Made by a program: the position numbers and the translations under genes. The notes under the pieces are model-generated. The model did not search any database. It saw only the letters and a program-made list of their open reading frames with translations, and was not told the DNA's origin. From assembly GCF_015624505.1 (NCBI RefSeq), contig NZ_CP061379.1, positions 1,550,001 through 1,614,000 on the forward strand: a DNA stretch of 64,000 nucleotides, read 5' to 3'. This DNA is from Bradyrhizobium commune. Its GTDB lineage: Bacteria > Pseudomonadota > Alphaproteobacteria > Rhizobiales > Xanthobacteraceae. This document shows positions 1-64,000 of the stretch, one piece after another; position 1 is the stretch's first letter, and each line of letters begins with the position of its first letter.

Positions 1-395
1 TCAGCGGCGCCGCCGGCATGATCATGACCGGCACGATCGGCCTGCTGGTTGCGATCTTCCCGACCGCCTGGCTCAATCTCTTCAGCCACGACGCAGACGT
101 GGTGAACGAGGGCATGACCTATCTGCGCATCGTCGCACCAGCCTATGCCGCGCTCGGCTTCGGCTTCGTCACCTCCTTCGCTGCCCAGGGCACCGGCCGC
201 GCCATGGGACCGCTGATCTCCTCGATCGCGCGGATCCTGATCGCGGCCGGCGGCGGCTGGATTGCCGTCGCAAGCTTCGGCGCGGGCATGGCGGGGCTCG
301 CCGCCATGGTCACGGTGTCGCTCGCCGCCTATGCCGTGCTCTGCGTGCTGATCATGCTGTCGCCCTCGACCTGGCGTGCCGAGTCGATTGCGTAG
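1..395 (+). CDS. MATE family efflux transporter, C-terminal part
   Basis: The reading frame is open from the left edge, so this is the 3' end of a gene that begins outside the window. About 130 residues remain. They are very hydrophobic and form three or four membrane helices, with a pattern typical of the last helices of MATE (multidrug and toxin extrusion) exporters: a helix followed by an ALGFGF/TSFAAQGTGRA stretch and two further helices. MATE proteins export cationic compounds in exchange for Na+ or H+ across the inner membrane. The next gene starts about 165 bases downstream with its own ribosome binding site. The family call is fair; the substrate cannot be guessed from this fragment. 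Confidence 0.7.
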   Translation, partial: SGAAGMIMTGTIGLLVAIFPTAWLNLFSHDADVVNEGMTYLRIVAPAYAALGFGFVTSFAAQGTGRAMGPLISSIARILIAAGGGWIAVASFGAGMAGLAAMVTVSLAAYAVLCVLIMLSPSTWRAESIA

Positions 396-560
396 AGTCT
401 TGCTGCCGGAATCCTGCAACTTGCATTCGTTTCTGATTTGGTGCCGGATGGAGAAGCGTTATCCGTCCCAGGCAGCAAATATGAATTTCCATTTCATTGA
501 TTTCGTCTGCCGGGCAGGAGAAAGACGGTTCCAGTACTCGTAGTGCCACGGAGACCAAAA

Positions 561-1343
561 ATGTCGTTTCGCCCCGCCTTGATCCTCGCAACGGTGCTCG
601 TCGCATGGTCGGCCGCAACAAGCGCCGAGACCATCAAGATCGGCGTGACGCCGGGGCCGCATGCGCAGATCCTGGAGGCCGTGAAGCCGGTCGCTGCCAA
701 GCAGGGCCTCGACATCCAGCTCATCGAATTCTCCGATTACGTCGTGCCGAACGCGGCGCTCGATGCCGGCGAGATCCAGGCCAATTCGTTCCAGAACCAG
801 CCTTACCTGGACAACCAGAAGACCGACCGCGGCTATAAGATCGAATCCGTCGGCCTGACCGTGAATTTTCCGATCGGTGTCTATTCGAAGAAGCACAAGG
901 CTTTCGCCGACATCCCCGACGGCGGCAAGGTATCGATCCCCAACGATCCGACCAATGGCGGCCGCGTGCTGCTGCTGTTGCGCGACAAGGGCGTGATCAA
1001 GCTGAAGGACGGCACGGGCTTCAGGCCGACGGTGCTCGACATCACCGAAAATCCGAAGAAGCTGAAATTCATCGAGGTGGACGCCGCGCAGGCGCCGCGC
1101 GCGCTCGACGACGTCGATGCCGCGGCGATCAACACCAACTATGCAACCCAGGCGGGCCTCGATCCCGTCAAAGATCCGATCCTGCGCGAGGATCCGAAGG
1201 GGCCCTACGTGAATCTGATCGCGGTTCGCACCGCAGACAAGGACAAGCCATGGGTCAAGATCCTCATCGACAGCTACCACACGCCTGAGGTGAAGGAGTT
1301 CGTCCTGACCAGGTTCAAGGGCGCGGTGCTGCCGAGCTGGTAG
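561..1343 (+). CDS. MetQ/NlpA-family ABC transporter substrate-binding protein
   Basis: 260-residue periplasmic binding protein of the NlpA/MetQ family, which normally captures methionine or other small organosulfur compounds for an MetNI-type importer. An N-terminal Sec signal peptide (about residues 1-22, ending ATSA) precedes the mature sequence ETIKIGVTPGPHAQIL, the usual family opening; no lipobox cysteine is present. The ATG at 561 was chosen because GGAGA lies 6 bases upstream; a GTG at 543 would add six residues before the signal peptide. No metN or metI gene is nearby, so the protein is an orphan here. A luciferase-like monooxygenase follows, which suggests a role in delivering a sulfur-containing substrate (inference). 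Confidence 0.85.
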   Translation: MSFRPALILATVLVAWSAATSAETIKIGVTPGPHAQILEAVKPVAAKQGLDIQLIEFSDYVVPNAALDAGEIQANSFQNQPYLDNQKTDRGYKIESVGLTVNFPIGVYSKKHKAFADIPDGGKVSIPNDPTNGGRVLLLLRDKGVIKLKDGTGFRPTVLDITENPKKLKFIEVDAAQAPRALDDVDAAAINTNYATQAGLDPVKDPILREDPKGPYVNLIAVRTADKDKPWVKILIDSYHTPEVKEFVLTRFKGAVLPSW

Positions 1344-1485
1344 GCAGACTGCCTGCAATCAGGCGGCAGGGTATCCCGGCGGCGTGGCGGCCTTGCGTAG
1401 GCAGCCTTGCGCATTGCCGGCTTGTCTCGGGCCACGGCAACCGACATCATCGGTTCCGTGGCAATCCTCGCCCGACAGGGGTCGT

Positions 1486-2520
1486 ATGAAACGCTTTGCA
1501 AACCTGAAACGCCTGGGCTTCTTCACGCGCCTTCTCGATGAGGCGCCGCCGGCGGACCGATATCGCTTTGCCGCCGAGCAGATCGTGCGCGCGGAAAAGG
1601 CGGGCCTCGATTCCGCGTGGATCGCGCAGCATCATTTCCACGAGCGCGAAGGCGGATTGCCATCGCCCTTCGCCTTCCTCGGTTATGTCGCAGCCCAAAC
1701 CTCGCGCATTCGCCTCGGCACCGGTATCGTCACGCTGCCGCTGGAGAGCGCGGTGCGGGTGGCGGAGGATGCCGCAGTGCTCGATCTCCTCTGCAACGGT
1801 CGCTTCGAGCTCGGTGTCGGCACTGGCGGCAACCCGTCGGCCTTTGCCGCCTTCGGCCTCGACGGCACCCAGCGCAACGAGATCTTTGCGCGCAATCTGG
1901 ACGTCGTCCGCACCGCGCTGGTCGGCAAGCCGCTCGCTGGTGGCGACACGCTCTATCCGCAGCGCCCGCAATTGGACAAGCGGATCTGGCAGGCGACGTT
2001 CTCGGTGGCCGGCGGTGCCCGCGCCGGCAAGGCCGGCGACGGCCTGTTGCTGTCACGCACCCAGCCGCGAAGCAAGGACGCGCCGACGGCCACGCTCGCC
2101 GAGATCCAGAATCCGGTGATCGATGCCTATCTCGCAGCGCTGCCGCCGGGCTGCGAGCCGCGCATCATGGCCTCGCGCAGCATCTTCGTCGCCGACGATC
2201 ATCGTGAGGCGATGCGTCTCGCCGACATTGGCTTGCGGCGGGCGCTCCCGCAATTCATGAAGGGCGGCCATCTTCCCCCCGGCGAGACGCTGGAGGAGAT
2301 GATCAAGGCCTTCGACACCCATGTCGGCGCGGCCGATGAGGTCATCGCCTCGCTGCGGACTGACGCGACGCTGGATCGGGTGACCGATCTGGTTTTCCAG
2401 GTCCATTCGGTCGATGCGCCGCATCCTTATGTGCTGCGCTCGATCGAGCTCGTGGCAGACAAGGTCGCGCCGGCGCTGGGCTGGACTAGGACGGCGCCCG
2501 CAGTGGCCTTGGCAGGCTAG
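1486..2520 (+). CDS. LLM-class FMN-dependent monooxygenase (KPN_01858-like)
   Basis: 344-residue bacterial luciferase-like (LLM) protein, a TIM-barrel oxidoreductase that uses reduced FMN and O2. Visible signatures are the N-terminal RFAAEQIVRAEKAGLDSAWIAQHHF segment, the RIRLGTGIVTLPLESAVRVAEDAAVLD strand-helix unit, and the GRFELGVGTGG loop, which in the family contacts the flavin. I chose ATG 1486; the frame extends upstream to 1384, but that extension is unlike the family. Its neighbours, a CMD-domain protein and an AhpD-like protein, match the recurrent trio I know as the KPN_01858, Avi_7170 and Avi_7169 TIGRFAM families. The substrate is unknown. Confidence 0.85.
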   Translation: MKRFANLKRLGFFTRLLDEAPPADRYRFAAEQIVRAEKAGLDSAWIAQHHFHEREGGLPSPFAFLGYVAAQTSRIRLGTGIVTLPLESAVRVAEDAAVLDLLCNGRFELGVGTGGNPSAFAAFGLDGTQRNEIFARNLDVVRTALVGKPLAGGDTLYPQRPQLDKRIWQATFSVAGGARAGKAGDGLLLSRTQPRSKDAPTATLAEIQNPVIDAYLAALPPGCEPRIMASRSIFVADDHREAMRLADIGLRRALPQFMKGGHLPPGETLEEMIKAFDTHVGAADEVIASLRTDATLDRVTDLVFQVHSVDAPHPYVLRSIELVADKVAPALGWTRTAPAVALAG

Positions 2521-2544
2521 TTTCACGGAATTGCATGAGGCCTA

Positions 2545-3147
2545 ATGATGAGTACGCCTGACATCATCGACACGCTTGCCGGGATCAAGCCGGGATCGGC
2601 CCTGGACGCCATTCGCGCGCATCGCGTGCAGGCGCGCGACAACGCGCAGAAGAGCTATCTCTCTCTGTTCGAGCCAATTGACGCCAGCGACTTCTCGCTT
2701 GTCGAGCGTGCGGCGGTTGCCGCCTTCGTCACCGGCCTCCATGGCGAATCCCCGGTGGCCGCCTTCTATCGATCGAAGCTCGCGGCGAGCACGGACGGCG
2801 CGCGCCTGGTCGAGGCGATTGAGGCCGAGATCGCGCGCGGCAAGACCTCGGGTCCTTACGGCTCCTTTCCAGCCGGACCGCTCTCGGTCGAGAACACCGC
2901 CGGCTTGATCTATCGCGTCAGTGCGGAGCGCAGATCGGCGCTGGGTCCCCGGCTCGGTGCCGCGCTCGAACACGCGCATCTGCTGGTGTTCCGGCCGCGC
3001 GATGCGTCGTCAGCCGACATGAAGGCGCTGCTTGGCGCCGGGTGGTCGAACACCGGCATCGTCACGTTCTCACAGCTCGTCGCGTTCCTGTCGTTTCAGC
3101 TGCGCGTCGTCAGCGGCTTGCGCACGCTCGCCGCAGTCAACGCGTAA
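2545..3147 (+). CDS. CMD domain protein (Avi_7170-like)
   Basis: 200-residue, mostly helical protein resembling carboxymuconolactone decarboxylase (CMD)-type proteins that travel with the monooxygenase upstream and the AhpD-like gene downstream. It starts MMSTPDIIDTLAGIKPGSALDAIR after a GAGG site; ATG 2545 and ATG 2548 are both possible. Segments such as LSLFEP, SLVERAAVAAFVTGLHGES and WSNTGIVTFSQLVAFLSFQLRVVSGL look like the repeated helices of the AhpD/CMD fold. I see no CxxC pair in it, unlike its neighbour, so it may be a structural or binding partner rather than a thiol peroxidase. It lies 24 bases after the monooxygenase gene and 14 before the next, so all three are probably co-transcribed. 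Confidence 0.75.
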   Translation: MMSTPDIIDTLAGIKPGSALDAIRAHRVQARDNAQKSYLSLFEPIDASDFSLVERAAVAAFVTGLHGESPVAAFYRSKLAASTDGARLVEAIEAEIARGKTSGPYGSFPAGPLSVENTAGLIYRVSAERRSALGPRLGAALEHAHLLVFRPRDASSADMKALLGAGWSNTGIVTFSQLVAFLSFQLRVVSGLRTLAAVNA

Positions 3148-3161
3148 GAGGAGGCTGCATC

Positions 3162-3737
3162 ATGAGCACCGTCAATCCGCCCGTCGTCTTCACCCAGGAT
3201 GAGCTCGGTTGGGTCTCCTGGATCGAGCCGCTGCCCGAGGCCGAGCTGACCGAGCGGCACTTTGCTGGCCTCGTCGATCGTGCCCGCGCCAAGTCGGAAT
3301 ATTTCCGTCTGCTGGTGCGCGATCCCGAAGTGCTGGAAGCCCGCACCAAGACCGACAAGGACATCTTCTACAACGTCGCCGATGGCCTGCCGCGCGCCGA
3401 GCGCGAGCTCGCGGCGGCTGCGACCTCGCGCTACAACGGCTGCATCTATTGCGCCTCCGTGCATGCGCGCTTTGCCAGCACCTATTCCAAGCGCCGTGAC
3501 GACGTGCAGCGTCTGCTCGACGAAGGCCTCAAGGCGGATCTCGGCGAGCGCTGGAACGCGGTGGTCAAGGCGTCGGTTGCGCTGGCCGCGACGCCGATCG
3601 CGTTCGGCCCTGACAATATCGCGGAGCTGCGCCGTGCCGGCCTCGACGACGCCGAGATCGTCGACGTCATCAACGGCGCATCGTTCTTCAACTGGGCGAA
3701 CCGGCTGATGTTGTCGCTCGGTGAGCCCTCGAAATAG
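3162..3737 (+). CDS. Alkylhydroperoxidase AhpD-like protein (Avi_7169-like)
   Basis: 191-residue AhpD/CMD-fold protein. The active-site motif C94-IY-C97-ASV-H101 (CxxCxxxH) is intact, as in alkylhydroperoxidase AhpD, where the cysteine pair reduces peroxides or acts as a disulfide relay. The start ATG 3162 follows an excellent AAGAGGAGG site; the open frame further upstream is overlap with the preceding gene. The third member of the monooxygenase, CMD and AhpD set, it could remove hydroperoxide formed by the flavin enzyme (inference). An ABC transporter for an unknown substrate begins about 60 bases downstream. Confidence 0.85.
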   Translation: MSTVNPPVVFTQDELGWVSWIEPLPEAELTERHFAGLVDRARAKSEYFRLLVRDPEVLEARTKTDKDIFYNVADGLPRAERELAAAATSRYNGCIYCASVHARFASTYSKRRDDVQRLLDEGLKADLGERWNAVVKASVALAATPIAFGPDNIAELRRAGLDDAEIVDVINGASFFNWANRLMLSLGEPSK

Positions 3738-3799
3738 GCCATTTCACTGGCACAGAAATTGCCATTTGCTTTGAAACACCTGACTGGATGGAGCCGTGC

Positions 3800-4954
3800 A
3801 TGAGCAACATCGACCGTCGTACCCTGATCAAGGGCTCGCTTGCCACCGTGATGGCGGGAACAGCCATGTCCCGCGCCGCCTTCGCTGACGCCGACCCGAT
3901 CCTGCTCGGCGTCAGCGGCCCTCTCACGGGACCGAATGCGCAATATGGTACGCAATGGAAGCAGGGCTTTGATCTCGCGCTCGACGAGATCACGGCCGCC
4001 GGTGGCATCAACGGCCGCAAGCTCGCTTACAGTTTCGAGGACAGCCAGAGCGACCCGCGGCAATCGGTCGCGATCGCGCAGAAATTCGTCTCCGATCCCC
4101 GCATCGTTCTGGAGCTCGGCGATTTCTCGAGCCCCGCCTCGATGGCGGCCTCGCCGATTTACCAGCGGGCGGGGCTTGTGCAGTTCGGCTTCACCAATTC
4201 GCATCCCGATTTCACCAAGGGCGGCGACTTCATGTGGAGCACCTCGGTCAGCCAGGCCGACGAGCAGCCTCTGCTGGCGGCCTATGCCGTGAAGAAGCTG
4301 GGCCTGAAGAAGCTCGCGGTGCTGCACCTGAACACCGATTGGGGCCGCACCAGCCGCGACTACTTCGTCAACGCGGCGAAAGGGTATGGCGCGGAGATTG
4401 CGGTCACCGAGGGCTATATCGCCGAGGAGCGCGACTTCCGCTCCACCCTGGTCCGCGTGCGGGATGCCAATCCGGACGGGCTGATCCTGATCTCCTATTA
4501 TTCCGATGGTGCGTTGATCGCGCGCCAGGCGCGTCAGGTCGGGCTGAAGCAGGTGATCTGTGCCGCGAGCTCAGTCTACTCGCCGAAATTTTTGGAGCTC
4601 GGCGGTGAAGCGGTCGAGGACGTTCACGTCGGCACGCGCTACTTCCCGGAGGATCCGCGACCCGAGGTGCAAAAATTCATCGCGGGCTTTAAGAAGAAAT
4701 ACAACGGGCTCGAGCCCGACGCGTTCAATGCCTATGCTTATGACGCGATGAACATGGCGGCCGCCGTGGTGAAGATCGGCGGCACCGATCGCCGTGCCAT
4801 TCGTGACGCCTTCGCCAAGGTCAAGGACGTCCCGAGCATCATCTTCGGCACCGCGACGTTTGACGTCGCGACCCGCCGGGTCAAGGGCGCGATGAACGCC
4901 GAGCTCGTCGTACGCAAGGGCCAGTTCGCGCTCTGGGACGGCAAGCCGACTTGA
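3800..4954 (+). CDS. Branched-chain amino acid-type ABC transporter substrate-binding protein
   Basis: 384-residue type I periplasmic binding protein (Leu/Ile/Val-binding family, Peripla_BP_6). The N-terminus carries a Tat-like signal, DRRTLIKGSLATVMAG with an RR pair and AFA cleavage region, followed by DPILLGVSGPLTGPNAQYG, the typical first strand and ligand loop. GGINGRKLAYSFEDSQSDP and VLHLNTDWGRTSRDYF are further family hallmarks. ATG 3800 was preferred to ATG 3788 because TGGAGC lies 7-12 bases before it. It heads a complete transporter (permease fusion and two ATPases follow). The Liv family binds many solutes besides amino acids, so the neighbouring oxidoreductases suggest some other ligand, which I cannot name. 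Confidence 0.88.
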   Translation: MSNIDRRTLIKGSLATVMAGTAMSRAAFADADPILLGVSGPLTGPNAQYGTQWKQGFDLALDEITAAGGINGRKLAYSFEDSQSDPRQSVAIAQKFVSDPRIVLELGDFSSPASMAASPIYQRAGLVQFGFTNSHPDFTKGGDFMWSTSVSQADEQPLLAAYAVKKLGLKKLAVLHLNTDWGRTSRDYFVNAAKGYGAEIAVTEGYIAEERDFRSTLVRVRDANPDGLILISYYSDGALIARQARQVGLKQVICAASSVYSPKFLELGGEAVEDVHVGTRYFPEDPRPEVQKFIAGFKKKYNGLEPDAFNAYAYDAMNMAAAVVKIGGTDRRAIRDAFAKVKDVPSIIFGTATFDVATRRVKGAMNAELVVRKGQFALWDGKPT

Positions 4955-4961
4955 CATGATG

Positions 4962-4991
4962 GCCGGAGCGCTCGCTCCGGCTTTTCTCTCT
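4962..4991 (+). terminator. Rho-independent terminator or attenuator inside the ABC transporter operon
   Basis: A perfect inverted repeat GCCGGAGCG/CGCTCCGGC is followed directly by TTTTCTCTCTT. It sits between the binding-protein gene and the permease gene, where partial termination would make more binding protein than membrane components, a common arrangement in ABC importers. Confidence 0.7.
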
Positions 4992-5007
4992 TCATTAGGA
5001 ACTCTGC

Positions 5008-6831
5008 GTGTCTTCCTGGCTCGACTACACGATCAACGGGCTGATCGTCGGTAATGTGTACGCCCTCGTTGCAGTCGGGCTCGCGCTGATCTTCGGCGTC
5101 AGTCGCCTGATCAATTTCGCGCAAGGCTCGATCTATCTGGTCGGCGCCTATATCGGCTGGGTCGCGGTGGTGCAGCTGCATACGCCGTTGCCGCTCACCA
5201 TCATCGTGGTCGCTGTGGTGGCCGCGCTGGTCGGACTGATCATCGAGCGGTTTGGCCTGCGGCCGCTGCAGAACTCGGTGCGCATTGCGCCGCTGCTCGC
5301 GACCATCGGCATCAGCTTCGTGCTCGACCAACTCGTGATGCTGACCTTCTCGCCGAATCCGCGTGCGCTGCCGAGCCAGTTGCCGGATGTGCGCTTTCAG
5401 GTCGGCGGCGGCACGATCGGGCCGCTTGATCTCTTGATCGCCGGCGTCGGCATCACCAGCGCGATTCTGCTGTTCGTGTTCCTGCGCTACAGCAAGCTCG
5501 GCTGGGCGGTGCGCGCCACCGCGCAGGACCGTGACGCCGCGATGCAGATGGGCGTCGACGTCAATCGCGTCAATCAGGCCGTGTTCGGCATTGCGGCTGC
5601 GCTCGGCGGCGTCTCCGGCATGCTGGTCGGCATGTACTACAACCAGATCGACACCGCGATGAGCCTTCAGGCGACGCTCAAGGGCGTCGTGGCCGAGGTC
5701 GTCGGCGGCGCCGGCAATGTGCCGGGCGCCGTGGTCGGCAGCCTGCTGCTGGGACTTGTCGAGAGCTACGGCGTCGCCGTGTTCGGCACCAGCTATCGCA
5801 ACCTGTTTGCGTTCCTGCTGCTGGTCGTCGTGCTCGTGCTGCGGCCGAACGGCCTGTTTGCGAGTGCGCGGCAGGCGCCGCCCGAGCCGCTCACCGGGAC
5901 CTTTATTGCGCCGAGCCGGCCGGTGCGGATTCCGCGCTGGGCGCTGCTGGTCGCGGTCGCTGCCTTCGCGGTGTTGCCGTTCTTCCCGGTGTCCTTCTAC
6001 GTGCTCCAGACCCTGATCAATGCCTGGCTGCTCGGGATGCTCGCGTTGAGCCTGACACTGGTTGCCGGCACGATCGGCCAGGTCTCGCTCGGCCATGCCG
6101 CGCTGCTCGCGATCGGCGCCTATACATCTGCGCTGCTGTCGCTGACGCTCTCCGTCCCCGTGGGCCTCGCCATCATCGCCGGCGGGCTGATGAGCGCGGC
6201 GCTCGGCACGGCCCTGATCTCGCCGTCGTTCCGCCTGCGCGGGCACTACGTGTCGATTGCGACGCTCGCCATCGGCGAGATCGTCTCGCTGGTGATCCTG
6301 AACTGGGAAAGCGTTACCCGTGGCCCGATCGGCATTTCCGGCATCCCGCCGCTGTCGCTGTTCGGCTACGATTTGATCAGCGCCTCGTCGGTCTACTGGT
6401 TCAGCTTTGCCGTGATGGTGGTGCTCGCACTGCTCCAGGCGCGCCTGCTCTCATCGCATCTCGGCCGCAGCTTTCGCGCCATTCGCGACGACGACATCGC
6501 AGCGCGCGCCTATGGCCTCAGCCTGAACCGCTACAAGTCGCTCGCCTTCATCTTCGGCGGGTTCGCAGCCGGCGTCAGCGGCGGCATCGCCGCGCATCTC
6601 TATTCCTACATCAACCACGAGACCTTCAACACGCAGCAATCCATTTTGGCGTTGACGGTGGTGATCCTCGGGGGTCTCGGCAATGTCGTCGGCGCCGTCG
6701 TCGGATCGGTGGCGCTGGTCGGCTTGCCGGAACTGTTCCGGATCGCGGCGGAGTACCGTATCCTGATCTATGGCATCGTGCTGCTGCTGCTGGTGCGGTT
6801 CAGGCCGCAGGGCCTGTTGGGGACGATCTGA
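5008..6831 (+). CDS. Fused LivH-LivM branched-chain-type ABC permease
   Basis: 607-residue polytopic membrane protein joining both permease halves of a Liv-type importer. Residues 1 to about 290 are LivH-like ([22 protein letters not shown], then [15 protein letters not shown] and a [20 protein letters not shown] coupling region). After a short linker, residues about 310-607 are LivM-like ([28 protein letters not shown] start, and the loop [16 protein letters not shown], which touches the ATPase). GTG 5008 follows AGGAA. The stop codon overlaps the ATG of livG by one base. Separate livH and livM genes are usual, but fusions occur in alphaproteobacteria. Both halves look intact, so this is not a frameshift artefact. 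Confidence 0.88.
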
Positions 6832-7679
6832 TGGCGGACGCAGACGCACCGCTGTTGCTCCTGCGCGGGTTGACGCGCCGCTTCGGCGGCCTCACCGCCG
6901 TTGATGGCATCGATCTCGACCTTGCCAAGGGCGGGCTGATCAGCATCATCGGCCCGAACGGCGCCGGCAAGACCACGCTGTTCAACCTCGTCACCGGGCT
7001 GGACCGGCCCGACGCTGGCGCGGTCCACTTCGAGGGTCGGGACATCACCGGACTTTCTCCGGAGAAGCTCGCGGCCCAAGGCATCGCGCGCACCTTCCAG
7101 CTTGGCCGCGTCTTCGGCAATCTCAGCGTGATGGACAACGTCCTGATCGGCGCGCACACGCGGCTGCGCGCGGTCAAGCCGGCGGTGCCGGTGATCGGCC
7201 CGCTGCTGGAATTGGGGCTGGCGTTGCTGCGTCCTGCGAGCGTCAGGGCCGAGGAAGAGCGGCTGCGCGAAGAGGTCAAAGCCATTCTCGCCCGGTTCGG
7301 CGAGCGGCTGCTGCCGCGGATCGACCAGCCCGCCTACAGCCTGTCCTACGCCAACCGCCGCCGCGTCGAGATTGCGCGTGCGCTGGCGCTGAAACCGCGT
7401 CTGCTGTTGCTCGACGAGCCGACCGCCGGCATGAACCCGAGCGAGACCGCGGAGATGCAGGCGCTCGTCGCCGAACTGAAGGCGGAGGGGCTGACCATTC
7501 TCCTGATCGAGCACAAGCTCGAGATGGTGATGCGCCTCTCCGACCGCGTCATCGTCATGGACGAGGGCAAGAAGATCGCGGAAGGCGCCGGCGAAGTGGT
7601 CCGCAACGATCCCAAGGTGATCGAGGCCTATCTCGGCCACGGCCTATCCGGCGCGGCCGAGCAGGAGAGCGCGGCATGA
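6831..7679 (+). CDS. LivG-like ABC transporter ATP-binding protein
   Basis: 282-residue cytoplasmic ATPase of a Liv-type importer. The Walker A motif GPNGAGKT lies at about residues 41-48, and the Walker B motif LLLLDEPTAGM at about 193-203. The signature helix reads LSYANRRRVEIARAL where LSYGxQRxLEIARAL is usual, so the glycine and glutamine of the signature are changed to alanine-asparagine-arginine. The C-terminal YLG motif of LivG proteins is present. The start codon overlaps the permease stop, and the end overlaps the start of the LivF-like partner by four bases. It should form the ATPase heterodimer with that partner. Confidence 0.88.
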   Translation: MADADAPLLLLRGLTRRFGGLTAVDGIDLDLAKGGLISIIGPNGAGKTTLFNLVTGLDRPDAGAVHFEGRDITGLSPEKLAAQGIARTFQLGRVFGNLSVMDNVLIGAHTRLRAVKPAVPVIGPLLELGLALLRPASVRAEEERLREEVKAILARFGERLLPRIDQPAYSLSYANRRRVEIARALALKPRLLLLDEPTAGMNPSETAEMQALVAELKAEGLTILLIEHKLEMVMRLSDRVIVMDEGKKIAEGAGEVVRNDPKVIEAYLGHGLSGAAEQESAA

Positions 7680-8410
7680 CGACACCCGAACCGCTGCTGG
7701 CGCTGACTGATGTCAACACCTTCTACGGCCAGGCCCAGGTCCATTTCGATCTCTCGATCAATGTCGCGCGCGGCCACATCGTCTGCCTGCTCGGCGGCAA
7801 TGCCAGCGGCAAGTCCACGACGATGAAGATCATTTTGGGCCTCGTAAAACCGCGCTCGGGCGAGGTCACCTTCGACGGCGCCTCGCTGATCGGGCTGACC
7901 ACGCCGCAGATCGTCCGCCGTGGCATCGCCTCGGTGCCGGAGGCGCGACGCCTGTTCGCCGACATGAGCGTGCGCGAGAACATCCTGATGGGCGCCTTCG
8001 TGCGCAGCGACCGCGATGCGGTGGCGCAGGATCTCGACAAGATGCTGACGCTGTTCCCGAAGCTCGGCCAGCGGCTGTCGCAACGCGCGGGCTCCCTGTC
8101 CGGCGGCGAGCAGCAGATGGTCGCGATGGCGCGCGCGCTGATGAGCCGGCCGCGCATGATCGTGATGGACGAGCCGACCATGGGCCTGTCGCCGCTCTAT
8201 GTCGACCGCGTGCTGGAACTGATCCGCACCATCAACCAGGAGGGCGTGTCGGTGTTCATGGTCGAGCAGAACGCCAGCCTCGCGCTCGAGATCGCGCACG
8301 AGGCCTATGTGCTCCAGACCGGCAGGATCGTGCTGTCGGGCTCGGCGCGCGCGTTGAAGGACGATCCCCGCGTCCGCGACGCCTATCTCGGCGGCTCTGA
8401 AGCCGCGTAG
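7676..8410 (+). CDS. LivF-like ABC transporter ATP-binding protein
   Basis: 244-residue ATPase, the second nucleotide-binding subunit of the importer. The Walker A region reads GGNASGKST (residues 40-48), with asparagine-alanine-serine where LivF usually has NGAGK; the key Gly-Lys-Ser/Thr residues remain. The signature LSGGEQQMVAMARAL, Walker B MIVMDEPTMGLSP and the switch histidine region (replaced by VFMVEQN, as is normal for LivF) are visible. It is the last gene of the operon that begins with the binding protein, and possibly of the longer run that starts with the luciferase-like monooxygenase. The next gene lies 87 bases away with its own operator. Confidence 0.88.
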   Translation: MTTPEPLLALTDVNTFYGQAQVHFDLSINVARGHIVCLLGGNASGKSTTMKIILGLVKPRSGEVTFDGASLIGLTTPQIVRRGIASVPEARRLFADMSVRENILMGAFVRSDRDAVAQDLDKMLTLFPKLGQRLSQRAGSLSGGEQQMVAMARALMSRPRMIVMDEPTMGLSPLYVDRVLELIRTINQEGVSVFMVEQNASLALEIAHEAYVLQTGRIVLSGSARALKDDPRVRDAYLGGSEAA

Positions 8411-8459
8411 GGCGGCTATGCAGGAAAACCGCTCCGGCCGCGCGGGATTGCGCTGGTTG

Positions 8460-8487
8460 GTATGATTATTCTATGAAAATATCATAC
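8460..8487 (+). promoter_or_regulatory. NikR operator, perfect GTATGA-N16-TCATAC
   Basis: The half-sites GTATGA (8460-8465) and TCATAC (8482-8487) are separated by exactly 16 bases. This is the published consensus of NikR, the nickel-responsive ribbon-helix-helix repressor. The site ends 10 bases before the start codon of a nickel/cobalt permease gene and overlaps promoter-like sequence (TATGAT at 8461 and TATGAA at 8472), so nickel-bound NikR would block transcription. No nikR gene lies in the window. Confidence 0.88.
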
Positions 8488-8497
8488 TGCTGGCGCA

Positions 8498-9568
8498 ATG
8501 GACCGCGCGGACGGAATGAATGACGTGACCAGATTATCCTTGCGGCAGGTCGAGCCCGCCACTGTGCTGCTGTTCGGCGGGCTCGTCGCCGCCAACGTCG
8601 CCGCATGGGTCTGGGCGTTCGCGCTGTTCGCCGACCGCCCCACGGTGATGGCGACCGCGCTACTCGCCTGGGTGTTTGGTCTCCGCCACGCCGTCGATGC
8701 CGACCACATTGCCGCCATCGACAATGTCGTGCGCAAGCTGATGCAGGCGGGCGATACGCCGCGCTGCGCCGGTCTCTATTTTGCGCTTGGCCACTCTACC
8801 GTCGTCGTGATCGCGACCATGCTGCTTGCGCTCGGCGTGGTCAGCCTGGGCGGGGACAGCCTGCTCAAGCACATCGGCAGCTTCGTCGGCACCTCGGTGT
8901 CGGCGCTGTTCCTGCTCGTGATAGCGGCCATCAATCTCGTCATCTTCGCAGGCCTGTGGCGAACGTTTCGCGTGGCGCGGGAGCAGGGCGTTCATGATGC
9001 AGCCCAGCTCGATGCGCTGCTCGCCGGCCGCGGCTTTCTCGCGCGCCTGCTCGGGCCGATGTTTCGCCTGGTGACAAGGCCCTGGCACATGTATCCGCTC
9101 GGATTCCTGTTCGGCCTCGGCTTCGACACCGCGACCGAGATCGGTCTGCTCAGCATCTCCGCCACCGAAGCCGTGCGCGGCGCTTCGCTCGCCGATGTCC
9201 TGGTCTTCCCCGCTTTGTTCGCCGCCGGCATGGCGCTGATCGACACTGCCGACTCCGCGCTGATGGTCAGCGCCTATCGCTGGGCCTTCGTCGATCCCAT
9301 GCGAAAGCTCTGGTACAACCTCACCATCACCGGCGCGTCCGTCGCGGTCGCGCTGTTCATCGGCGGCATCGAGGCGCTTGGCCTCATTGGTGATCGCCTC
9401 GGCCTCTCCGGCGGCCTATGGGCGCTGGTCGATAGCCTCAACGAGTCGCTCGCCAATGTCGGCTTCGCCGTGATCGCGCTGTTCGCGATGGCTTGGCTCG
9501 TTTCCGTCGTGCTATACCATCGTATGTTTGCCGATGAGCCGGCTCATCAAGCCGACGCCGCGCTCTAA
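8498..9568 (+). CDS. HoxN/HupN/NixA-family nickel/cobalt permease
   Basis: 356-residue integral membrane protein with about eight helices. It carries the family signature in helix 2, H64-AVDA-D69-H70 within LRHAVDADHIAAIDN, which binds the metal, and the second signature LGFDTATEIGLL. The protein brings Ni2+ (or Co2+) into the cell, in rhizobia for urease and uptake hydrogenase. The gene stands alone and is preceded by a NikR operator, so nickel is the likely substrate. ATG 8498 is used here, although ATG 8516 and GTG 8525 are also possible and no start has a strong ribosome site. The 3' end overlaps the convergent ATPase gene by four bases. Confidence 0.9.
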   Translation: MDRADGMNDVTRLSLRQVEPATVLLFGGLVAANVAAWVWAFALFADRPTVMATALLAWVFGLRHAVDADHIAAIDNVVRKLMQAGDTPRCAGLYFALGHSTVVVIATMLLALGVVSLGGDSLLKHIGSFVGTSVSALFLLVIAAINLVIFAGLWRTFRVAREQGVHDAAQLDALLAGRGFLARLLGPMFRLVTRPWHMYPLGFLFGLGFDTATEIGLLSISATEAVRGASLADVLVFPALFAAGMALIDTADSALMVSAYRWAFVDPMRKLWYNLTITGASVAVALFIGGIEALGLIGDRLGLSGGLWALVDSLNESLANVGFAVIALFAMAWLVSVVLYHRMFADEPAHQADAAL

Positions 9569-11058
9569 GCCCGCTCCGCCGGCATCTCGTCCGCATCTGG
9601 ATCGCCGGGCGCGGTCGCCCAGGCGAGCTCGACCAGCGTCGCGATCCGACGGCCGCCACCGTCGAGCTGGATGACGATCAGGCCCTGCTCCTCCATATAG
9701 CCGAGCAGGCGCTGCGCCCGGCGCAGCGAATGCGAGCCATAGGCGCGCGCGATCGCGGCATCGCCGGGGCAGGGCCAGCCTTCCTTGGCTGCCCGCGCAA
9801 TCATCATGAATACGCCCTGCATGTCGTCGGGCAGGATCGAGGCGCGCAGCGTCACCTCCTGCCAGGAATCATCCTCGGCGATGTCAGTGCCGAGGCCTGC
9901 GCGCGCATGCGTCAGCATGCGGCGGAATTCACCGAGATCGGGCACTGAAGCGCCGAGGCCCTCGATGCGGCAGCGGACCACGAATTCCTGATAGAGCACG
10001 CCGATGGCGCGGAAGCCCGCATCGGGCGCGGCGAGCACGGCGCGCAAGGTGCGATCCACGCGCTCGCGCCGTTCTGCGAGCTCCTCGGCGCTGATGGGCT
10101 CCTCGATCGGCTCGGGGCTCGTTTCCGGCGCCGCGGCCTTCGCGGCGCGCAACTGCTCGAGCAGATCTGGTGCCGGCCGGCGCTGCGGCCGGCTCGCATC
10201 CGGCGGCGGCGCGGCCAAAATGACCGCGCGTGCGTCTTCAAGTGTGGCCTCCGGCATCGGCATCAGCCGCGGCGTCGAATTACGCGGGGAGGTGTCGGTC
10301 GGGCCGATATTCAGCCGCAGCGGACGGCGCGACAGCGCGGGCCCCAGCGCCATGAACTGTCCGCGCTCGAGATCGCGAAAGGCTTCCGCCTGCCGCCGCT
10401 CCATGCCGAGCAGATCGGCGGCGCGCGCCATGTCGATGTCGAGAAAGGTCCGGCCCATCAGGAAGTTCGAGGCTTCCGCCGCAACGTTCTTGGCGAGCTT
10501 TGCCAGGCGCTGCGTCGCGATGATGCCGGCAAGCCCGCGCTTGCGGCCGCGGCACATCAGATTGGTCATGGCGCCGAGCGAGAGTTTTCGCGCCTCGTCC
10601 GACACTTCGCCGGCGACCGCCGGCGCAAACAGCTGCGCCTCGTCCACCACCACCAGCATCGGGTACCAACGGTCGCGCTCGACGTCGAACAGGCCGCCGA
10701 GGAACGCGGCGGCGCGCCGCATCTGGTTCTCGGCGTCGAGCCCTTCGAGATTGAGCACGGTGGAGACGCGATGCAGCCGCGCCCGCTCGCCCGCGACCTG
10801 AAGGCCGCGCTCGGTGTGATCCTCGGCCTCGATCACCAGATGGCCGAAACGCTCGGCCAGCGTGACGAAATCGCCTTCGGGATCGATGATGGCCTGCTGC
10901 ACCCAGGGCGCGCTCTGCTCCAAGAGGCGCCGCAGCAGATGCGATTTGCCGGAGCCGGAATTGCCCTGCACCAGGAGGCGGGTCGCCAGCAGTTCCTCGA
11001 GGTCCATGGCTGCCCCGGCGCCTGCCGTGGTCTGCCCCATCTCGATCGCAACCGTCAT
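9565..11058 (-). CDS. HerA/DUF87-like ATP-binding protein
   Basis: 497-residue P-loop ATPase of the HerA/FtsK (DUF87) group. The Walker A motif GNSGSGKS lies near residues 31-38 and the Walker B motif MLVVVDEAQLF near residue 150. The RGRKRGLAGIIATQRLAKLAKNV segment is the sensor region seen in HerA-type helicases. An IDPEGDFVTLAERF strand follows the P-loop. The C-terminal third (DEDSWQEV to the end) is less conserved and may hold a winged-helix-like domain, since it reads PGDAAIARAYGSHSLRRAQRLLGYMEEQGLI. Archaeal HerA works with the nuclease NurA; no nuclease partner is next to this gene. Its cellular role is unclear. Confidence 0.8.
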   Translation of the reverse strand: MTVAIEMGQTTAGAGAAMDLEELLATRLLVQGNSGSGKSHLLRRLLEQSAPWVQQAIIDPEGDFVTLAERFGHLVIEAEDHTERGLQVAGERARLHRVSTVLNLEGLDAENQMRRAAAFLGGLFDVERDRWYPMLVVVDEAQLFAPAVAGEVSDEARKLSLGAMTNLMCRGRKRGLAGIIATQRLAKLAKNVAAEASNFLMGRTFLDIDMARAADLLGMERRQAEAFRDLERGQFMALGPALSRRPLRLNIGPTDTSPRNSTPRLMPMPEATLEDARAVILAAPPPDASRPQRRPAPDLLEQLRAAKAAAPETSPEPIEEPISAEELAERRERVDRTLRAVLAAPDAGFRAIGVLYQEFVVRCRIEGLGASVPDLGEFRRMLTHARAGLGTDIAEDDSWQEVTLRASILPDDMQGVFMMIARAAKEGWPCPGDAAIARAYGSHSLRRAQRLLGYMEEQGLIVIQLDGGGRRIATLVELAWATAPGDPDADEMPAERA

Positions 11059-11163
11059 GTCCCCGACTCAAGTCCCCGCCATTCGCGGCAAGGGGCTTAT
11101 CAATCGAAGCGGGATGCGTCGAGCGAAACAGGGCGAATCACGCCCCGTTGCCCACGGTGGATT

Positions 11164-11982
11164 TCAGCCGAGATCGGACAACCGTAGAAGCGCGGGCCGG
11201 TACGGTGCCTGGGGATCGTCGTCCTCGTCGGCGGGGATCGCGCAGGAGCCGTACTCCTGCCTGATCCGTTCGATCTCCGCGATACGTTCGTGCAGCCGTT
11301 GCAGGTGCTCCGGCGACTTCGCCCGCCAGAACCGGAAGGTGTCGGCCGTGAGCGGGAGGAACGCGGTGCCGAACAATGTCGGATCGGGAACGACGGTGCG
11401 CCCGAGCAGCAGGAATCGGTTCTCGCCGGAGACCACGAGGGTCGCGTAGCCGCGGTTGCCGATTCGCCTGATCCCGTTCAGCGACCATTCTGCGAGCTTG
11501 CTGAAATAGGGCTCCTCGCGCCAACGATCGGGGCAGTGATCATCGACGGTGACGTTCACGGCATCCTGGCTGAAATGCACGATGATGCCCGACTTCGCCG
11601 GAAACCACGCGTCGTCGAGATGGCCTTGCAGCCAGGCGCAGACGAATGAGCGGCACATCTGCGGACGGCGGTCGTAGATGGTGCACCCCGTGCCCGTCTG
11701 CCAGTGCTTGCAGAGCTGGTTCACCGGCTTGTCGACCGCGGCCACGTCGAGAATGTCGCAGCAGGCATTGCACGATCCGCATTGCCGGGTCAGCGGCGCG
11801 GTCTTCGGCAGGCCGGTCGGCCGAAACCCCTGGCCATCGCGAACCAGGAGCTTCTGCTTTTCCAGCGCATGCAACGCACGTTCGATCTTGAGACGCGACA
11901 GTCCGGTGGCGTCGATCACGCCCTTGATCGTCGTCGCACCTGCCCCTAGCGCGCGGACGACGCTCAGCATCGCCTGGTCCAT
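11164..11982 (-). CDS. YkgJ-family cysteine-cluster protein with N-terminal helix-turn-helix
   Basis: 272 residues. A winged-helix-like N-terminus (about residues 1-60: TTIKGVIDATGLSRLKIERALHALEKQKLLVRD) is followed by the YkgJ/UPF0153 cysteine cluster: CGSCNACCD, then C..W..GTGCTIYDRRPQMCRSFVC. Such clusters are thought to bind zinc or an iron-sulfur centre; no activity is firmly known. ATG 11982 was preferred because AAGG lies 4-7 bases upstream; a GTG at 12018 gives 12 more residues. The DNA-binding-like head joined to the metal cluster is less common than the cluster alone. It is isolated from its neighbours by about 100 and 400 bases. Confidence 0.75.
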   Translation of the reverse strand: MDQAMLSVVRALGAGATTIKGVIDATGLSRLKIERALHALEKQKLLVRDGQGFRPTGLPKTAPLTRQCGSCNACCDILDVAAVDKPVNQLCKHWQTGTGCTIYDRRPQMCRSFVCAWLQGHLDDAWFPAKSGIIVHFSQDAVNVTVDDHCPDRWREEPYFSKLAEWSLNGIRRIGNRGYATLVVSGENRFLLLGRTVVPDPTLFGTAFLPLTADTFRFWRAKSPEHLQRLHERIAEIERIRQEYGSCAIPADEDDDPQAPYRPALLRLSDLG

Positions 11983-12380
11983 GACCTTATTCTCTTGTTC
12001 TTGCCTGGATCCAACCACAGACGCTGCAACCCAGTGCCCGAATAGGTTGCAAGAGACAGCTTATTTACAAAGCTATGTTGCTCATGTCCATTCGCGAGAC
12101 AAGAAGACGAGCCCGCGACGCACGCATGCAGCGCTTGCGCAAATGCGGGATCAAGCATGTGGAACGCGAGGCGGGCGGTGAGAAGAATCTCGTCGCTTTG
12201 GCTCGAGTTCGAACCGAAATGATGCGTTTTCACGCAGAGTCCCGTCGAGGCATGACGGGCAACATGCCGTTGTCTCGCGCCCAGGTGTTATTCGCGAGCG
12301 AAAGCAGGACCGTGCGCTCGGCGACACGATCGCGTGATCGCGGTCACTCCCGGTGAGTCAGCGCGGGCAGACGCGGCGCT
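11983..12380. other. Gene-free stretch upstream of the YkgJ-like gene
   Basis: About 400 bases between two leftward genes. One short rightward frame (12075-12356) is rich in Arg and shows no family resemblance. I see no terminator, repeat or RNA gene. It probably holds the promoter of the YkgJ-like gene. Confidence 0.4.
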
Positions 12381-13445
12381 TTACTGCGCGCCGGATCCGC
12401 CCTGCACGATCTTCTCGTTCAGCTTCTGGTCGACAGTCTCGACCGTGCGGTCGATCTCGGCATTGGGCACGCCGAGCTGGTGCGAGATCAGCTTCACCAG
12501 CAAGTCGACCCGCTCGATGAAGGGCGCGCCGCCGGCAACCGCGCGCGCCGCCGAGGACGGCTTCAGTAGGCTTTCAGCCGCCTTGGCATATTTCGCAAAC
12601 GGCACCTGGTCCTGCGGATCGGCGCCGAGGCGACGCGCGATCCCGTCGACATGATCGTAGATCGTCTGCGAGCGCTTGAGATCGCCATGCACGGCATCGC
12701 GGATCGACTGCGGCTCGTGTGCGGTGATGCAGCGATAATTGCCGGTGAGCAGCATCGACCATTTCGCCAGCGGCACGAACAGAGAGGCGAACACTTTCAG
12801 CTTCACCGGCACGTCATGGCCATCGAGCGTCACCGCGTCGATGTCGGCTTCGAGCTCGCGCAGCACCTTGTTGTGCCTCTCGTCGGCGAAGGCCGATGCC
12901 TTGAAGTTGGTGGGAAGGCCGACATGAAGCACGTTCGCCGCTTCTTCCGGCGGACGGAACGCCTGCGGATCGGGCGAGCACAGTGTCACCAGGCCCGGCT
13001 CGAACCGCTCCCACACCTGCGCATTGGTGTAGGCCTCTTCGAGATCCATGCCGGCGAGTGCGGGGATGCGCTTCAGATAGGGCAGCGGCGGCATGTTCAT
13101 GATCGAGAGGCACGGCAGCTTCGCCGCAGCAATCCTGATCATGAGAACGCGAACGGTGTGGTTGGTATATTGCGGCTCCTGCATCGCAAGGCCGACCAGA
13201 TCGTAACGGGAGACGTCGACATCGCCCGGCGTCACTGCGTCGAGCTTGCCGGGCAGGTCGCGCGAGAAGATCGCCCGGTGCACCGCCTCGTCGCGCAGCT
13301 TGATGCGGACCTCGGTACCGTCGCGGTTGATCAGCTCCGCGGTCTTGGCGCGGCAAACCAGGGTCACGTTGTGCCCGGCCATCAGCAGCTTGGTGCCCAG
13401 CAGGGAGCCGTAGGAAGCCCCGAGGATCAGAATGTTGCGCGCCAT
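12381..13445 (-). CDS. Ketopantoate reductase-like NAD(P)-binding protein
   Basis: 354-residue protein of the ApbA/PanE (2-dehydropantoate 2-reductase) superfamily. The N-terminus MARNILILGASYGSLLG is a Rossmann strand with a GASYGS loop where GAGAIG is typical, so cofactor binding may differ. Further on, VPLAKWSMLLTGNYRC and the C-terminal helical domain (PFIERVDLLVKLISHQLGVPNAEID) fit the family fold. ATG 13445 follows GGAGGG at a good distance; the frame extends upstream to 13562 without meaning. Authentic PanE has about 300 residues, and this one is longer and divergent. It probably reduces some other 2-oxo acid; calling it panE would be unsafe. Confidence 0.7.
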   Translation of the reverse strand: MARNILILGASYGSLLGTKLLMAGHNVTLVCRAKTAELINRDGTEVRIKLRDEAVHRAIFSRDLPGKLDAVTPGDVDVSRYDLVGLAMQEPQYTNHTVRVLMIRIAAAKLPCLSIMNMPPLPYLKRIPALAGMDLEEAYTNAQVWERFEPGLVTLCSPDPQAFRPPEEAANVLHVGLPTNFKASAFADERHNKVLRELEADIDAVTLDGHDVPVKLKVFASLFVPLAKWSMLLTGNYRCITAHEPQSIRDAVHGDLKRSQTIYDHVDGIARRLGADPQDQVPFAKYAKAAESLLKPSSAARAVAGGAPFIERVDLLVKLISHQLGVPNAEIDRTVETVDQKLNEKIVQGGSGAQ

Positions 13446-14115
13446 GTTCGTCCCTCCGAGAAATCTGGCCGTCTTGGCCCCGCGCGTCGCCCGGGGGTGG
13501 ATTTGGGCGGCATGTAATGGGAAGTCCCCAGCGATGGCAACTGGGATAATGCATACAAGCAAACGCCGGTATTCCCGCTTTGTTCGCAGGGCCGGGCGAT
13601 CGCCAGCGGTCCGGATGGAGCCATTATCGTTTTGCCGAAATTCGGATTTGTCTTATCTGCGGGGCGGCGAGAGAGGCGGTTGGTTGTCTTGTGCGCGCGT
13701 GACGACGTAAGAACGAACTGCGCGGAAATTTCGTCTGCCAGCGACGATCCGACGCATTCGTCGCGCTATCGCGGCGCGCCAGATGCAGCCACACGAATGT
13801 AAGATGAGGGCCGCCGCGGCCGTGCCTTCTCTGTCATCAATTGCGATCTATTTTTTGAGCGCCGGCAGCAATAAAAAATACGATGCCAAGGCCCACAAAA
13901 TGGCAGAATGGGGCGGGGCAAAACTGTGGATCAGCAACGGAGCTGGGGTGTGACGATTGAGTTGAGCCGGCGTGGACTTTGTATCGAGAGTGGCTCGTTT
14001 GGACTAACCACTGTTTCATCCCGCAGCTTCGCCGCGCGAAACGACGGCGGAACGATCGTCGGATTGGGTCTCGCTGCGCCGAAAGCGAAGCTGGCAAGTC
14101 CGGGCGCCCGCTGAC
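13446..14115. other. 670-base stretch without a convincing gene
   Basis: This lies between a leftward and a rightward gene, so it should hold two divergent promoters. It is less G+C-rich than its neighbours around 13820-13960. Open frames here on both strands are short, change with the base composition and resemble nothing I know. No repeat or hairpin stands out. Confidence 0.4.
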
Positions 14116-15192
14116 ATGGAAGGTGATCATTGGCCTCACGGCTCGTGCGACGGGGCCGGGCGAAACCTGGCACGCTTGCGGACACGAGCGTCGGAATTTT
14201 TCGAAAGCCTGTCTGTGGCAGAGCTCGTGCGTCAGGCGCACCGGCATCTGTGGATCTCGGACTGGATGAGGATCGCAGACGACTACCGCACATTCGCCGA
14301 AACCGCGCGCGAAGATCGCTCCACCCTGATTGCGCTGGAAGCGTGGCTGTGCTCGCTGACGGCGGTCGAAGTCGCGAGGAGCTTGTCCTGTCCGGGAGAT
14401 TTCGCGACGGACGACCTCGTGGAGAAGGTCGGTGTCAGCCTGAAGGGATTCAAGGACGACGCAGGTCCGGCAATCGAGCGCGTGAAGATCGATGGCTTCG
14501 ATCAAGGCGAGCTCACCGGCTTCTTTCTGCCGGCGTGCCATGGGTCTCTCGCACCTGTGGTCCTCTGCATCGGTGACGAGGACATCATGCAGGGCTCGAT
14601 GATGAGCAGGCTGTTGCCAGCCTCGCTCCGCCGCAACATGTCGCTCCTGCTGATCGATGTCGGCAATTCATCCGCGCGTCTCCCCCTCAAGCCGGCGCAT
14701 ATCCTTCAATGCTGGCTGGACTATCTGGAGGCTCGCGGGGATATCGATCCGCGGCGGATCGCGGTCTATGGCGAAGGCGCGGGCGCCAGCCATGCGTCCC
14801 GCCTTGCCGTCTTGGATCGCAGGATCGCTGCCGCCGTGTGCGACGGTGGCATCATGACGCCGGTCATGCGCCGCGCGTCGCTTAGCCGGATCGCCGGCGC
14901 CGGGCAGGCCGTCGATAGCGGGGCCTCGACGGCGTTGGCGCCGTCGCGTCGGATAGCTTGTCCGCTTCTCGTGGTCGTCGGCAGTCGCTCGATGGTATGG
15001 GAGCAGGACGCGCTCGAGCTGCAAGCCGGCTACCGGCAGGCCGGAGCCGATTGCTCGGCCGTCGTGCCGAACTGCATCCCGCACCCCCTCGGCGAGGTCG
15101 AGAATTTCGTCGCGGTGGACGATTTCACGTTCGCGTGGCTCGACAGCAAGCTCGGAGCCGGGCGTCAGCTTGATCCCGTGACCTACCTCTAG
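14116..15192 (+). CDS. Alpha/beta-hydrolase-fold protein lacking the nucleophile serine
   Basis: 358 residues. An N-terminal helical region (about 20-95, with LWISDWMRIADDYRTFAETA and ALEAWLCSLTAVEVARSL) precedes an alpha/beta hydrolase domain, the arrangement of FrsA/2,6-dihydroxypseudooxynicotine-hydrolase-like proteins. The nucleophile elbow reads YGEGAGASHA: glycine stands where GxSxG has its serine. A late histidine (NCIPHPLGE) is present. The protein may therefore be inactive as a hydrolase, or use another residue. Start ATG 14116 has no clear ribosome site, and a later start is possible. It ends at a pair of REP-like palindromes that separate it from a convergent MarR gene. Confidence 0.65.
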   Translation: MEGDHWPHGSCDGAGRNLARLRTRASEFFESLSVAELVRQAHRHLWISDWMRIADDYRTFAETAREDRSTLIALEAWLCSLTAVEVARSLSCPGDFATDDLVEKVGVSLKGFKDDAGPAIERVKIDGFDQGELTGFFLPACHGSLAPVVLCIGDEDIMQGSMMSRLLPASLRRNMSLLLIDVGNSSARLPLKPAHILQCWLDYLEARGDIDPRRIAVYGEGAGASHASRLAVLDRRIAAAVCDGGIMTPVMRRASLSRIAGAGQAVDSGASTALAPSRRIACPLLVVVGSRSMVWEQDALELQAGYRQAGADCSAVVPNCIPHPLGEVENFVAVDDFTFAWLDSKLGAGRQLDPVTYL

Positions 15193-15204
15193 CTCGCCTG
15201 CGGC

Positions 15205-15245
15205 CATCCTTCGAGGCGCCCGCCTCCGGCGGGCCCTCAGGATGA
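15205..15245. repeat. REP-like palindrome (first of a pair)
   Basis: Imperfect palindrome CATCCTTCGAG, GCGCCCGCC, TCC, GGCGGGC, CCTCAGGATG. This CATCC...GGATG form with a GC-rich stem is a familiar dispersed intergenic palindrome of Bradyrhizobium relatives (from memory). It lies between convergent genes, where it could also end transcription. Confidence 0.6.
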
Positions 15246-15275
15246 GGTCGCGTTCTGCCGCAAGATATCAGAGCC

Positions 15276-15321
15276 TCGTGGTGAGGAGCCCGCCGCGGCG
15301 GGCGTCTCGAGCCATGCAGGC
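15276..15321. repeat. REP-like palindrome (second of a pair, inverted)
   Basis: This is the mate of the element 30 bases upstream, in opposite orientation: GTGGTGAGGAGCCCGCC, GCG, GGCGGGCGTCTCGAGCCATG. Paired inverted REP units are typical of elements mobilised by REP-associated transposases. Confidence 0.55.
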
Positions 15322-15329
15322 CCAGCGGA

Positions 15330-15809
15330 TCAGGATACGTCGATAGCCAGCAATCGCGCGGCGAGCCGCGCGTTCTTGGCAATCGTTGCGAGCGTGGCAT
15401 TCAGGTCGGCCAGGGTCTTCTCGTCGAGCTCGTTGAACATGGTCGAGTTCAAGGCGAGCTTTCGTTTGGACAGTTTTTCGATTTCCGTCGTCGCCTTTGC
15501 CGTCAGCGACATCAGGACGAAGCGCGCGTCGTCTGCTCCCGGTCGCCGCGACAGGAAGCCGTCCTTTTCGAGCGTCTTGGTCTGGTTGGTCACGAAGGCC
15601 GGGTGGACGCGCAACTTGTTCGCAATGTCGATTCCAGCGACGCCGCGTCCCTCGTCCAGTTCAGTGATGGCCATCAGGATCAGCCATTGCGGCTCGGTAA
15701 TGCCGAGCAGTCCGGCCCAGCTGGTGTGGATGTCCTCCAGCTGAGAGTGGATCTCGACGACATTCCAGATGAAGTCCGTAATCGCCCTGTCGAGTTTCTT
15801 CTCGATCAT
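15330..15809 (-). CDS. MarR-family transcriptional regulator
   Basis: 159-residue winged-helix regulator. The DNA-binding core spans about residues 30-100: LLGITEPQWLILMAITELDEGRGVAGIDIANKLRV as the entry helices, PAFVTNQTKTLEKDGFLSRRP as the recognition helix, and DDARFVLMSLTAKAT as the wing. Long terminal helices would form the dimer interface. Start ATG 15809 follows GGGGGGAACC at 15810-15819. The gene runs away from the porin gene; the 512-base gap between them is A+T-rich and would carry its operator. MarR proteins usually repress themselves and a neighbour and are released by small phenolic ligands. The target here is unknown. Confidence 0.85.
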   Translation of the reverse strand: MIEKKLDRAITDFIWNVVEIHSQLEDIHTSWAGLLGITEPQWLILMAITELDEGRGVAGIDIANKLRVHPAFVTNQTKTLEKDGFLSRRPGADDARFVLMSLTAKATTEIEKLSKRKLALNSTMFNELDEKTLADLNATLATIAKNARLAARLLAIDVS

Positions 15810-15926
15810 ATGGTTCCCCCCGTTTCGCTTTGATCATTCTTTTAACGGGATATTTGGGGGGCGTCTCGACTATCGCGCAACGATGATGGCTTGGACATCG
15901 CGCGCTGGAAATCGTCGTGCAGTTTA

Positions 15927-16060
15927 TTGCTTGCAAAAAACAATTAATCAAATTATCCCTTTTGGCACTCGATCTTTGCTGCTCTTGACCCTGTCGACAG
16001 GCGGCAATGTGAGACCTCCAAGAAAGCCCTCGGGATGCCCCCTGAGGGCTTTTTCTTTTT
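15927..16060 (+). ncRNA. Possible small RNA ending in a strong intrinsic terminator
   Basis: A perfect terminator hairpin (AAAGCCCTC, 12-base loop, GAGGGCTTT, then TTCTTTTT; 16023-16060) stands on the + strand with no + strand gene before it for 800 bases. Upstream are promoter-like boxes TTGCTT (15927-15932) and AATTAT (15951-15956), spaced 18, and a 12-base palindrome CCTGTCGACAGG (15990-16001). A transcript of about 100 nucleotides would result. There is no reading frame in it. It could instead be a porin-linked attenuator. Confidence 0.35.
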
Positions 16061-16148
16061 ATTTCATGGATCTAACGCTGGGTCTGGTCGCCCCTGTTGC
16101 CCTCAGGCAACATCCCGTATCGAAGTTTCGATTCACTAAATCAATAAA

Positions 16149-16177
16149 TTGAGGCGATTGTTTTTATAAACTATATG
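16149..16177 (+). promoter_or_regulatory. Candidate promoter of the porin gene
   Basis: TTGAGG (16149-16154) and TATATG (16172-16177) are spaced by 17 bases, in the most A+T-rich spot before the porin. Transcription from here would give a leader of about 140 bases containing the small hairpins GTCCG/CGGAC and CCCCGAAGGGG. The porin ribosome site GGAGG is at 16309-16313. Confidence 0.35.
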
Positions 16178-16321
16178 TGAAGCCACGACGGAGGGGGGGC
16201 ACCTCGCTGTCGTTTCAGTCCGGACCTTCAGTGCGGACCTGAATTGAACGGAAATTGAAGAGGGTAAAGCGGCGTCCCCCGAAGGGGCCGAGCCCCCTGA
16301 ACCGACCTGGAGGTTTATCTA

Positions 16322-17902
16322 ATGAAGTTGACGAAGACGCTCTTTCTCGGCACGGCCGCCGGCCTGATGGCCGTCTCCGGCGCGTTCGCAGCCGATCTTC
16401 CCGTGAAGGCCAAGGCGGTCGAATACGTGAAGATCTGCTCGCTGTACGGCGCCGGCTTCTACTACATCCCGGGCAGCGACACCTGCATCAAGCTGGGTGG
16501 CTACCTGCGCGCCGACGCGGTGTTGGGCTCCAACTCGGACTTCAATCCGAACCAGAGCGGTACTGCCGGTGCTCGCAACCGCCTGATGAACTACTACACC
16601 TTCCGCGCTCGTGAAGACCTCAACATCGACACCCGCACCGCGACCGAGTACGGCGTGGTCCGCACGTTCTTCGATGGTGTCTTCACCTGGACGACCGGCA
16701 ACTATACCCCCACCGGTTCGGCAACGGGCGCGACCCAGTACAGCGGTACGCTCGGTCTCAACGCTGCGGGCACCGGCCTCGTCGGTTCGGGCAGCGGCAA
16801 CGTCAACGGCACCGACGGCAACACCTCGGCCGGTGCGCTCGGCGTGTACTACGCCTTCATCCAGTTCGCCGGCTTCACGATGGGTAAGGCCGTGTCGCAG
16901 TTCGACGCGCCCTGGACCAACTATCCCGGCAACATCACCGACAATCTCGTCGGCGGCAGCGGCACCGTTACCGGCGTCACCCAGTTTACCTACACGGCCG
17001 ACTTCGGCCAGGGCATCACGGCGTCGTTCTCGGCGGAAGATGCGACGGCGTACTATCAGGCCGGTAACCTGAATATGACCGGCGCGACTGCGGGTGGCAT
17101 GATCGGCGGCTCGTACGGCACCAACGCGATCGGCGGTTCACGTTCGCCGAACCTCGTCGCTCAGTTGCGTGTCGACCAGGCCTGGGGCCTGTTCCAGGCG
17201 TCGGTGGCTGCGCATGACAACCACGTTGCCTATTACGGCGCGACCGAATCGACTGGCCACCCCGACGACAAGTGGGGTTGGGCGGTTCAGCTCGCTCTGT
17301 CGATCAAGAACATCCCGACCGGCGCGGGTGACACGATCAACATCCAGGGCGTCTACACCGACGGTGCGACCCGCTACAACTTCCAGAACCTGTCGGGCAG
17401 CAGCTACTCGCTGTTCGGTGGCTCGGGCCTTGCCGGTGCCTACGGCAGCATCGGCTTCGCCAACGCTCCGGACACGGTGTACATCACCGGCAGCTCGCAG
17501 GAGACGGTCAAGACCTGGGGCTTCCGTGGCGCCTACACCCACAACTGGAATCCGGCCTGGAACTCCGCGATCTACGGTGCCTACGCTCAGGCCCAGTTCG
17601 GCACGCTGGCCAAGACCACGCTCTGCGGTGCTGGTGGCGCTGGCGGCGTGTTCGGCGGGCTCGCCGGCGTGACCTCCTGTAACCCGGACTTCGCGATCGG
17701 CCAGATGGGTCTCGTCACCCGCTGGACCCCGGTCAAGAACCTGACGTTCTCGGCCGACCTCTCCTGGACGCACCTCGACCAGAAGTATGCCGGCACGGTT
17801 GCGTTCACGCCGTCCGGTACGACCGCCAAGCCGACCGCGACCTACGAGCTGAAGGATCAGGACTCGATCGCCATGATCCTTCGCGCTCAGCGCAACTGGT
17901 AA
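16322..17902 (+). CDS. Porin (alphaproteobacterial Porin_2 family)
   Basis: 526-residue outer membrane beta-barrel. A Sec signal peptide (residues 1-23, ending GAFA) is followed by ADLPVKAKAVEYVKICSLYGAGFYYIPGSDTC, the typical Porin_2 opening with two cysteines (about 38 and 53). CIKLGGYLRAD and an alternating pattern of aromatic and small residues follow to the end, and the last residues QRNW finish with the aromatic that barrel-assembly (Bam) recognises. Such porins let small hydrophilic solutes through the outer membrane and are among the most abundant rhizobial surface proteins, in line with GGAGG 8 bases before ATG 16322 and a strong terminator after the gene. Confidence 0.93.
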   Translation: MKLTKTLFLGTAAGLMAVSGAFAADLPVKAKAVEYVKICSLYGAGFYYIPGSDTCIKLGGYLRADAVLGSNSDFNPNQSGTAGARNRLMNYYTFRAREDLNIDTRTATEYGVVRTFFDGVFTWTTGNYTPTGSATGATQYSGTLGLNAAGTGLVGSGSGNVNGTDGNTSAGALGVYYAFIQFAGFTMGKAVSQFDAPWTNYPGNITDNLVGGSGTVTGVTQFTYTADFGQGITASFSAEDATAYYQAGNLNMTGATAGGMIGGSYGTNAIGGSRSPNLVAQLRVDQAWGLFQASVAAHDNHVAYYGATESTGHPDDKWGWAVQLALSIKNIPTGAGDTINIQGVYTDGATRYNFQNLSGSSYSLFGGSGLAGAYGSIGFANAPDTVYITGSSQETVKTWGFRGAYTHNWNPAWNSAIYGAYAQAQFGTLAKTTLCGAGGAGGVFGGLAGVTSCNPDFAIGQMGLVTRWTPVKNLTFSADLSWTHLDQKYAGTVAFTPSGTTAKPTATYELKDQDSIAMILRAQRNW

Positions 17903-17924
17903 GATCTGTCGAACCAATCGAACG

Positions 17925-17956
17925 AACACCCGGCGGGAAACCGCCGGGTGTTTTTT
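17925..17956 (+). terminator. Intrinsic terminator of the porin gene
   Basis: CACCCGGCGG, GAAA tetraloop, CCGCCGGGTG, followed by six T: a textbook Rho-independent terminator starting 22 bases after the porin stop codon. Confidence 0.92.
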
Positions 17957-17972
17957 ATTGGCGGGACGATTC

Positions 17973-18007
17973 GTAGCCCGGATTGCGCTGCGCTCCATCC
18001 GGACTAC
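17973..18007. repeat. REP-like palindrome GTAGCCCGGAT...ATCCGGACTAC
   Basis: GTAGCCCGGAT, a short GC-rich centre (TGCGCTGCGCTCC), then ATCCGGACTAC. The arms match except for one base. This GTAGCCCGGAT form is another dispersed palindrome common in Bradyrhizobium (from memory). It marks the left edge of the structured repeat that follows. Confidence 0.6.
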
Positions 18008-18660
18008 GGGACTGATTGTTACGGTGCCCGACGGGCAAAACACTTGCGAACGCCGTCAAGCCGCGCTCGCAAAAATATTCGACTTTACAGAAATTCGGAA
18101 ATGTCGTATGTGTCGCGGTATCCCGGCTCATCCTTGAGGGGCGATCTCGTGTCGTCTTGATTGCGAGCCGGGCTTGCGGTGGACGCGGGCAGCGTCGGGC
18201 GCGAGAGGTGCGGGCAGGGCGGGTAGTCCCTGTGAGCCCGAAACCGCGTGCCGACGAGCGGCGCTGTCAGGTTCGTCTCGCCAGCAAGTTTCCGGCTCTG
18301 TCGACAGGGCTGGAAAAACTGCGGCGAACACGCGAACCGTGCGTACGGCAAAACCGTGTGGTCCTGGCCGTCGTTGCTACGGTCAAGTGCTTTGCGGATG
18401 CGGCATGCGCGCCAACCGGCGCGGTGTCGGCGACTTCTGCAGGCGCGAGGGAGGCCAGAAGGAAAGTTCGGCTCCCGGGAGAGCACGGCATAAGCCGTCC
18501 GACCATCGCGCAGGGAAGGCCGAGTGATTGGCACCACCTGTATGCTGCTGTGCGGTTCTTTTGCGCTACCATTTCGCGCAGCAGACCGCGGGTGCGAGGT
18601 CAGCACCCGGTCTTCCCTGCGCCCTCTTGGATCAGAGGGTGAAGAGACAAAGCAAAGCTC
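18008..18660 (+). repeat. Structured, apparently non-coding dispersed repeat
   Basis: About 650 bases with no convincing protein but many inverted repeats: ACGGCATAAGCCGT (18485-18498), CTCCCGGGAG (18474-18483), GGGTGCGAGGTCAGCACCC (18590-18608), CCCTCTTGGATCAGAGGG (18622-18639). GCGCAGGGAAGGCCG (18508-18522) can pair along all 15 bases, with one G-U, with CGGTCTTCCCTGCGC (18608-18622). From memory the stretch resembles a repeat seen at many places in Bradyrhizobium genomes, often mis-annotated as hypothetical proteins. Copy number cannot be tested here. The right edge is uncertain. Confidence 0.5.
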
Positions 18661-18739
18661 GGGCGAATTGCGCCGCGAGGATGCGAAGGCGCGTCTGCGA
18701 GTTGAAGTGCGAATTGGAGAAGGCGATGCTGCCCCTTGC

Positions 18740-18772
18740 TCCGTCATTGCGAGCGCAGCGAAGCAGAGTCTC
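18740..18772. repeat. Half of a CATTGCGAGCGCAGCGAAGC repeat
   Basis: CGTCATTGCGAGCGCAGCGA followed by AGC matches one arm of a common rhizobial intergenic palindrome (from memory). The other arm is not seen, so this is a solitary half unit, ending at the stop codon of the MarR gene. Confidence 0.45.
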
Positions 18773-19408
18773 TCAGCCCTGGCTTGCCATCCGCGTGCGG
18801 TCGATGTGCTCCTCGATCTTGGGGCGGTCGCGGGTTCGCTCGAAACTGGTGCACAGGAGCTCGGTCTCATCGAGCGAGATGGGGGCGCGATACAACCGGC
18901 ACATGAACTCGGCGGTGGTGCGCCCCTTGCCGGTGCCCGGGCTGCGCTCGGCCAGGAACATGCAGTCCCGGCAGATGCTGGCATCGAGCCGCTGATGGGC
19001 CGCATCGAGGTGATTGAGGATCTCGCGCAGCGAGTCGCGCAGCCTGACGCATTCGTCGGTCCCGAGCGCCGTGACAGCATTCACCACGTGATTGATCGGA
19101 TCATGCTGGCTCAGGCATTTCTCACCCTGTGGGGTGACGTGCAGCACGACGGAGCGCTTGTCCTCAAGCGACGGCTTGCGGACCAGGAACGACTTGCTCT
19201 CCAGCGTCTTCACGATCTGCGATGCGGTTGCCCTGGTCGCGCCGATGAAGCCGGCGAGCGCGGACGGCGTGCGCGAGAAGCGGTTGGCGCGGCCGAGAAA
19301 GCGCAGCGCCATCCATTCCCGATCGCGCAATCCGTGTTGATTGCCTTCGAAATACCAGGCTCTGGCCGCCTGAACCAGCAGCTCGACTGCTTCGCGTGCC
19401 AACGGCAT
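18773..19408 (-). CDS. MarR-family regulator with a C-terminal four-cysteine module
   Basis: 211 residues. The winged helix spans about residues 28-100 (DREWMALRFLGRANRFSRTPSA, ATRATASQIVKTLESKSFL, DKRSVVLHVTPQGEKCL). The C-terminal half carries C146-RD-C149, C170 and C186, which are conserved in position in a second copy at 56703-57281 near the other end of the flagellar region. CxxC plus two further cysteines suggests a zinc or iron-sulfur site or a redox switch (inference). The full tail RAPI..xE.ELLCTSFE is shared too. ATG 19408 is the only good start. It lies downstream of fliI on the same strand, but 845 bases away, so it is probably separately transcribed. Confidence 0.82.
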   Translation of the reverse strand: MPLAREAVELLVQAARAWYFEGNQHGLRDREWMALRFLGRANRFSRTPSALAGFIGATRATASQIVKTLESKSFLVRKPSLEDKRSVVLHVTPQGEKCLSQHDPINHVVNAVTALGTDECVRLRDSLREILNHLDAAHQRLDASICRDCMFLAERSPGTGKGRTTAEFMCRLYRAPISLDETELLCTSFERTRDRPKIEEHIDRTRMASQG

Positions 19409-20253
19409 GAATTCCTACCTTGCCCCGGGAATCACGTCTGCGGCGCCCCGAAGCCGCTTGCCGTCATCGCGCACGATTTGACCGTGACATGCCGAACGCC
19501 CGTCGATGTCCGATGACAACGCTGTGCCCGTCTCTTGCGCAAAGGCACGAACTGCCGGGCAACCGACTTGGATTGACGAGCGCTGGAGGATACGGCGCGA
19601 GATGCGGTGTCGCTGATCACTTGCCAGCAGTGGCGTCGTCGAACGAAAGCCCGAGCTGCCGTCACTGCCGGACGATGGATCGGAAATGTTCAACCGTAGC
19701 CCCTGAGTTCAAGTCACAAGCAGACGTTTCTTATGGCCCACCGAAACGATGAATGAGCTTCTCAACAAAATCAAGTAGAGACACTCTTTCGAGACTGGAT
19801 GTCGTTGCACACGAATGTAACGTTCAAGACAATCTTGCTGTTCGGGACACATGATGGTGAACACAACACGCGATCTAGCAGGCTAGACGCAGCTAGTTCT
19901 ACGACGGCTTCATTGCACGCGTATTGCTGTTCGCAGTTGATGCAAGTTGATCGATGCTTGTGCATGACAGGCGAAAACTGTCGCCGAGTCATCCACAACT
20001 TGCGTGATCTGCTCGGAGAATCGCCAAGGGAACGACAGGGGAACTCGGAACAATTGCACGCGGCGGTTGTCGTGGCATCGCATCCGGAGTATGATCCCCG
20101 GATCGTTGTCCACGACTGTGTCTCGTTGCTCATCCGAACGGCTGAGACCGACGCGGCGAACATGGTTGGCAATCAAACGCAAAGGCCGGCTGCGCAACGC
20201 GACGACATTCGCTGCGCGAATCTCCGGATGCGGGCACAGACGTGCGCGCTGTG
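19409..20253. other. Gene-poor stretch at the left edge of the flagellar cluster
   Basis: 845 bases with lower G+C than the genes around it, mainly from 19690 to 19990. Overlapping open frames on both strands (for example 19799-20257 and 19771-20172) are rich in Ser, Thr and Cys and resemble nothing I know. The stretch may be the remnant of a gene. It should hold the promoter of the MarR gene on its left. Confidence 0.4.
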
Positions 20254-21579
20254 CTAACCGCCCTTGAGCGCGTCTCTCAGCTCGCGGAACGGATCGGCGC
20301 TCGGCGCAGCCGAGGCGTCCTGTCGCATCGCGTTGTAGATTCGCGGGACCATGTCGACGGCCTGATCCAGGCTCGAATCACGCCCCGACTGATAACCGCC
20401 CATCAGGCGAAGGTCGCGCGTATCCTCGTATTTGGCGATCAGGGAGCGCAACTTGCTCACCAATTCGCGCTCCTCGGGGTCCCAGACGTTATGGGCGAGG
20501 CGGGAGACCGAGGCCAGGACGTCCACGGCCGGATAGCGTGCCTGGTCGGCAATATGCCTCGAAAGCACGATGTGCCCATCGAGCGTGCTGCGAATCGTGT
20601 CGGCGATCGGCTCGTTGTGATCGTCGCCGTCGACCAGCACGGAGAAGATGCCGGTGATCGTCCCGGAGCCCTCCTCGCCGGGCCCGGCGCGTTCCAGAAG
20701 GCGCGGCAGGTCGGTAAAGACCGTCGGTGCGTAGCCGCGCGCGACCGCGGGCTCGCCGGCGGCGAGCGCGACCTCGCGGGCGGCGTGGGCGAAGCGGGTG
20801 ATCGAATCGACCACCAGCAGGACCGATTCGCCGCGGTCGCGGAAATACTCGGCGACTGCCATCGCCGTCTTCGGGGCCAGCCGCCGCATCATCGGGCTTT
20901 CATCGCCCGTCGATACGATGGTGACGGCGCGGTTGCGGTCGGCGCCCAGCACGTCTTCGATGAATTCCCGCACCTCGCGGCCGCGCTCGCCGACCAGCGC
21001 CAACACGACGGTGTCGAAGCCCTGGCTGCGGGCGAGCATCGCGAGCAGCGTCGATTTGCCGACGCCGGAGCCGGCGAAGATGCCGACGCGCTGGCCGGCG
21101 CAGATTGGCGCGAACAGGTCGATGACGCGGACGCCGGTGCGCAGCGGCTTGTGGACGCGCGCCCGCTTCATCGCCGGCGGCGCCTCCGTCTCCGCCGAGA
21201 CGGCGCGCGATCCCGGGGTGAGCGGGCCCTGTCCGTCCAGCGGCGCGCCGAGCGCGTTGATGACGCGGCCCTTCCAGCTCGGATCCGGTGCGAAGGACAG
21301 AGGCGGCATGCGGTAGGCGACCGAGCCGAGCCCGCCGGCGAATTGCCGGTCGAACGGTTTTGCGACGATACCATCGCTGTCGATGCGGACCACCTCGCCG
21401 ATCTGGGGGCGGCCGCCCGTATTGACGCCGATCAGCTCGCCGAGCCTGACGAAGCGCGACAGCCCGGAGACGCGAAAATGCGTCGGCGCGATCTCGGAGA
21501 TCGCGCCGCTGATGCTTGCAAGCGGCGTGCTCTGCTGGAGCTCCAGCAGCGCCCACTCAAGTTGCCGGAGAGCGTTCAA
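20254..21579 (-). CDS. fliI: Flagellum-specific ATPase FliI
   Basis: 441-residue ATPase of the flagellar type III export apparatus, homologous to F1 beta. Walker A GIFAGSGVGKST is near residues 167-177, GERGREVREF follows, Walker B is LLVVDSITRFAHAARE, and the catalytic GRG-like region and the DxxDP-type C-terminal domain are complete. It energises export of rod, hook and filament proteins together with FliH and FliJ. The start is TTG 21579, with no strong ribosome site, 36 bases after flgF; translational coupling is likely. Last gene of the leftward operon DUF1217-flgF-fliI. The usual partner fliH lies 17 kb away, on the other strand. Confidence 0.95.
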   Translation of the reverse strand: MNALRQLEWALLELQQSTPLASISGAISEIAPTHFRVSGLSRFVRLGELIGVNTGGRPQIGEVVRIDSDGIVAKPFDRQFAGGLGSVAYRMPPLSFAPDPSWKGRVINALGAPLDGQGPLTPGSRAVSAETEAPPAMKRARVHKPLRTGVRVIDLFAPICAGQRVGIFAGSGVGKSTLLAMLARSQGFDTVVLALVGERGREVREFIEDVLGADRNRAVTIVSTGDESPMMRRLAPKTAMAVAEYFRDRGESVLLVVDSITRFAHAAREVALAAGEPAVARGYAPTVFTDLPRLLERAGPGEEGSGTITGIFSVLVDGDDHNEPIADTIRSTLDGHIVLSRHIADQARYPAVDVLASVSRLAHNVWDPEERELVSKLRSLIAKYEDTRDLRLMGGYQSGRDSSLDQAVDMVPRIYNAMRQDASAAPSADPFRELRDALKGG

Positions 21580-21615
21580 GGAAACTGTCCACCCAAATTA
21601 CGCGCCACGCGCAGC

Positions 21616-22344
21616 CTACTTGCCCGGATCGCCCAGCGTCCGGATTGCATTGTTGAGCTCGCTCTCGGTACCCTCGATCATCGAATTGGTGCCGTCAAAG
21701 GCGCGCGAGGCCGACATCAGCTTCGTCAATTCCATCATCGGATTGGCGCCCGAGCCCTCGACATAGCCTTGCTTGAAGCCGTCCCGGCTGAAATCGGCGA
21801 TGGCAGTCGCGGGCCGGTCGGGCGTGACGCCGGAATTGCCGTAGCGGTCGAGACTGGCGTCAGCGGGAATGTTGAACAGGCCGATCGTGCCGATCTCGTT
21901 GTTGTCCTGGGTGATGGCGCCGCTGCGCGAGATCGAGACCGGTCCCCCGTTCGGGTCGAGCGTGAGCTGCGCGCCGCCGGAATCGATGACGGGGAAGCCC
22001 GACACGGTCTGAAGGTCGCCATTGGGGGCGATCTGGAGCCGGCCGTCACGGGTATAGACCGTGCCGTTCGGGCCGGCGAAGGCGATGAAGCCCTCTCCGA
22101 CCACGGCGACGTCGAGCGGATTGCCGGTCTCAGTGATGTTGCCCTGCTCGCGCGAGATGATGTTGTCGCCGGGCGAGGAGAACGCGACCGGATTGGTGCC
22201 GGCCTTGGACAGGATGGTCTCGAACTTCACCACGTCGGTGCGAAAGCCGGACGTGTTGACGTTGGCGACGTTGTTGGCGATCGTCTGGAGGCGCTTCTCC
22301 AGCGCGACCTGCGCCGACAATCCCACATAAAGGGCCGATTGCAT
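21616..22344 (-). CDS. flgF: Flagellar basal-body proximal rod protein FlgF
   Basis: 242 residues. The N-terminus (MQSALYVGLSAQVALEKRLQTIANNVANVNTSGF) is the conserved rod/hook helix with the ANNxANxNTxGF motif, and the C-terminus (GYVEGSGANPMMELTKLMSASRAFD) is the matching helix. Together these stack into the axial rod in the periplasm. The middle (GEGFIAFAGPNGTVYTRDGRLQIAPNG) is the FlgF/FlgG/FlgE beta domain. The length fits FlgF rather than the 263-residue FlgG found in the rightward operon. Start ATG 22344 lies 3 bases after the stop of the DUF1217 gene, so the two are translated together. Confidence 0.93.
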   Translation of the reverse strand: MQSALYVGLSAQVALEKRLQTIANNVANVNTSGFRTDVVKFETILSKAGTNPVAFSSPGDNIISREQGNITETGNPLDVAVVGEGFIAFAGPNGTVYTRDGRLQIAPNGDLQTVSGFPVIDSGGAQLTLDPNGGPVSISRSGAITQDNNEIGTIGLFNIPADASLDRYGNSGVTPDRPATAIADFSRDGFKQGYVEGSGANPMMELTKLMSASRAFDGTNSMIEGTESELNNAIRTLGDPGK

Positions 22345-22347
22345 GAC

Positions 22348-23148
22348 TTACCTTCCGATCCGGATCGACTGAAGCTTCGAGAGCATGTCGGTGTCCAGGC
22401 TGACCGAGGTCGACGCGCCGCCGATCAGGATCAGAGCAGGGTTGGTCGAGGTGCCGTTGGCGGCGTTGTCCTGGGCCTGGGTCGCATCCCACATCGCAGC
22501 GAAGCGCTGCACGAATTTGGTGACCTTGGTCGGGTCCTGCAAATCGGCGAGATTGAGCTTGTTCGTGATCATCTTGGCCTGGGCGTCGATGTCGCCCGAG
22601 CTGACGGTCGGAGACCAGCCGAACGTGGTCTGGACCACTTGCGTCAGCGCCTTGTCGGCAAGGATCTGGTAGGCGCTGGTGATCGAGGAGGCTTTGCGCG
22701 TGAAGTAGAGCGCCAGCCGCAGGCCCTCGTTCTGGTCGCCGGCGCTCTGCTCCAGCGTCTGGGTGGCATATTGGGTGGCCGTGCCGGTCGTGGCCTGGGT
22801 GGCCTGGGTGGCGTTGGCGCCAAGGGCTGCGAAATTGAAGGCGGCTGCAAAATCGCGGTAGCGGGTATCGGTCAGCTTGTTGGCGAACGTGTCCTTGGTC
22901 GCGATACCCTCGGTCAGCACCTTGCGCATGAACGCCTTGGCGTAGGTCATGTCGCTGAGGCCGTAGGCCTTCATCGCATAGGAGTAGAGGCGATAGTCCT
23001 TCAGGAAATCGTCGATGCTCTTCACCTTGCCGATATTGGCAAGATAGTAGGCGGTATCGCGGCTGACGTCCGGCTGCTGCGCGACCTGCGTCAGCGACTT
23101 GCCCATGTCCTTGGTCAGTCTGGTGTAGTCCGCGATGGTGGATAGCAT
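22348..23148 (-). CDS. DUF1217 flagellar-cluster protein
   Basis: 266-residue soluble protein of the DUF1217 family, which occurs with flagellar genes in alphaproteobacteria. It begins MLSTIADYTRLTKDMGKSL and is rich in Ala, Gln and Thr; segments such as DTAYYLANIGKVKSIDDFLKDYRLYSYAMKAYGL repeat a helical pattern. No signal peptide or membrane helix is seen. ATG 23148 was chosen because the family starts there; the open frame runs on to 23487, over the promoter region and motA. First gene of the leftward operon, facing motA across 142 bases. Its role is not established. An export-related or rod-cap role is only a guess. Confidence 0.8.
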   Translation of the reverse strand: MLSTIADYTRLTKDMGKSLTQVAQQPDVSRDTAYYLANIGKVKSIDDFLKDYRLYSYAMKAYGLSDMTYAKAFMRKVLTEGIATKDTFANKLTDTRYRDFAAAFNFAALGANATQATQATTGTATQYATQTLEQSAGDQNEGLRLALYFTRKASSITSAYQILADKALTQVVQTTFGWSPTVSSGDIDAQAKMITNKLNLADLQDPTKVTKFVQRFAAMWDATQAQDNAANGTSTNPALILIGGASTSVSLDTDMLSKLQSIRIGR

Positions 23149-23203
23149 GACACACGCCCCTGTGGCCGCTGTTGCGACATCGTTGCAAGCTGCCGCGAGT
23201 TGC

Positions 23204-23242
23204 TTGCGCGGGGCTGGCGACCCGGAAGCCAGCTTCGCGCAA
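23204..23242. promoter_or_regulatory. Long palindrome between the two divergent flagellar operons
   Basis: TTGCGCG GG GCTGGC, nine-base loop, GCCAGC TT CGCGCAA. The two GG/TT positions would pair as G-U in RNA, giving a 15-bp stem. It lies 49-87 bases before the motA start and 56-94 before the divergent start. It could be an operator for both operons or a leader hairpin of motA. Confidence 0.45.
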
Positions 23243-23290
23243 GGCTCGCCGACTAGATATTTCCGATGGGATCGGCGATGGAGTGGCGCG

Positions 23291-24187
23291 TTGCTCAGTT
23301 TCGTGGGGATTTTCATCACGGTAGCGGCACTGCTCGGCGGATTTGCCGCCATGGGCGGGCATCTGGCCGTGCTGATGCAGCCGTGGGAGTTCGTGATCAT
23401 CATGGGCACCGCGGTCGGAACCTTCATCGTGGCCAACCCGTGGAAGACGGTAGTGGACACCGGGCTTGCCTGCGTCCAGGCCGTCACCGGCGCGGTGCCC
23501 GGTGAGCGCTACTATCTCGATTTGCTCGGCGCACTTCATGCGCTGATGCGGGAGTTGCGCGGCAAGGGCCGCAACGAGGTCGAGGCCCATATCGACGACC
23601 CCTCGTCCTCCGAGATCTTCAAGGCGTTCCCGAGCGTGCTCGGCGATGCCGCGCTGCTCCAGTTCATCTGCGACTATGTTCGTCTGATCATCATGGGCAA
23701 TGCGCGCACCCACGAGATCGAAGCGCTGATGGATGAGGAAATCCATACTATCGTGAAGGGCAAGCTGACACCCTATCATGCGCTGGTCGTGGTGTCCGAG
23801 GCGCTGCCGGCGCTCGGCATCGTCGCCGCGGTGCTCGGCGTCATCAAGGCCATGGGTGCGCTCGATCAGTCGCCGAAACTCCTCGGCGGCTTCATCGGTG
23901 CGGCGCTGGTCGGCACCTTCGCCGGCATCTTCCTGTCCTACGGCATCATTTCGCCCTTCGCGCTCAAGATCAAGATGACGCGCGAAAAGAAGTGCCGGCC
24001 CTACATCATCGTCAAGCAGACGCTGCTTGCCTTCATGAACGGGGCGATGCCGCAGATCGCCGTCGAGCACGGTCGCAAGATGATTGCGAGCTCAGAGCGT
24101 CCCTCGATCGACGTCGTCGAGAATGAGACGATCGCGGGTCCCAAGGCCGTCGTCACTGATGCCGAACCCAAGGCTGCACGCGCATGA
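23291..24187 (+). CDS. motA: Flagellar motor stator protein MotA
   Basis: 298-residue inner-membrane protein with four helices that forms the proton channel of the stator with MotB. The FVGIFITVAALLGGFAAMGG first helix, the second helix LMQPWEFVIIMGTAVGTFIVAN, the cytoplasmic loop with its charged residues, and the last pair (PALGIVAAVLGVIKAMGAL, LVGTFAGIFLSYGII) are all present. I chose TTG 23291: GGAG lies 7 bases upstream and the protein then starts like other MotA proteins. The longer frame from 23135 would overlap the divergent gene and add a 52-residue head unlike the family. The stop overlaps fliM by four bases. Confidence 0.9.
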   Translation: MLSFVGIFITVAALLGGFAAMGGHLAVLMQPWEFVIIMGTAVGTFIVANPWKTVVDTGLACVQAVTGAVPGERYYLDLLGALHALMRELRGKGRNEVEAHIDDPSSSEIFKAFPSVLGDAALLQFICDYVRLIIMGNARTHEIEALMDEEIHTIVKGKLTPYHALVVVSEALPALGIVAAVLGVIKAMGALDQSPKLLGGFIGAALVGTFAGIFLSYGIISPFALKIKMTREKKCRPYIIVKQTLLAFMNGAMPQIAVEHGRKMIASSERPSIDVVENETIAGPKAVVTDAEPKAARA

Positions 24188-25125
24188 TGATGGAAGACGT
24201 CGACGTCGATCAGCGCAAGCAGCTGCCGAACTACCTGCTGGACGCTGCCGGCATCTCGATCGAACGCATGCCGATGCTCAATGTTATCTTCGATCGCATG
24301 GCGGCAACGTGCACCGACAGCCTGCAGCCGATGGCGGGAACGCCCTGCTATTTCTCGGTCAACGGCATCACCAACGATCGTGTCGGCGACATCATCAAGG
24401 ACTACGAGGGCAACGCGGTCGCCGCCGTGCTCTATGCCGAACAGTGGGACTCCCGCGTCATGATCGTGCTCGACCGTGACTTCGTGTTCACGATGGTCGA
24501 GGCGATGTTCGGCTCCGACGGCGCCGAGCCGCCGCTCGACGTCGAGCGCTCCTTCTCCAACATCGAAATTCGCCTGGTCCAGGCGCTGTTCGAGCGGTTC
24601 GCAAAGGCGCTGCAATCCGCCTTCGCCGGCACGTCCAACGTCACCTTCCGTGTCGAGCGGGTCGAGACCGCGATGGCATCGCTCGCGATCGGACGCAGCG
24701 GCAACATGTCGATCTGCGCCAACATCATGCTGCAGGCGCTCTACCGCGGCGGCCAGATGTTCCTGATCATCCCGCATTCCGCACTCAATCCGCTGCGGCA
24801 AAAGCTTGCCACCGTCGTCGTCAGCGACGGCCGTGCGGCTGATCCGCGCTGGCGAGAGCAGATGGAGAGCGAGGTCCACCGGACCGAAGTGACGTTGAGC
24901 GCGGTGCTCGACGAGAAGATGATTTCCCTCGAAGACGTCGTGAAGTTCAAGGTCGGGCAGGTGCTCGAGCTTGAGGCCACGCCGCGCACGCTGGCGCGGC
25001 TGGAGAGCAACAACCAGGTGCTGTTCTGGTGTCAGATCGGTCAGCTTGATGGCTATTACGCCATGCAGGTGGCAGATCCCGTCGATCAGAAGCGGGAGTT
25101 CGTCGATGATATCCTATCTCGTTGA
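24184..25125 (+). CDS. fliM: Flagellar motor switch protein FliM
   Basis: 313-residue C-ring protein that links FliG to FliN and sets rotation direction. The middle domain (ERMPMLNVIFDRMA, AEQWDSRVMIVLDRDFVFTMVEAMFG, GNMSICANIMLQALY) and the C-terminal SpoA domain (VTLSAVLDEKMISLEDVVKFKVGQVLEL) are both recognisable. The N-terminus lacks the LSQxEIDALL motif that binds CheY-P in many FliM proteins. MMMED offers starts at 24184, 24187 and 24190, and ATGATG overlaps the motA stop. It overlaps the next small gene by 20 bases. Neighbours motA, fliN and fliG confirm the assignment. Confidence 0.9.
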   Translation: MMMEDVDVDQRKQLPNYLLDAAGISIERMPMLNVIFDRMAATCTDSLQPMAGTPCYFSVNGITNDRVGDIIKDYEGNAVAAVLYAEQWDSRVMIVLDRDFVFTMVEAMFGSDGAEPPLDVERSFSNIEIRLVQALFERFAKALQSAFAGTSNVTFRVERVETAMASLAIGRSGNMSICANIMLQALYRGGQMFLIIPHSALNPLRQKLATVVVSDGRAADPRWREQMESEVHRTEVTLSAVLDEKMISLEDVVKFKVGQVLELEATPRTLARLESNNQVLFWCQIGQLDGYYAMQVADPVDQKREFVDDILSR

Positions 25126-25420
25126 TGCCGTGCTGCTGATCGCGCTCGGCTTCACCAGCATGCGGGTGACCAGGATGCACCGCGAGCTGGCACGGTTGCG
25201 CAGCTACCAGGGTGAATTCTCGACCATCGTCCAGGAGACTGCGGGCGCCTTCGATACGGTCATCACCGCGGCTCACGACTCGACCGCAAATCTCGGGCGG
25301 CTCGCCAACGTGCTGAGCACGAAGATCGATCAGGCCCACGAGGCGATCGCAGCGCTCGACGCGCGGAACGGACTCGTTTCGCCGGCGACCGCGCACGGTG
25401 CCGACGCAAACAAGCATTGA
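25106..25420 (+). CDS. Small membrane-anchored flagellar protein (DUF6468-like)
   Basis: 104 residues: one N-terminal membrane helix (ISYLVDAVLLIALGFTSM), then an amphipathic coiled-coil-like stretch (MHRELARLRSYQGEFSTIVQETAGAF to IDQAHEAIAALDARN). ATG 25106 lies inside the end of fliM and has GGGAG 7 bases upstream. It resembles the DUF6468 proteins found between fliM and fliN in alphaproteobacteria (from memory). A role in the switch or export area is plausible; nothing more can be said. Confidence 0.65.
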   Translation: MISYLVDAVLLIALGFTSMRVTRMHRELARLRSYQGEFSTIVQETAGAFDTVITAAHDSTANLGRLANVLSTKIDQAHEAIAALDARNGLVSPATAHGADANKH

Positions 25421-25496
25421 GATCGAACCCGGCAGAACCATTGCGAGCGGAACGTCGCGGCGCTCCGGGAGTGGAAATACCAAGAGGCGATACCAA

Positions 25497-25871
25497 ATGG
25501 CGCAATCCTTCGACTACGAATCTGCATCGGCACCCGGAGACGCCGAGACGTCTCCGCTGGAGCGGCTGGCCGAGATCGCCGCGCGCACCGCGGAGGAGAC
25601 CGGCAAGTTCGCCAATGTCGATGCCATCCTACGCATCCCCGTCACCATGCAGGTGGTGCTGGGATCCGCGACCATCCCCGTCGCGAATCTGATGAAGCTC
25701 GGCCGTGGCGCCGTGGTTCCGCTGGACCACCGCGTCGGCGAGCCGGTCGACGTCGTGGTCAACGGCCGCGTCGTCGCGCGCGGCGAGGTGGTCGTCGTCG
25801 AGGAGGACAATTCCCGCTTCGGTGTCTCGCTGACCGAGATCGTCGGACCGCTGGGACAGGGTGATTCCTGA
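25497..25871 (+). CDS. fliN: Flagellar motor switch protein FliN
   Basis: 124-residue SpoA-domain protein, the most abundant C-ring component. The domain covers about residues 40-120: LRIPVTMQVVLGSATIPVANLMKLGRGAVVPLDHRVGEPVDVVVNGRVVARGEVVVVEEDNSRFGVSLTEIV, with the characteristic GxVVxLD and GxV pattern. It docks at FliM and helps gather export substrates. ATG 25497 follows AGAGG at a spacing of 9; the open frame from 25398 overlaps the preceding gene and is not family-like. It ends two bases before fliG. A good match in size and content. Confidence 0.92.
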   Translation: MAQSFDYESASAPGDAETSPLERLAEIAARTAEETGKFANVDAILRIPVTMQVVLGSATIPVANLMKLGRGAVVPLDHRVGEPVDVVVNGRVVARGEVVVVEEDNSRFGVSLTEIVGPLGQGDS

Positions 25872-25873
25872 CC

Positions 25874-26914
25874 ATGGCGGCACAGGTCGGCATCGCCCCC
25901 ATCAAGCAGCGAGGCGTTGCCACGCTGGGCGGGACGGAAAAGGTCGCCGCACTCCTGCTGGCCATGGGCCGGCAGGCGGCCGCGAGCGTGCTCGCGCAAT
26001 TCGAGCCGCAGGACATTCGCATCGTCACCAAAGCCGCAGCCGAACTGCGGCCGATCACGGCGCAGGAGCTGGAAGCGATCGTCGAAGAGTTCGCGCAGCA
26101 GTTCTCGATGGGTGCAAACATCCTCGGGACGCTTGGCGGGCTCGAGGCCGTGCTCGGTGACGTGCTGCCGGCAGATCAGGTCACGGCGATCATGTCGGAC
26201 CTGCTCGGCAATTCAAGCCGGTCGGTGTGGGACCGCGTCTCGTCAGTATCGGAAAATTCGCTGGCGAGCTACCTCTCCAAGGAGCATCCGCAGACCGCGG
26301 CGCTGATCTTGTCCAAGGTCAAGCCGTCCTGCGCCGCCAAGGTGATGAGCCAGCTGCCATCGAGCCTGCGCAATGAGCTGATGCGGCGCGTGCTGAGCCT
26401 CAAGCCGATCGTCGACGACGCCATGAGGGTCCTCGAGAAGACCCTGCATGAGGACCTGACGCTCAATTTCGCCCGCAACCTCGGCGCCGACACCTATGCC
26501 CGTGTCGCCGACATCATCAACAAGATGGAGCGCGGTCACATCGAGGACATGCTGAAGAGCCTGTCGGAGAAGCGGCCGAAGTCGGCAGAAGTGCTGAAGG
26601 AGCTGTTGTTCACCTTCGACGACGTGGTCAATCTGACGCCGAAGGCGCGCACCATGATCTTCGATCAGGTGCCGACCGACCGCATCGTCGTCGCCTTGAA
26701 GGGCACCGACAAGCACTTCCGCGAGCTGATCCTCTCCTCGGTCGCCTCGCGCGTCCGCCGCGTCGTCGAGCACGAGCTCGCGATCGGCGAGCCCTCGAAC
26801 CAGCGCGATGTGCTGGAAGCGCGCCGCGTGATCACCGATCTCGCGCTCGACCTGGCAGAGAAGGGCGAGATCGAACTCAACCCCGAGCAGGAGGATGAGC
26901 TGGTCTTCCGCTGA
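25874..26914 (+). CDS. fliG: Flagellar motor switch protein FliG
   Basis: 346 residues, the normal length for FliG. Three domains are visible: FliG_N (EKVAALLLAMGRQAAASVLAQFEPQDIRIVTKAA), which binds FliF; the middle (SSVSENSLASYLSKEHPQTAALILSKVKPSCAAKVMSQLP), with the EHPQ motif characteristic of FliG; and the C-terminal torque domain (VDDAMRVL, FDDVVNLTPKARTMIFDQVPTDRIVVALKGTDKHFRELIL and SSVASRVRRVVEHEL). The last contains the charged residues that meet MotA. It acts at the inner face of the membrane. ATG 25874 is 2 bases after the fliN stop. Confidence 0.95.
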   Translation: MAAQVGIAPIKQRGVATLGGTEKVAALLLAMGRQAAASVLAQFEPQDIRIVTKAAAELRPITAQELEAIVEEFAQQFSMGANILGTLGGLEAVLGDVLPADQVTAIMSDLLGNSSRSVWDRVSSVSENSLASYLSKEHPQTAALILSKVKPSCAAKVMSQLPSSLRNELMRRVLSLKPIVDDAMRVLEKTLHEDLTLNFARNLGADTYARVADIINKMERGHIEDMLKSLSEKRPKSAEVLKELLFTFDDVVNLTPKARTMIFDQVPTDRIVVALKGTDKHFRELILSSVASRVRRVVEHELAIGEPSNQRDVLEARRVITDLALDLAEKGEIELNPEQEDELVFR

Positions 26915-26927
26915 CCGCTGAACGGGC

Positions 26928-28013
26928 ATGGCAGAGACATCCGACCAGGAGAGCAAAACAGAAGAGCCGACCGAGAAGAAAGTCCGCGATGCGCTCGAAC
27001 AGGGCAATATTCCGGTCTCTCGGGAGGCGTCCATCTTTGCGTCCATGGCGGCGCTGATGGTGATTCAGGCCTTCCTGATCGGCCAGGGCGTGCAGCAACT
27101 GACGCCGACCTTGAAGAGCTTTATCGACGACCCCGACGGCTTCCCGCTCAGCACCGCGGCGGACGCGCAGAACCTTCTCACCGTGGTGGGACTTCAGGCG
27201 CTGCGATTCCTGGTGCCTCTCGTTGTCATCCTGGCGGTATTCGGGTTGGCGGCGTCGCTCCTGCAAAACGCACCCAGCCTGGTGCTCCAGCGTATCATGC
27301 CAGACCTCTCGCGAATCTCCCCGGCCAGCGGTTGGAGCCGGATCTACGGTAGTCAGGGCCTCGTGGAATTCGCGAAATCGCTGTTCAAGCTCGTGTCGGT
27401 GACCGTCGTCGTCGCCTTCGTGCTGCGCTCGTCGGAAGCGCGGGCGTTCGAAGCGATGTACACCGATCCCGTCGCTCTGCCGGAGATGATCCTCACCATC
27501 GCGATGCGGATCGTTTCGGCAATCTGCATCGCGACGATCGTGCTGGTTGCGATCGACCTCGCCTGGGCGCGCTTCCACTGGCGGCGCGAGCTGCGCATGA
27601 CGAGGCAGGAGATCAAGGACGAGCACAAGCAGGCCGAAGGCGATCCGTTGATCAAGGCACGCCTGCGCTCGCTGGCGCGCGACCGATCGCGCCAGCGAAT
27701 GATTGCCTCCGTGCCGCGCGCGACCTTGGTGATCGCGAACCCGACCCATTTCGCCGTCGCGCTGCGCTATCAGCGTGAGGAGAACGCGGCCCCGCTCGTG
27801 GTGGCCAAGGGCATGGACGTGATCGCGCTGAAGATCCGCGAGGTCGCCGAGCAGAACAGGATTCCGGTGATCGAGAACAAGGCTCTCGCGCGCGCGCTCT
27901 ACGAAGCGGTGCAGGTCGACCAGGTGATTCCGTCCGAGTTCTTCCGTCCGGTCGCCGAGATCATCTACTTCCTCCAGTCGAAGCAATCGCCGCGTCCCGA
28001 GAAGGTTCAGTAG
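26928..28013 (+). CDS. flhB: Flagellar export apparatus protein FlhB
   Basis: 361-residue membrane component of the type III export gate, which switches export from rod/hook to filament proteins. It starts with MAETSDQESKTEEPTEKKVRDALEQGNIPVSRE, the conserved cytoplasmic head; four membrane helices follow. The autocleavage site NPTH is at residues 271-274 (VIANPTHFAVALRY), and the trailing cytoplasmic domain (VVAKGMDVIALKIREVAEQNRIPVIENKALARALY) is typical. It acts with FlhA, FliP, FliQ and FliR, all present in the window. ATG 26928 is 13 bases after fliG. Confidence 0.95.
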   Translation: MAETSDQESKTEEPTEKKVRDALEQGNIPVSREASIFASMAALMVIQAFLIGQGVQQLTPTLKSFIDDPDGFPLSTAADAQNLLTVVGLQALRFLVPLVVILAVFGLAASLLQNAPSLVLQRIMPDLSRISPASGWSRIYGSQGLVEFAKSLFKLVSVTVVVAFVLRSSEARAFEAMYTDPVALPEMILTIAMRIVSAICIATIVLVAIDLAWARFHWRRELRMTRQEIKDEHKQAEGDPLIKARLRSLARDRSRQRMIASVPRATLVIANPTHFAVALRYQREENAAPLVVAKGMDVIALKIREVAEQNRIPVIENKALARALYEAVQVDQVIPSEFFRPVAEIIYFLQSKQSPRPEKVQ

Positions 28014-28098
28014 ATTTCCGGGGACCGTGTCCGCTGCATCAGCCTGGGGAAAGCTTGCAGCCCTAAGTTCATCCCGAACAGACCAGAATGGGACTGCC

Positions 28099-28479
28099 GT
28101 GGGACCGTTATATCTCTTCGAACTCGCATCGTCGCAGGCGCGCTGGCTCGAGCTACGTCAGTCGACCATCGCCGCCAACGTCGCCAACGCCAATACGCCG
28201 GGCTTCAAGGCGCGCGATGTCGAACCGTTCAACAAGGTGCTCGACGGAACGCCGGTGCGGCTCGCGACGACATCGCCGACGCACATGCAGCTTTCGCCTG
28301 CCGAAACCGATACGCGGGCGACCGCGAAGAAGGACAGCTGGGATGTCGTTCATTCCGGCAACTCGGTCAGCCTCGAGCAAGAGATGATCAAGGGCAGCGA
28401 CGTCAACCGCGACTACTCCATGAACTCGGCGATCGTGCGGTCATTTCATCGCATGCTGCTCGCCGGCGCGAAGACCTGA
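28099..28479 (+). CDS. flgB: Flagellar basal-body rod protein FlgB
   Basis: 126 residues. The N-terminus GPLYLFELASSQARWLELRQSTIAANVANANTPGFKARD is the conserved rod helix with ANVANANTPGF, and the C-terminal half (EMIKGSDVNRDYSMNSAIVRSFHRMLLAG) is the partner helix. FlgB is the first rod piece above the MS ring. I chose GTG 28099 because the family begins there; the frame extends to 28027 with unrelated residues. It is followed at 11 bases by flgC, as in most rhizobial clusters. Confidence 0.92.
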   Translation: MGPLYLFELASSQARWLELRQSTIAANVANANTPGFKARDVEPFNKVLDGTPVRLATTSPTHMQLSPAETDTRATAKKDSWDVVHSGNSVSLEQEMIKGSDVNRDYSMNSAIVRSFHRMLLAGAKT

Positions 28480-28490
28480 GGTGAACTGAC

Positions 28491-28907
28491 ATGCTGGATG
28501 CCCTACAGGCGTCGTTGACGGTCGCGAGCTCCGGGCTCGAGGCGCAATCGACGCGCATGCGCGTCGTCTCGGAAAACCTCGCGAATGCGAGCTCGACCGG
28601 GCGCACTGCCGGTGCCGATCCGTATCAGCGCAAGACGATCACCTTCGACGCCGCGATGGATCGTGCCTCGGGCACGCAGCTTGCGAAGGTCAAGGAGATT
28701 GGGGTCGACACCACGCCCTACCGCGTCGAGTACGATCCGGGCCACCCCGCCGCCGACAAGGCCGGCTACGTCAAGATGCCCAACGTCAACATGATGATCG
28801 AGATGGCCGACATGCGGGAGGTCAACCGGTCCTATGAAGCCAATCTCCAGGTGGTGAAACAGGTGCGGTCGATGCTGGGCATGACCGTCGACCTTCTGAG
28901 GAGCTGA
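28491..28907 (+). CDS. flgC: Flagellar basal-body rod protein FlgC
   Basis: 138-residue proximal rod protein. N-terminal helix MLDALQASLTVASSGLEAQSTRMRVVSENLANASSTGR and C-terminal YVKMPNVNMMIEMADMREVNRSYEANLQVVKQVRSMLG carry the FlgC hallmarks (VSENLANA, YEANL). No signal peptide, as expected for a substrate of the flagellar export apparatus. It is closely spaced with flgB (11 bases) and fliE (2 bases), so the three are translated as a unit. Confidence 0.95.
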   Translation: MLDALQASLTVASSGLEAQSTRMRVVSENLANASSTGRTAGADPYQRKTITFDAAMDRASGTQLAKVKEIGVDTTPYRVEYDPGHPAADKAGYVKMPNVNMMIEMADMREVNRSYEANLQVVKQVRSMLGMTVDLLRS

Positions 28908-28909
28908 CA

Positions 28910-29239
28910 ATGTTAGAGGCGATTGCATCCACCGCGATCTCGGCAGGGCAGGCGGCGTTCCGTGCGACCGAAACGCAGGCCATCGCGCCGGCCGCGCCGA
29001 CTGCGGTCCAGGCGAGCGACGATGTCGGCTTCGAGGCGGTGATGAAGCAGGTGACCACCGACGCGATCGGAACGCTGAAGACGGGCGAGGCGGCATCGAT
29101 CTCGGCGATGCAGGGCAAGGAATCGACGCGGCATGTCGTCGAGGCGTTGATGTCGGCAGAGCAGGCGTTGCAGACGGCGGTCGCGGTTCGCGACAAGGTC
29201 GTGCAGGCCTACCAAGAAGTCGTTCGTATGTCGATTTGA
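28910..29239 (+). CDS. fliE: Flagellar hook-basal body protein FliE
   Basis: 109-residue adapter that joins the MS ring to the rod. The C-terminal half is the diagnostic part: SAMQGKESTRHVVEALMSAEQALQTAVAVRDKVVQAYQEVVRMSI, with the QAYQEVxRMxI ending. The N-terminus is Ala-rich. ATG 28910 lies 2 bases after flgC and flgG follows at 17 bases. No signal peptide is seen, as expected for an exported flagellar component. Confidence 0.93.
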   Translation: MLEAIASTAISAGQAAFRATETQAIAPAAPTAVQASDDVGFEAVMKQVTTDAIGTLKTGEAASISAMQGKESTRHVVEALMSAEQALQTAVAVRDKVVQAYQEVVRMSI

Positions 29240-29256
29240 TCTAAAGGAATGATGCT

Positions 29257-30048
29257 GTGAAATCGCTCGCCATCGCGGCCACGGGCATGAATGCCCAGCA
29301 GACCAATATCGAGGTCATCGCGAACAACATCGCCAACATCAACACGACGTCGTACAAGCGGGCGCGTGCGGAATTCACCGATCTGTTCTACCAGATGGAC
29401 CGCATGCAGGGCGTCGCCAACGTCAACGGCTCCTCCCCGATCCCGGAAGGCGCCAATCTCGGCCTCGGCGTCAAGTCGGCTGCGATCCGCAAGCTGCACA
29501 TCCAGGGTGCCTTGACCCAGACCGGGAACCCTTACGACCTCGCGATCAACGGCCGCGGCTGGTTCCAGGTGCTCGGCCCGAACAACGAGGTGGAATACAC
29601 CCGCGCGGGCTCGTTCAACACCAACGCCAACGGCCAGCTGGTGACGATGGACGGCTATCTGCTGGATCCCACCATCACGGTGCCGCAGGGAACGGTGCAG
29701 GTCACGGTCAACCAGACCGGTCAGGTGTTTGCCAAGCTGGACACCGAAGTGAACCCGCGGCAGATCGGCCAGCTCAACCTCGCCAATTTCGCCAACGAAG
29801 CGGGCCTCGAGCCGCTGGGCAGCAATCTCTATCGCGAGACCACGGCGTCGGGCGCGCCGGTCGTCGGTCTTCCCGGCGATGCCGGCTATGGCAAGATCAA
29901 CCAGCAATATCTCGAGGCCTCGAACGTCGATCCCGTCAAGGAAATCACCGAGTTGATCTCGGCGCAGCGCGCCTATGAGATGAATGCCAAGGTCATCCAG
30001 GCGTCGGATGAGATGGCGCAGACGGTATCGAAGAATCTCAGTCGCTAG
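29257..30048 (+). CDS. flgG: Flagellar distal rod protein FlgG
   Basis: 263 residues, the usual length for Flg[47 protein letters not shown] is the family opening, with [14 protein letters not shown]; the middle ([41 protein letters not shown]) is the rod beta domain; the end ([27 protein letters not shown]) closes the fold. It builds the distal rod through the P and L rings. The start is GTG 29257 with AAGGA ten bases upstream. flgA follows at 13 bases. Confidence 0.96.
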
Positions 30049-30061
30049 TTCCGGTGTGTCC

Positions 30062-30538
30062 ATGTTGAACAGGGTAGGCCTGATCGTGCGCGGGGTGGCC
30101 GCTGCGCTGCTGGTTTTCGCGTCCGTGCGGATGGTCGCGGCCGAGGAGAAGCGCCTCCCCGTGCCGGCGGTATCGATCCGTGCCGGCGATCTGATCAGGG
30201 ACGACATGATCACCGAGCGCGCCTTCTCGCCGAACGCGCTCGGCGTCGCCATGTTCATCGAAGGGCGTCAGGTCCTGGTTGGGCGCATGGCGCGGCGCGC
30301 GCTGCTGCCCGGCCAGCCGATCCCGACCAGCGCGGTCGAAGATCCCTTCACCATCGCTCGCGGCGCCATGGTCAAGGTCGTGGTCGAAGACTCCGGTCTG
30401 TCGATCGTGGCCTACGGCGCGGCCATGCAATCGGGTGCGCCGGGTGCCCTCATCACCGTGCGAAACACCGACACTGGCGTGATCATCAGGGCCATCGTCC
30501 AGCCGGACGGCACCGTCAAGGTCGCGGACGGGTCATGA
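30062..30538 (+). CDS. flgA: P-ring assembly chaperone FlgA
   Basis: 158-residue periplasmic chaperone with a signal peptide (about residues 1-27, ending RMVAA). Two SAF-like stretches follow: VPAVSIRAGDLIRDDMITERAF and GRMARRALLPGQPIPTSAVEDP. A C-terminal domain (VKVVVEDSGLSIVAYGAAMQSGAPGALITVRNTDTG) completes it. It is shorter than enteric FlgA but typical of rhizobia. ATG 30062 was chosen as the start of the signal peptide; the open frame from 29984 overlaps flgG. The gene ends inside the flgI start (ATGA overlap). Confidence 0.9.
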   Translation: MLNRVGLIVRGVAAALLVFASVRMVAAEEKRLPVPAVSIRAGDLIRDDMITERAFSPNALGVAMFIEGRQVLVGRMARRALLPGQPIPTSAVEDPFTIARGAMVKVVVEDSGLSIVAYGAAMQSGAPGALITVRNTDTGVIIRAIVQPDGTVKVADGS

Positions 30539-31665
30539 TCAGAGTCCTGCTCGCGCTCGTCCTCATCCTGTCCGCCGCCACCGCCCAGGCCGCCGTCCGC
30601 ATCAAGGACATCGCGGACATCAAGGGGCTGCGCGAAAACCAGATCGTGGGTTACGGCCTCGTCATTGGTCTGAACGGCACTGGCGATACCCTACGCAATG
30701 CGCCCTTCACGGAACAGTCGCTTCAGTCGATGCTCGAGAACATGGGCATCAATGTCAGGAACGAGACCACTAGCACGAACAATGCGGCGCGGCCGACGAC
30801 GCTGCGCACGCGCAACGTCGCCGCCGTGATGGTGACGGCGGACCTGTCGCCCTCGATCGGACCGGGCGAGCGGATGGACGTGACGGTGTCGTCGCTGGGA
30901 GATGCGACGTCGCTGCTGGGCGGCACGCTGGTGATGACGTCGCTGCGCGCCGCTGACGGTGCGGTCTACGCGGTGGCCCAGGGCGCGGTCACGGTCGCCG
31001 GCTACAGCGTCGGAGGCCAGGCCCAGAACGTCAGCCAGGGCACTCCGACCGCGGGCCGCATTCCGAATGGCGCGCTGGTCGAGCGCGAGGTGCAGGGAAG
31101 CCTCCACGAGATGGAGTTCCTGGTGCTGGAGCTGAAAAACCCCGACTTCGTCACCGCAACGCGAATCCTCGACGCCGTCAATCGCTATGCCGGCGGCCGC
31201 TATCGCGCCCAGATCGCCTTCGAGCGCGACTACCGGACGATCGTGCTGTCCAAGCCGCGCTACGTCGGCCCGGTCCGCTTTCTCGCCGAGATCGGCGAGC
31301 TGACCGTCGAACCCGACACGCCGGCGCGGGTGGTGATCAACGAACGCACCGGCACAGTGGTGATCGGACGCGACGTGCGAATCTCGACCGTCGCCGTGAC
31401 GCACGGCAATCTGACCGTTCGTGTCACGGAGCTGCCCGTGGTGTCGCAGCCGGCACCGTTCTCGCAAGGCCAGACGGTGGTCGTTCCGCAGACCGTGGTC
31501 GAGGCCAACGAGGCCGGATCGCAGGTAGCGATCCTGAGTGGTGTCGATCTCCAGCGCCTCGTGCGCGGGCTGAACCAGATCGGGTTGAAGCCGTCGGGTA
31601 TCATCGCGATCCTCCAGGCAATCAAGACGGCCGGTGCGCTCCAGGCTGAAGTCATCGTCCAATGA
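30535..31665 (+). CDS. flgI: Flagellar P-ring protein FlgI
   Basis: 376-residue periplasmic ring protein with a signal peptide (residues 1-20, ending AQA). Conserved segments include VRIKDIADIKGLRENQIVGYGLVIGLNGTGDTL, TLRTRNVAAVMVTADLSPSIGPGERMDVTVSSLGDATSLLGGTLVMTSLRAADG and the C-terminal SGVDLQRLVRGLNQIGLKPSGIIAILQAIKTAGALQAEVIVQ. Twenty-six FlgI subunits form the P ring around the rod in peptidoglycan. The start overlaps flgA by four bases, matching FlgA's role as its chaperone. Confidence 0.97.
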   Translation: MIRVLLALVLILSAATAQAAVRIKDIADIKGLRENQIVGYGLVIGLNGTGDTLRNAPFTEQSLQSMLENMGINVRNETTSTNNAARPTTLRTRNVAAVMVTADLSPSIGPGERMDVTVSSLGDATSLLGGTLVMTSLRAADGAVYAVAQGAVTVAGYSVGGQAQNVSQGTPTAGRIPNGALVEREVQGSLHEMEFLVLELKNPDFVTATRILDAVNRYAGGRYRAQIAFERDYRTIVLSKPRYVGPVRFLAEIGELTVEPDTPARVVINERTGTVVIGRDVRISTVAVTHGNLTVRVTELPVVSQPAPFSQGQTVVVPQTVVEANEAGSQVAILSGVDLQRLVRGLNQIGLKPSGIIAILQAIKTAGALQAEVIVQ

Positions 31666-31732
31666 TGCATAAGCGTCGTGCAAGCTTGGTCGCTCAATGC
31701 TCTGGTCTCGACCGAGAATCGCACGCGGCCCG

Positions 31733-32491
31733 ATGTTGAAGCTGGATCACAAAGCGCAAGTCCTCCTCCTGGTCGCGGCGTCCGCGCTGGCGGGCGCCCC
31801 GCCGGCGTTGGCGCTCGACGAGGCGAAGCCGTCGAGGCCGCTCAACCTGCTAGCTTTCGCGCGCGCGCGTGCGGCCGGGCCGCAGAAGCCGCACGCGCCG
31901 GTCACGCCTGCTCCGGGCGACAACGCACGAGCAACGGCCTGGGCCGCTGAAGATTCGGGCCCCGCGATCACCGGTGCCGTGCCGGCTCCCGAGACGCCCG
32001 CACCAGCGCCGGCGCCCGCGCGCCCGGCGAAGCCGGGCAACGTCACGGCGCCGCCGAAGCCGGCACTACCCCAGGCCGCAGCACCTGCGGACAACGAGGT
32101 CGCGCTGTTCTGCGGCAACGTGGCCGACCCCGCCGTCGACGCGAGGCTGGCCTGGCAGATCAAGGAACTGGAGAAGGCCGAGAGCCAGCTGCGAGAGCGG
32201 ATCGCCGAAGTCGAGGCCAAGCGGGCCGAATACGAGAAGTGGATGGCGCTGCGCGACGACTTCCTGAAGAAGGCCGAAGCGCAGGTCGTCGAGATCTATT
32301 CGCGCATGAAGCCGGACGCTGCGGCAACACAGATCGCCGGCATGGCGGACGAGACCGCCGCCGCCGTGCTCGCCAAGCTCAGCCCGAGGAACTCGAGCGC
32401 AATCTTCAACGAGATGGATACGGCACGCGCGGCGCATCTCGCCGACCTGCTCGGCGGAATGCGTCGCGTGGATGACGGAAAGACCAAGTAG
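31733..32491 (+). CDS. motE: MotE-like flagellar motility protein (MotC chaperone)
   Basis: 252 residues: signal peptide (LKLDHKAQVLLLVAASALAG to ALA), a long Pro/Ala-rich low-complexity linker (about 30-125), a coiled coil (IKELEKAESQLRERIAEVEAKRAEYEKW), and a C-terminal MgtE-N-like helical domain (EIYSRMKPDAAATQIAGMADETAAAVLAKLSPRNSSAIFNEM). That layout and the place between flgI and flgH match rhizobial MotE, known as a periplasmic chaperone for MotC. ATG 31733 was preferred because it starts at the signal peptide; ATG 31697 is the alternative. The gene touches flgH without a gap. Confidence 0.85.
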   Translation: MLKLDHKAQVLLLVAASALAGAPPALALDEAKPSRPLNLLAFARARAAGPQKPHAPVTPAPGDNARATAWAAEDSGPAITGAVPAPETPAPAPAPARPAKPGNVTAPPKPALPQAAAPADNEVALFCGNVADPAVDARLAWQIKELEKAESQLRERIAEVEAKRAEYEKWMALRDDFLKKAEAQVVEIYSRMKPDAAATQIAGMADETAAAVLAKLSPRNSSAIFNEMDTARAAHLADLLGGMRRVDDGKTK

Positions 32492-33199
32492 ATGAAAAAG
32501 CCGATCCTCATCCTGTCGCTCGTGCTGTCACCGCTGTTTCTTGCCGGATGCTCCCATGATCCGGCAGAAATCCTGACCGGGCCGAAACTGTCGCCCGTGG
32601 GCAGTGGTCTCAGGGCGCCGGCCGATCCGATCCCGGTGACGCCCCGCATGCGCACGCCCGTCAGTTATCGCTCGACCTGGGACGACGGCACCGATCTCTA
32701 CCGCGATCCGCGCGCCCGGCGCGTCGGCGACGTCGTGACGGTGATCATCTCGATGCAGGACAAGGCCAAGCTCGACAACAAGACCGACCGCTCTCGCGAT
32801 TCGCAGATCCAGTTCGGGCTGAACTGGCTGATGGACGTTGCAGGATGGCAGGACAAGGGCCAGACCAACGCCAACCTCAACACCAACACCCAGATCAAGG
32901 GCAACGGCCAGATCGACCGCTCGGAGGACATCAAGCTTTCCATTGCCGCCGTCGTCACCGACGTGTTGCCGAACGGGAATATGATGATCAGCGGTTCGCA
33001 GGAGTTCGGCATCAACACGGAGATGCGCGTGCTCAACGTCGGCGGCATCGTGCGTCCACGCGATATCTCGCGAACCAACACGATCTCCTACGAGAAGATC
33101 GCGGAGGCGCGCGTGTCCTATGGTGGTCGCGGAAACCTGTCTGACGTGCAGCAGCCTGGGTGGGGACACCGGATCTATGACGCCGTGGCGCCGTTCTGA
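32492..33199 (+). CDS. flgH: Flagellar L-ring lipoprotein FlgH
   Basis: 235-residue outer membrane lipoprotein. The lipobox LAGC ends at Cys20 and gives the mature N-terminus. Family landmarks are RDPRARRVGDVVTVIISMQDKAKLDNKTDR and IKGNGQIDRSEDIKLSIAAVVTDVLPNGNMMISGSQEFGINTEMRVLNVGGIVRPRDIS, with ARVSYGGRGNLSDVQQPGWG near the end. It forms the L ring in the outer membrane. The ATG directly follows the motE stop codon, so translation is coupled. Confidence 0.96.
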   Translation: MKKPILILSLVLSPLFLAGCSHDPAEILTGPKLSPVGSGLRAPADPIPVTPRMRTPVSYRSTWDDGTDLYRDPRARRVGDVVTVIISMQDKAKLDNKTDRSRDSQIQFGLNWLMDVAGWQDKGQTNANLNTNTQIKGNGQIDRSEDIKLSIAAVVTDVLPNGNMMISGSQEFGINTEMRVLNVGGIVRPRDISRTNTISYEKIAEARVSYGGRGNLSDVQQPGWGHRIYDAVAPF

Positions 33200-33211
33200 G
33201 CAGGGGACATC

Positions 33212-33655
33212 ATGCGCCTGATCGCTGCCATCGTCGCGCTGACCCTGATCGCGATCGGGGCGGGCGCGCTTGCGGGCCTGCAACTGTTCGCGGCCGCCCA
33301 ACGAGTCGCCGACGCCAAGAAGAATGCGACGCCGCCGCCGATCGCGTCGAGCTACGCCGGCAGTGCGCGGCTTCGAAAGCTGTCGCCGATCGTGACCAAT
33401 CTCGCGGCGCCGACCAACAACTGGGCCCGTGTCGAGGCCTCCATGGTGACCGACAGCATGAGCGATGAAGACGCCGGCATCCTGGCTGCTCATATCAGCG
33501 AAGACATCGTCACCTATCTGCGGTCCGCGTCGGTGACCCAATTCGAGGGATCGCGCGGGCTCCAGCATCTGCGTGACGACCTGTCGGAACGCGCCAACAT
33601 CCGCTCGTCCGGCAAGGTCCGCGAATTGATCATTGAGACGTTGGTGATCCAGTGA
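33212..33655 (+). CDS. fliL: Flagellar basal body-associated protein FliL
   Basis: 147 residues with one N-terminal membrane helix (about 3-25, IAAIVALTLIAIGAGALAGLQL) and a periplasmic domain. The C-terminal part (VEASMVTDSMSDEDAGILAAHISEDIVTYLRSASVTQFEGSRGLQHLRDDLSERANIRSSGKVRELIIETLVIQ) shows the FliL pattern DLSERANIRSxGKVRELIIETLV. FliL sits near the stator and affects torque and stator opening. Its end overlaps the fliP start (GTGA), as in many rhizobial clusters. Confidence 0.92.
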   Translation: MRLIAAIVALTLIAIGAGALAGLQLFAAAQRVADAKKNATPPPIASSYAGSARLRKLSPIVTNLAAPTNNWARVEASMVTDSMSDEDAGILAAHISEDIVTYLRSASVTQFEGSRGLQHLRDDLSERANIRSSGKVRELIIETLVIQ

Positions 33656-34392
33656 AATTGAGAGTCCTGCTGCTCGCGTTGTTGCTGGTCGTGCTGCCCG
33701 AGGTGGCATTCGCCCAGATCCCCGACCTGAATTCGCTGCTGCCGCCGGGCAACGGCTCGACCAGTGGCCGCATCATCCAGCTGGTCGCGCTGTTGACGGT
33801 GCTCTCGGTCGCGCCGGGGCTGCTCATCATGATGACGAGCTTCACGCGATTTGCAGTCGCGCTGTCGTTCCTTCGCGCCGGCCTCGGCCTCCAGACGACG
33901 CCCCCGAACCTCGTCCTGATCAGCCTCGCGCTGTTCATGACCTTCTACGTCATGGCGCCCACCTTCGACCGCGCCTGGGAGACCGGCGTCCAGCCGTTGA
34001 TGAAGAACGAGATCTCGGAAGAGGAGGCCTATCTGAGGATCAGCGATCCGTTCCGCGAGTTCATGCTGGCTCACGTCCGGGAGAAAGACCTCCAGACGTT
34101 CGAATCGCTCGCCGCGGAAAGCTTTCGCAAGAAGTTCGAGGACAAGCGCATCGATATGCGCGTCATCATCCCGGCCTTCATGATCTCCGAGCTCCGTCGC
34201 TCGTTCGAGATCGGATTCCTCATCATTCTGCCGTTCCTCGTCATCGACATGATCGTGGCGACGCTGACCATGTCGATGGGCATGATGATGATGCCGCCGA
34301 CGATCCTCGCGCTGCCGTTCAAGATGCTGTTCTTCGTGCTGATCGACGGCTGGAACTTGCTCGCCTCCGGGCTGGTCCGCTCGTTCTCCTGA
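33652..34392 (+). CDS. fliP: Flagellar export gate protein FliP
   Basis: 246-residue membrane protein with a cleavable signal-like N-terminus and four helices. It reads LNSLLPPGNGSTSGRIIQLVALLTVLSVAPGLLIMMTSFTRFAVALSFLRAGLGLQTTPPNLVLISLALFMTFYVMAP, then the ISEEEAYLRISDPFREFML loop, the FMISELRRSFEIGFLIILPFLVIDMIVAT segment and PFKMLFFVLIDGWNLL near the end, all highly conserved. It forms the export gate core with FliQ and FliR. The GTG 33652 start overlaps the fliL stop. It is the last gene before the flagellins. Confidence 0.97.
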   Translation: MKLRVLLLALLLVVLPEVAFAQIPDLNSLLPPGNGSTSGRIIQLVALLTVLSVAPGLLIMMTSFTRFAVALSFLRAGLGLQTTPPNLVLISLALFMTFYVMAPTFDRAWETGVQPLMKNEISEEEAYLRISDPFREFMLAHVREKDLQTFESLAAESFRKKFEDKRIDMRVIIPAFMISELRRSFEIGFLIILPFLVIDMIVATLTMSMGMMMMPPTILALPFKMLFFVLIDGWNLLASGLVRSFS

Positions 34393-34429
34393 AAGAGCCC
34401 GGCTCTGACCACGCGATATGGTTAGCGGA

Positions 34430-34447
34430 TCGTAACCGCGACACCCT
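34430..34447. promoter_or_regulatory. Inverted repeat GGTTA-N8-TAACC upstream of the first flagellin
   Basis: GGTTA (34430-34434) and TAACC (34443-34447) form a dyad about 190 bases before lafA1. A related TCGTTAACC lies upstream of lafA2 (around 35687-35696), each followed by CTCGC and CTAC. The shared words suggest a common promoter or operator. Confidence 0.35.
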
Positions 34448-34543
34448 CGCTACAGCGACGAAATTCAAGCCGATCTTAATCCGGAGGCAAGATTCGGCGT
34501 GCTAGCAATGCGTCACGGCGGGTTGGACCCCACCCACATCAGT

Positions 34544-34632
34544 CCAAAGGCATGATGCCGCCCCTCCGTACCGGTGAAAGTCCGGTATGTCCCCTCATGA
34601 AAATGTAACGCGTACATAAAGGGACATTCGCA
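34544..34632 (+). promoter_or_regulatory. Structured 5' leader of flagellin gene 1, hides the ribosome site
   Basis: CCAAAGGCATGATGCC hairpin, then TACCGG/CCGGTA hairpin (34569-34574, 34582-34587), then ATGTCCC (34587-34593), which is fully complementary to GGGACAT (34621-34627). The latter overlaps the ribosome site AAGGGA, eight bases before the ATG. The same design precedes the second flagellin. Confidence 0.7.
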
Positions 34633-35541
34633 ATGTCAAGCCTGCTCACGAACTCGACTGCCATGACCGCGCTCCAGACCCTGCGGTCTGTCAGCTCGCA
34701 GCTCGCCACCACGCAGAACCGCATCTCCACCGGTCAGCGCGTCGCTACCGCGTCGGACAACGCCGCCTACTGGTCGATCGCGACCTCGATGCGCGCCGAC
34801 AACGCCGCGCTCTCCGCCGTCTCCGACTCGCTCGGTCTGTCGGCTGCGACCGTCGACACCGAATATACCGCGCTCAACTCGGTTCTCGGCAGCGACGGCA
34901 ACTCCGGCCTGACCAAGCTCCAGTCGCTGCTGGTCGAAGCCAAGACCGCCGGTATCGACCGCACCAAGATCCAGTCGGAAGTCACCCAGATCCAGCAGGA
35001 CATGAAGAACACCGCCAACTCGGCGACCTTCAACGGCGTGAACTGGCTGAGCACGACCACGGCCACGCCGACCACGGTGAACCTGGTGTCGTCCTACTCG
35101 CGTGTCGGCGCCACCCCCACCACCAACTCGATCGCGGTGACCGTCGCCAACTACTCGCTCTACACCAGCTCCACGAGCGGTATCCTGGACACGCCGACCT
35201 CCGGTGTGTCGATCGACAACATGAACATCGGCACGTTGACCGATTCGTCGGCCGACCAGACCACGCTCGATGGTTACATCGCGCAGGTCACCGCGGCGAT
35301 CAATTCGGTCTCTTCCGGCGCCGCCGATCTCGGTGCCATCAAGAACCGCATCTCGAACAACTCGGACTTCGTGAAGTCGCTGATGGATTCGGTGACCCGC
35401 GGTATCGGCCAGCTCGTCGACGCCGACATGAACGCGGAATCGACCCGCCTGGCGGCTCTCCAGACCCAGCAGCAGCTCGGCGTTCAGGCGCTCTCGATCG
35501 CTAACAACAGCAGCCAGAGCATCCTGTCGCTGTTCCGCTAA
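34633..35541 (+). CDS. lafA1: Flagellin, lateral type, copy 1
   Basis: 302-residue flagellin with both filament-core domains: N-terminal SSLLTNSTAMTALQTLRSVSSQLATTQNRISTGQRVATASDNAAYWSIATSMRADNAALSAVSDSLGLSAATVDTEYTAL and C-terminal LGAIKNRISNNSDFVKSLMDSVTRGIGQLVDADMNAESTRLAALQTQQQLGVQALSIANNSSQSILSLFR. The variable middle is short. No signal peptide, as it leaves through the flagellar export channel. Such ~300-residue tandem flagellins are the lateral kind in Bradyrhizobium, whose polar flagellins are far larger. A terminator follows at 35563-35595. Confidence 0.93.
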   Translation: MSSLLTNSTAMTALQTLRSVSSQLATTQNRISTGQRVATASDNAAYWSIATSMRADNAALSAVSDSLGLSAATVDTEYTALNSVLGSDGNSGLTKLQSLLVEAKTAGIDRTKIQSEVTQIQQDMKNTANSATFNGVNWLSTTTATPTTVNLVSSYSRVGATPTTNSIAVTVANYSLYTSSTSGILDTPTSGVSIDNMNIGTLTDSSADQTTLDGYIAQVTAAINSVSSGAADLGAIKNRISNNSDFVKSLMDSVTRGIGQLVDADMNAESTRLAALQTQQQLGVQALSIANNSSQSILSLFR

Positions 35542-35562
35542 GCCTCGGACCACAAGCAAGGA

Positions 35563-35595
35563 GGGCCGCGCTTCTCGCGAAGCGCGGCCCCTTCA
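35563..35595 (+). terminator. Terminator after flagellin 1
   Basis: GGGCCGCGCTTC, TCGC loop, GAAGCGCGGCCC (perfect 12-bp stem) followed by CTTCATTTT. It lies 22 bases after the lafA1 stop and would separate the two flagellin transcripts. Confidence 0.75.
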
Positions 35596-35743
35596 TTTTG
35601 ACGCGGCTCTGGTCGCGCCATGACCTCAATGAGACCGGCTGTGTAGCGGCGGGGTCACAGAGCCACAAGCCTCGCACAAGCTTCGGTCGTTAACCTCGCC
35701 GCTACGACAGATTGGGCCCTTCACCCGCTATCCCGCGGCCCAA

Positions 35744-35822
35744 AGGCATGACGCCGCCCTGCCGTACCGGTGCAAGCCCGGTATGTCCCCAAACTCAATC
35801 AATCTCCAAAGGGACATCAAAG
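35744..35822 (+). promoter_or_regulatory. Structured 5' leader of flagellin gene 2, hides the ribosome site
   Basis: Same layout as before flagellin 1: GGCATGACGCC, TACCGG/CCGGTA (35765-35770, 35778-35783), ATGTCCC (35783-35789) paired with GGGACAT (35811-35817), which overlaps ribosome site AAGGGA. The loop between the arms differs in sequence (21 versus 27 bases), while the pairing arms are identical. Confidence 0.7.
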
Positions 35823-36734
35823 ATGGCTTCCAGCCTGCTTACCAACTCGTCTGCCATGACCGCGCTCCAGACCCTGCGGTCTATCAGCATGCAACTCTCC
35901 ACCACGCAAAACCGCATCTCGACCGGCGAGCGCGTCGCGACCGCTTCGGACAATTCGGCCTATTGGTCGATTGCCACCTCGATGCGCGCCGACAACGCCG
36001 CGCTCTCCGCCGTCTCCGACTCGCTCGGTCTGTCGGCCGCGACCGTCGACACCGAATATACCGCGCTGACGGCGACCCTCGGCAGCGACGGCAATTCGGG
36101 CCTGACCAAGCTCCAGGCGCTGCTGGTCGAATCCAAGACTGCCGGTATCGACCGCACCAAGATCCAGGCTGAAATCACCCAGATCCAGCAGGACATGAAG
36201 AACACCGCCAACTCGGCGACCTTCAACGGTGTGAACTGGTTGAGCACCACCACCGCCACGCCGACCACGGTCAATCTCGTGTCGTCGTTCTCGCGCGTCG
36301 GCGGCACGCCCACGATCAACACGATCCAGGTCACCGTTGCCAACTACTCGCTCTACACCAGCACCACGACGGGCATCCTGGACACGCCGACCTCCGGTGT
36401 GTCGATCGACAACATGAACATCGGCACGCTGACTGATTCGTCGGCCGACCAGACCACGATCGACGGCTACATCACGCAGGTGACGACCGCGATCAACACG
36501 GTCAGCCAGTCGGCTGCCAACCTCGGCGCCATCAAGAACCGCATCTCGAACAACTCTGACTTCGTGAAGTCGCTGATGGACTCGGTGACCCGCGGTATCG
36601 GCCAGCTTGTCGACGCCGACATGAACGCGGAGTCCACTCGTCTGTCCGCCCTCCAGACCCAGCAGCAGCTCGGCGTTCAGGCGCTCTCGATCGCCAACCA
36701 GAACAGCCAGAGCATCCTGTCGCTGTTCCGCTAA
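35823..36734 (+). CDS. lafA2: Flagellin, lateral type, copy 2
   Basis: 303-residue flagellin closely related to copy 1. The terminal domains are almost identical, with differences concentrated around residues 155-185 and 225-235. ATG 35823 is used, directly after the conserved leader; the frame continues to 35712 but that part covers the leader. Two near-identical flagellins probably build one mixed filament. A strong double hairpin follows the stop. The neighbouring fliP and fliF, and the laf-type regulator at the end of the cluster, identify the lateral system. Confidence 0.93.
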   Translation: MASSLLTNSSAMTALQTLRSISMQLSTTQNRISTGERVATASDNSAYWSIATSMRADNAALSAVSDSLGLSAATVDTEYTALTATLGSDGNSGLTKLQALLVESKTAGIDRTKIQAEITQIQQDMKNTANSATFNGVNWLSTTTATPTTVNLVSSFSRVGGTPTINTIQVTVANYSLYTSTTTGILDTPTSGVSIDNMNIGTLTDSSADQTTIDGYITQVTTAINTVSQSAANLGAIKNRISNNSDFVKSLMDSVTRGIGQLVDADMNAESTRLSALQTQQQLGVQALSIANQNSQSILSLFR

Positions 36735-37057
36735 TCGGCGGCTTCGAAAACGACCGTGCTCCCTCAGGGAGCACGGTCCCCGCCGTGAACGGCGGGCCCG
36801 CGTGACACGTTACGTGTCGCCATTGTTGCTCCAGTAACCGGATGTGCCGGCCTGCCATGACGGCGGGCTTCGCGCGACATGTCGTCGATTGCAGATCCCA
36901 GTCCGCGATCACGTTCGGCGCTGCTCGCTCGTCCGCTTCCCATCTCATGCAAAATAGCAACGCCCCGTGCGCGAACTGACGCGACCGTGTTCCGCCGCAA
37001 CCTTCAGACAAGGTTCGCAGCGGAGTGTCCTCATCGTTCGCATTGGTACGAGGTCAC
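36735..37057. other. Intergenic region between flagellin 2 and fliF
   Basis: About 320 bases. It contains the double hairpin (36753-36795) and then sequence without a recognised signal. It must hold a promoter for fliF and the operon that follows. No gene is seen. Confidence 0.4.
36753..36795 (+). terminator. Double hairpin after flagellin 2
   Basis: ACCGTGCTCCC, TCA, GGGAGCACGGT (36753-36777, perfect 11-bp stem) is directly followed by CCCGCCGTGAACGGCGGG (36778-36795). No long T-run follows, so it may stabilise mRNA ends as well as stop transcription. Confidence 0.6.
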
Positions 37058-38683
37058 ATGCTCAGTCGCGCGCAGCTACAGCAGCTGCTCAACAATCTGC
37101 TGGAACTTGGGCCGCGACGTCTGATGGCCTTGGGTCTGATTGGCTTCGCCGTCCTCGTCACCGTCGTCGGTGGTGCCTATTATCTGAGCCGGCCCGAATT
37201 CGAAACCCTCTATACCGGCCTCACCCGTGAAGACGTGACGCGCATCGGTGCGGCGCTGCGTGAGCAGAACATCACCTTCGACGTCAACGCGGCAGGCGAT
37301 GCCGTTTCGGTGCGGCCGAGCCAGACCATGCAGGCGCGGATGCTGCTGGCCGAGAAGGGACTGCCGACCAGCGCCAATTCCGGCTACGAGCTGTTCGATA
37401 AGATCGGATCGCTCGGACTGACCTCGTTCATGCAGGAGGTCACGAAGCTTCGCGCGCTCGAGGGCGAGATCGCGCGCACCGTTCAATTGATGAAGGGCGT
37501 CAAGGCCGCGCGGGTGCACATCGTGATGCCGGTGCGCGGCTCGTTCCGCGCCACGCAGCAGCCGCCGTCGGCCTCCGTGGTGCTGCGTACCGATGGCGCG
37601 CTCGAGGCGCGCACGGCGCAATCGATCCGCCATCTCGTCGCCGCCGCCATTCCCGGCATGACGCGAGACAAGGTGACGGTGCTGGACGCCGATGGCTCGA
37701 TGCTGCTGGCCGAAGAAGACGAGGCCAGTGCCGCGCCGACCAAGATGGCAAGCCTCCAGAAGACGGTCGGCGGGATGGTGCAGGAGAACATTCGCAAGGC
37801 GCTGACGCCTTATCTGGGGCTCGACAATTTCGAGGTCAGTGTCGCGCCGCAGCTGTCAACCGACAAGCGGCAGATCAACGAGACGGTCTACGATCCGGAG
37901 ACCCGCGCCGAGCGCTCGGTCCGCAACGTCCGCGAAAACGAGAAGTCGCAGAACGCGGACCGCTCGACGCCGACCACGGTGCAGCAGAACCTTCCGGACC
38001 AGCAGGTGAACGCCGGCGGCGGCAAGAATTCAAGCGAGGACAAGACCCGCCGCGAGGACGTCACCAATTTCGAGGTCTCCTCCAAGACGACGACCACGGT
38101 GAGCGACGGCTATTCGGTCAAGAAGCTTTTCATTGCCGTGCTGGTCAATCGCGCGCGGCTGGTTGCCGATCTCGGCGACAAGAGTAACCAGGCCATCATC
38201 GACAGCAAGCTCGCCGAGATCAGCCAGCTCGCGGCGACCGCCGGCGGGCTGGACAAGACGCGCGGCGACCAGATCCAGGTGACGGCCGTCGATTTCGTCG
38301 AGGGCTCGCGCGAGCTCGCGCCGGTGCCGCCGATCAGCTTCGTCGAAATGATCAACAAGCAGCTGGGCAGCGTTATCAACGCGGTGACGATCCTGGCTGT
38401 CGCCTCGATGCTGGTCTGGTTCGGCTTGCGACCCGCGGTCAACGGCATCCTCACCCATCGCGCGCAGCAGGAGCAGACCGAGGCGGCCGAGGCCGCCGAG
38501 CTCGAAGCTGCCACCGCCCTTGCATTGGCCGAGAGCCAGGACCCCGAACTCAACCTGGTCGAAGACCTCGAAGGCAAGATGCAGCGTACGCCGCAGAAGC
38601 GGCTTGAGCAGATCGTTCGACTCGACCAGATGCAGGCGGCCGCAATCCTCAAGGATTGGATGCGGCGTGAGGAGGCGGCATGA
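37058..38683 (+). CDS. fliF: Flagellar MS-ring protein FliF
   Basis: 541-residue membrane ring protein. First helix LMALGLIGFAVLVTVVGGAYYLSRPEFETLYTGLTREDVTRIGAALREQNI is typical, followed by ring-building motifs (RMLLAEKGLPTSANSGYELFDKIGSLGLTSFMQEVTKLRALEGEIARTVQ). A second helix lies near residue 455 (VINAVTILAVASMLVWFGL), and a cytoplasmic tail (LEQIVRLDQMQAAAILKDWMRREE) binds FliG. I chose ATG 37058, with GAGGT four bases before it; GTG 37025 adds 11 residues. It founds the basal body. The stop overlaps fliH. Confidence 0.95.
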   Translation: MLSRAQLQQLLNNLLELGPRRLMALGLIGFAVLVTVVGGAYYLSRPEFETLYTGLTREDVTRIGAALREQNITFDVNAAGDAVSVRPSQTMQARMLLAEKGLPTSANSGYELFDKIGSLGLTSFMQEVTKLRALEGEIARTVQLMKGVKAARVHIVMPVRGSFRATQQPPSASVVLRTDGALEARTAQSIRHLVAAAIPGMTRDKVTVLDADGSMLLAEEDEASAAPTKMASLQKTVGGMVQENIRKALTPYLGLDNFEVSVAPQLSTDKRQINETVYDPETRAERSVRNVRENEKSQNADRSTPTTVQQNLPDQQVNAGGGKNSSEDKTRREDVTNFEVSSKTTTTVSDGYSVKKLFIAVLVNRARLVADLGDKSNQAIIDSKLAEISQLAATAGGLDKTRGDQIQVTAVDFVEGSRELAPVPPISFVEMINKQLGSVINAVTILAVASMLVWFGLRPAVNGILTHRAQQEQTEAAEAAELEAATALALAESQDPELNLVEDLEGKMQRTPQKRLEQIVRLDQMQAAAILKDWMRREEAA

Positions 38684-39360
38684 ACGCGGCAATCGGAAAG
38701 CTTCTCACCCAGTTCGACGCGAATGGCCGGGCCAAGTCGCCTCCGCCTCCGCCGCCCAAGGCTCAGGAGCAGCTGGGGCGGCCGAAGGAGGTCCGGCGCG
38801 AGCCTCAGGCGCAGCCTCAGCGTCAGCCCGAGCCGCAGCTTCAGGCCCCGAAGGCGGAAGCCGCGCCGGTCAATCTCCTCGATGACGCCTATCGGCGCGG
38901 CTATACCGCAGGGCTGGCGGAAGGCGATGCCAAGCTCGCGGAAGAGCGTGTCCGCAGCGCGATCCGGCTCGGCGAGGAGCGGGCCAAATGGTCGGACCAG
39001 CAGGCGGTCGCGATCGTCAACGGTTTCGCGACAGCCTGCCGCGAGATCGAGAGCAACATCGCAAGCTCGGTTGCACGGATCCTGCTGCCGTTCCTCGCAG
39101 ACGCAGTCCGCGACAAGGCGATCGGAGCATTGGTCGAGCAAATCGGCGCGTTGACTTCCAATTCACCGGTGCCGGTGTTTCGCGTCACCGGACCGAGCGA
39201 TCTCATCGACCTGGTCAAGGCGCAGCTCGATGCGACCAACCGCACCGGGATCGAATACCAGGCCTCCGACACCGTCGAGGTTCGCGTCCTCGCCGATCAG
39301 ACCACGATCGAGACGCAGATATCGACCTGGATCGATCGCCTGAAAGAGGCGCGCCGGTAG
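38680..39360 (+). CDS. fliH: FliH-like flagellar assembly protein
   Basis: 226 residues. A Pro/Gln-rich head (about 18-65, with a PPPPPP run) is followed by YRRGYTAGLAEGDAKLAEERVRSAIRLGEERAKW, the GxxxG-like repeat of FliH, then a C-terminal domain (VPVFRVTGPSDLIDLVKAQLDATNRTGIEYQASDTVEVRVLADQTTIETQISTWI) as in FliH and V/F-ATPase E subunits. FliH regulates FliI and brings it to the export gate. fliI lies in the opposite operon. Sequence divergence keeps the confidence moderate. ATG overlaps the fliF stop. Confidence 0.78.
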   Translation: MNAAIGKLLTQFDANGRAKSPPPPPPKAQEQLGRPKEVRREPQAQPQRQPEPQLQAPKAEAAPVNLLDDAYRRGYTAGLAEGDAKLAEERVRSAIRLGEERAKWSDQQAVAIVNGFATACREIESNIASSVARILLPFLADAVRDKAIGALVEQIGALTSNSPVPVFRVTGPSDLIDLVKAQLDATNRTGIEYQASDTVEVRVLADQTTIETQISTWIDRLKEARR

Positions 39361-39367
39361 CTGCGCC

Positions 39368-40687
39368 ATGGAGGAAGTCAAGCACGAGCTCGTCATCATC
39401 CGTCGGCGGAGCGCATTCGAGGACGAGAAGGCGCACGGCGGCGTCTGGAAGATCGCCTATGCGGACTTCATGACGGCGATGATGGCGTTCTTCCTGGTTA
39501 TGTGGCTGTTAAATGCACTCAACCAGGACCAGAAGCAGGTCGTCGCGAGCTACTTCAATCCGATCAAGCTTGCCGAGAACGCACCCGCGCCCAAGGGGCT
39601 CAAGGATCTCACCAAGAAGGAGCCGACGACGTTCGAAGGCCAGGACGGCAAGCGTCAGCCGGCCGGGCCGAACGAGGAACGCCGCGGCGATTCGCCAACC
39701 GCCGAGAAGCCGCCATTCTTCGAAGAGAAGGTTCTGTTCCGCGATCCCTATGCCACGCTCGCCGAGATCGCGGCCAGCGCAAACCAGGCCTCGGGCCAGC
39801 GGCGCGCCGGCGCCTTGACGTCGGCGGAGGAAGACGGCCTCAAGGGCGGCGACGCTTATCGCGATCCGTTCGATCCCGGCTACTGGAAGCTCGCCCCGGA
39901 AGCTTCCAAGGAAGCGGACCGGATCATGGAGGGCGAACCGAAGCCGAATGCGTCCGCGCGCGATAGCGCAGCCGGAACAAATCAGGGCGAGCCGCGTCGC
40001 GGCAAGACGGATGATGCCGGAGGCAGCGTGGCTTCCAACGCGGACGCATCGTCCGCAAGCCAGTCGCCGCTGTTGCCGCCGGGACCGCCGCCGTCGTCGC
40101 CTGCGCGCGACGGCAGCGTTCAGCCGAACACGCAAGCCAACTTTCAGGCCAACGCCGCGTCACCGACGCGTCCCGCTGACGCTCCGAAGGAATCCCAGCC
40201 GCGCGACGCAGCCCAGACGCAACAACCGACCGTCAAGCAGCTTCAATCGGCGATTGCCGATGCGCTGTCGGATATCAAGGCCGGTGCCGGTCCGGTGGCC
40301 GAGGTCCGCCAGGTCGACGAAGGCCTTCTCGTCAGCCTGACGGACGATGCAAGCTTTGGCATGTTCGCGGTCGGCTCGGCCGAGCCGCGCCCCGAGCTCA
40401 TTCGCGTCATCGACAAGATCGGCCCGCTGCTGACGAAGCGTCCGGGCACGATCATCGTTCGTGGCCATACCGATAACCGGCCCTACAAGTCGGACACCTA
40501 CGACAATTGGCGGTTGTCCACGGCGCGTGCACAGATGGCCTATTACATGCTTGTCCGCTCCGGCGTCGATGCGCAGCGGATCGAGCATGTCGAGGGCTAT
40601 GCCGACCGGCGGCCAAAACTGCCGAGCGATCCCGCGGCTGCGCAGAACCGCCGCATCGAGATCCTGATCCGGGAGAAGCGCCCTTGA
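39368..40687 (+). CDS. motB: Flagellar motor stator protein MotB
   Basis: 439-residue stator protein. After a cytoplasmic head (VIIRRRSAFEDEKAHGGVWKI), the single helix AYADFMTAMMAFFLVMWLLN contains the proton-carrying aspartate (D in YADFMTA). A long Pro/Ser/Gln-rich linker (about 170-280) leads to an OmpA-like peptidoglycan-binding domain (IIVRGHTDNRPYKSDTYDNWRLSTARAQMAYYMLVRSGVDAQRIEHVEGYADRRP). Rhizobial MotB proteins have this longer linker. It works with MotA, encoded 15 kb upstream. The stop overlaps the motC start. Confidence 0.95.
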   Translation: MEEVKHELVIIRRRSAFEDEKAHGGVWKIAYADFMTAMMAFFLVMWLLNALNQDQKQVVASYFNPIKLAENAPAPKGLKDLTKKEPTTFEGQDGKRQPAGPNEERRGDSPTAEKPPFFEEKVLFRDPYATLAEIAASANQASGQRRAGALTSAEEDGLKGGDAYRDPFDPGYWKLAPEASKEADRIMEGEPKPNASARDSAAGTNQGEPRRGKTDDAGGSVASNADASSASQSPLLPPGPPPSSPARDGSVQPNTQANFQANAASPTRPADAPKESQPRDAAQTQQPTVKQLQSAIADALSDIKAGAGPVAEVRQVDEGLLVSLTDDASFGMFAVGSAEPRPELIRVIDKIGPLLTKRPGTIIVRGHTDNRPYKSDTYDNWRLSTARAQMAYYMLVRSGVDAQRIEHVEGYADRRPKLPSDPAAAQNRRIEILIREKRP

Positions 40688-41865
40688 TCCGGCCGCTGCT
40701 CCGGGCCGCGCTGCTGATATTGCCGTTCGCGGTGGCAGGCGCTTCTGCCGAACCGGCGCAATCGTCCGCCGATCCGTATGAGCTGGTGCGCTCGTTACAG
40801 GCCGTGCAGGACGGCATCGCCAAGGGCGATACCGCGGCGCATGGCAGTCACATCGCGCTGATCCGGCAGATCGGCGAGAAATTTCTCGCCGCCGATCCCT
40901 CCGTGTGGAGCAATCCGCAGAACGGCCAGGCCGTCGTCATCTATCTGCTCAGCGGCGGTGCGCCGCAGATCGTCCGCAGGCTGCCGCGCGACAAGATGAA
41001 TGTCGACGCAAAGCTGTTCGACGGCGCGCTCGCCTATGTCGAGGGCCGCCAGGATGATGCGCGCGAGCTGCTCAAGGACATCAAGCCGCGCGCGATCTCG
41101 TCCGGCATGGGCGGACAGGTCGCGCTTGTGCAGGGCGCACTGTTTGCACGTTCGGAAGCCTCGCTCGCGATCGAGCGTCTCGACGACGCGCGCCTGCTTC
41201 TGCCCGGCACTCTGGTGGAGGAAGCGGCGTTGCGGCGTGAGATCCTGCTGGTGGGGCAGGCGGAGGATTTCGACAAGTTCGAGTTCCTGACGCTGGCCTA
41301 TATCCGCCACTATCGCAACTCCATCTATGCCGGCGATTTCTGGCAGCGCTTCTCCACTGGGCTGACGCAATCGAGCCTCGCGTTGGACGATCGTCGCTTC
41401 GCAAGGATCACGGTTCTGCTGGAGCAGATCGATCGCGGCAGCCGCCTCAAGCTCTATCTGGTGATCGCGCGCGCCGCGCTGATACGCGGCCGGCTCGCCG
41501 TGACGCGACTCGCAGCCGAGCGGGCTTTGACGCTCAGCGCGGACATCACGGCGGAGCGCGAGCGCGCGCGTTTCTTGCGCGGCGCCTCACGCGCGCTCAC
41601 CGACGAGTATGACGGTGGGCTCGCCGAGCTGAAGGCGCTCGACAGGTCGAAGCTGCCGGAGCGCGATGTCCTGCTCCTGAATGCGACTCTCCAGCTCGCG
41701 CTCGATGTCCGAAAACCGATCGCGGGGCCGCCGACGATCGTCGCAGCCGACAAGCCTCCGCCCACGCCGGCGCGTCTCGATCTCGCGTCGTCGACCGCGG
41801 CGCTCGCACGCGCGCAGACGCAGCTTGGCGAGCTGGAGCTCCTCACCAAGGATCGCCGCCCATGA
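40684..41865 (+). CDS. motC: Flagellar motility protein MotC
   Basis: 393-residue periplasmic protein of the rhizobial MotC type. A signal peptide (MIRPLLRAALLILPFAVAGASA) is followed by VRSLQAVQDGIAKGDTAAHGSHIALIRQIGEKFLAADPSVW, a family hallmark, then a helical repeat region and a Pro-rich end. In Sinorhizobium MotC associates with MotB in the periplasm and is needed for motor function. The start is TTG 40684, overlapping the motB stop, with GGGAG upstream; the long frame from 40507 overlaps motB and is not real. fliK starts within its last codons. Confidence 0.88.
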   Translation: MIRPLLRAALLILPFAVAGASAEPAQSSADPYELVRSLQAVQDGIAKGDTAAHGSHIALIRQIGEKFLAADPSVWSNPQNGQAVVIYLLSGGAPQIVRRLPRDKMNVDAKLFDGALAYVEGRQDDARELLKDIKPRAISSGMGGQVALVQGALFARSEASLAIERLDDARLLLPGTLVEEAALRREILLVGQAEDFDKFEFLTLAYIRHYRNSIYAGDFWQRFSTGLTQSSLALDDRRFARITVLLEQIDRGSRLKLYLVIARAALIRGRLAVTRLAAERALTLSADITAERERARFLRGASRALTDEYDGGLAELKALDRSKLPERDVLLLNATLQLALDVRKPIAGPPTIVAADKPPPTPARLDLASSTAALARAQTQLGELELLTKDRRP

Positions 41866-43253
41866 CCAAACTTAGCGGAACCTCCTCCGGACAGTCCTTC
41901 GCAGGCCTCGCCGAAACCCTCACGCGCGGAGTCTCCCGTCCGGCGAAGGGTACCGGAGCTGCCAGCGCCACGACGGCGGACGATTCCTCGTTTCACGATC
42001 TGCTCAACACCGTCTCGAACATGGCGAAGCGGGCGTTGAACGATCAGGGCACCGATGCGACGGCAAAGGCCGGTACAATGCGCCCGCGCGTGGCGCAATT
42101 GACCGATCGCGACACGTCGAAGGATGAAACCGTGCATGAGCGCACCGAGGCGGCCGATGACGCCAAATCATCGGACAAGTCGCCGGACAGTCCGATTGAC
42201 AAGGCGGCAACGGCAGACGTGCCGAGCCGCTTGAACGTAACAACGATCGTCGGGCAGGAGCTCGCCGCGCTGCCGGCGTTGAGGCCGCAACCGCAATCGC
42301 CGTCAGGCAGCAACAACGAGGAGCCTGGACGCGACGGGCGATCGTCTGCGCCGAGGCGCGAGGTCCGGAGCACATCGGCGGAGCAGGCAGCCGCTGCGGA
42401 TGTCGTTCGATCCGCCGCAGCTCCAACCGCGGTCGCCTCGTTCGCTGCCGCCCCGTCCCCTGCGGCGCCTTCCGGAGCACGTTCGCCGGCCACGGCCTTG
42501 CAGGCAATGGCGGATCCGCAGGCCGCAGCGACTTCGCAGCCGGGAAGCGAGGCTCCGTCGAAAGCAATGCCTGCCACGTCCGGCTACGAAGCCGTTACGG
42601 CGAACGTGGAGCGGGCCGCAAAATCGTCGTCGCGCGACGCCTTGCCTGAAGCGACCAAGGTTACCGTGGTCCAGCAGGAGACGCATCTGCCGCCCGTGCC
42701 GCAGTTCAGCGCGACCCAGCAGGTCGCAAACGCGGTAGTGACAGAGCTGAACGGTTCGCCAGCGACAGCGTCATCGGCTGCGGCCGATCTCGCGGCGTCG
42801 CAGAGCAGTGCGCCGGACCAGCCGCTCAAGATTCTGACCATCAATCTCGAGCCGCCGGCGCTCGGCAATGTCACGGTGCGCCTTCGCCTCGTCGGCACCG
42901 AGGTGTCGGTCCAGCTTGCCGCCGAACGCAAGGACACCAGCCAGATGCTGGACCAGCAGCGCGACCAGATCCGCGACCTCATGCAGTCGGCGGGCTATGT
43001 CGCCGACGTCGCGCCGGTGCAGCACGGCGCGCTGGATGGATTCCAGGCCGGCTCCGGCCAGTCGCAGCCGCAGCTCTCGGGCCAGCAACAGCAATCACCG
43101 CAATCGCAAGGCGCGTTCGGCGGCGCGGGCTCGTCGTCCGGTCAATCGGACAGCGGAGCGAGGCAGGCCCGGCAGGACCAGCAGCCAAACCAGGAGGCAC
43201 GCCATGACCAGGACGTGGCGCCGCAGACTCGTCGCGGCCCTGTTTATCTGTAA
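41862..43253 (+). CDS. fliK: Flagellar hook-length control protein FliK (MotD)
   Basis: 463 residues. The long N-terminal two thirds are Ala/Ser/Pro-rich and of low complexity, as expected for a molecular ruler. The C-terminal Flg_hook domain lies at about 320-390: LKILTINLEPPALGNVTVRLRLVGTEVSVQLAAERKDTSQMLDQQRDQIRDLMQSAGYVADVAPVQ, with L.P..LG.V.V.L. In rhizobia this gene was called motD and later recognised as fliK. A Gln-rich tail follows. It controls hook length and the export switch with FlhB. Start overlaps motC; its end overlaps the transglycosylase gene by 50 bases. Confidence 0.87.
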   Translation: MTKLSGTSSGQSFAGLAETLTRGVSRPAKGTGAASATTADDSSFHDLLNTVSNMAKRALNDQGTDATAKAGTMRPRVAQLTDRDTSKDETVHERTEAADDAKSSDKSPDSPIDKAATADVPSRLNVTTIVGQELAALPALRPQPQSPSGSNNEEPGRDGRSSAPRREVRSTSAEQAAAADVVRSAAAPTAVASFAAAPSPAAPSGARSPATALQAMADPQAAATSQPGSEAPSKAMPATSGYEAVTANVERAAKSSSRDALPEATKVTVVQQETHLPPVPQFSATQQVANAVVTELNGSPATASSAAADLAASQSSAPDQPLKILTINLEPPALGNVTVRLRLVGTEVSVQLAAERKDTSQMLDQQRDQIRDLMQSAGYVADVAPVQHGALDGFQAGSGQSQPQLSGQQQQSPQSQGAFGGAGSSSGQSDSGARQARQDQQPNQEARHDQDVAPQTRRGPVYL

Positions 43254-43785
43254 TGCCGGGGCCGCAGAGGCGGCCGCCGACTCGTCGCGCGCCTGCGAGC
43301 GCGAGATGGCGCGCGCCTCCCAGCAACACGGGATTCCGCTCGGCATTCTCTATGCCGTCGGCCTGACCGAGACCGGGCGCCGCGGCGCGCTCTATCCCTA
43401 TGCTCTCGGCGCGGAGGGGCAGACCGTGTTCGCCAGGGATACGGACGACGCCATGGCGAATTTCGAGGCGATGCGAGCCAGAGGCATCAAGCTGATCGAT
43501 CTCGGCTGCATGCAGATCAACCATTACTATCACGGCGACAAATTCGCCTCGGTGCGGGCGATGTTCGACCCGGCCAAGAACGTCGACTATGCCGCGCGCT
43601 TTCTCAAGGAGCTGAAGCAGCGCGAAGGCAGCTGGACCATGGCGGTGGCGCGCTACAACGCCGGCCCCAACAATCAGCCGGCGCAGAAGCGCTACGTCTG
43701 TCACATCGTCGCTCACCTGGTGTCCAGCGGCTTCGGCGCGTGGACCGACAAGGCGCGCTCCTTCTGTCAGCCCAAGATGAGCTGA
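43204..43785 (+). CDS. Periplasmic lytic transglycosylase (SLT family), flagellum-linked
   Basis: 193 residues with a signal peptide (about 1-24, ending AEA). The SLT core reads MARASQQHGIPLGILYAVGLTETGRRG, with the catalytic glutamate in the TETG segment, then IDLGCMQINHYYHG and YAARFLKELKQREGSWTMAVARYNAGP, all standard for goose-lysozyme-like transglycosylases. It cleaves peptidoglycan, most likely to let the rod pass, since this FlgJ lacks a hydrolase domain. ATG 43204 follows AGGAGG at 7 bases and lies inside the end of fliK. The next gene, flgE, starts 122 bases later. Confidence 0.88.
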   Translation: MTRTWRRRLVAALFICNAGAAEAAADSSRACEREMARASQQHGIPLGILYAVGLTETGRRGALYPYALGAEGQTVFARDTDDAMANFEAMRARGIKLIDLGCMQINHYYHGDKFASVRAMFDPAKNVDYAARFLKELKQREGSWTMAVARYNAGPNNQPAQKRYVCHIVAHLVSSGFGAWTDKARSFCQPKMS

Positions 43786-43907
43786 GAGAGATGACCCGAC
43801 ATGACGAACCGAAGAGGCGACATGAAGTTGTGAATCGTCGACGATCATCAGCCCCGCGCAAGCAAGACCCCTCATTGTCAATGCAACCTACCTAAGGAGC
43901 CCAATCC

Positions 43908-45146
43908 ATGAGCCTGTTCGGAGTTATGCGCACCGGCGTTTCCGGAATGTCTGCACAGTCCAACAAGCTGTCGACGGTTTCGGACAACATCGCGAACGTC
44001 AACACGACCGGGTACAAGCGGGCTTCGACCGAGTTCTCCTCGCTGATCCTGAAGAGCGGTTCGGGCAACTACGATTCCGGTGCCGTCGAGACGACCGTTC
44101 GCTACGCCATCTCCGATGCCGGCAATCTCCAGTTCACGACCTCGACCACGGACCTCGCGGTTCAGGGCAACGGCTTCTTCGTCGTGCAGGACCCGCAGGG
44201 CAACAACTTCCTGACCCGCGCCGGTTCGTTCGTGCCTGACAGCACGGGCAACCTGGTGAATGCGGCGGGCTTTCAGTTGATGGGCTACAACATCCAGAAC
44301 GGTGCCGCGCCCGTCGTTGCCGCCAACGGCTTCGGCAATCTGCAGGTCATCAACGTCAATCAGATGGGGCTCCAGGCCTCGCCTTCGACCAAGGCGACCG
44401 TGGCGGCCAATCTGGATCCGAGTGCCGCGATTGTCGCCACGCCGGCGGCTGCGGCTGGTCCAGGCAACTACACCTCGAAGACGTCGATGGTGACCTACGA
44501 CAATATCGGCAACGCCGTGACCCTCGACGTCTACGCCGCAAAGACCGCCGCCAACACCTGGGACATCGAAGTCTACAATGGTGCAACTGCGCTGACGACC
44601 GGTCCTTCGGCCGCGACCACGTTCACCTTCGACGTCACGGCCGTCGGTAAGGGTGCGCTGGCCACGACCAGCCCGACGTCGCTTGCCTTCAACATTCCCG
44701 GCGGCTCGGCCTTCACGATGGACATGTCTGCGATGACGCAGGTCGCCTCGGCCTTCGACTTCAAGGCGACGGTCGACGGCAATGCGCCGTCAGCCGTCGA
44801 GAAGGTGAACATCGACAAGAACGGCGTGGTCACCGCCGTCCTGGAGAACGGAACGCAGCTGCCGAGCTACCAGATCGCGCTCGCCACCGTGCCGAGCCCG
44901 GATCATCTGACGCCCGAAGTCGGCAACGTCTATTCGACGAACCTGGATTCGGGAACCGTGCAGGTCGACGTCGCTGGCAAGAACGGTCTCGGGACCATCC
45001 AGTCGGGCGCGCTGGAGGATTCCAACGTCGATCTCGCGGACGAGCTGACCTCGATGATCGAGTCGCAGCGCAGCTTCACCGCGAACTCGAAGGCGTTCCA
45101 GACCGGCGCCGACCTGCTCGACGTCGTCGTTAACCTGAAGCGCTGA
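43908..45146 (+). CDS. flgE: Flagellar hook protein FlgE
   Basis: 412-residue hook subunit. The N-terminus MSLFGVMRTGVSGMSAQSNKLSTVSDNIANVNTTGYKRASTEFSSLIL and C-terminus IQSGALEDSNVDLADELTSMIESQRSFTANSKAFQTGADLLDVVVNLKR are the stacking helices. The middle (GNGFFVVQDPQGNNFLTRAGSFVPDSTGNLVNAAGFQLMGYN and beyond) forms the beta domains. ATG 43908 has TAAGGAG 8-14 bases upstream. No signal peptide, since it uses the flagellar export channel. It begins the hook operon flgE-flgK-flgL-flaF-flbT-flgD-fliQ-flhA-fliR. Confidence 0.95.
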   Translation: MSLFGVMRTGVSGMSAQSNKLSTVSDNIANVNTTGYKRASTEFSSLILKSGSGNYDSGAVETTVRYAISDAGNLQFTTSTTDLAVQGNGFFVVQDPQGNNFLTRAGSFVPDSTGNLVNAAGFQLMGYNIQNGAAPVVAANGFGNLQVINVNQMGLQASPSTKATVAANLDPSAAIVATPAAAAGPGNYTSKTSMVTYDNIGNAVTLDVYAAKTAANTWDIEVYNGATALTTGPSAATTFTFDVTAVGKGALATTSPTSLAFNIPGGSAFTMDMSAMTQVASAFDFKATVDGNAPSAVEKVNIDKNGVVTAVLENGTQLPSYQIALATVPSPDHLTPEVGNVYSTNLDSGTVQVDVAGKNGLGTIQSGALEDSNVDLADELTSMIESQRSFTANSKAFQTGADLLDVVVNLKR

Positions 45147-45192
45147 ATCCGCAAGCGCCGATCCCGGGCAAGAGAACGTTCAAGAGCACGCC

Positions 45193-46674
45193 ATGTCCCT
45201 TACCTCCGCTCTCGACTCCGCCCGCGCCTCGCTCATGGCGTCGGGCGTCCAGTCGTCGGTCGTCTCGCGCAATATCGCTGGAGCCAGCACGGCCGGCTAT
45301 TCGCGCAAGATCACCGTGCTGGACAATCTCCCCGGCGCAGGCGTCTATGTCGCGGCGATCCAGCGGGCGGCGAGCTCGGGCCTCTACAACAACGTCCTGA
45401 CCGCGACCTCCGGTTCGGCCAAGCAGAGCGCGATCTATGACGGTCTCCAGAAGATCGCCGCTTCCACGGTGGACGATCCGGAGCTCGATCAGTCGCCGAC
45501 CGCGCAGCTCAACGCACTGAAAGAAGCACTTCAGCAGTTCGCCAACGCCCCCGACAACGCGACCTTGGCGCAGGCCGCGGTGTCGTCGGCAAAGGACATG
45601 GCGACGTCGCTCAATCAGGCGACCCAGACCGTGCAGTCGGTCCGAGAAGGTGCGGATGCCGACATGGCGACCTCGGTCGCCAACATCAACCAGCTTCTCA
45701 CCCAGTTCCAGACCGTCAATACGGCGATCGTGAAGGGAACGATCACCGGCGACGACGTGACCGACTACCTCGACCAGCGCGACAGCATCGTCTCGAAGCT
45801 ATCGCAGGAGGTCGGCGTCACGATGTCGATCCGCACCAATGGCGATGCCGCGCTCTACACCGACAGCGGTGTCGTGCTGTTCGACAAGACGGCGCGGACG
45901 GTGAGCTTCACGACGACCAACGCCTATACGGCGGGCACCACGGGAAATGCGGTCATCATTGACGGCGTCCCGGTGACCGGCGCCAACTCCGTGATGCCGA
46001 TCAAGTCCGGCAAGCTCGCCGGCCTCGCCGAATTGCGCGACACCGACACGGTTACCTATCAGAGCCAGCTGGACGAGATCGCGCGCGGCCTGATCGACGC
46101 CTTCAAGGAAAGCGATCAGTCCGGCGCGGCGCTGCCCGACGTTCCCGGTCTCTTCACCTATCCGGGCGCGCCGGCGATACCCGCGGGCGCCACCGTGTCG
46201 GTCGGTCTCGCCGGTACCATCTCGGTTGCGGCTTCCGTCGATCCGGCCTCGGGCGGTAACCCCAATCTGCTGCGCGACGGCGCGATCAGCGGCAACGTCG
46301 CCTACCAGTACAACGGCGCAGGCGACGCCGGCTACTCGACGAGGCTTCAGCAGCTCATCACCAACATCGATGCGTCGCAGACCTTCGATCCGGCAGCGCA
46401 GGGCAAGCCCAGCGGCAGCGTGATCGACTTCGCATCGTCATCGGCGAGCTGGATCGAGAACCAGCGCAAGACCGCCAACGACAACTCCACCTATCAGAGC
46501 ACGCTGCTCGATCGCAGCACCTCGGCGCTGTCCAACGTCAACGGCGTCAACATGGACGACGAGATGTCCCTCATGCTCCAGGTCGAGCGCACCTATTCGG
46601 CGTCGTCGAAGCTGATCTCGACCGTCGACAACATGTTGAACACCTTGCTGGCTGCCGTGGGAACGACGTCATGA
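45193..46674 (+). CDS. flgK: Hook-filament junction protein FlgK
   Basis: 493 residues. It opens with SLTSALDSARASLMASGVQSSVVSRNIAGASTAGYSRKITVLDN, the FlgK N-helix, and contains GNAVIIDGVPVTGANSVMPIKSGKLAGLAELRDTDTVTYQSQLDEIARGLIDAF, then the C-terminal NVNGVNMDDEMSLMLQVERTYSASSKLISTVDNMLNTLLAAV. FlgK caps the hook and carries FlgL and then the filament. Its stop overlaps the flgL start (ATGATG). No signal peptide. All features fit the family; somewhat shorter than enteric FlgK. Confidence 0.94.
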   Translation: MSLTSALDSARASLMASGVQSSVVSRNIAGASTAGYSRKITVLDNLPGAGVYVAAIQRAASSGLYNNVLTATSGSAKQSAIYDGLQKIAASTVDDPELDQSPTAQLNALKEALQQFANAPDNATLAQAAVSSAKDMATSLNQATQTVQSVREGADADMATSVANINQLLTQFQTVNTAIVKGTITGDDVTDYLDQRDSIVSKLSQEVGVTMSIRTNGDAALYTDSGVVLFDKTARTVSFTTTNAYTAGTTGNAVIIDGVPVTGANSVMPIKSGKLAGLAELRDTDTVTYQSQLDEIARGLIDAFKESDQSGAALPDVPGLFTYPGAPAIPAGATVSVGLAGTISVAASVDPASGGNPNLLRDGAISGNVAYQYNGAGDAGYSTRLQQLITNIDASQTFDPAAQGKPSGSVIDFASSSASWIENQRKTANDNSTYQSTLLDRSTSALSNVNGVNMDDEMSLMLQVERTYSASSKLISTVDNMLNTLLAAVGTTS

Positions 46675-47717
46675 TGAGCGCGAACTACATTTCCACCCTG
46701 ATGCTGTCTTCGTCATTGAGGTACTCGATCACGAGCAACCAGAGCGCGCTGAGCAAGGCCTCGACGGAGGCGACCACCGGCCGCTTCGCCGATGTCGGCC
46801 TCGAACTTGGCGCCTCGACGGGCAGCGACGTCAGCCTGCGGGCCGACCTGAGCTTCGCCGATCAGCTCATCGACACCAACGGGCTCGTCTCGGGACGTCT
46901 GGACGTGACCCAGAACCGGATCACCCAGCTCGGTACGACTGCGCAGGACTTCCTGAAGAACCTGATCGCGGCCCGCGACGCCGACAGTGGAGCGCGGATC
47001 ATCCTGCCGAGCGCATCTGCCAACCTCCAGGACCTGATTGGCGCACTCAACGTTTCCTACAACGGGTCGTATTTGTTCGCCGGCATCAATACGCAAAATG
47101 CGCCGATCACGAACTACGCCGCCGGCTCCGCCAACAAGAACCAGGTCGATTCCGATTTCCTCTCGACCTTCGGTTTCTCGCAGTCCTCGGCCAGCGTCAG
47201 CAGCATTGCGCCTGCGCAGATGCAGAGCTTCCTCAACACCACCTTCGATGCCGAATTCGCGAGCCCGGCCTGGAACACCAACTGGTCGTCGGCGACCGAC
47301 CAGACGCTGACGAGCCGTATATCGACGACCGAGGTCGTCGATAGCTCGGTAAGCGCCAACGAGCCCGGCTTCCGCAAGCTGGCCGAGGCCTACACGATGC
47401 TTACCGATCTCGGTAATACGAACATGAGCCAGGCGACTTTCCAGACAGTGGTAGACAAGGCCATCAGCCTGGTCAGCGGTGGGATCAACGATCTCGCGGT
47501 GCTCGGCGGCAGCGTCGGCGCGGTGCAGCAGCGGATCACCAGCGCGACGGACAAGCTCAACACCCAGAAGGACATTCTGAACAAGCAGATCGTCGGCATG
47601 GAGCAGGTTGATCCGGCTGAGGCCTCGGTGCGCGTCAACACCTTGCAGACCCAGATCCAGACGGCGCTGGCGCTCACCTCGCAGCTCCAGAAGATCAGCC
47701 TCATCAATTATCTCTGA
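46671..47717 (+). CDS. flgL: Flagellar hook-associated protein FlgL
   Basis: 348-residue flagellin-like junction protein. NYISTLMLSSSLRYSITSNQSALSKASTEATTGRFADVGLELGASTGSDVSLRADL is the N-terminal core, and LNTQKDILNKQIVGMEQVDPAEASVRVNTLQTQIQTALALTSQLQKISLINYL the C-terminal core. It has the VDPAEASVRVNTLQTQIQTA motif typical of FlgL in alphaproteobacteria. Starts at 46671 and 46674 are both possible. It joins hook and filament with FlgK. flaF follows at 52 bases. Confidence 0.93.
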   Translation: MMSANYISTLMLSSSLRYSITSNQSALSKASTEATTGRFADVGLELGASTGSDVSLRADLSFADQLIDTNGLVSGRLDVTQNRITQLGTTAQDFLKNLIAARDADSGARIILPSASANLQDLIGALNVSYNGSYLFAGINTQNAPITNYAAGSANKNQVDSDFLSTFGFSQSSASVSSIAPAQMQSFLNTTFDAEFASPAWNTNWSSATDQTLTSRISTTEVVDSSVSANEPGFRKLAEAYTMLTDLGNTNMSQATFQTVVDKAISLVSGGINDLAVLGGSVGAVQQRITSATDKLNTQKDILNKQIVGMEQVDPAEASVRVNTLQTQIQTALALTSQLQKISLINYL

Positions 47718-47769
47718 GCCTCGGTGGCGGTCGCCTTCTCATTTCAGTTTCCTGCGCAGAGTGGTCCGG

Positions 47770-48114
47770 ATGACTTTTGAAGCCTACGAAGCGGTCGTTG
47801 AAGAAAGCGGCCAGGAGGCGCGGGGGCGCGAGCGGCAGGCGTTGAGCCTCGGCATCGACCGGCTGGAGCGGCTCCAGAGAGGGCCTTTCAGCCTCGAGGA
47901 CCTGATCCAGAGCCTGCTTTACGTCCGGCGGCTGTGGACGATCTTCATCGAGGACCTGGCACATCCGGACAACGGATTGCCCGACAAGCTGCGCGCCGAC
48001 ATCATCTCGATCGGCCTGTGGGTCGTCAAGGAAGCGGATCGCCTTCGTGACGAGAGGTCGAACGACGTGATGCAGCTCATCGAAATCAACCGCCTGATCC
48101 GAGACGCTCTCTGA
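47770..48114 (+). CDS. flaF: Flagellar biosynthesis regulator FlaF
   Basis: 114-residue FlaF protein, an alphaproteobacterial activator of flagellin synthesis and export. The core (YEAVVEESGQEARGRERQALSLGIDRLERLQ, then LYVRRLWTIFIEDLAHPDNGLPDKLRADIISIGLWVVKEAD) matches the family. ATG 47770 is the family start; the open frame upstream (from 47608) covers flgL. It overlaps flbT by one base. In Caulobacter FlaF and FlbT have opposing effects on flagellin mRNA, consistent with the structured flagellin leaders in this cluster. Confidence 0.92.
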   Translation: MTFEAYEAVVEESGQEARGRERQALSLGIDRLERLQRGPFSLEDLIQSLLYVRRLWTIFIEDLAHPDNGLPDKLRADIISIGLWVVKEADRLRDERSNDVMQLIEINRLIRDAL

Positions 48115-48527
48115 TGAAGGTATCGTTACGAGCTGGAGAACGGATCTACATCAACGGTGCGGTGCTCCGCGTCGACCGCAAGGTCTCCGTCGAGCTCGTC
48201 AACGACGTGATGTTCCTGCTCGAAGGTCAGGTGATGCAGGCCTCCGACGCCAACACGGCGATGCGGCAGCTCTACTTCATCGTCCAGCTCATGCTGATGA
48301 ACCCGACGGACGTCGATGCTGCCGCCGCGCTCTACGAGCAGCACCACGCGGCCCTGCTCGCGGTGTGCGAGAATCGAGAGATGCTGGACGGGCTCGCCGC
48401 GATCGACGAAATGGTCGGCGCGACCCGCTACTTCGAGGCGCTCAAGCGGATCCGGGCGCTGTTCCCGGTGGAGCAGGCGATCCTGGCTGGCACCACCATC
48501 ACCAATTCCCCATTCGAGGCTGCCTGA
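48114..48527 (+). CDS. flbT: Flagellar biosynthesis repressor/regulator FlbT
   Basis: 137-residue FlbT protein: KVSLRAGERIYINGAVLRVDRKVSVELVNDVMFLLEGQVMQASDANTAMRQLYFIVQLMLMNP is the conserved core, and LDGLAAIDEMVGATRYFEALKRIRALFPVEQAIL the second helix region. FlbT acts on the 5' untranslated region of flagellin mRNA; in Caulobacter it destabilises it, and in Bradyrhizobium diazoefficiens it is reported to act positively in the lateral system. Start overlaps the flaF stop by one base. The two leaders before the flagellins are its likely targets. Confidence 0.93.
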   Translation: MKVSLRAGERIYINGAVLRVDRKVSVELVNDVMFLLEGQVMQASDANTAMRQLYFIVQLMLMNPTDVDAAAALYEQHHAALLAVCENREMLDGLAAIDEMVGATRYFEALKRIRALFPVEQAILAGTTITNSPFEAA

Positions 48528-48541
48528 CAGCGGAGAGGCAC

Positions 48542-48955
48542 ATGAACGTCACCAGCGCGACCGACACCACTAGTTCGACCTCGTCGACCTCATCCACCTC
48601 GACCACGTCGAGCAACAGCGTTGACTACAACACGTTCCTCCAGCTCCTCATCGCCGAGATGAAGAACCAGGACCCGACCAATCCGATGGACACATCGCAA
48701 TATATGAGCCAGTTCGCGCAGCTCTCTACCGTCGAGCAGGCGACATTGACCAATTCGAAGCTCGATTCGCTGCTCTCGTCGCAGGCGTTGACGCAGGCAG
48801 ATGGGCTGATCGGGCACAACGTCAGCTTCACCGACTCGACCGGCGCGACCTTCACCGGCAAGATCGCCTCGGTCTCCATCAACAGCGACGGCTCGGTGGC
48901 GACCCTCGAGGACGGCACCAAGGTTGCCGTCGGCCCCGGCCTCACGCTCAGCTAG
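48542..48955 (+). CDS. flgD: Flagellar hook assembly protein FlgD
   Basis: 137 residues. After a Ser/Thr-rich head (about 5-27), the FlgD core follows: VDYNTFLQLLIAEMKNQDPTNPMDTSQYMSQFAQLSTVEQATLTNSKLDSLL, with the MKNQDPTNPMD motif. The C-terminal part (IGHNVSFTDSTGATFTGKIASVSINSDGSVATLEDGTKV) is a short beta region. FlgD is the hook cap scaffold. It is shorter than enteric FlgD (about 230) but usual for rhizobia. ATG 48542 follows a GGAG site. Neighbour fliQ starts 3 bases after it. Confidence 0.93.
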   Translation: MNVTSATDTTSSTSSTSSTSTTSSNSVDYNTFLQLLIAEMKNQDPTNPMDTSQYMSQFAQLSTVEQATLTNSKLDSLLSSQALTQADGLIGHNVSFTDSTGATFTGKIASVSINSDGSVATLEDGTKVAVGPGLTLS

Positions 48956-48958
48956 GTC

Positions 48959-49225
48959 ATGAACGAGCGGGACGCCCTCGACATCGTCCAGGCGGCGATC
49001 TGGACCATCATCGTCGCCTGCGGACCGGCGGTTGGCGCAGCGATGCTGGTCGGTACCATCATCGCGCTGATCCAGGCCCTGACCCAGATCCAAGAGGTGA
49101 CGCTGACCTTCGTTCCGAAGATCATCGTCATTCTCCTGGTCGTCGCCGTCTCCGGCTCCTTCATCGGCGCGCATATCTCCACCTTCACCGAGATGGTCTA
49201 TTCGCGGATCGAGCACGGCTTCTGA
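48959..49225 (+). CDS. fliQ: Flagellar export gate protein FliQ
   Basis: 88-residue protein with two membrane helices: LDIVQAAIWTIIVACGPAVGAAMLVGTIIALIQALTQIQE and VPKIIVILLVVAVSGSFIGAHISTFTEM. The loop TQIQEVTLTFVPK is the family signature. Four copies surround FliP and FliR in the export gate. The place between flgD and flhA is the same as in Sinorhizobium. The ATG 48959 start lies 3 bases after flgD. Confidence 0.95.
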   Translation: MNERDALDIVQAAIWTIIVACGPAVGAAMLVGTIIALIQALTQIQEVTLTFVPKIIVILLVVAVSGSFIGAHISTFTEMVYSRIEHGF

Positions 49226-49303
49226 TCGGCCAAGCTTGCGGCCACCACCCCCGCGTAAGCTTTGCACGGCAGATTGCGGTCCGGAATCTGCTGCCGGTGA
49301 CCC

Positions 49304-51385
49304 ATGGCCGATACGTTAGCTGCTAGCCTGCCAAACCCGCGACGCCTCGGGGCGGACGCCTTCTTCGCGGGCGGCATCGTGACCATGCTCACGATCCTGT
49401 TCCTGCCGATTCCGCCGATCCTGATCGATCTCGGCCTCGCCTTCTCGATCGCGCTGTCGGCGCTCATTCTCATGGTCGCGCTGTGGATCCAGCGGCCGCT
49501 CGATTTCTCCGCCTTCCCGACCGTGCTGCTGATCGCGACGATCCTGCGGCTGGCGCTGAACGTCGCGACCACCCGTTTGATCCTGTCGCGCGGCGGCGAG
49601 GGAGAGACCGCCGCCGGCCATGTCGTCGCCGGGTTCTCCAAATTCGTGATGGGTGGCGACTTCGTCATCGGCCTGATCATCTTCGCGATCCTGGTCACGG
49701 TGAATTTCGTCGTGATCACCAAGGGCGCGACCCGCATCGCGGAGGTCGGCGCGCGCTTTACGCTCGACGCCATTCCCGGCAAGCAGATGGCGATCGACGC
49801 GGATCTCTCCGCGGGCCTGATCGACGACAAGGAAGCCCAGCGCCGGCGTCGCGAGCTCGAGGAGGAGAGTGCCTTCTTCGGCGCGATGGACGGTGCCTCG
49901 AAATTCGTTCGCGGCGATGCCATCGCCGGCCTGATCATCACCGCGATCAACATTTTCGGCGGCATTGTCATCGGCGTCACCCATCACGGGCTGACGCTGT
50001 CGCGCGCCGCTGACGTCTACACCAAGCTCTCGGTCGGTGACGGCCTGGTGACGCAGATGCCGGCGCTGATCGTGTCGCTGTCGGCGGGTCTGCTAGTGTC
50101 CAAAGGCGGCACCCGGGGCTCGGCCGAGCAGGCGGTGCTGCGGCAGCTCGGCGGCTATCCGCGCGCGGTGTCGGCTGCCGCTCTCATGATGTTCGTGCTC
50201 GCTTTGATGCCGGGACTGCCGATGGCGCCGTTCGTGCTGCTGGGTGGCGTCATGGCTTTCGTCGGCTACTCGCTGCCGAGGCGGCAAGCGGCCGCGAAGC
50301 AGAAGGAAGATGCACGCAGGGCGGAGGAGCGGGCGCAGGCCGAAGCCAAGGAATCGGTCAAGGAATCGCTCAAGACCGCTGAGATCGAGCTTTCGCTCGG
50401 CGGCCATTTGTCGGTCCATCTGCTGGGCTCGCGCACCGAGCTGGCGCACCGCGTCGGCAAGATCCGCAAGAAGTTCGCCAAGCAATACGGTTTCGTGATT
50501 CCCGAGATCAAGCTGTCGGACAATCTGTCGATCGACCCCAAGGGCTACCAGATCCGGATCCACGATACGCGCGTCGCCCATGGCGAGCTCAGGCTCGGCG
50601 AGGTGATGGTGCTGGTGGACAAGGACGGCAAGCCTGACGTGCCCGGCGACGAGGTGATCGAGCCCGCCTTCGGCATGAAGGCACTCTGGGTGACCGAAGC
50701 CTTCACTGACGAGGTCAAGCGGCAGGGCTGTAAGCCCGTCGACAATCTGTCGGTGCTGCTCACGCATTTGAGCGAAGTAGTCAGGGCGAACCTCGCCCAG
50801 CTGCTGTCCTACAAGGACATGCGTGGCCTGCTCGACCGGCTCGAGCCCGAATACAAGCGCCTGGTCGACGATCTCTGTCCGTCGCAGATCTCCTATTCGG
50901 GCCTGCTGGCGATCCTGAAGATCCTGCTGGCCGAGCGCGTGTCGATCCGCAACCTTCATCTGATTCTCGAGGCGATCGCCGAGGTCGCGCCCCATGTCCG
51001 GCGCTCCGAGCAGGTCGCCGAGCACGTGCGGATGCGTCTCGCCCAGCAGATCTGCGGCGACCTGTCCGACAACGGCGTGCTCAATGTCGTCCGTCTCGGC
51101 AATCGCTGGGATCTCGCCTTCCACCAGAGCCTGAAGCGCGACGCCAAGGGCGATGTCGTCGAGTTCGATGCCGACCCGAGGCTGATCGAGCAGTTCGCGA
51201 CCGAAGCCAGCGCCGCGATCCGCAAATTCACCGACGACGGCACCAGCGTGGTGCTGGCGGTGACGCCGGAGTCGCGCCCCTATGTCCGCATGATCCTGGA
51301 GCGGGTGTTCCCGACCTTGCCGATCCTGTCGCATGTCGAGGTCGCGCGCTGTGCCGAGATCCGCGCGCTCGGAGCCATATCGTGA
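49304..51385 (+). CDS. flhA: Flagellar export apparatus protein FlhA
   Basis: 693-residue membrane protein, the proton-linked part of the export gate. About eight helices fill residues 20-330; the conserved FHIPEP-like loop appears as [77 protein letters not shown]. The cytoplasmic C-terminal domain (residues 345-693) docks FliI, FliJ and chaperone-bound substrates. ATG 49304 starts [26 protein letters not shown], as in relatives. The stop overlaps fliR by four bases. Confidence 0.96.
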
Positions 51386-52134
51386 TCAGCGGCCTCGCCG
51401 ACAGCGTCCTTGCGACCTTCATCGTGTTCTGCCGCATCGGCGCCTGCATGATGCTGGTGCCCGGCTATTCCAGCGTCAACATTCCGCCCCAGATCCGCCT
51501 GTTCATCGCGCTTGTCACGACCTTCGCGCTCACGCCGATCCTGCTCGCGATGCTCAAGCCGCTCGTGGATACCGCGCCGCCGCTGACGCTTGCGCTCTTG
51601 ATCGGCACCGAGATCCTGGTCGGCAGCGTCATCGGCCTCGGCGGGCGCGTGTTCTTTCTCGCGCTCCAGACCATGGCAACCGTGATGGCGAGCGCGATCG
51701 GGCTCAGCAACATCCCGGGGACGCCGGTCGGCGACACTGACTCGGCGCCGGCCCTGGTGCCGTTGATCATGGTGGCCGTCACCACGCTGTTCTTCATGAC
51801 AGACCAGCACTGGCAGGTGCTGCGCGGCCTGATGAACTCCTACGAGGTCTGGCATCCCGGCGAAAAGTTGAGCGGCGAGATGGCGCTGAACCAGCTTTCG
51901 AGCCGCCTTGCGGAGGCGTTCGTGCTGACGCTGCGGATCACAAGCCCCTTCATCGTCTATTCCGTCATCGTCAATTTTGCGGTCGGCCTGATCAACAAGC
52001 TGACGCCGGCAATACCGGTCTATTTCATCTCGGTGCCCTTCGTCCTGTTCGGCGGCTTCATGCTGCTCTACCTCACCAGCGACGAGCTGCTGACGCAGTT
52101 CATGATCGGCCTGTCGTCGTGGCTGGCGGAATGA
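51382..52134 (+). CDS. fliR: Flagellar export gate protein FliR
   Basis: 250-residue membrane protein with about six helices: [42 protein letters not shown], then [39 protein letters not shown] and [47 protein letters not shown]. The order of helices and the [19 protein letters not shown] stretch are typical of FliR. With FliP and FliQ it forms the gate. Starts GTG 51382 overlapping the flhA stop, so the two are made together. Confidence 0.95.
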
Positions 52135-52140
52135 TCGATC

Positions 52141-52560
52141 ATGACCTCGCGCGCGGACAAGCTCGGCCGGATCGTGTCGCTTGTGAAGCTCCAGCTCCGG
52201 CTGTCCGAATGGCAGCTCGCGTATTTGCGGCAGCAGGAGCAGACCTTGCAGGATGAGCAATCGTGGCTGGTCGGAACCTTGAACGAAGGGACGCCGCCGG
52301 CGGGATCGTCGAGCGATTCGATCGCACGGCGTCTCAACAGAGCGAGCATCGGCGCGCGGGCCGTGCGGGAGCAGGCTTCGCAGCAGCTCGACCAGGTCCG
52401 CTCCGAGAGCCGGCGCCTGAAGCAGCTTGAGGAGGTCGCGAAGGCGGCGCTCGCCGACAAGCTTCGCGACGCGGAGAAGCGCGCGCTCGAGGAGATGACC
52501 GGGATACTTCCCGCCGTGCGCGACTTCACGCCTCGGGCAGCCAACCGGAACAAGACATGA
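52141..52560 (+). CDS. FliJ-like coiled-coil flagellar protein
   Basis: 139-residue, mainly helical protein. Heptad-like stretches (IVSLVKLQLRLSEWQLAYLRQQEQTLQDEQSWL and AVREQASQQLDQVRSESRRLKQLEEVAKAALADKLRDAEKRALEEM) suggest an antiparallel coiled coil, and the size fits FliJ, the stalk-like partner of FliI. The place after fliR and before the rod-binding gene agrees with flagellar export. Sequence similarity is not decisive, so no symbol is given. ATG 52141 is 6 bases after the fliR stop, and the end overlaps the next gene. Confidence 0.6.
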   Translation: MTSRADKLGRIVSLVKLQLRLSEWQLAYLRQQEQTLQDEQSWLVGTLNEGTPPAGSSSDSIARRLNRASIGARAVREQASQQLDQVRSESRRLKQLEEVAKAALADKLRDAEKRALEEMTGILPAVRDFTPRAANRNKT

Positions 52561-53039
52561 TCGTGACAGCGACGCCCGACCTCGTTCTCGACGTTCTGGA
52601 CGCAGCCGATCCCGTGACACAGCGCGCGGCGACCGCAAAGCTCGACGCGCTGAAATCGTCGGACGCCGATTTTGCCGCCACGATGGACGCCGAGGCGAGC
52701 AAGGCCGCCACTGCGGCGGCCGCCGATCAATCCGGGACGACGGTGGCTGAGGCTCAATCGGGGGCGGTGTACGGGGCGCCGGTGCAGGTGATCAAGAAGC
52801 CCGGCGCGGACGAGGTGTACCGCAAGTTCGAGGCGTTCATTCTCCAGACCTTCGTCGAGACCATGCTGCCGAAGGAATCAGAGGACGTCTTCGGCAAGGG
52901 CACCGCCGGCGGCATCTGGAAATCGATGCTGGCCGAGCAGCTCGGCAACCAGCTGGCGAAGGGCAAGGGGATCGGTATCGCCAAGCAGCTCGCTGCGGCG
53001 CATCCGGCGGGTCCGGACGTGACGGGGAAGGCCGACTGA
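52557..53039 (+). CDS. flgJ: Rod-binding protein FlgJ-like, N-terminal domain only
   Basis: 160 residues. The rod-binding domain lies at about 75-150: VYRKFEAFILQTFVETMLPKESEDVFGKGTAGGIWKSMLAEQLGNQLAKGKGIGIAKQLAA, the FlgJ_N pattern with a helix ending in GIA. The muramidase domain of enteric FlgJ is absent, as is normal in alphaproteobacteria; the separate lytic transglycosylase at 43204-43785 probably replaces it. The Ala-rich N-terminus has no signal peptide. Start ATG 52557 overlaps the previous stop codon. Confidence 0.85.
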   Translation: MIVTATPDLVLDVLDAADPVTQRAATAKLDALKSSDADFAATMDAEASKAATAAAADQSGTTVAEAQSGAVYGAPVQVIKKPGADEVYRKFEAFILQTFVETMLPKESEDVFGKGTAGGIWKSMLAEQLGNQLAKGKGIGIAKQLAAAHPAGPDVTGKAD

Positions 53040-53082
53040 TGGTTTTGGAGATGGGTGACGAAGGTCGAGGGGTGAATTTCCT

Positions 53083-53607
53083 ATGCAGCTAGAAGAACGC
53101 GCAACAGCTTTGGCGATGGAGCAGCCGGTCGTGACTACCGAGGCGACGGCGGAGGCCGCGCCGGGCGATGCGCTGTTGCCCGTGCTCCTGCCGAATGTCG
53201 GCAGCGACATGATCACCGATGGCGCTGAGGCGGCAAGGCCGGAAGCAGCGCTGTCGGACGAGGTGCGCGGCTTGCTGTCGGCCGTACGCCGGCTCGAGGA
53301 TATCGTCGAGGAAGAAACCGTCGCGCTCGCGACCGGAAAGAAGATCGATTTCGACGATTTCAGCATGCGCAAGAGCCGGAGCATGCTGGAATTCGTTCGC
53401 CTGATGCGGGCACGGATGCATCTCGGCGGTGAGGCCGAGATCACCGCGGAGATCCAGCGGCTGCGCGAGAAGCTCGAGCGAAACCGCTCCATTCTCGAAA
53501 TGCACTACGACGCGGTTCGCGAAGTTGCCGCCATCATCGTCAAGGCGATGAAGGACGCCGAGTCGGACGGCACCTATACCGGCCGCGCAGCGAAGGACGG
53601 AAAATGA
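53083..53607 (+). CDS. FlgN-like flagellar chaperone
   Basis: 174-residue acidic protein. The core is a long helical region: LSDEVRGLLSAVRRLEDIVEEETVALATGKKIDFDDFSMRKSRSMLEFVRLMRAR, then LREKLERNRSILEMHYDAVREVAAIIVKAMKDAESDGTYT. This resembles the FlgN family, whose members escort FlgK and FlgL to the export gate; the E..ALxxGK pattern fits. It lacks a signal peptide. ATG 53083 is used. The gene overlaps the next by four bases. The family assignment rests on size, helical pattern and place, so confidence is moderate. Confidence 0.65.
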   Translation: MQLEERATALAMEQPVVTTEATAEAAPGDALLPVLLPNVGSDMITDGAEAARPEAALSDEVRGLLSAVRRLEDIVEEETVALATGKKIDFDDFSMRKSRSMLEFVRLMRARMHLGGEAEITAEIQRLREKLERNRSILEMHYDAVREVAAIIVKAMKDAESDGTYTGRAAKDGK

Positions 53608-54062
53608 TCAGATTGGTGCTGGCCGGGCTTTGGGTATGCATCCTCACCGCGGGCACGAGCTATGCCGTGGCCTATTGGAAGGAAAACGGCAGCCTGCTGC
53701 CGGCGAAGGACGAATATCTCGACGGGCTGCAATACCAGAAGACGCGGCCGCTGAGCGTGCCGATGGTCGAGAACGGCAGCGTGCAGGGCTACATCGTCGC
53801 GCGCTTCGTCTACACCGTCGAGGCGCGGACCATGCACCAGCTCACCGTTCCGCCGGAGCCGTTCGTCGTGGACGAAGCCTTCCGCAGGATCTATGCGGAT
53901 GATCGTCTCGACTTCAGGAAGCTTGCCCGCTACGACCTCACCGTCCTCACAGCTTCCATCAAGCAGCACGTCAACGAGCGCATGCAGGCCGACATCGTCC
54001 AGGACGTCCTGGTCGAGGATTTCAATTACGTCTCGAAGGACGAATTCCAGCAGAAGCAGTGA
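53604..54062 (+). CDS. Membrane-anchored protein at the end of the flagellar block
   Basis: 152 residues with one N-terminal membrane helix (about 3-24, RLVLAGLWVCILTAGTSYAVAY) and a periplasmic domain. The domain reads RPLSVPMVENGSVQGYIVARFVYTVEARTMHQL, and the helical end IKQHVNERMQADIVQDVLVEDFNYVSKDEF is reminiscent of FliL, which has the same topology. I do not recognise a named family. The ATGA overlap with the FlgN-like gene ties it to the flagellar operon; it may act near stators or be an assembly factor. A terminator hairpin follows. Confidence 0.7.
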   Translation: MIRLVLAGLWVCILTAGTSYAVAYWKENGSLLPAKDEYLDGLQYQKTRPLSVPMVENGSVQGYIVARFVYTVEARTMHQLTVPPEPFVVDEAFRRIYADDRLDFRKLARYDLTVLTASIKQHVNERMQADIVQDVLVEDFNYVSKDEFQQKQ

Positions 54063-54111
54063 CAGGACGGCGCGACGCTGGCATTGTGACTTTCCGGCCT
54101 CCGAGAACAAT

Positions 54112-54145
54112 CCGGCCTCTGCAGGATATTTCTCGCAGAGGCCGG
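54112..54145. terminator. Bidirectional terminator between the flagellar block and lafR
   Basis: CCGGCCTCTGC, 12-base loop, GCAGAGGCCGG: a perfect 11-bp stem between convergent genes. T-runs are weak on both sides, but the position fits shared termination. Confidence 0.6.
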
Positions 54146-54167
54146 TAGTCGTTGCGGCTTTCGCGCC

Positions 54168-54938
54168 TCAGTTGCCTGCCGGGTAGGCCGCCGGGGCGGT
54201 ATGCGTCCGGTTCAGGAGGATGCCGACCTCGTCGAGCTCCTGCATCGGCACGTCGATGGTCTCGCCGGCCGGGATGTTGAGCCGGTATCCGACATAGCGC
54301 CGGGCCACGATCGCGTCGAAGCCGAGGCGGTCGCGCAGCTTCTTGCGCAGCTTGCTGACGTGGCTCTCGATCACGCTCTCGTCGAACGTCGATTCGAAGA
54401 TGCCGTAGACCGCGTTGAAGATCTGCGTCTTGGTGATCCACTTGCCGTGGTTGGCGACCATATATTCGAGGATGCGCAGTTCGCGGCGGGGCAGCGTGAG
54501 GGCGTGGCCCGCGATCTCGGGGTCGCGCCCGTTGAAGAAGACCTGGATCCGGGTCTCGCAGGGCCTCGGCAGGTCGCCGACCCTGCGGCGTGCGATCGCC
54601 GCCGTCCGCGCCAGGATCTCGCGAAGATGGATCGGCACGTGAACCACGTCGTCCACGCCCGATTCGAAGAGCTCCAGAGTGTTCTTGAGCATCTTCTGGC
54701 CGCTCATGGCGATGATGGGAGCCGCCGAGCGCTTGCGCATTGCTCGCGGCAGGCTTCCGCGGGCATCGCAGTCCCCCAGAAGGAAGGCGTCGACCGCTGC
54801 CAGGTCCGCTTCGCTCGCGGATTGCAGCCAGTCCCAGAATTCCCCGGAGGTGAATCCGATCGACGATACACCTTCGCGAACGAGCGCTCCTACGTAGCTG
54901 TTCGTGACGCTCTCGCGATCATCAACGATAATATACAT
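54168..54938 (-). CDS. lafR: Atypical OmpR-type regulator of flagellar genes, LafR/Rem-like
   Basis: 256 residues: a receiver domain (about 1-115) and a winged helix (about 135-225, PRRELRILEYMVANHGKWITKTQIFNAVYGIFESTFDESVIESHVSKLRKKL). The receiver keeps an acidic pair (D6 D7) and a Ser (MSGQ), but the phosphorylation position reads LLGDCD (Gly55-Asp56) and the usual Lys-Pro is His-Val-Pro. It may not need phosphorylation. Rem of Sinorhizobium and LafR of Bradyrhizobium are such regulators at the top of the lateral/rhizobial flagellar hierarchy. ATG 54938 is chosen; the frame runs on to 55076 without support. The gene converges on the flagellar operon. Confidence 0.82.
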   Translation of the reverse strand: MYIIVDDRESVTNSYVGALVREGVSSIGFTSGEFWDWLQSASEADLAAVDAFLLGDCDARGSLPRAMRKRSAAPIIAMSGQKMLKNTLELFESGVDDVVHVPIHLREILARTAAIARRRVGDLPRPCETRIQVFFNGRDPEIAGHALTLPRRELRILEYMVANHGKWITKTQIFNAVYGIFESTFDESVIESHVSKLRKKLRDRLGFDAIVARRYVGYRLNIPAGETIDVPMQELDEVGILLNRTHTAPAAYPAGN

Positions 54939-55747
54939 CAGTTCTTCGCCCCTGTTTCGCACTTGTTGCGGCCGGCTGATTGTTGTGATGCCCCGGCTCG
55001 GCAACGTGCTGTTTGACGACATTCCTTCCCGCGAACCGTTGTTATGGTTTCGATATTCGCGGGCAGCCCTACGCATTCAGTGCCTGCGGTGTGCAGGCCT
55101 GTTACTTCGACTCGACACTGAACGCTTACTGCGTGAAGCCCGGCGGGTGTTCTTACGGATCACCTCGCGGAGCGGATTGAGAAAGCGGCCTAGAACAGTT
55201 GCGCTACGTTGCTCATCGCTCCGAACACACCTGAACTTTGTCGATCTCCTCGCCAACTGGCGAGAATCACTTGAGATGACCGTAACAATTGCCGATTTCC
55301 GATCAAGCGTGCGGAACAAAGCGTTTGCTACGTCTGCTTGATGCTATTGGTTTGTTCCCGGTTGTTTCTTGATGTGAGCAAGCGCACCAGTTGATTTTAT
55401 TCAAACTAGTTTTGCACCGTGGCGGTTATAAAGTTCCGCAGGCCCGTAGAAACACAGCCATTTTGGGTAGTGTCGCGGGTCAGGCGCATGGAGGGGTTTT
55501 CAACCCCGGATTGACTCTCCTGGCCGCGCACCCACATGCGACAATTCGACTCATGTATGGCGAGACGACTCCAGCTTGGCGAAATCTTGGCGAGTGTGTG
55601 TCTTTCGAGTCGCACTCTCGCCGCGTGTACGACGCATCGGACTCATTCAACGCCGCATCGTGCGTGAAAAAGTTTTGACGCGCACGTTTCGGACAAGCTT
55701 CGGCAACTAGCTTCGTTCGACAGATCGAAACGAACGGAGCATTTCAC
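54939..55747. other. Gene-poor stretch upstream of lafR
   Basis: 809 bases, lower in G+C than average. It holds the lafR promoter on one strand and that of the next gene on the other. A rightward frame at 55391-55678 resembles nothing known. Just before 55748 lies the imperfect palindrome TTCGTTCGA, CAGA, TCGAAACGAA (55712-55734), a possible operator. Confidence 0.4.
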
Positions 55748-56689
55748 ATGTTGTCCGATGCAAAAGCTCGTCCCAACGAGACTGCGGACATCTCTGCGGC
55801 GAAACCGGCTCCGCAGGTGCATGATACAAAGGACAATGCGGCGCGCGCGGCCAAGCCAGCTACGAAGCCGAAGCCTGCATCGGGCGCGGCGAGCGACGAA
55901 GCCCTCGCAAAGGAAGCGCTCGAGGGTTTGAAACGCATTCGTGCCAAGGCGCGCGCCGACAAGATGGCGATACCAAAGCCTGCGCCGGTCGTGATCAAGC
56001 CCGCCGTGATTGTCGCCAAGCCGCCGCCGCCCCGTCCGACCTGGGTCGCGCCGCTTGCCACGCTGGCGGTCGCCGCAGTTCTGGTGGTCTGCGCCTGCAC
56101 CGGCGTGATCGCCTATCTCACCACGCAGCCGAGCCAGACCAATGTCGCGGCCAATGCCGAGATCAGGAATCTGCGCGAGACGGTCGCGCAGCTGCGCAAG
56201 CAACTGTCCGGCGTGTCCGAAAACCTCGACGGATTGCGGACCGCGGTCGATCAGTCGAGCAAGGCGACCAGCGATCGTTTCGGTCGGTTCGCCGAGAATC
56301 TCGATCGCATCGAGCGGGTCAGCTCATCCTCGACGGCGAAGCTCGACAAGCTTGCGCAAGCGCAGACCCCGGCGCCGGCAACCGTCGCCGCGCAATCGCC
56401 GTCGCCAGCGATGCCGATGATGGCCTCGCTCGCCGCGCCCGAGGTCACCGGCTCGTTGCCTCCGGCCGAACGCTCGTCGGCGCCGCGAAAGGCGGTCAAG
56501 GGCTGGTCGGTCCGCCAAGCCTATGAGGGCATTGCGATCCTGCAAGGCCCGAACGGCGTCGTCGAGGCTGTGCTGGGGCAGCAGGTGCCGAGCCTCGGCC
56601 GCATCGAGGAGATCAGAAACGAGAATGGTCGTCTCGTGGTGGAAACCAGCGGCGGCGTCGTCTATTCGCCGCGCAAGGGGGCGCCGTGA
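55748..56689 (+). CDS. Membrane-anchored protein of unknown function with a coiled coil
   Basis: 313 residues. An Ala/Lys/Pro-rich cytoplasmic head (1-98) precedes one membrane helix (about 99-123, LATLAVAAVLVVCACTGVIAYL). A coiled coil follows (IRNLRETVAQLRKQLSGVSENLDGLRTAVDQSSKATSDRFGRFAENLDRIERV), then a Pro/Ser linker and a small C-terminal domain (about 255-313, WSVRQAYEGIAILQGPNGVVEAVLGQQVPSLGRIEEIRNENGRLVVETSGGVVY). I know no name for it; the tail is reminiscent of pilus- or secretion-linked beta domains. It stands next to a MarR gene on the opposite strand. ATG 55748 follows a GGAG site. Confidence 0.65.
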   Translation: MLSDAKARPNETADISAAKPAPQVHDTKDNAARAAKPATKPKPASGAASDEALAKEALEGLKRIRAKARADKMAIPKPAPVVIKPAVIVAKPPPPRPTWVAPLATLAVAAVLVVCACTGVIAYLTTQPSQTNVAANAEIRNLRETVAQLRKQLSGVSENLDGLRTAVDQSSKATSDRFGRFAENLDRIERVSSSSTAKLDKLAQAQTPAPATVAAQSPSPAMPMMASLAAPEVTGSLPPAERSSAPRKAVKGWSVRQAYEGIAILQGPNGVVEAVLGQQVPSLGRIEEIRNENGRLVVETSGGVVYSPRKGAP

Positions 56690-56702
56690 TCGATGGACAG
56701 TT

Positions 56703-57281
56703 CTATTGGCGGTGATGTTCGAAGCTGGTGCATAGCAGCTCGATCTCGGCTTCCGCGATCGGCGCGCGAAACAGGCGGCAGGTGAACTCGACCGTCGTCT
56801 TGCTCTCGGACGAGGTGCGGTCCTCCCGGAGGAAGATGCATCGCTTGCAGACGTCGGTATGGTGGCGCTGCTCGGCGGCGTCCGCCTGGTCGAGCACGTG
56901 CCGCAGCGTATCGCGAAAGCGGATCTTGCCGTCGTCATCGAGAACGGCGATGGCGTCGACCAGCGCGTTGACGGGATCGCGTGCCAGAAACTTCTTGCCC
57001 TGCTGCGTCACGCTCAGCATCACCGAGCGCTTGTCTTTGGCCGAGCGCTTCCGCTCCAGATAACCGAGCCGCTCGAGCTCACCGATGATGAACGAGGCGG
57101 TGCCACGCGTGGTGCCGACATAGCTTGCCAGCGCCGAGGGCGTTCGGGAAAACCGGTTGGCGCGGGAGAGGAAGCGGAGCGCCATCCACTCGCGATCGCG
57201 CATGCCATGCTTGGTGCCTTCGAACCAAAGGATCCGCGCCACCTGTCCCAACAATTCAATCGCTTCGCGAGCCAAATTCAT
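56703..57281 (-). CDS. MarR-family regulator with a C-terminal four-cysteine module (second copy)
   Basis: 192 residues, clearly a paralogue of the MarR protein at 18773-19408: LAREAIELLGQVARILWFEG, DREWMALRFLSRANRFSRTPSAL and ELLCTSFE are shared nearly word for word. The winged helix is at about 28-100. Cysteines C145, C148, C168 and C184 occupy the same places as in the first copy. It ends 14 bases from the convergent unknown gene. ATG 57281 is followed by NLAREA, matching the other copy's PLAREA, so both starts are consistent. Which genes it controls is unknown. Confidence 0.85.
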   Translation of the reverse strand: MNLAREAIELLGQVARILWFEGTKHGMRDREWMALRFLSRANRFSRTPSALASYVGTTRGTASFIIGELERLGYLERKRSAKDKRSVMLSVTQQGKKFLARDPVNALVDAIAVLDDDGKIRFRDTLRHVLDQADAAEQRHHTDVCKRCIFLREDRTSSESKTTVEFTCRLFRAPIAEAEIELLCTSFEHHRQ

Positions 57282-57757
57282 TTCGATGCCAGATCGGATA
57301 AAGCTTTATTCAATTGAGTCCTTGGTAGCGCAATCGATGCGGGTCAGAATGGAGCACTCGAGCGTTCTTGCGCTCGAAGCGGAAACACGTGCCGCGTCTT
57401 GGAAGACGCCTCTCCGTTCTGGAGATGGAACTTTCGGCAGTGGAACTAGAGCGCCACGAAGAAAGTTCGAGTAAATTGCACGGCTCAACTCTTCCGAAAA
57501 TTTCAGTCAAATGGCGTTGGCCCACGCGCAAATCGCGGGCGCTGTGCGATGCCTGGGCAACATCATGTGTCGTTGCGGCCACGATCGAGCCGGATGTTGC
57601 TGCAAAACGTTTCGAATTGCGCGAAAGCGCGGATTGCCGGCAACGCGCGACAGCGCAATAAGTGGTCGGATAACCGGCTTTTTCGGTTAATGGATGTTGC
57701 GACGCAAGGCGGCCGCGCGGTTAAATCTGGCACACAATCGAACCGGGGAAGGCCAGG
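57282..57757. other. Divergent intergenic region between MarR and MFS genes
   Basis: 476 bases with no convincing gene. It contains promoters for both flanking genes, and A+T-rich spots near 57300 (AAAGCTTTATTCAATTGA) suit a MarR operator. The MFS ribosome site GGGGAAGG lies at 57745-57752. Confidence 0.4.
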
Positions 57758-59056
57758 GTGTTGTCGGGAGCAGAGCATGTAGAGCCGTTCAACGTCAAAC
57801 GCGCAGCATTGGCCGCCACCGTCGGCAACATGCTCGAATTCTACGACTTCATCACCTACAGCTTCTTCGCCATCCAGATCGGCCATACCTTCTTCCCGAC
57901 CGGAAGCGAATACGGCAGCCTGATGCTGTCGCTGGCGACCTTCGGCGCCGGCTTCGTCACGCGGCCGATCGGCGGCGTCGTGCTCGGCATCTATTCCGAC
58001 CGGATCGGCCGGCGGCCCGCCATGCTTTTGAGCTTTGCGCTAATGGGCGCCGCGATCCTGACTATCTCGCTCACGCCGTCCTACAATGCGATTGGCATTG
58101 CCGCCCCGATCATTGTGATCGCGGCGCGCATGGCACAGGGTTTTGCGCTCGGCGGCGAGGTCGGTCCGACCACCGCCTATCTGATCGAGATCGCTCCACC
58201 TGAGCACCGGGCGCTGGTGGTCGCATGGCAGCCCGCGAGCCAGGAGATTGCCGCGACAGCGGGCGCGCTCGTCGGCGTCATCCTGAGCAAGACGATGGCC
58301 CCGGAGATGCTGGATTCTTATGGCTGGCGGGTGGCATTCCTGCTCGGGGCGGTCTGCATGCCGTTCGGATTGTGGATGCGCCGGACGCTGCCGGAGACGA
58401 TCCCGCAGGGGGAGGCAGCTGCTCCTGCCGAGTACCGAACAAATCACCTTTCGCAGGCACGTCGCCATATCGGGCTCATCGCGCTGGCGCTGATGATTTT
58501 GGCCAGCGGTACGATTTCGACCTATGTCACGCAATATATGACGACCTATGCCCAGAATACGCTGCATGTGTCCTCGACACTGGCCTTTGCCGTGTCGCTG
58601 GTCAGCAACGGGATTCAATTCGTCGGCGCGCTGTTCGGCGGCTGGCTCGCCGATCGCCTCGGCCGCAAGCCGGTGATGATCTGGCCGCAGCTGATCACGC
58701 TGCTATTGACCTATCCGGCTTTCCTGTGGATCGTCCACGCGCCCGGCGCGCTGTCGCTGCTGGTCGGCTTCGGCGTCCTCTCGGCGATCGGCTCGCTGCC
58801 GTTCACGGCGTTCTATGCGACCTTCACCGAGGCGCTGCCCCAGAACATCCGTGGCGGCGTGTTCGCGACCGTCTACGCGGTTGCGATTGCAAGCTTCGGC
58901 GGAACCGCGCAGCTCGTGGTCACCTGGCTGCTCCATGTCACCGGCGATCCGCTGGCGCCGGCCTGGTACTTGCTGCTTGCGGCCATTGTCGGACTTGTCG
59001 CCATGAGCCTGATGCCTGAGACCGCGCCGATGAAAAAGCACCCGGGCAAGTCCTGA
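57758..59056 (+). CDS. MFS transporter, MHS (metabolite:H+ symporter) type
   Basis: 432-residue inner-membrane transporter with twelve helices. The conserved loop between helices 2 and 3 reads RPIGGVVLGIYSDRIGRRPAMLLSF, matching the MFS signature G-x(3)-D-R-x-G-R-R/K, and MLEFYDFITYSFFAIQIGHTFFP is the MHS-family opening. GFALGGEVGPTTAYLIEIAPPEHR is a second hallmark. MHS members take up dicarboxylates, betaines, shikimate or aromatic acids. Start GTG 57758, with GGGGAAGG upstream. The next gene, a dienelactone hydrolase, could act on the imported compound (inference). Confidence 0.85.
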   Translation: MLSGAEHVEPFNVKRAALAATVGNMLEFYDFITYSFFAIQIGHTFFPTGSEYGSLMLSLATFGAGFVTRPIGGVVLGIYSDRIGRRPAMLLSFALMGAAILTISLTPSYNAIGIAAPIIVIAARMAQGFALGGEVGPTTAYLIEIAPPEHRALVVAWQPASQEIAATAGALVGVILSKTMAPEMLDSYGWRVAFLLGAVCMPFGLWMRRTLPETIPQGEAAAPAEYRTNHLSQARRHIGLIALALMILASGTISTYVTQYMTTYAQNTLHVSSTLAFAVSLVSNGIQFVGALFGGWLADRLGRKPVMIWPQLITLLLTYPAFLWIVHAPGALSLLVGFGVLSAIGSLPFTAFYATFTEALPQNIRGGVFATVYAVAIASFGGTAQLVVTWLLHVTGDPLAPAWYLLLAAIVGLVAMSLMPETAPMKKHPGKS

Positions 59057-59170
59057 CCGCGGCGAAAGCTCGCAGGCTGGTGATTTGCGTTTCGCCGGCA
59101 ATTATTGGCGAATGCGTCGCCTGAAGGTTCAGGGCAGGACACTAGGGCAAGGCATCAGGAAGGATCAACG

Positions 59171-60058
59171 ATGAGTATCGAAACCACAATGACATCCGAC
59201 GTCGTAGGGCTGGTCAAGCCGCCCCCGGTGTCGCGTCGCGGCTTCATGAGCGCCACCGCGGCCGTCGCCGCCGGTTACACGCTTGCGGCGGGTCCCGTCC
59301 GTGCCGAGGTCATCACGACCGACACCAGCGGCCTCCAGGCCGGAGACGCCAAGATCAAGGTCGGCTCCGAGGAAATGCCTGCCTATTTTGCCCGCCCTGC
59401 CGGTAACACCAAGGCGCCAGTTATCATCGTGGCGATGGAGATCTTCGGCCTGCACGAATACATCAAGGACGTGACGCGGCGCCTGGCCAAGCTCGGCGCG
59501 TTCGCCGTTGCCCCCGACTATTATTTCCGCAAGGGCGTCAACCTGACCAAGATCACCGAGATCGAGGACCTGCTGCCGGTCGTCAATTCCAAGCCGGATG
59601 CCGAGCTGCTGTCCGACCTCGATGCGACGGTGGCGTGGGCGGGATCGCAGGGCGGCGATACGACCAAGCTCGGCATCATCGGCTTCTGCCGTGGCGGGCG
59701 CACGGTGTGGGAATATGCTGCCCACAGCGGCACCCTCAAGGCCGGCGTTGCCTTCTACGGCCCCCCGGTCGATCCGGCCAATCCGCTGTGGCCGAAGAGC
59801 CCGCTTCAGCTCGCGCCCGAGATGAAGGCACCCGTGCTCGGTCTCTATGGCGAAGCGGACACCGGTATTCCCGTCGCGCAGGTCGAGCAGCTCAAGGCCG
59901 CACTCGCGCAGAACAAGAAGACCGCCGAATTCAAGCTCTACCCCGATGCGCCGCACGGCTTCCATGCCGACTATCGCGGCAGCTTCCGCAAGGAAGCGGC
60001 GGAAGATGCCTGGAAGCAGGCGCAAGCCTGGTTCAAGAAATATGGCGTCCTGAGCTGA
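59171..60058 (+). CDS. Exported dienelactone hydrolase-like protein
   Basis: 295-residue alpha/beta hydrolase of the dienelactone hydrolase family with a Tat-type leader (VSRRGFMSATAAVAAGYTLAAG, ending VRA). The nucleophile motif is GFCRGG with Cys173, the cysteine typical of this family in place of serine. An aspartate lies near GEADTGIP and a histidine in PDAPHGFHADYR, completing the triad. ATG 59171 follows AGGAAGGA. Dienelactone hydrolases open the lactone ring in chloroaromatic breakdown; many paralogues have other, unknown substrates. Export through Tat suggests a folded, perhaps cofactor-free periplasmic enzyme. It follows the MFS gene by 114 bases. Confidence 0.85.
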   Translation: MSIETTMTSDVVGLVKPPPVSRRGFMSATAAVAAGYTLAAGPVRAEVITTDTSGLQAGDAKIKVGSEEMPAYFARPAGNTKAPVIIVAMEIFGLHEYIKDVTRRLAKLGAFAVAPDYYFRKGVNLTKITEIEDLLPVVNSKPDAELLSDLDATVAWAGSQGGDTTKLGIIGFCRGGRTVWEYAAHSGTLKAGVAFYGPPVDPANPLWPKSPLQLAPEMKAPVLGLYGEADTGIPVAQVEQLKAALAQNKKTAEFKLYPDAPHGFHADYRGSFRKEAAEDAWKQAQAWFKKYGVLS

Positions 60059-60072
60059 CGCCTGGTTTTCAG

Positions 60073-60098
60073 GGGCGGCCTGATTGGCCGCCCTCTCT
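60073..60098. terminator. Terminator hairpin after the dienelactone hydrolase gene
   Basis: GGGCGGCC, TGATT loop, GGCCGCCC, followed by TCTCTACT. It starts 15 bases after the stop codon, between convergent genes. Confidence 0.65.
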
Positions 60099-60129
60099 AC
60101 TATTGGGATGCACGGCAGGCGCCAAAACC

Positions 60130-60981
60130 CTATCGTCCGTCGCCGGCGTGCCATAATGCGTCGAGGCCGTGCCGATAGGTCGGATAGGCAAGCGTGACGC
60201 CAAGCTCGCGCTTTAATCTCGCGTTGGAGACTCGGGCGCTGCTGGAATAGAAGCTGCGCGCCATCGCCGACATCTCCGCCGCCGCGAACGCTTCCTCGGC
60301 CGGCGGGGCAACGCCCATCAGCTTCGCGGCATAGGCGATCACGTCCTGCGGCGGGGTGGGCTCGTCGTCGCAGACGTTCCAGCTGCCGCCGCCTTCGCGG
60401 CGAACCGCGGCCATGATCGCGCTTGCGATGTCGTCGACGTGAATGCGGTTGAAGACCTGTCCCGGCTTGATGATGCGCCGGGCGGTTCCGGTGCGCAGCG
60501 TCGCCAGCGCGTTGCGGCCGGGGCCGTAGATTCCTGCAAGCCTGAGGATTGCGGCATTGCCGCGCGCTACTTCCGTCCATGCCCGTTCGGCCGCGAGCCG
60601 CATGCGCGCGCGATCGAGCGTTGTCTGCGGCTGGGTGCTCTCGTCGACCCAAGCGCCGCCGTGATCGCCATACACGCCGATGGTCGAGAGATAGATGATC
60701 CTGCGATGACGGCCCGTCGCCAGCACGTCGCCAAACGCCGCAATTGCGGGGTCGCCTGCGCTGCCGGGCGGGATCGATATGAGAAGGATATCGGCGGCGC
60801 TGATACGTTCGATCGTCGCGTCAGTCGGGCCGCTTCCGGAAAATGGATGCATCTCGATGCCGGGGATCGCCTCCTGCGTCGTGGGATCCCGCATCGTGCC
60901 GGCAATATGCGAGAAAGTGCCGCCAAATCTGGCGACGAAGTGCCGGGCACTGTAGCCGAGGCCAAGGATGAAGAGCCGCAT
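60130..60981 (-). CDS. NAD(P)-dependent epimerase/short-chain dehydrogenase-like protein
   Basis: 283 residues. The N-terminus MRLFILGLGYSARHFV is a Rossmann strand with the GLGYSA dinucleotide loop. The extended SDR pattern continues with IIYLSTIGVYGDHGG (active-site Ser/Thr-Tyr region, where the usual YxxxK is not obvious), ILRLAGIYGPGRNAL and FNRIHVDDIASAI, as in YeeZ/epimerase-like proteins. ATG 60981 follows AAGGA; the frame extends upstream to 61053 without support. YeeZ-type proteins have no agreed function. It diverges from the phosphatase gene. Confidence 0.78.
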   Translation of the reverse strand: MRLFILGLGYSARHFVARFGGTFSHIAGTMRDPTTQEAIPGIEMHPFSGSGPTDATIERISAADILLISIPPGSAGDPAIAAFGDVLATGRHRRIIYLSTIGVYGDHGGAWVDESTQPQTTLDRARMRLAAERAWTEVARGNAAILRLAGIYGPGRNALATLRTGTARRIIKPGQVFNRIHVDDIASAIMAAVRREGGGSWNVCDDEPTPPQDVIAYAAKLMGVAPPAEEAFAAAEMSAMARSFYSSSARVSNARLKRELGVTLAYPTYRHGLDALWHAGDGR

Positions 60982-61124
60982 GCGTCCTTCGTGCTGATCG
61001 GGGTTTTTGTCGCGCTGCCCTGCGCACTCATAAGAGATTTTTGGGTCTAACAAAAGATATTGCGATTTTACTCGCTCGCGACCCCGGGCGATGGTCGCTC
61101 GCTACAGGCCAGGAGGCGTCGATC

Positions 61125-61850
61125 GTGCAGTCAGAAGCGGCCGCCATAGCGCCATCTGACGCGGCAGAGCTGATCCTGTGCGCTCGCGCGCTAATCTTCG
61201 ATGTCGACGGGACGCTCGCTGAAACGGAGGAACTGCATCGGCAGGCCTTCAACGAGGCCTTCGTCCGCGGCGGTCTCGACTGGCATTGGGACCGTGCCGT
61301 CTACAAGGACCTGCTGCGGGTGACGGGCGGCAACGAACGCATACGCGCCTATCATGCAAGGCAGCAGATCGCGCCGCCATTGGCGGACCAGGATATCGCA
61401 GAGCTTCATCGCATCAAGAGCGCGCATTATGCCGGGCTGGTCGAAACAGGCCAGTGCCCGTTGCGGCCGGGCGTGGCGGATCTCCTCACAGCTGCGATGG
61501 CGCGAGGCCAGCGGCTCGCGATCGCGACCACCACCTCGCACGGCAACATCGATGCGCTCTTGTCGCGTGCGCTCGGGAGGCGCTGGGCTGCGGACTTCGA
61601 TGCGATCGTCGCCGGCGACGATGTGCGGCACAAGAAGCCTGCACCGGACGTCTATCTCGAGGTCCTGGCGCAGTTGAAGCTCGCGCCATCGGACTGTGTC
61701 GCGATCGAGGATTCCGCCAATGGCCTGATCGCGGCCTCGCGCGCGAACATTCCCGTCCTCGTCATCCGCAGCATGTTCTTCGGGGACGATGAGTTCACCG
61801 ATGCCCGCTTCGTGCTGAATGATCTGTCGGAGCTCGGACGCCCGTGCTGA
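61125..61850 (+). CDS. HAD-superfamily phosphatase, CbbY-like
   Basis: 241-residue haloacid dehalogenase-type phosphatase. Motif I is FDVDGTLAETEELH with the nucleophile and acid Asp pair; motif II is the IATTTSHG Thr/Ser; motif III Lys lies in HKKPAPDVYLE; motif IV is AIEDSANGL. The cap sequence RQAFNEAFVRGGLDWHWDRAVYKDLLRVTGGNERIRAY strongly resembles CbbY, which in purple bacteria dephosphorylates xylulose-1,5-bisphosphate, an inhibitor of Rubisco. No Calvin-cycle gene is in the window. GTG 61125 follows AGGAGG at 8 bases; TTG 61041 would add 28 residues without a site. Confidence 0.85.
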   Translation: MQSEAAAIAPSDAAELILCARALIFDVDGTLAETEELHRQAFNEAFVRGGLDWHWDRAVYKDLLRVTGGNERIRAYHARQQIAPPLADQDIAELHRIKSAHYAGLVETGQCPLRPGVADLLTAAMARGQRLAIATTTSHGNIDALLSRALGRRWAADFDAIVAGDDVRHKKPAPDVYLEVLAQLKLAPSDCVAIEDSANGLIAASRANIPVLVIRSMFFGDDEFTDARFVLNDLSELGRPC

Positions 61851-61853
61851 GTT

Positions 61854-62267
61854 TCAATGAAAACGCCGGCTCGGGCCGGGCGGGTCCTCGTGGGTCTGCT
61901 CGACGATCTGCGCGATCGGGCTGGATTGATGGTGAACGAGGCGCCAGCCGTCGCCCACGCGCCTGAAATGATTGGCGGCGGCAAGCGCGGTGCCGTCAAC
62001 GATTTCGATGCACAGCACGCGCGCGCTGTCGCCGTCGACGATCGCCTGCGGCTCGGCGCAGACGATCTGTGGCCGCTCCGGATTTTGCAGGATGTCACGC
62101 CAGCTGCCGATCACGGTGGCGCGCCCGACGATCGCCGGCCAGCCCGGATGGATGCAGGAGATGGCGTCGTCATCCGCCCACATCCGTTCCATGCCGGCAA
62201 AGTCGCCAGTTGCAAAGGCGGCATAAAAGGCCGCGTTGGCGGCAATGACCTTGCTGTCCTTCGTCAT
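61854..62267 (-). CDS. NTF2-fold/SnoaL-like protein
   Basis: 137 residues with the NTF2-like cone fold. NAAFYAAFATGDFAGMERMWADDDAISCIHPGWPAIVGRATVIGSWRDIL is the standard opening of ketosteroid isomerase-like proteins, and the second half (RVLCIEIVDGTALAAANHFRRVGDGWRLVHHQSSPI) is the strand series. It has a His in CIHPGW. These proteins bind small hydrophobic molecules or act as isomerases; no function can be assigned. ATG 62267 is preferred to TTG 62285. It ends 3 bases from the convergent CbbY-like gene. Confidence 0.8.
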   Translation of the reverse strand: MTKDSKVIAANAAFYAAFATGDFAGMERMWADDDAISCIHPGWPAIVGRATVIGSWRDILQNPERPQIVCAEPQAIVDGDSARVLCIEIVDGTALAAANHFRRVGDGWRLVHHQSSPIAQIVEQTHEDPPGPSRRFH

Positions 62268-62375
62268 GCCTCTCGGGTGCGGCAAGGACGCGGAAAAATC
62301 AAGCGCGACTTCCGTTCGATTTTAGCCGCAGTGCAGCATCGGCACTGCCGCTGCCCGGCGCGGCGCGATCCTGCA

Positions 62376-63314
62376 TCAATAACAGGCGGCCATCGCGCCG
62401 AGTTTTGGATACAGCCGGTCGATCGCGGCGATCTCGCTCTGCATCTGCGCGATGATCCAGTCGCGGATTTCGGCGGCGATGGGACGCATCGGCCGGTTGC
62501 GTGGCGGCAGGAACTCGCAGATGCGCTGCGTGGTGGTGAGTCTGTCGGAGGCCGGCACCAACGCGCCGGTCAGAAGCCAGTGCGAGGCGACCGTCAGCCA
62601 GCCGAGCGCGATGCCCTGGCCGAGCAGTGCGGCCTGCACCACGACCGCATAATCGGTGAAGCTCAGCGCCTTGGCCGCGCCGCGGCGGCAGGTGAGCAGC
62701 GACGCGTAATCCGCGGCCCAATCGCCCGGCGTCTCGGCGAGGCGGATGATGGTGTTGCCCTCGGCGGGATCGGTCTCGCCGAGATAGCCGGGACTGCACA
62801 TCGGCAGCATGACCTCTTTCATGATCAGCGTGCCGCCCGTGGAAGGCTCGTCACGGTCGCGAAAGCGCATGCCGAGATCGACGTTCTCGACCGGCCCGCG
62901 CAGCGCGCCGGAGATCAGCTGAAAGCGCAGATCGACCTGCGGAAATTCCCGCTGCAGCTTGTCGATGCGCGGCATCAGCCAATGTGTGGTGAAGGCGGAA
63001 GAGACCGACAGCGTCACCGTCTCGGTGCCCTTGCGGCGTCGCTCGATTTCGACCAGCCCGGTCTCGATGCTGCGAAAGCCTTCGAGCACGCGGCGATAGA
63101 GTAGCTCGCCTTCCTCAGTCAGCACGGCGCGGCCCGCCTTGCGGTCAAACAGGCGTACGCCGAGATGCTCCTCGAACTGGCCGAGCATGCGGCTCACCGC
63201 CGGCTGCGTGACGTTCAGTTCGGCGGCCGCGGCGGTGAAGCTGCCATTGCGCGCCGCTGCGTCGAAGACGAACAGGGCATTACTGGAGGGCAGCATCCGG
63301 CGCAGCTCGGGCAT
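62376..63314 (-). CDS. LysR-family transcriptional regulator (GcvA-like)
   Basis: 312-residue regulator with an N-terminal helix-turn-helix (about 10-70: ALFVFDAAARNGSFTAAAAELNVTQPAVSRMLGQFEEHLGVRLFDRKAGRAVLTEEGELLYRRVLEGF) and a substrate-binding-type effector domain. The opening and length are those of the GcvA/AmpR group. ATG 63314 is used; ATG 63296 is an alternative that would leave the palindrome CATAAC-N5-GTTATG entirely upstream. It is transcribed away from the ABC transporter gene. No co-regulated gene is obvious. Confidence 0.88.
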   Translation of the reverse strand: MPELRRMLPSSNALFVFDAAARNGSFTAAAAELNVTQPAVSRMLGQFEEHLGVRLFDRKAGRAVLTEEGELLYRRVLEGFRSIETGLVEIERRRKGTETVTLSVSSAFTTHWLMPRIDKLQREFPQVDLRFQLISGALRGPVENVDLGMRFRDRDEPSTGGTLIMKEVMLPMCSPGYLGETDPAEGNTIIRLAETPGDWAADYASLLTCRRGAAKALSFTDYAVVVQAALLGQGIALGWLTVASHWLLTGALVPASDRLTTTQRICEFLPPRNRPMRPIAAEIRDWIIAQMQSEIAAIDRLYPKLGAMAACY

Positions 63315-63328
63315 AACGCCATGTTATG
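63312..63328. promoter_or_regulatory. Palindrome at the start of the LysR gene
   Basis: CATAAC GCCAT GTTATG, a perfect dyad around a 5-base centre, containing a T-N11-A as in LysR boxes. It overlaps the LysR start codon at 63314, or lies just upstream if ATG 63296 is used. A possible autoregulatory site. Confidence 0.4.
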
Positions 63329-63394
63329 AGGCCGGTGAGAATTTGGCAATTGCCGAGTTTTGCCGGTTCTGTTGTCATTGACATGACAGCTTAA

Positions 63395-63464
63395 AGACAG
63401 GGCCTCTGAGCGAAGATTTTGGTGCGGCGCACGCTTCAAGCGTGAGTGCTCCAAGACCCTGTCT
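63395..63464 (+). promoter_or_regulatory. Possible structured leader upstream of the PotA-like gene
   Basis: AGACAGGG (63395-63402) pairs perfectly with CCCTGTCT (63457-63464). Inside, TTGG can pair with CCAA, and CACGC, TTCAA loop, GCGTG forms an apical hairpin. TTGACA lies at 63378-63383. The shape suggests a cis-acting RNA 61 bases before the ATPase gene. I do not recognise a known riboswitch class. Confidence 0.4.
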
Positions 63465-63525
63465 ATAAAGCAGGCTTATGGCGCGCAGTGAGGCACGCCA
63501 TAACAGGGTATGGCGAGGACGATCG

Positions 63526-64000
63526 TTGGACAAACGAGCGGAAAGCGTCGAGATCAGGTCTGCGAGCAAAGCCTATGGCGCGGTTCGCGCCCTCGACGAC
63601 GTGTCCCTCAATGTTAGCGCCGGTGAGTTCGTCTCGCTGCTCGGCCCCTCCGGTTCCGGCAAGACCACGCTGCTCGGCATCCTCGGCGGCTTCATCCTGC
63701 CGACGTCGGGCACAATCCTCTTCGGCGGTCGCGACGTCACCTATATGCCGCCGCACAAGCGCGACATCGGCGTCGTGTTCCAGAACTACGCGCTGTTCCC
63801 GCATATGAGCGTCGGCGAGAACGTCGCCTTTCCCTTGCGCGCGCGCCAACTGCCGAAAGCGACCTGGCCCGACAAGGTACGCGCGGCGCTCGCGATGGTC
63901 GGTCTTGCCGGCTACGAGGCGCGCGGCATCGCCCAGCTCTCCGGCGGCCAACGTCAGCGCGTGGCGCTGGCGCGCGCCATGATCTTTGAGCCGCGCCTGA
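63526..64000 (+). CDS. ABC transporter ATP-binding protein, PotA-like (partial)
   Basis: The first 158 residues of an ABC ATPase; the gene runs off the right edge. They include the opening SVEIRSASKAYGAVRALDDVSLNVSAGEFVSLLGPSGSGKTTLL with the Walker A motif GPSGSGKT, the Q-loop DIGVVFQNYALFPHMSVGENVAFPLR, and the signature LSGGQRQRVALARAM. The exact FQNYALFPHMSV text is typical of the spermidine/putrescine and iron (PotA/FbpC) group. TTG 63526 is the best start, with GAGG seven bases upstream. The transporter's other subunits must lie beyond the window, so the substrate is unknown. Confidence 0.9.
   Translation, partial: MDKRAESVEIRSASKAYGAVRALDDVSLNVSAGEFVSLLGPSGSGKTTLLGILGGFILPTSGTILFGGRDVTYMPPHKRDIGVVFQNYALFPHMSVGENVAFPLRARQLPKATWPDKVRAALAMVGLAGYEARGIAQLSGGQRQRVALARAMIFEPRL

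Follow-up and report, generated by a model that had tools for sequence, protein, structure and literature searches.

What are the structured leaders that precede both lateral flagellin genes of Bradyrhizobium commune, what do they do to the flagellin message, and which factor may read them? Both genes lie in a 64,000-nucleotide stretch of the genome (the window), and each is preceded by a leader of approximately 120 nt containing five helices (P1 to P5). The same cluster encodes flaF and flbT, the latter as a preliminary description of the locus had noted. That description, made from the letters alone, had also placed one and the same structured leader ahead of each flagellin; a sequence read with scripted coordinates found all of its elements in place, and its counts (loops of 27 and 21 nt, a ribosome-site spacing of 8 nt) were right. 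By flagellin sequence records, the closest relatives are Bradyrhizobium. The features are listed below, with scores of covariance model R1, which was built from an alignment containing both window leaders.

34505..34632, + strand, leader element copy 1, whole covariance-model match (R1 98.2 bits, E 1.2e-30 in the window)
34516..34521, + strand, P1 5' arm of copy 1, CGGCGG (partner CCTCCG at 34563-34568; one C-U mismatch)
34523..34547, + strand, P2 hairpin of copy 1 (TTGGAC 34523-34528 / GTCCAA 34542-34547)
34549..34559, + strand, P3 hairpin of copy 1, GGC-ATGAT-GCC, i.e., GGCATGATGCC
34563..34568, + strand, P1 3' arm of copy 1, CCTCCG
34569..34587, + strand, P4 hairpin of copy 1 (TACCGG 34569-34574 / CCGGTA 34582-34587, loop TGAAAGT)
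34587..34593, + strand, P5 5' arm of copy 1, ATGTCCC
34619..34627, + strand, ribosome site AAGGGA (34619-34624) and P5 3' arm GGGACAT (34621-34627) of copy 1
34633..35541, + strand, lateral flagellin gene 1, 302 aa, ATG at 34633 (Flagellin_N and Flagellin_C)
35694..35822, + strand, leader element copy 2, whole covariance-model match (R1 100.4 bits, E 2.2e-31 in the window)
35705..35710, + strand, P1 5' arm of copy 2, CGACAG (partner CTGCCG at 35759-35764; one A-C mismatch)
35712..35743, + strand, P2 hairpin of copy 2 (TTGGGCC 35712-35718 / GGCCCAA 35737-35743)
35745..35755, + strand, P3 hairpin of copy 2, GGC-ATGAC-GCC
35759..35764, + strand, P1 3' arm of copy 2, CTGCCG
35765..35783, + strand, P4 hairpin of copy 2 (TACCGG 35765-35770 / CCGGTA 35778-35783, loop TGCAAGC)
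35783..35789, + strand, P5 5' arm of copy 2, ATGTCCC
35809..35817, + strand, ribosome site AAGGGA (35809-35814) and P5 3' arm GGGACAT (35811-35817) of copy 2
35823..36734, + strand, lateral flagellin gene 2, 303 aa, ATG at 35823 (Flagellin_N and Flagellin_C)
47770..48114, + strand, flaF, candidate regulatory partner (PF07309, E 2.2e-31 on 47770-48111)
48114..48527, + strand, flbT of the lateral cluster, clade L, candidate trans-acting factor (PF07378, E 1.5e-40)

The long-range helix P1 encloses hairpin P2 and the GGCAUGANGCC hairpin P3. The CCGG hairpin P4 follows P1 directly, and P5 (UGUCCC/GGGACA) follows P4 directly, in both cases with no gap; P5 is the AUGUCCC/GGGACAU pair over the ribosome site. 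P3, P4 and P5 had been named earlier, and P1 and P2 had been missed. The TACCGG/CCGGTA and ATGTCCC/GGGACAT helices are both present as first written, except that the final A of CCGGTA is also the first A of ATGTCCC, leaving one base contested. Among relatives, P1 occurs, for example, as CGACAG paired with CTGTCG, and P2 takes forms such as TTGAACGG/CCGTTCAA, GTTAACC/GGTTAGC and others.

The P4 loop reads UGNAAGY in many leaders, including both in the window (34569-34587 and 35765-35783), and is not kept in all. This is the pattern of a T-loop, which could dock elsewhere. Strong hairpins also lie 3' of each flagellin gene (35563-35590 and 36752-36778), the first of which scored as terminator-like; their position suggests separate flagellin transcripts.

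The preliminary description had argued for selection on the structure from arms that are identical in the two copies. In two tandem copies this is no evidence by itself; the comparison with other genomes is. Leaders were drawn from 78 distinct loci; flagellin 1 has 576 confirmed relatives, of which the best 80 were used. The sequences 5' of the flagellin starts in these loci yielded 153 leaders, which were dereplicated to 100 and aligned with MAFFT, blind to structure. We named the helices by inspecting sequences that are part of the alignment and then tested the structure on that alignment and on outside leaders. Blocks of the window leaders recur in Hyphomicrobium, Roseibium, Pannonibacter, Ensifer, Rhizobium and others, and a GCATGA-type core is present in 145 of 151 distinct leaders. 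Over the 28 named pairs, 82.8% of the cells in the 100 leaders are paired, and double changes occur at 22 pairs. The covariation score equals 0.237, compared to 0.153 in shuffles, and none of 500 shuffles reached any of the five measures used. When the partners are slid by one column, pairing falls to 51.9% and 42.2%.

Permutation of whole 3' arms resolves the contribution of each helix, with z values that are not probabilities and that relatedness inflates, as it does all of the covariation tests. In the 100 leaders, they equal 8.0 (P1), 9.7 (P2), 7.2 (P3), 7.0 (P4) and 3.9 (P5). With one leader per locus and other Bradyrhizobium removed (45 sequences), the values for P1 to P5 are 5.7, 5.6, 5.9, 4.1 and 2.9. 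The outside set comprised 27 of the 30 best leaders from a search of the order, added without structure; the dropped ones came from the own genome and two congeners. Here, the values are 8.1, 5.1, 3.5, 3.7 and 2.1, in a set that is biased toward paired sequences since the model itself found it and that includes four leaders 89 to 93% identical to an aligned leader over almost the full length. Dereplication to 23 outside leaders gives 7.4, 4.2, 3.1, 3.0 and 1.7. P1, P2 and P4 are thus well supported by covariation, and P3 moderately so. RNAalifold, run on the whole gappy alignment, recovered P3 only.

P5, the pair at the center of the preliminary description, behaves differently. Covariation of this pair, the refuting condition that the description had set for itself, comes out weak. 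P5 shows a few compensated changes, and its covariation, visible in the 100 leaders (the z of 3.9 above), is not significant in the 27 outside leaders, in which 354 of 2000 permutations reach the observed value. The helix is nearly invariant: its arms are identical in 95 of 150 leaders, and all six core pairs are present in 132 of 150, around a loop that varies from 11 to 41 nt. The case for P5 therefore rests on complementarity and energetics.

P5 is predicted to form with a median probability of 0.94 over 148 leaders, 128 of which lie above 0.5; the window copies have values of 0.94 and 0.96. Occlusion of the ribosome site was assessed in 71 leaders, namely those with GG at the site among every second leader. 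The GGG of the site has a median unpaired probability of 0.003, compared to 0.074 when the upstream part is dinucleotide shuffled (284 shuffles), and this probability is below 0.1 in 64 of 71 leaders versus 162 of 284 shuffles. In these predictions, ribosome-site occlusion is above chance, although GC-rich leaders often hide the site anyway. The earlier proposal of a translation switch is thereby supported as a prediction: the six core pairs, the high P5 probability and a site hidden more than in shuffles all point to it. P1, which carries one mismatch in each window copy, has a predicted probability of 0 in copy 2 from energetics alone and exceeds 0.5 in only 64 of 148 leaders. The folding energy of whole leaders is not unusual (z of -1.2 and -0.4).

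Conservation begins sharply at the 5' end of the structure. Among 96 dereplicated leaders, none of the 69 positions before the P1-adjacent base reaches 0.4 bits; that base and P1 are conserved. In Bradyrhizobium leaders, a CTA-like box starts approximately 14 to 15 nt 5' of P1. This fits a transcript start near P1. Separately, CAAGC-type boxes are repeated approximately 20 to 40 nt before P1 in Bradyrhizobium leaders and resemble a regulator or promoter site of lateral flagellins. In S. meliloti, a CtrA motif is reported 5' of flaA, flaC and flaD.

Within the 7.6-Mb genome, the leader is confined to the window. The pattern CCGGTNNAAGNCCGGTATGTCC occurs exactly at two places, both in the window, and at three more places when 3 mismatches are allowed, compared to four for a reversed control pattern. 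R1 likewise recovers the two leaders (E 2.6e-29 and 1.4e-28), followed by a next best match at E 7.9e-4. The four subpolar flagellins of this genome and a flagellin at C1:1673558 are without the leader in the R1 search. The latter gene and a flagellin-like gene at C1:1681821, both outside the window, hint at a third flagellar gene set.

Beyond this genome, R1 matches 57 of 199 genomes in a sample of the order at E 1e-4 (strict filters, 18 candidates per genome), of which at least two (G368 and G388) look false, with no flagellin found behind the matches and fetched FlbTs of clade S. In 241 genomes of the class, composed of the own genome, three of the same order and 237 outside the order, a match at E 1e-5 was obtained in the own genome only (strict filters, 15 candidates scored per genome); the 237 genomes outside the order gave no R1 match.

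The genes behind the leader are predominantly flagellin genes. R1 matches sit at flagellin starts in 151 of 153 cases from 79 sources, 100 of the 153 leaders having trained the model. Each of the 30 top-scoring loci in the order search, among them copy 2 of this genome, lies directly before a flagellin. Twenty weaker or dispersed matches were picked in addition (19 from the order search, plus the E 7.9e-4 match of this genome). Eight of these precede flagellins, seven identified by BLAST and one (L284) by frame reading; six precede genes for methyl-accepting chemotaxis proteins (MCPs; L270, L271, L276, L277, L278 and L279) and one a CheA-like gene (L275). No gene was assigned for L272, L274, L286, L287 and L288, which may be chance matches. 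In sum, 38 of the 50 matches examined lie before flagellins and seven before chemoreceptor or CheA genes. In L104, R1 additionally matches the minus strand ahead of the gene for a globin-coupled MCP. As the model was trained on leaders at flagellin starts, the chemotaxis genes are an unprompted result. Two of the R1 matches without an assignable downstream gene are L274:203-326 (G472, E 1.3e-9) and L272 (G403, E 9.1e-5).

In three chemotaxis-gene leaders (L270, L271 and L104), the start codon adjoins a P5-like helix as judged by eye. In the other five (L275 to L279), the gene start lies farther off and no P5 covers the start region. The chemotaxis matches suggest an upstream recognition domain with a variable output, and those without P5 suggest that P5 is the output and that recognition takes place upstream of it.

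The five-helix RNA, best read as a new family, has no match in Rfam 15 and, as far as tested, a distribution limited to one order. Nowhere in the window does an Rfam family attain its gathering score, and none does so on the leaders in the flagellin loci of 16 relatives, so membership in flg-Rhizobiales or any other Rfam family was rejected. Permissive searches of the window stretch and of L039, L071, L091 and L270 gave below-cutoff matches only, apart from a tRNA elsewhere in L091. The flg-Rhizobiales RNA (RF01736) is likewise a structured RNA in flagellar leaders of Rhizobiales, but it is a different element: it matches neither the window nor the flagellin loci of the 16 relatives and occurs once above cutoff in this genome, at C1:2681331-2681477 (L113; 106.6 bits). 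The gene behind that match resembles a rod gene, presumably flgF, and would belong to the other flagellar system. This cell carries two unlike structured RNAs among its flagellar genes. The P4 loop UGNAAGY also resembles those of the twister-sister hairpin (partial 17-nt match, E 4.6) and the cobalamin riboswitch; neither gives a family match, and the loop varies among leaders. We found no statement on this leader element in the open PMC literature.

Which factor reads the leader? Control by CsrA and FliW likewise sets flagellin output through the mRNA leader, as described in PMC4894983. CsrA itself was rejected as the regulator here, PF02599 being absent from this genome at E 0.001. FlbT is reported to act on flagellin 5' untranslated regions (UTRs), as an activator in Brucella and as a repressor in Caulobacter, and a review calls the mechanism by which it reads flagellin mRNA unresolved (PMC4347634). 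The FlbT-responsive flagellin 5' UTRs of Caulobacter and of Brucella fliC resemble the present case in the flagellin leader, the presence of FlbT in the genome and the posttranscriptional control of late genes. The systems differ in that the reports consulted on those two describe no defined RNA element.

In the order sample, FlbT is present in all 57 leader genomes, and the leader is found in none of the 47 genomes lacking FlbT; 95 FlbT-bearing genomes are without a leader at the threshold used. We fetched 100 FlbTs, which represent 51 of the 57 genomes with a leader and 37 of the 95 without one. By their N-terminal motif, they split into clade L (51 proteins) and clade S (49), which a quick tree, built on few columns and with many inner forks open, parts by one branch (SH-aLRT of 100). 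Every FlbT encoded at most 35 kb from a leader belongs to clade L (43/43), compared to 8 of the remaining 57. Two clade L FlbTs come from genomes in which no leader was detected, in one case from an 11-kb contig. Twelve of the fetched genomes have both clades, and in these it is the L gene that lies near the leader. In B. commune, the window FlbT and the other FlbT of the genome belong to different clades; the subpolar flagellin system has its own flbT and no such leader. As leader and FlbT share a gene cluster, linkage can explain this association as well as coevolution can. FlbT as the reader of the leader is plausible on this circumstantial evidence, for which co-inheritance would account too. 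Assigning the masking hairpin alone as the FlbT target, as was proposed earlier, is too narrow, since the strongest covariation lies in P1, P2 and P4.

The structural model of FlbT (mean pLDDT of 81.2) is rich in strands at its start and helical in the rest. Foldseek returned no match at E 0.001 and no confident known RNA-binding fold; at a second look, most rows span residues 47 onward, a helical bundle, so that the strand-rich N terminus was barely tested. When solved structures were searched by sequence, no convincing match emerged (best E values of 0.04 and 0.028). The N terminus looks CsrA-like by eye, which is a weak lead: a relationship to CsrA was not supported by hhalign against six CsrA sequences, with scores of 16.0 (L) and 21.2 (S) over 15 to 16 columns and probabilities of 4% and 26%, compared to 13.7 (L) and 17.5 (S) for the best of 60 column shuffles each. 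A fragment of the clade S FlbT matches Sm_like at E 0.0079, below the cutoff of that family.

These observations leave some room for a structured translational regulator whose ligand is not FlbT but another flagellar factor, such as a flagellin, FlaF, another protein or a small RNA. The leaderless subpolar system with its own FlbT, the 95 FlbT genomes without a leader and a predicted fold that lacks a confident RNA-binding match (its strand-rich start barely tested) are in line with this alternative. Because the leader-adjacent FlbTs all fall into one clade and published work ties FlbT to flagellin 5' UTRs, we regard it as rather unlikely, albeit the strongest competitor. A less probable alternative still is that the structure serves the stability or processing of abundant flagellin mRNAs, with ribosome-site occlusion being incidental. 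The sharp start of the conserved block at P1 is what a 5'-end structure would show, and Caulobacter FlbT promotes mRNA decay according to a review. Against this, the position at which P5 covers the ribosome site is fixed in most leaders, and occlusion exceeds that in shuffles, which makes a purely stabilizing role improbable in our estimation. A reading of the conserved block as an operator or promoter acting at the DNA level instead of as an RNA is disfavored and very improbable: its position upstream of genes and conserved blocks such as GGCATGANGCC would fit, but compensatory changes occur in several helices, including those with nonadjacent arms, P5 tolerates the loop lengths given above, and the block overlaps the ribosome site. 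Attenuation by a translated upstream frame, hinted at by an AUG in the P3 loop of both window copies (in frame with flagellin in copy 2), was rejected as having next to no probability, since the frames vary: among 140 GCATGA leaders they stop before flagellin in 74, inside it in 33 and stay open over the stretch read in 33, the terminated frames span 3 to 48 codons, and nine further leaders lack GCATGA.

We therefore favor, with moderate confidence, the view that the leaders belong to a cis-regulatory RNA family conserved on late flagellar genes of Rhizobiales, one that gates translation and probably answers to FlbT. In this model, the upstream domain (P1 enclosing P2 and P3, then P4) would be followed by P5 as the output helix, in which UGUCCC pairs with GGGACA and would sequester the ribosome-site GGG, so that translation would be held down by default. 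A trans-acting flagellar regulator, most likely the clade L FlbT of the same cluster and perhaps acting jointly with FlaF or a flagellin, would read the upstream domain and thereby change access to the ribosome site. The Brucella reports, by analogy, would favor FlbT of clade L opening rather than closing P5. Flagellin and, in some species, chemoreceptors would then be made once the hook-basal body is ready. A broader version, which we put forward tentatively and hold to be somewhat less probable than the favored model, is that P1 to P4 form an aptamer-like protein-binding module of a flagellar checkpoint regulon. Clade L FlbT, alone or with a flagellin, would bind several mRNAs, for flagellin and chemoreceptors, and varied output helices such as P5 would turn this binding into control of translation.

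The FlbT literature is in line with a leader family shared by flagellin and chemotaxis mRNAs in Rhizobiales. The question of how FlbT reads flagellin mRNA gains a substrate in a defined RNA whose helices covary and whose output helix is clear. The system offers pairs that can be broken and restored, two adjacent natural copies, a natural negative control in the subpolar flagellins of this cell and a specificity control in the second FlbT clade. For the bacterium, the leader probably allows the cell to withhold filament production until a regulator releases it.
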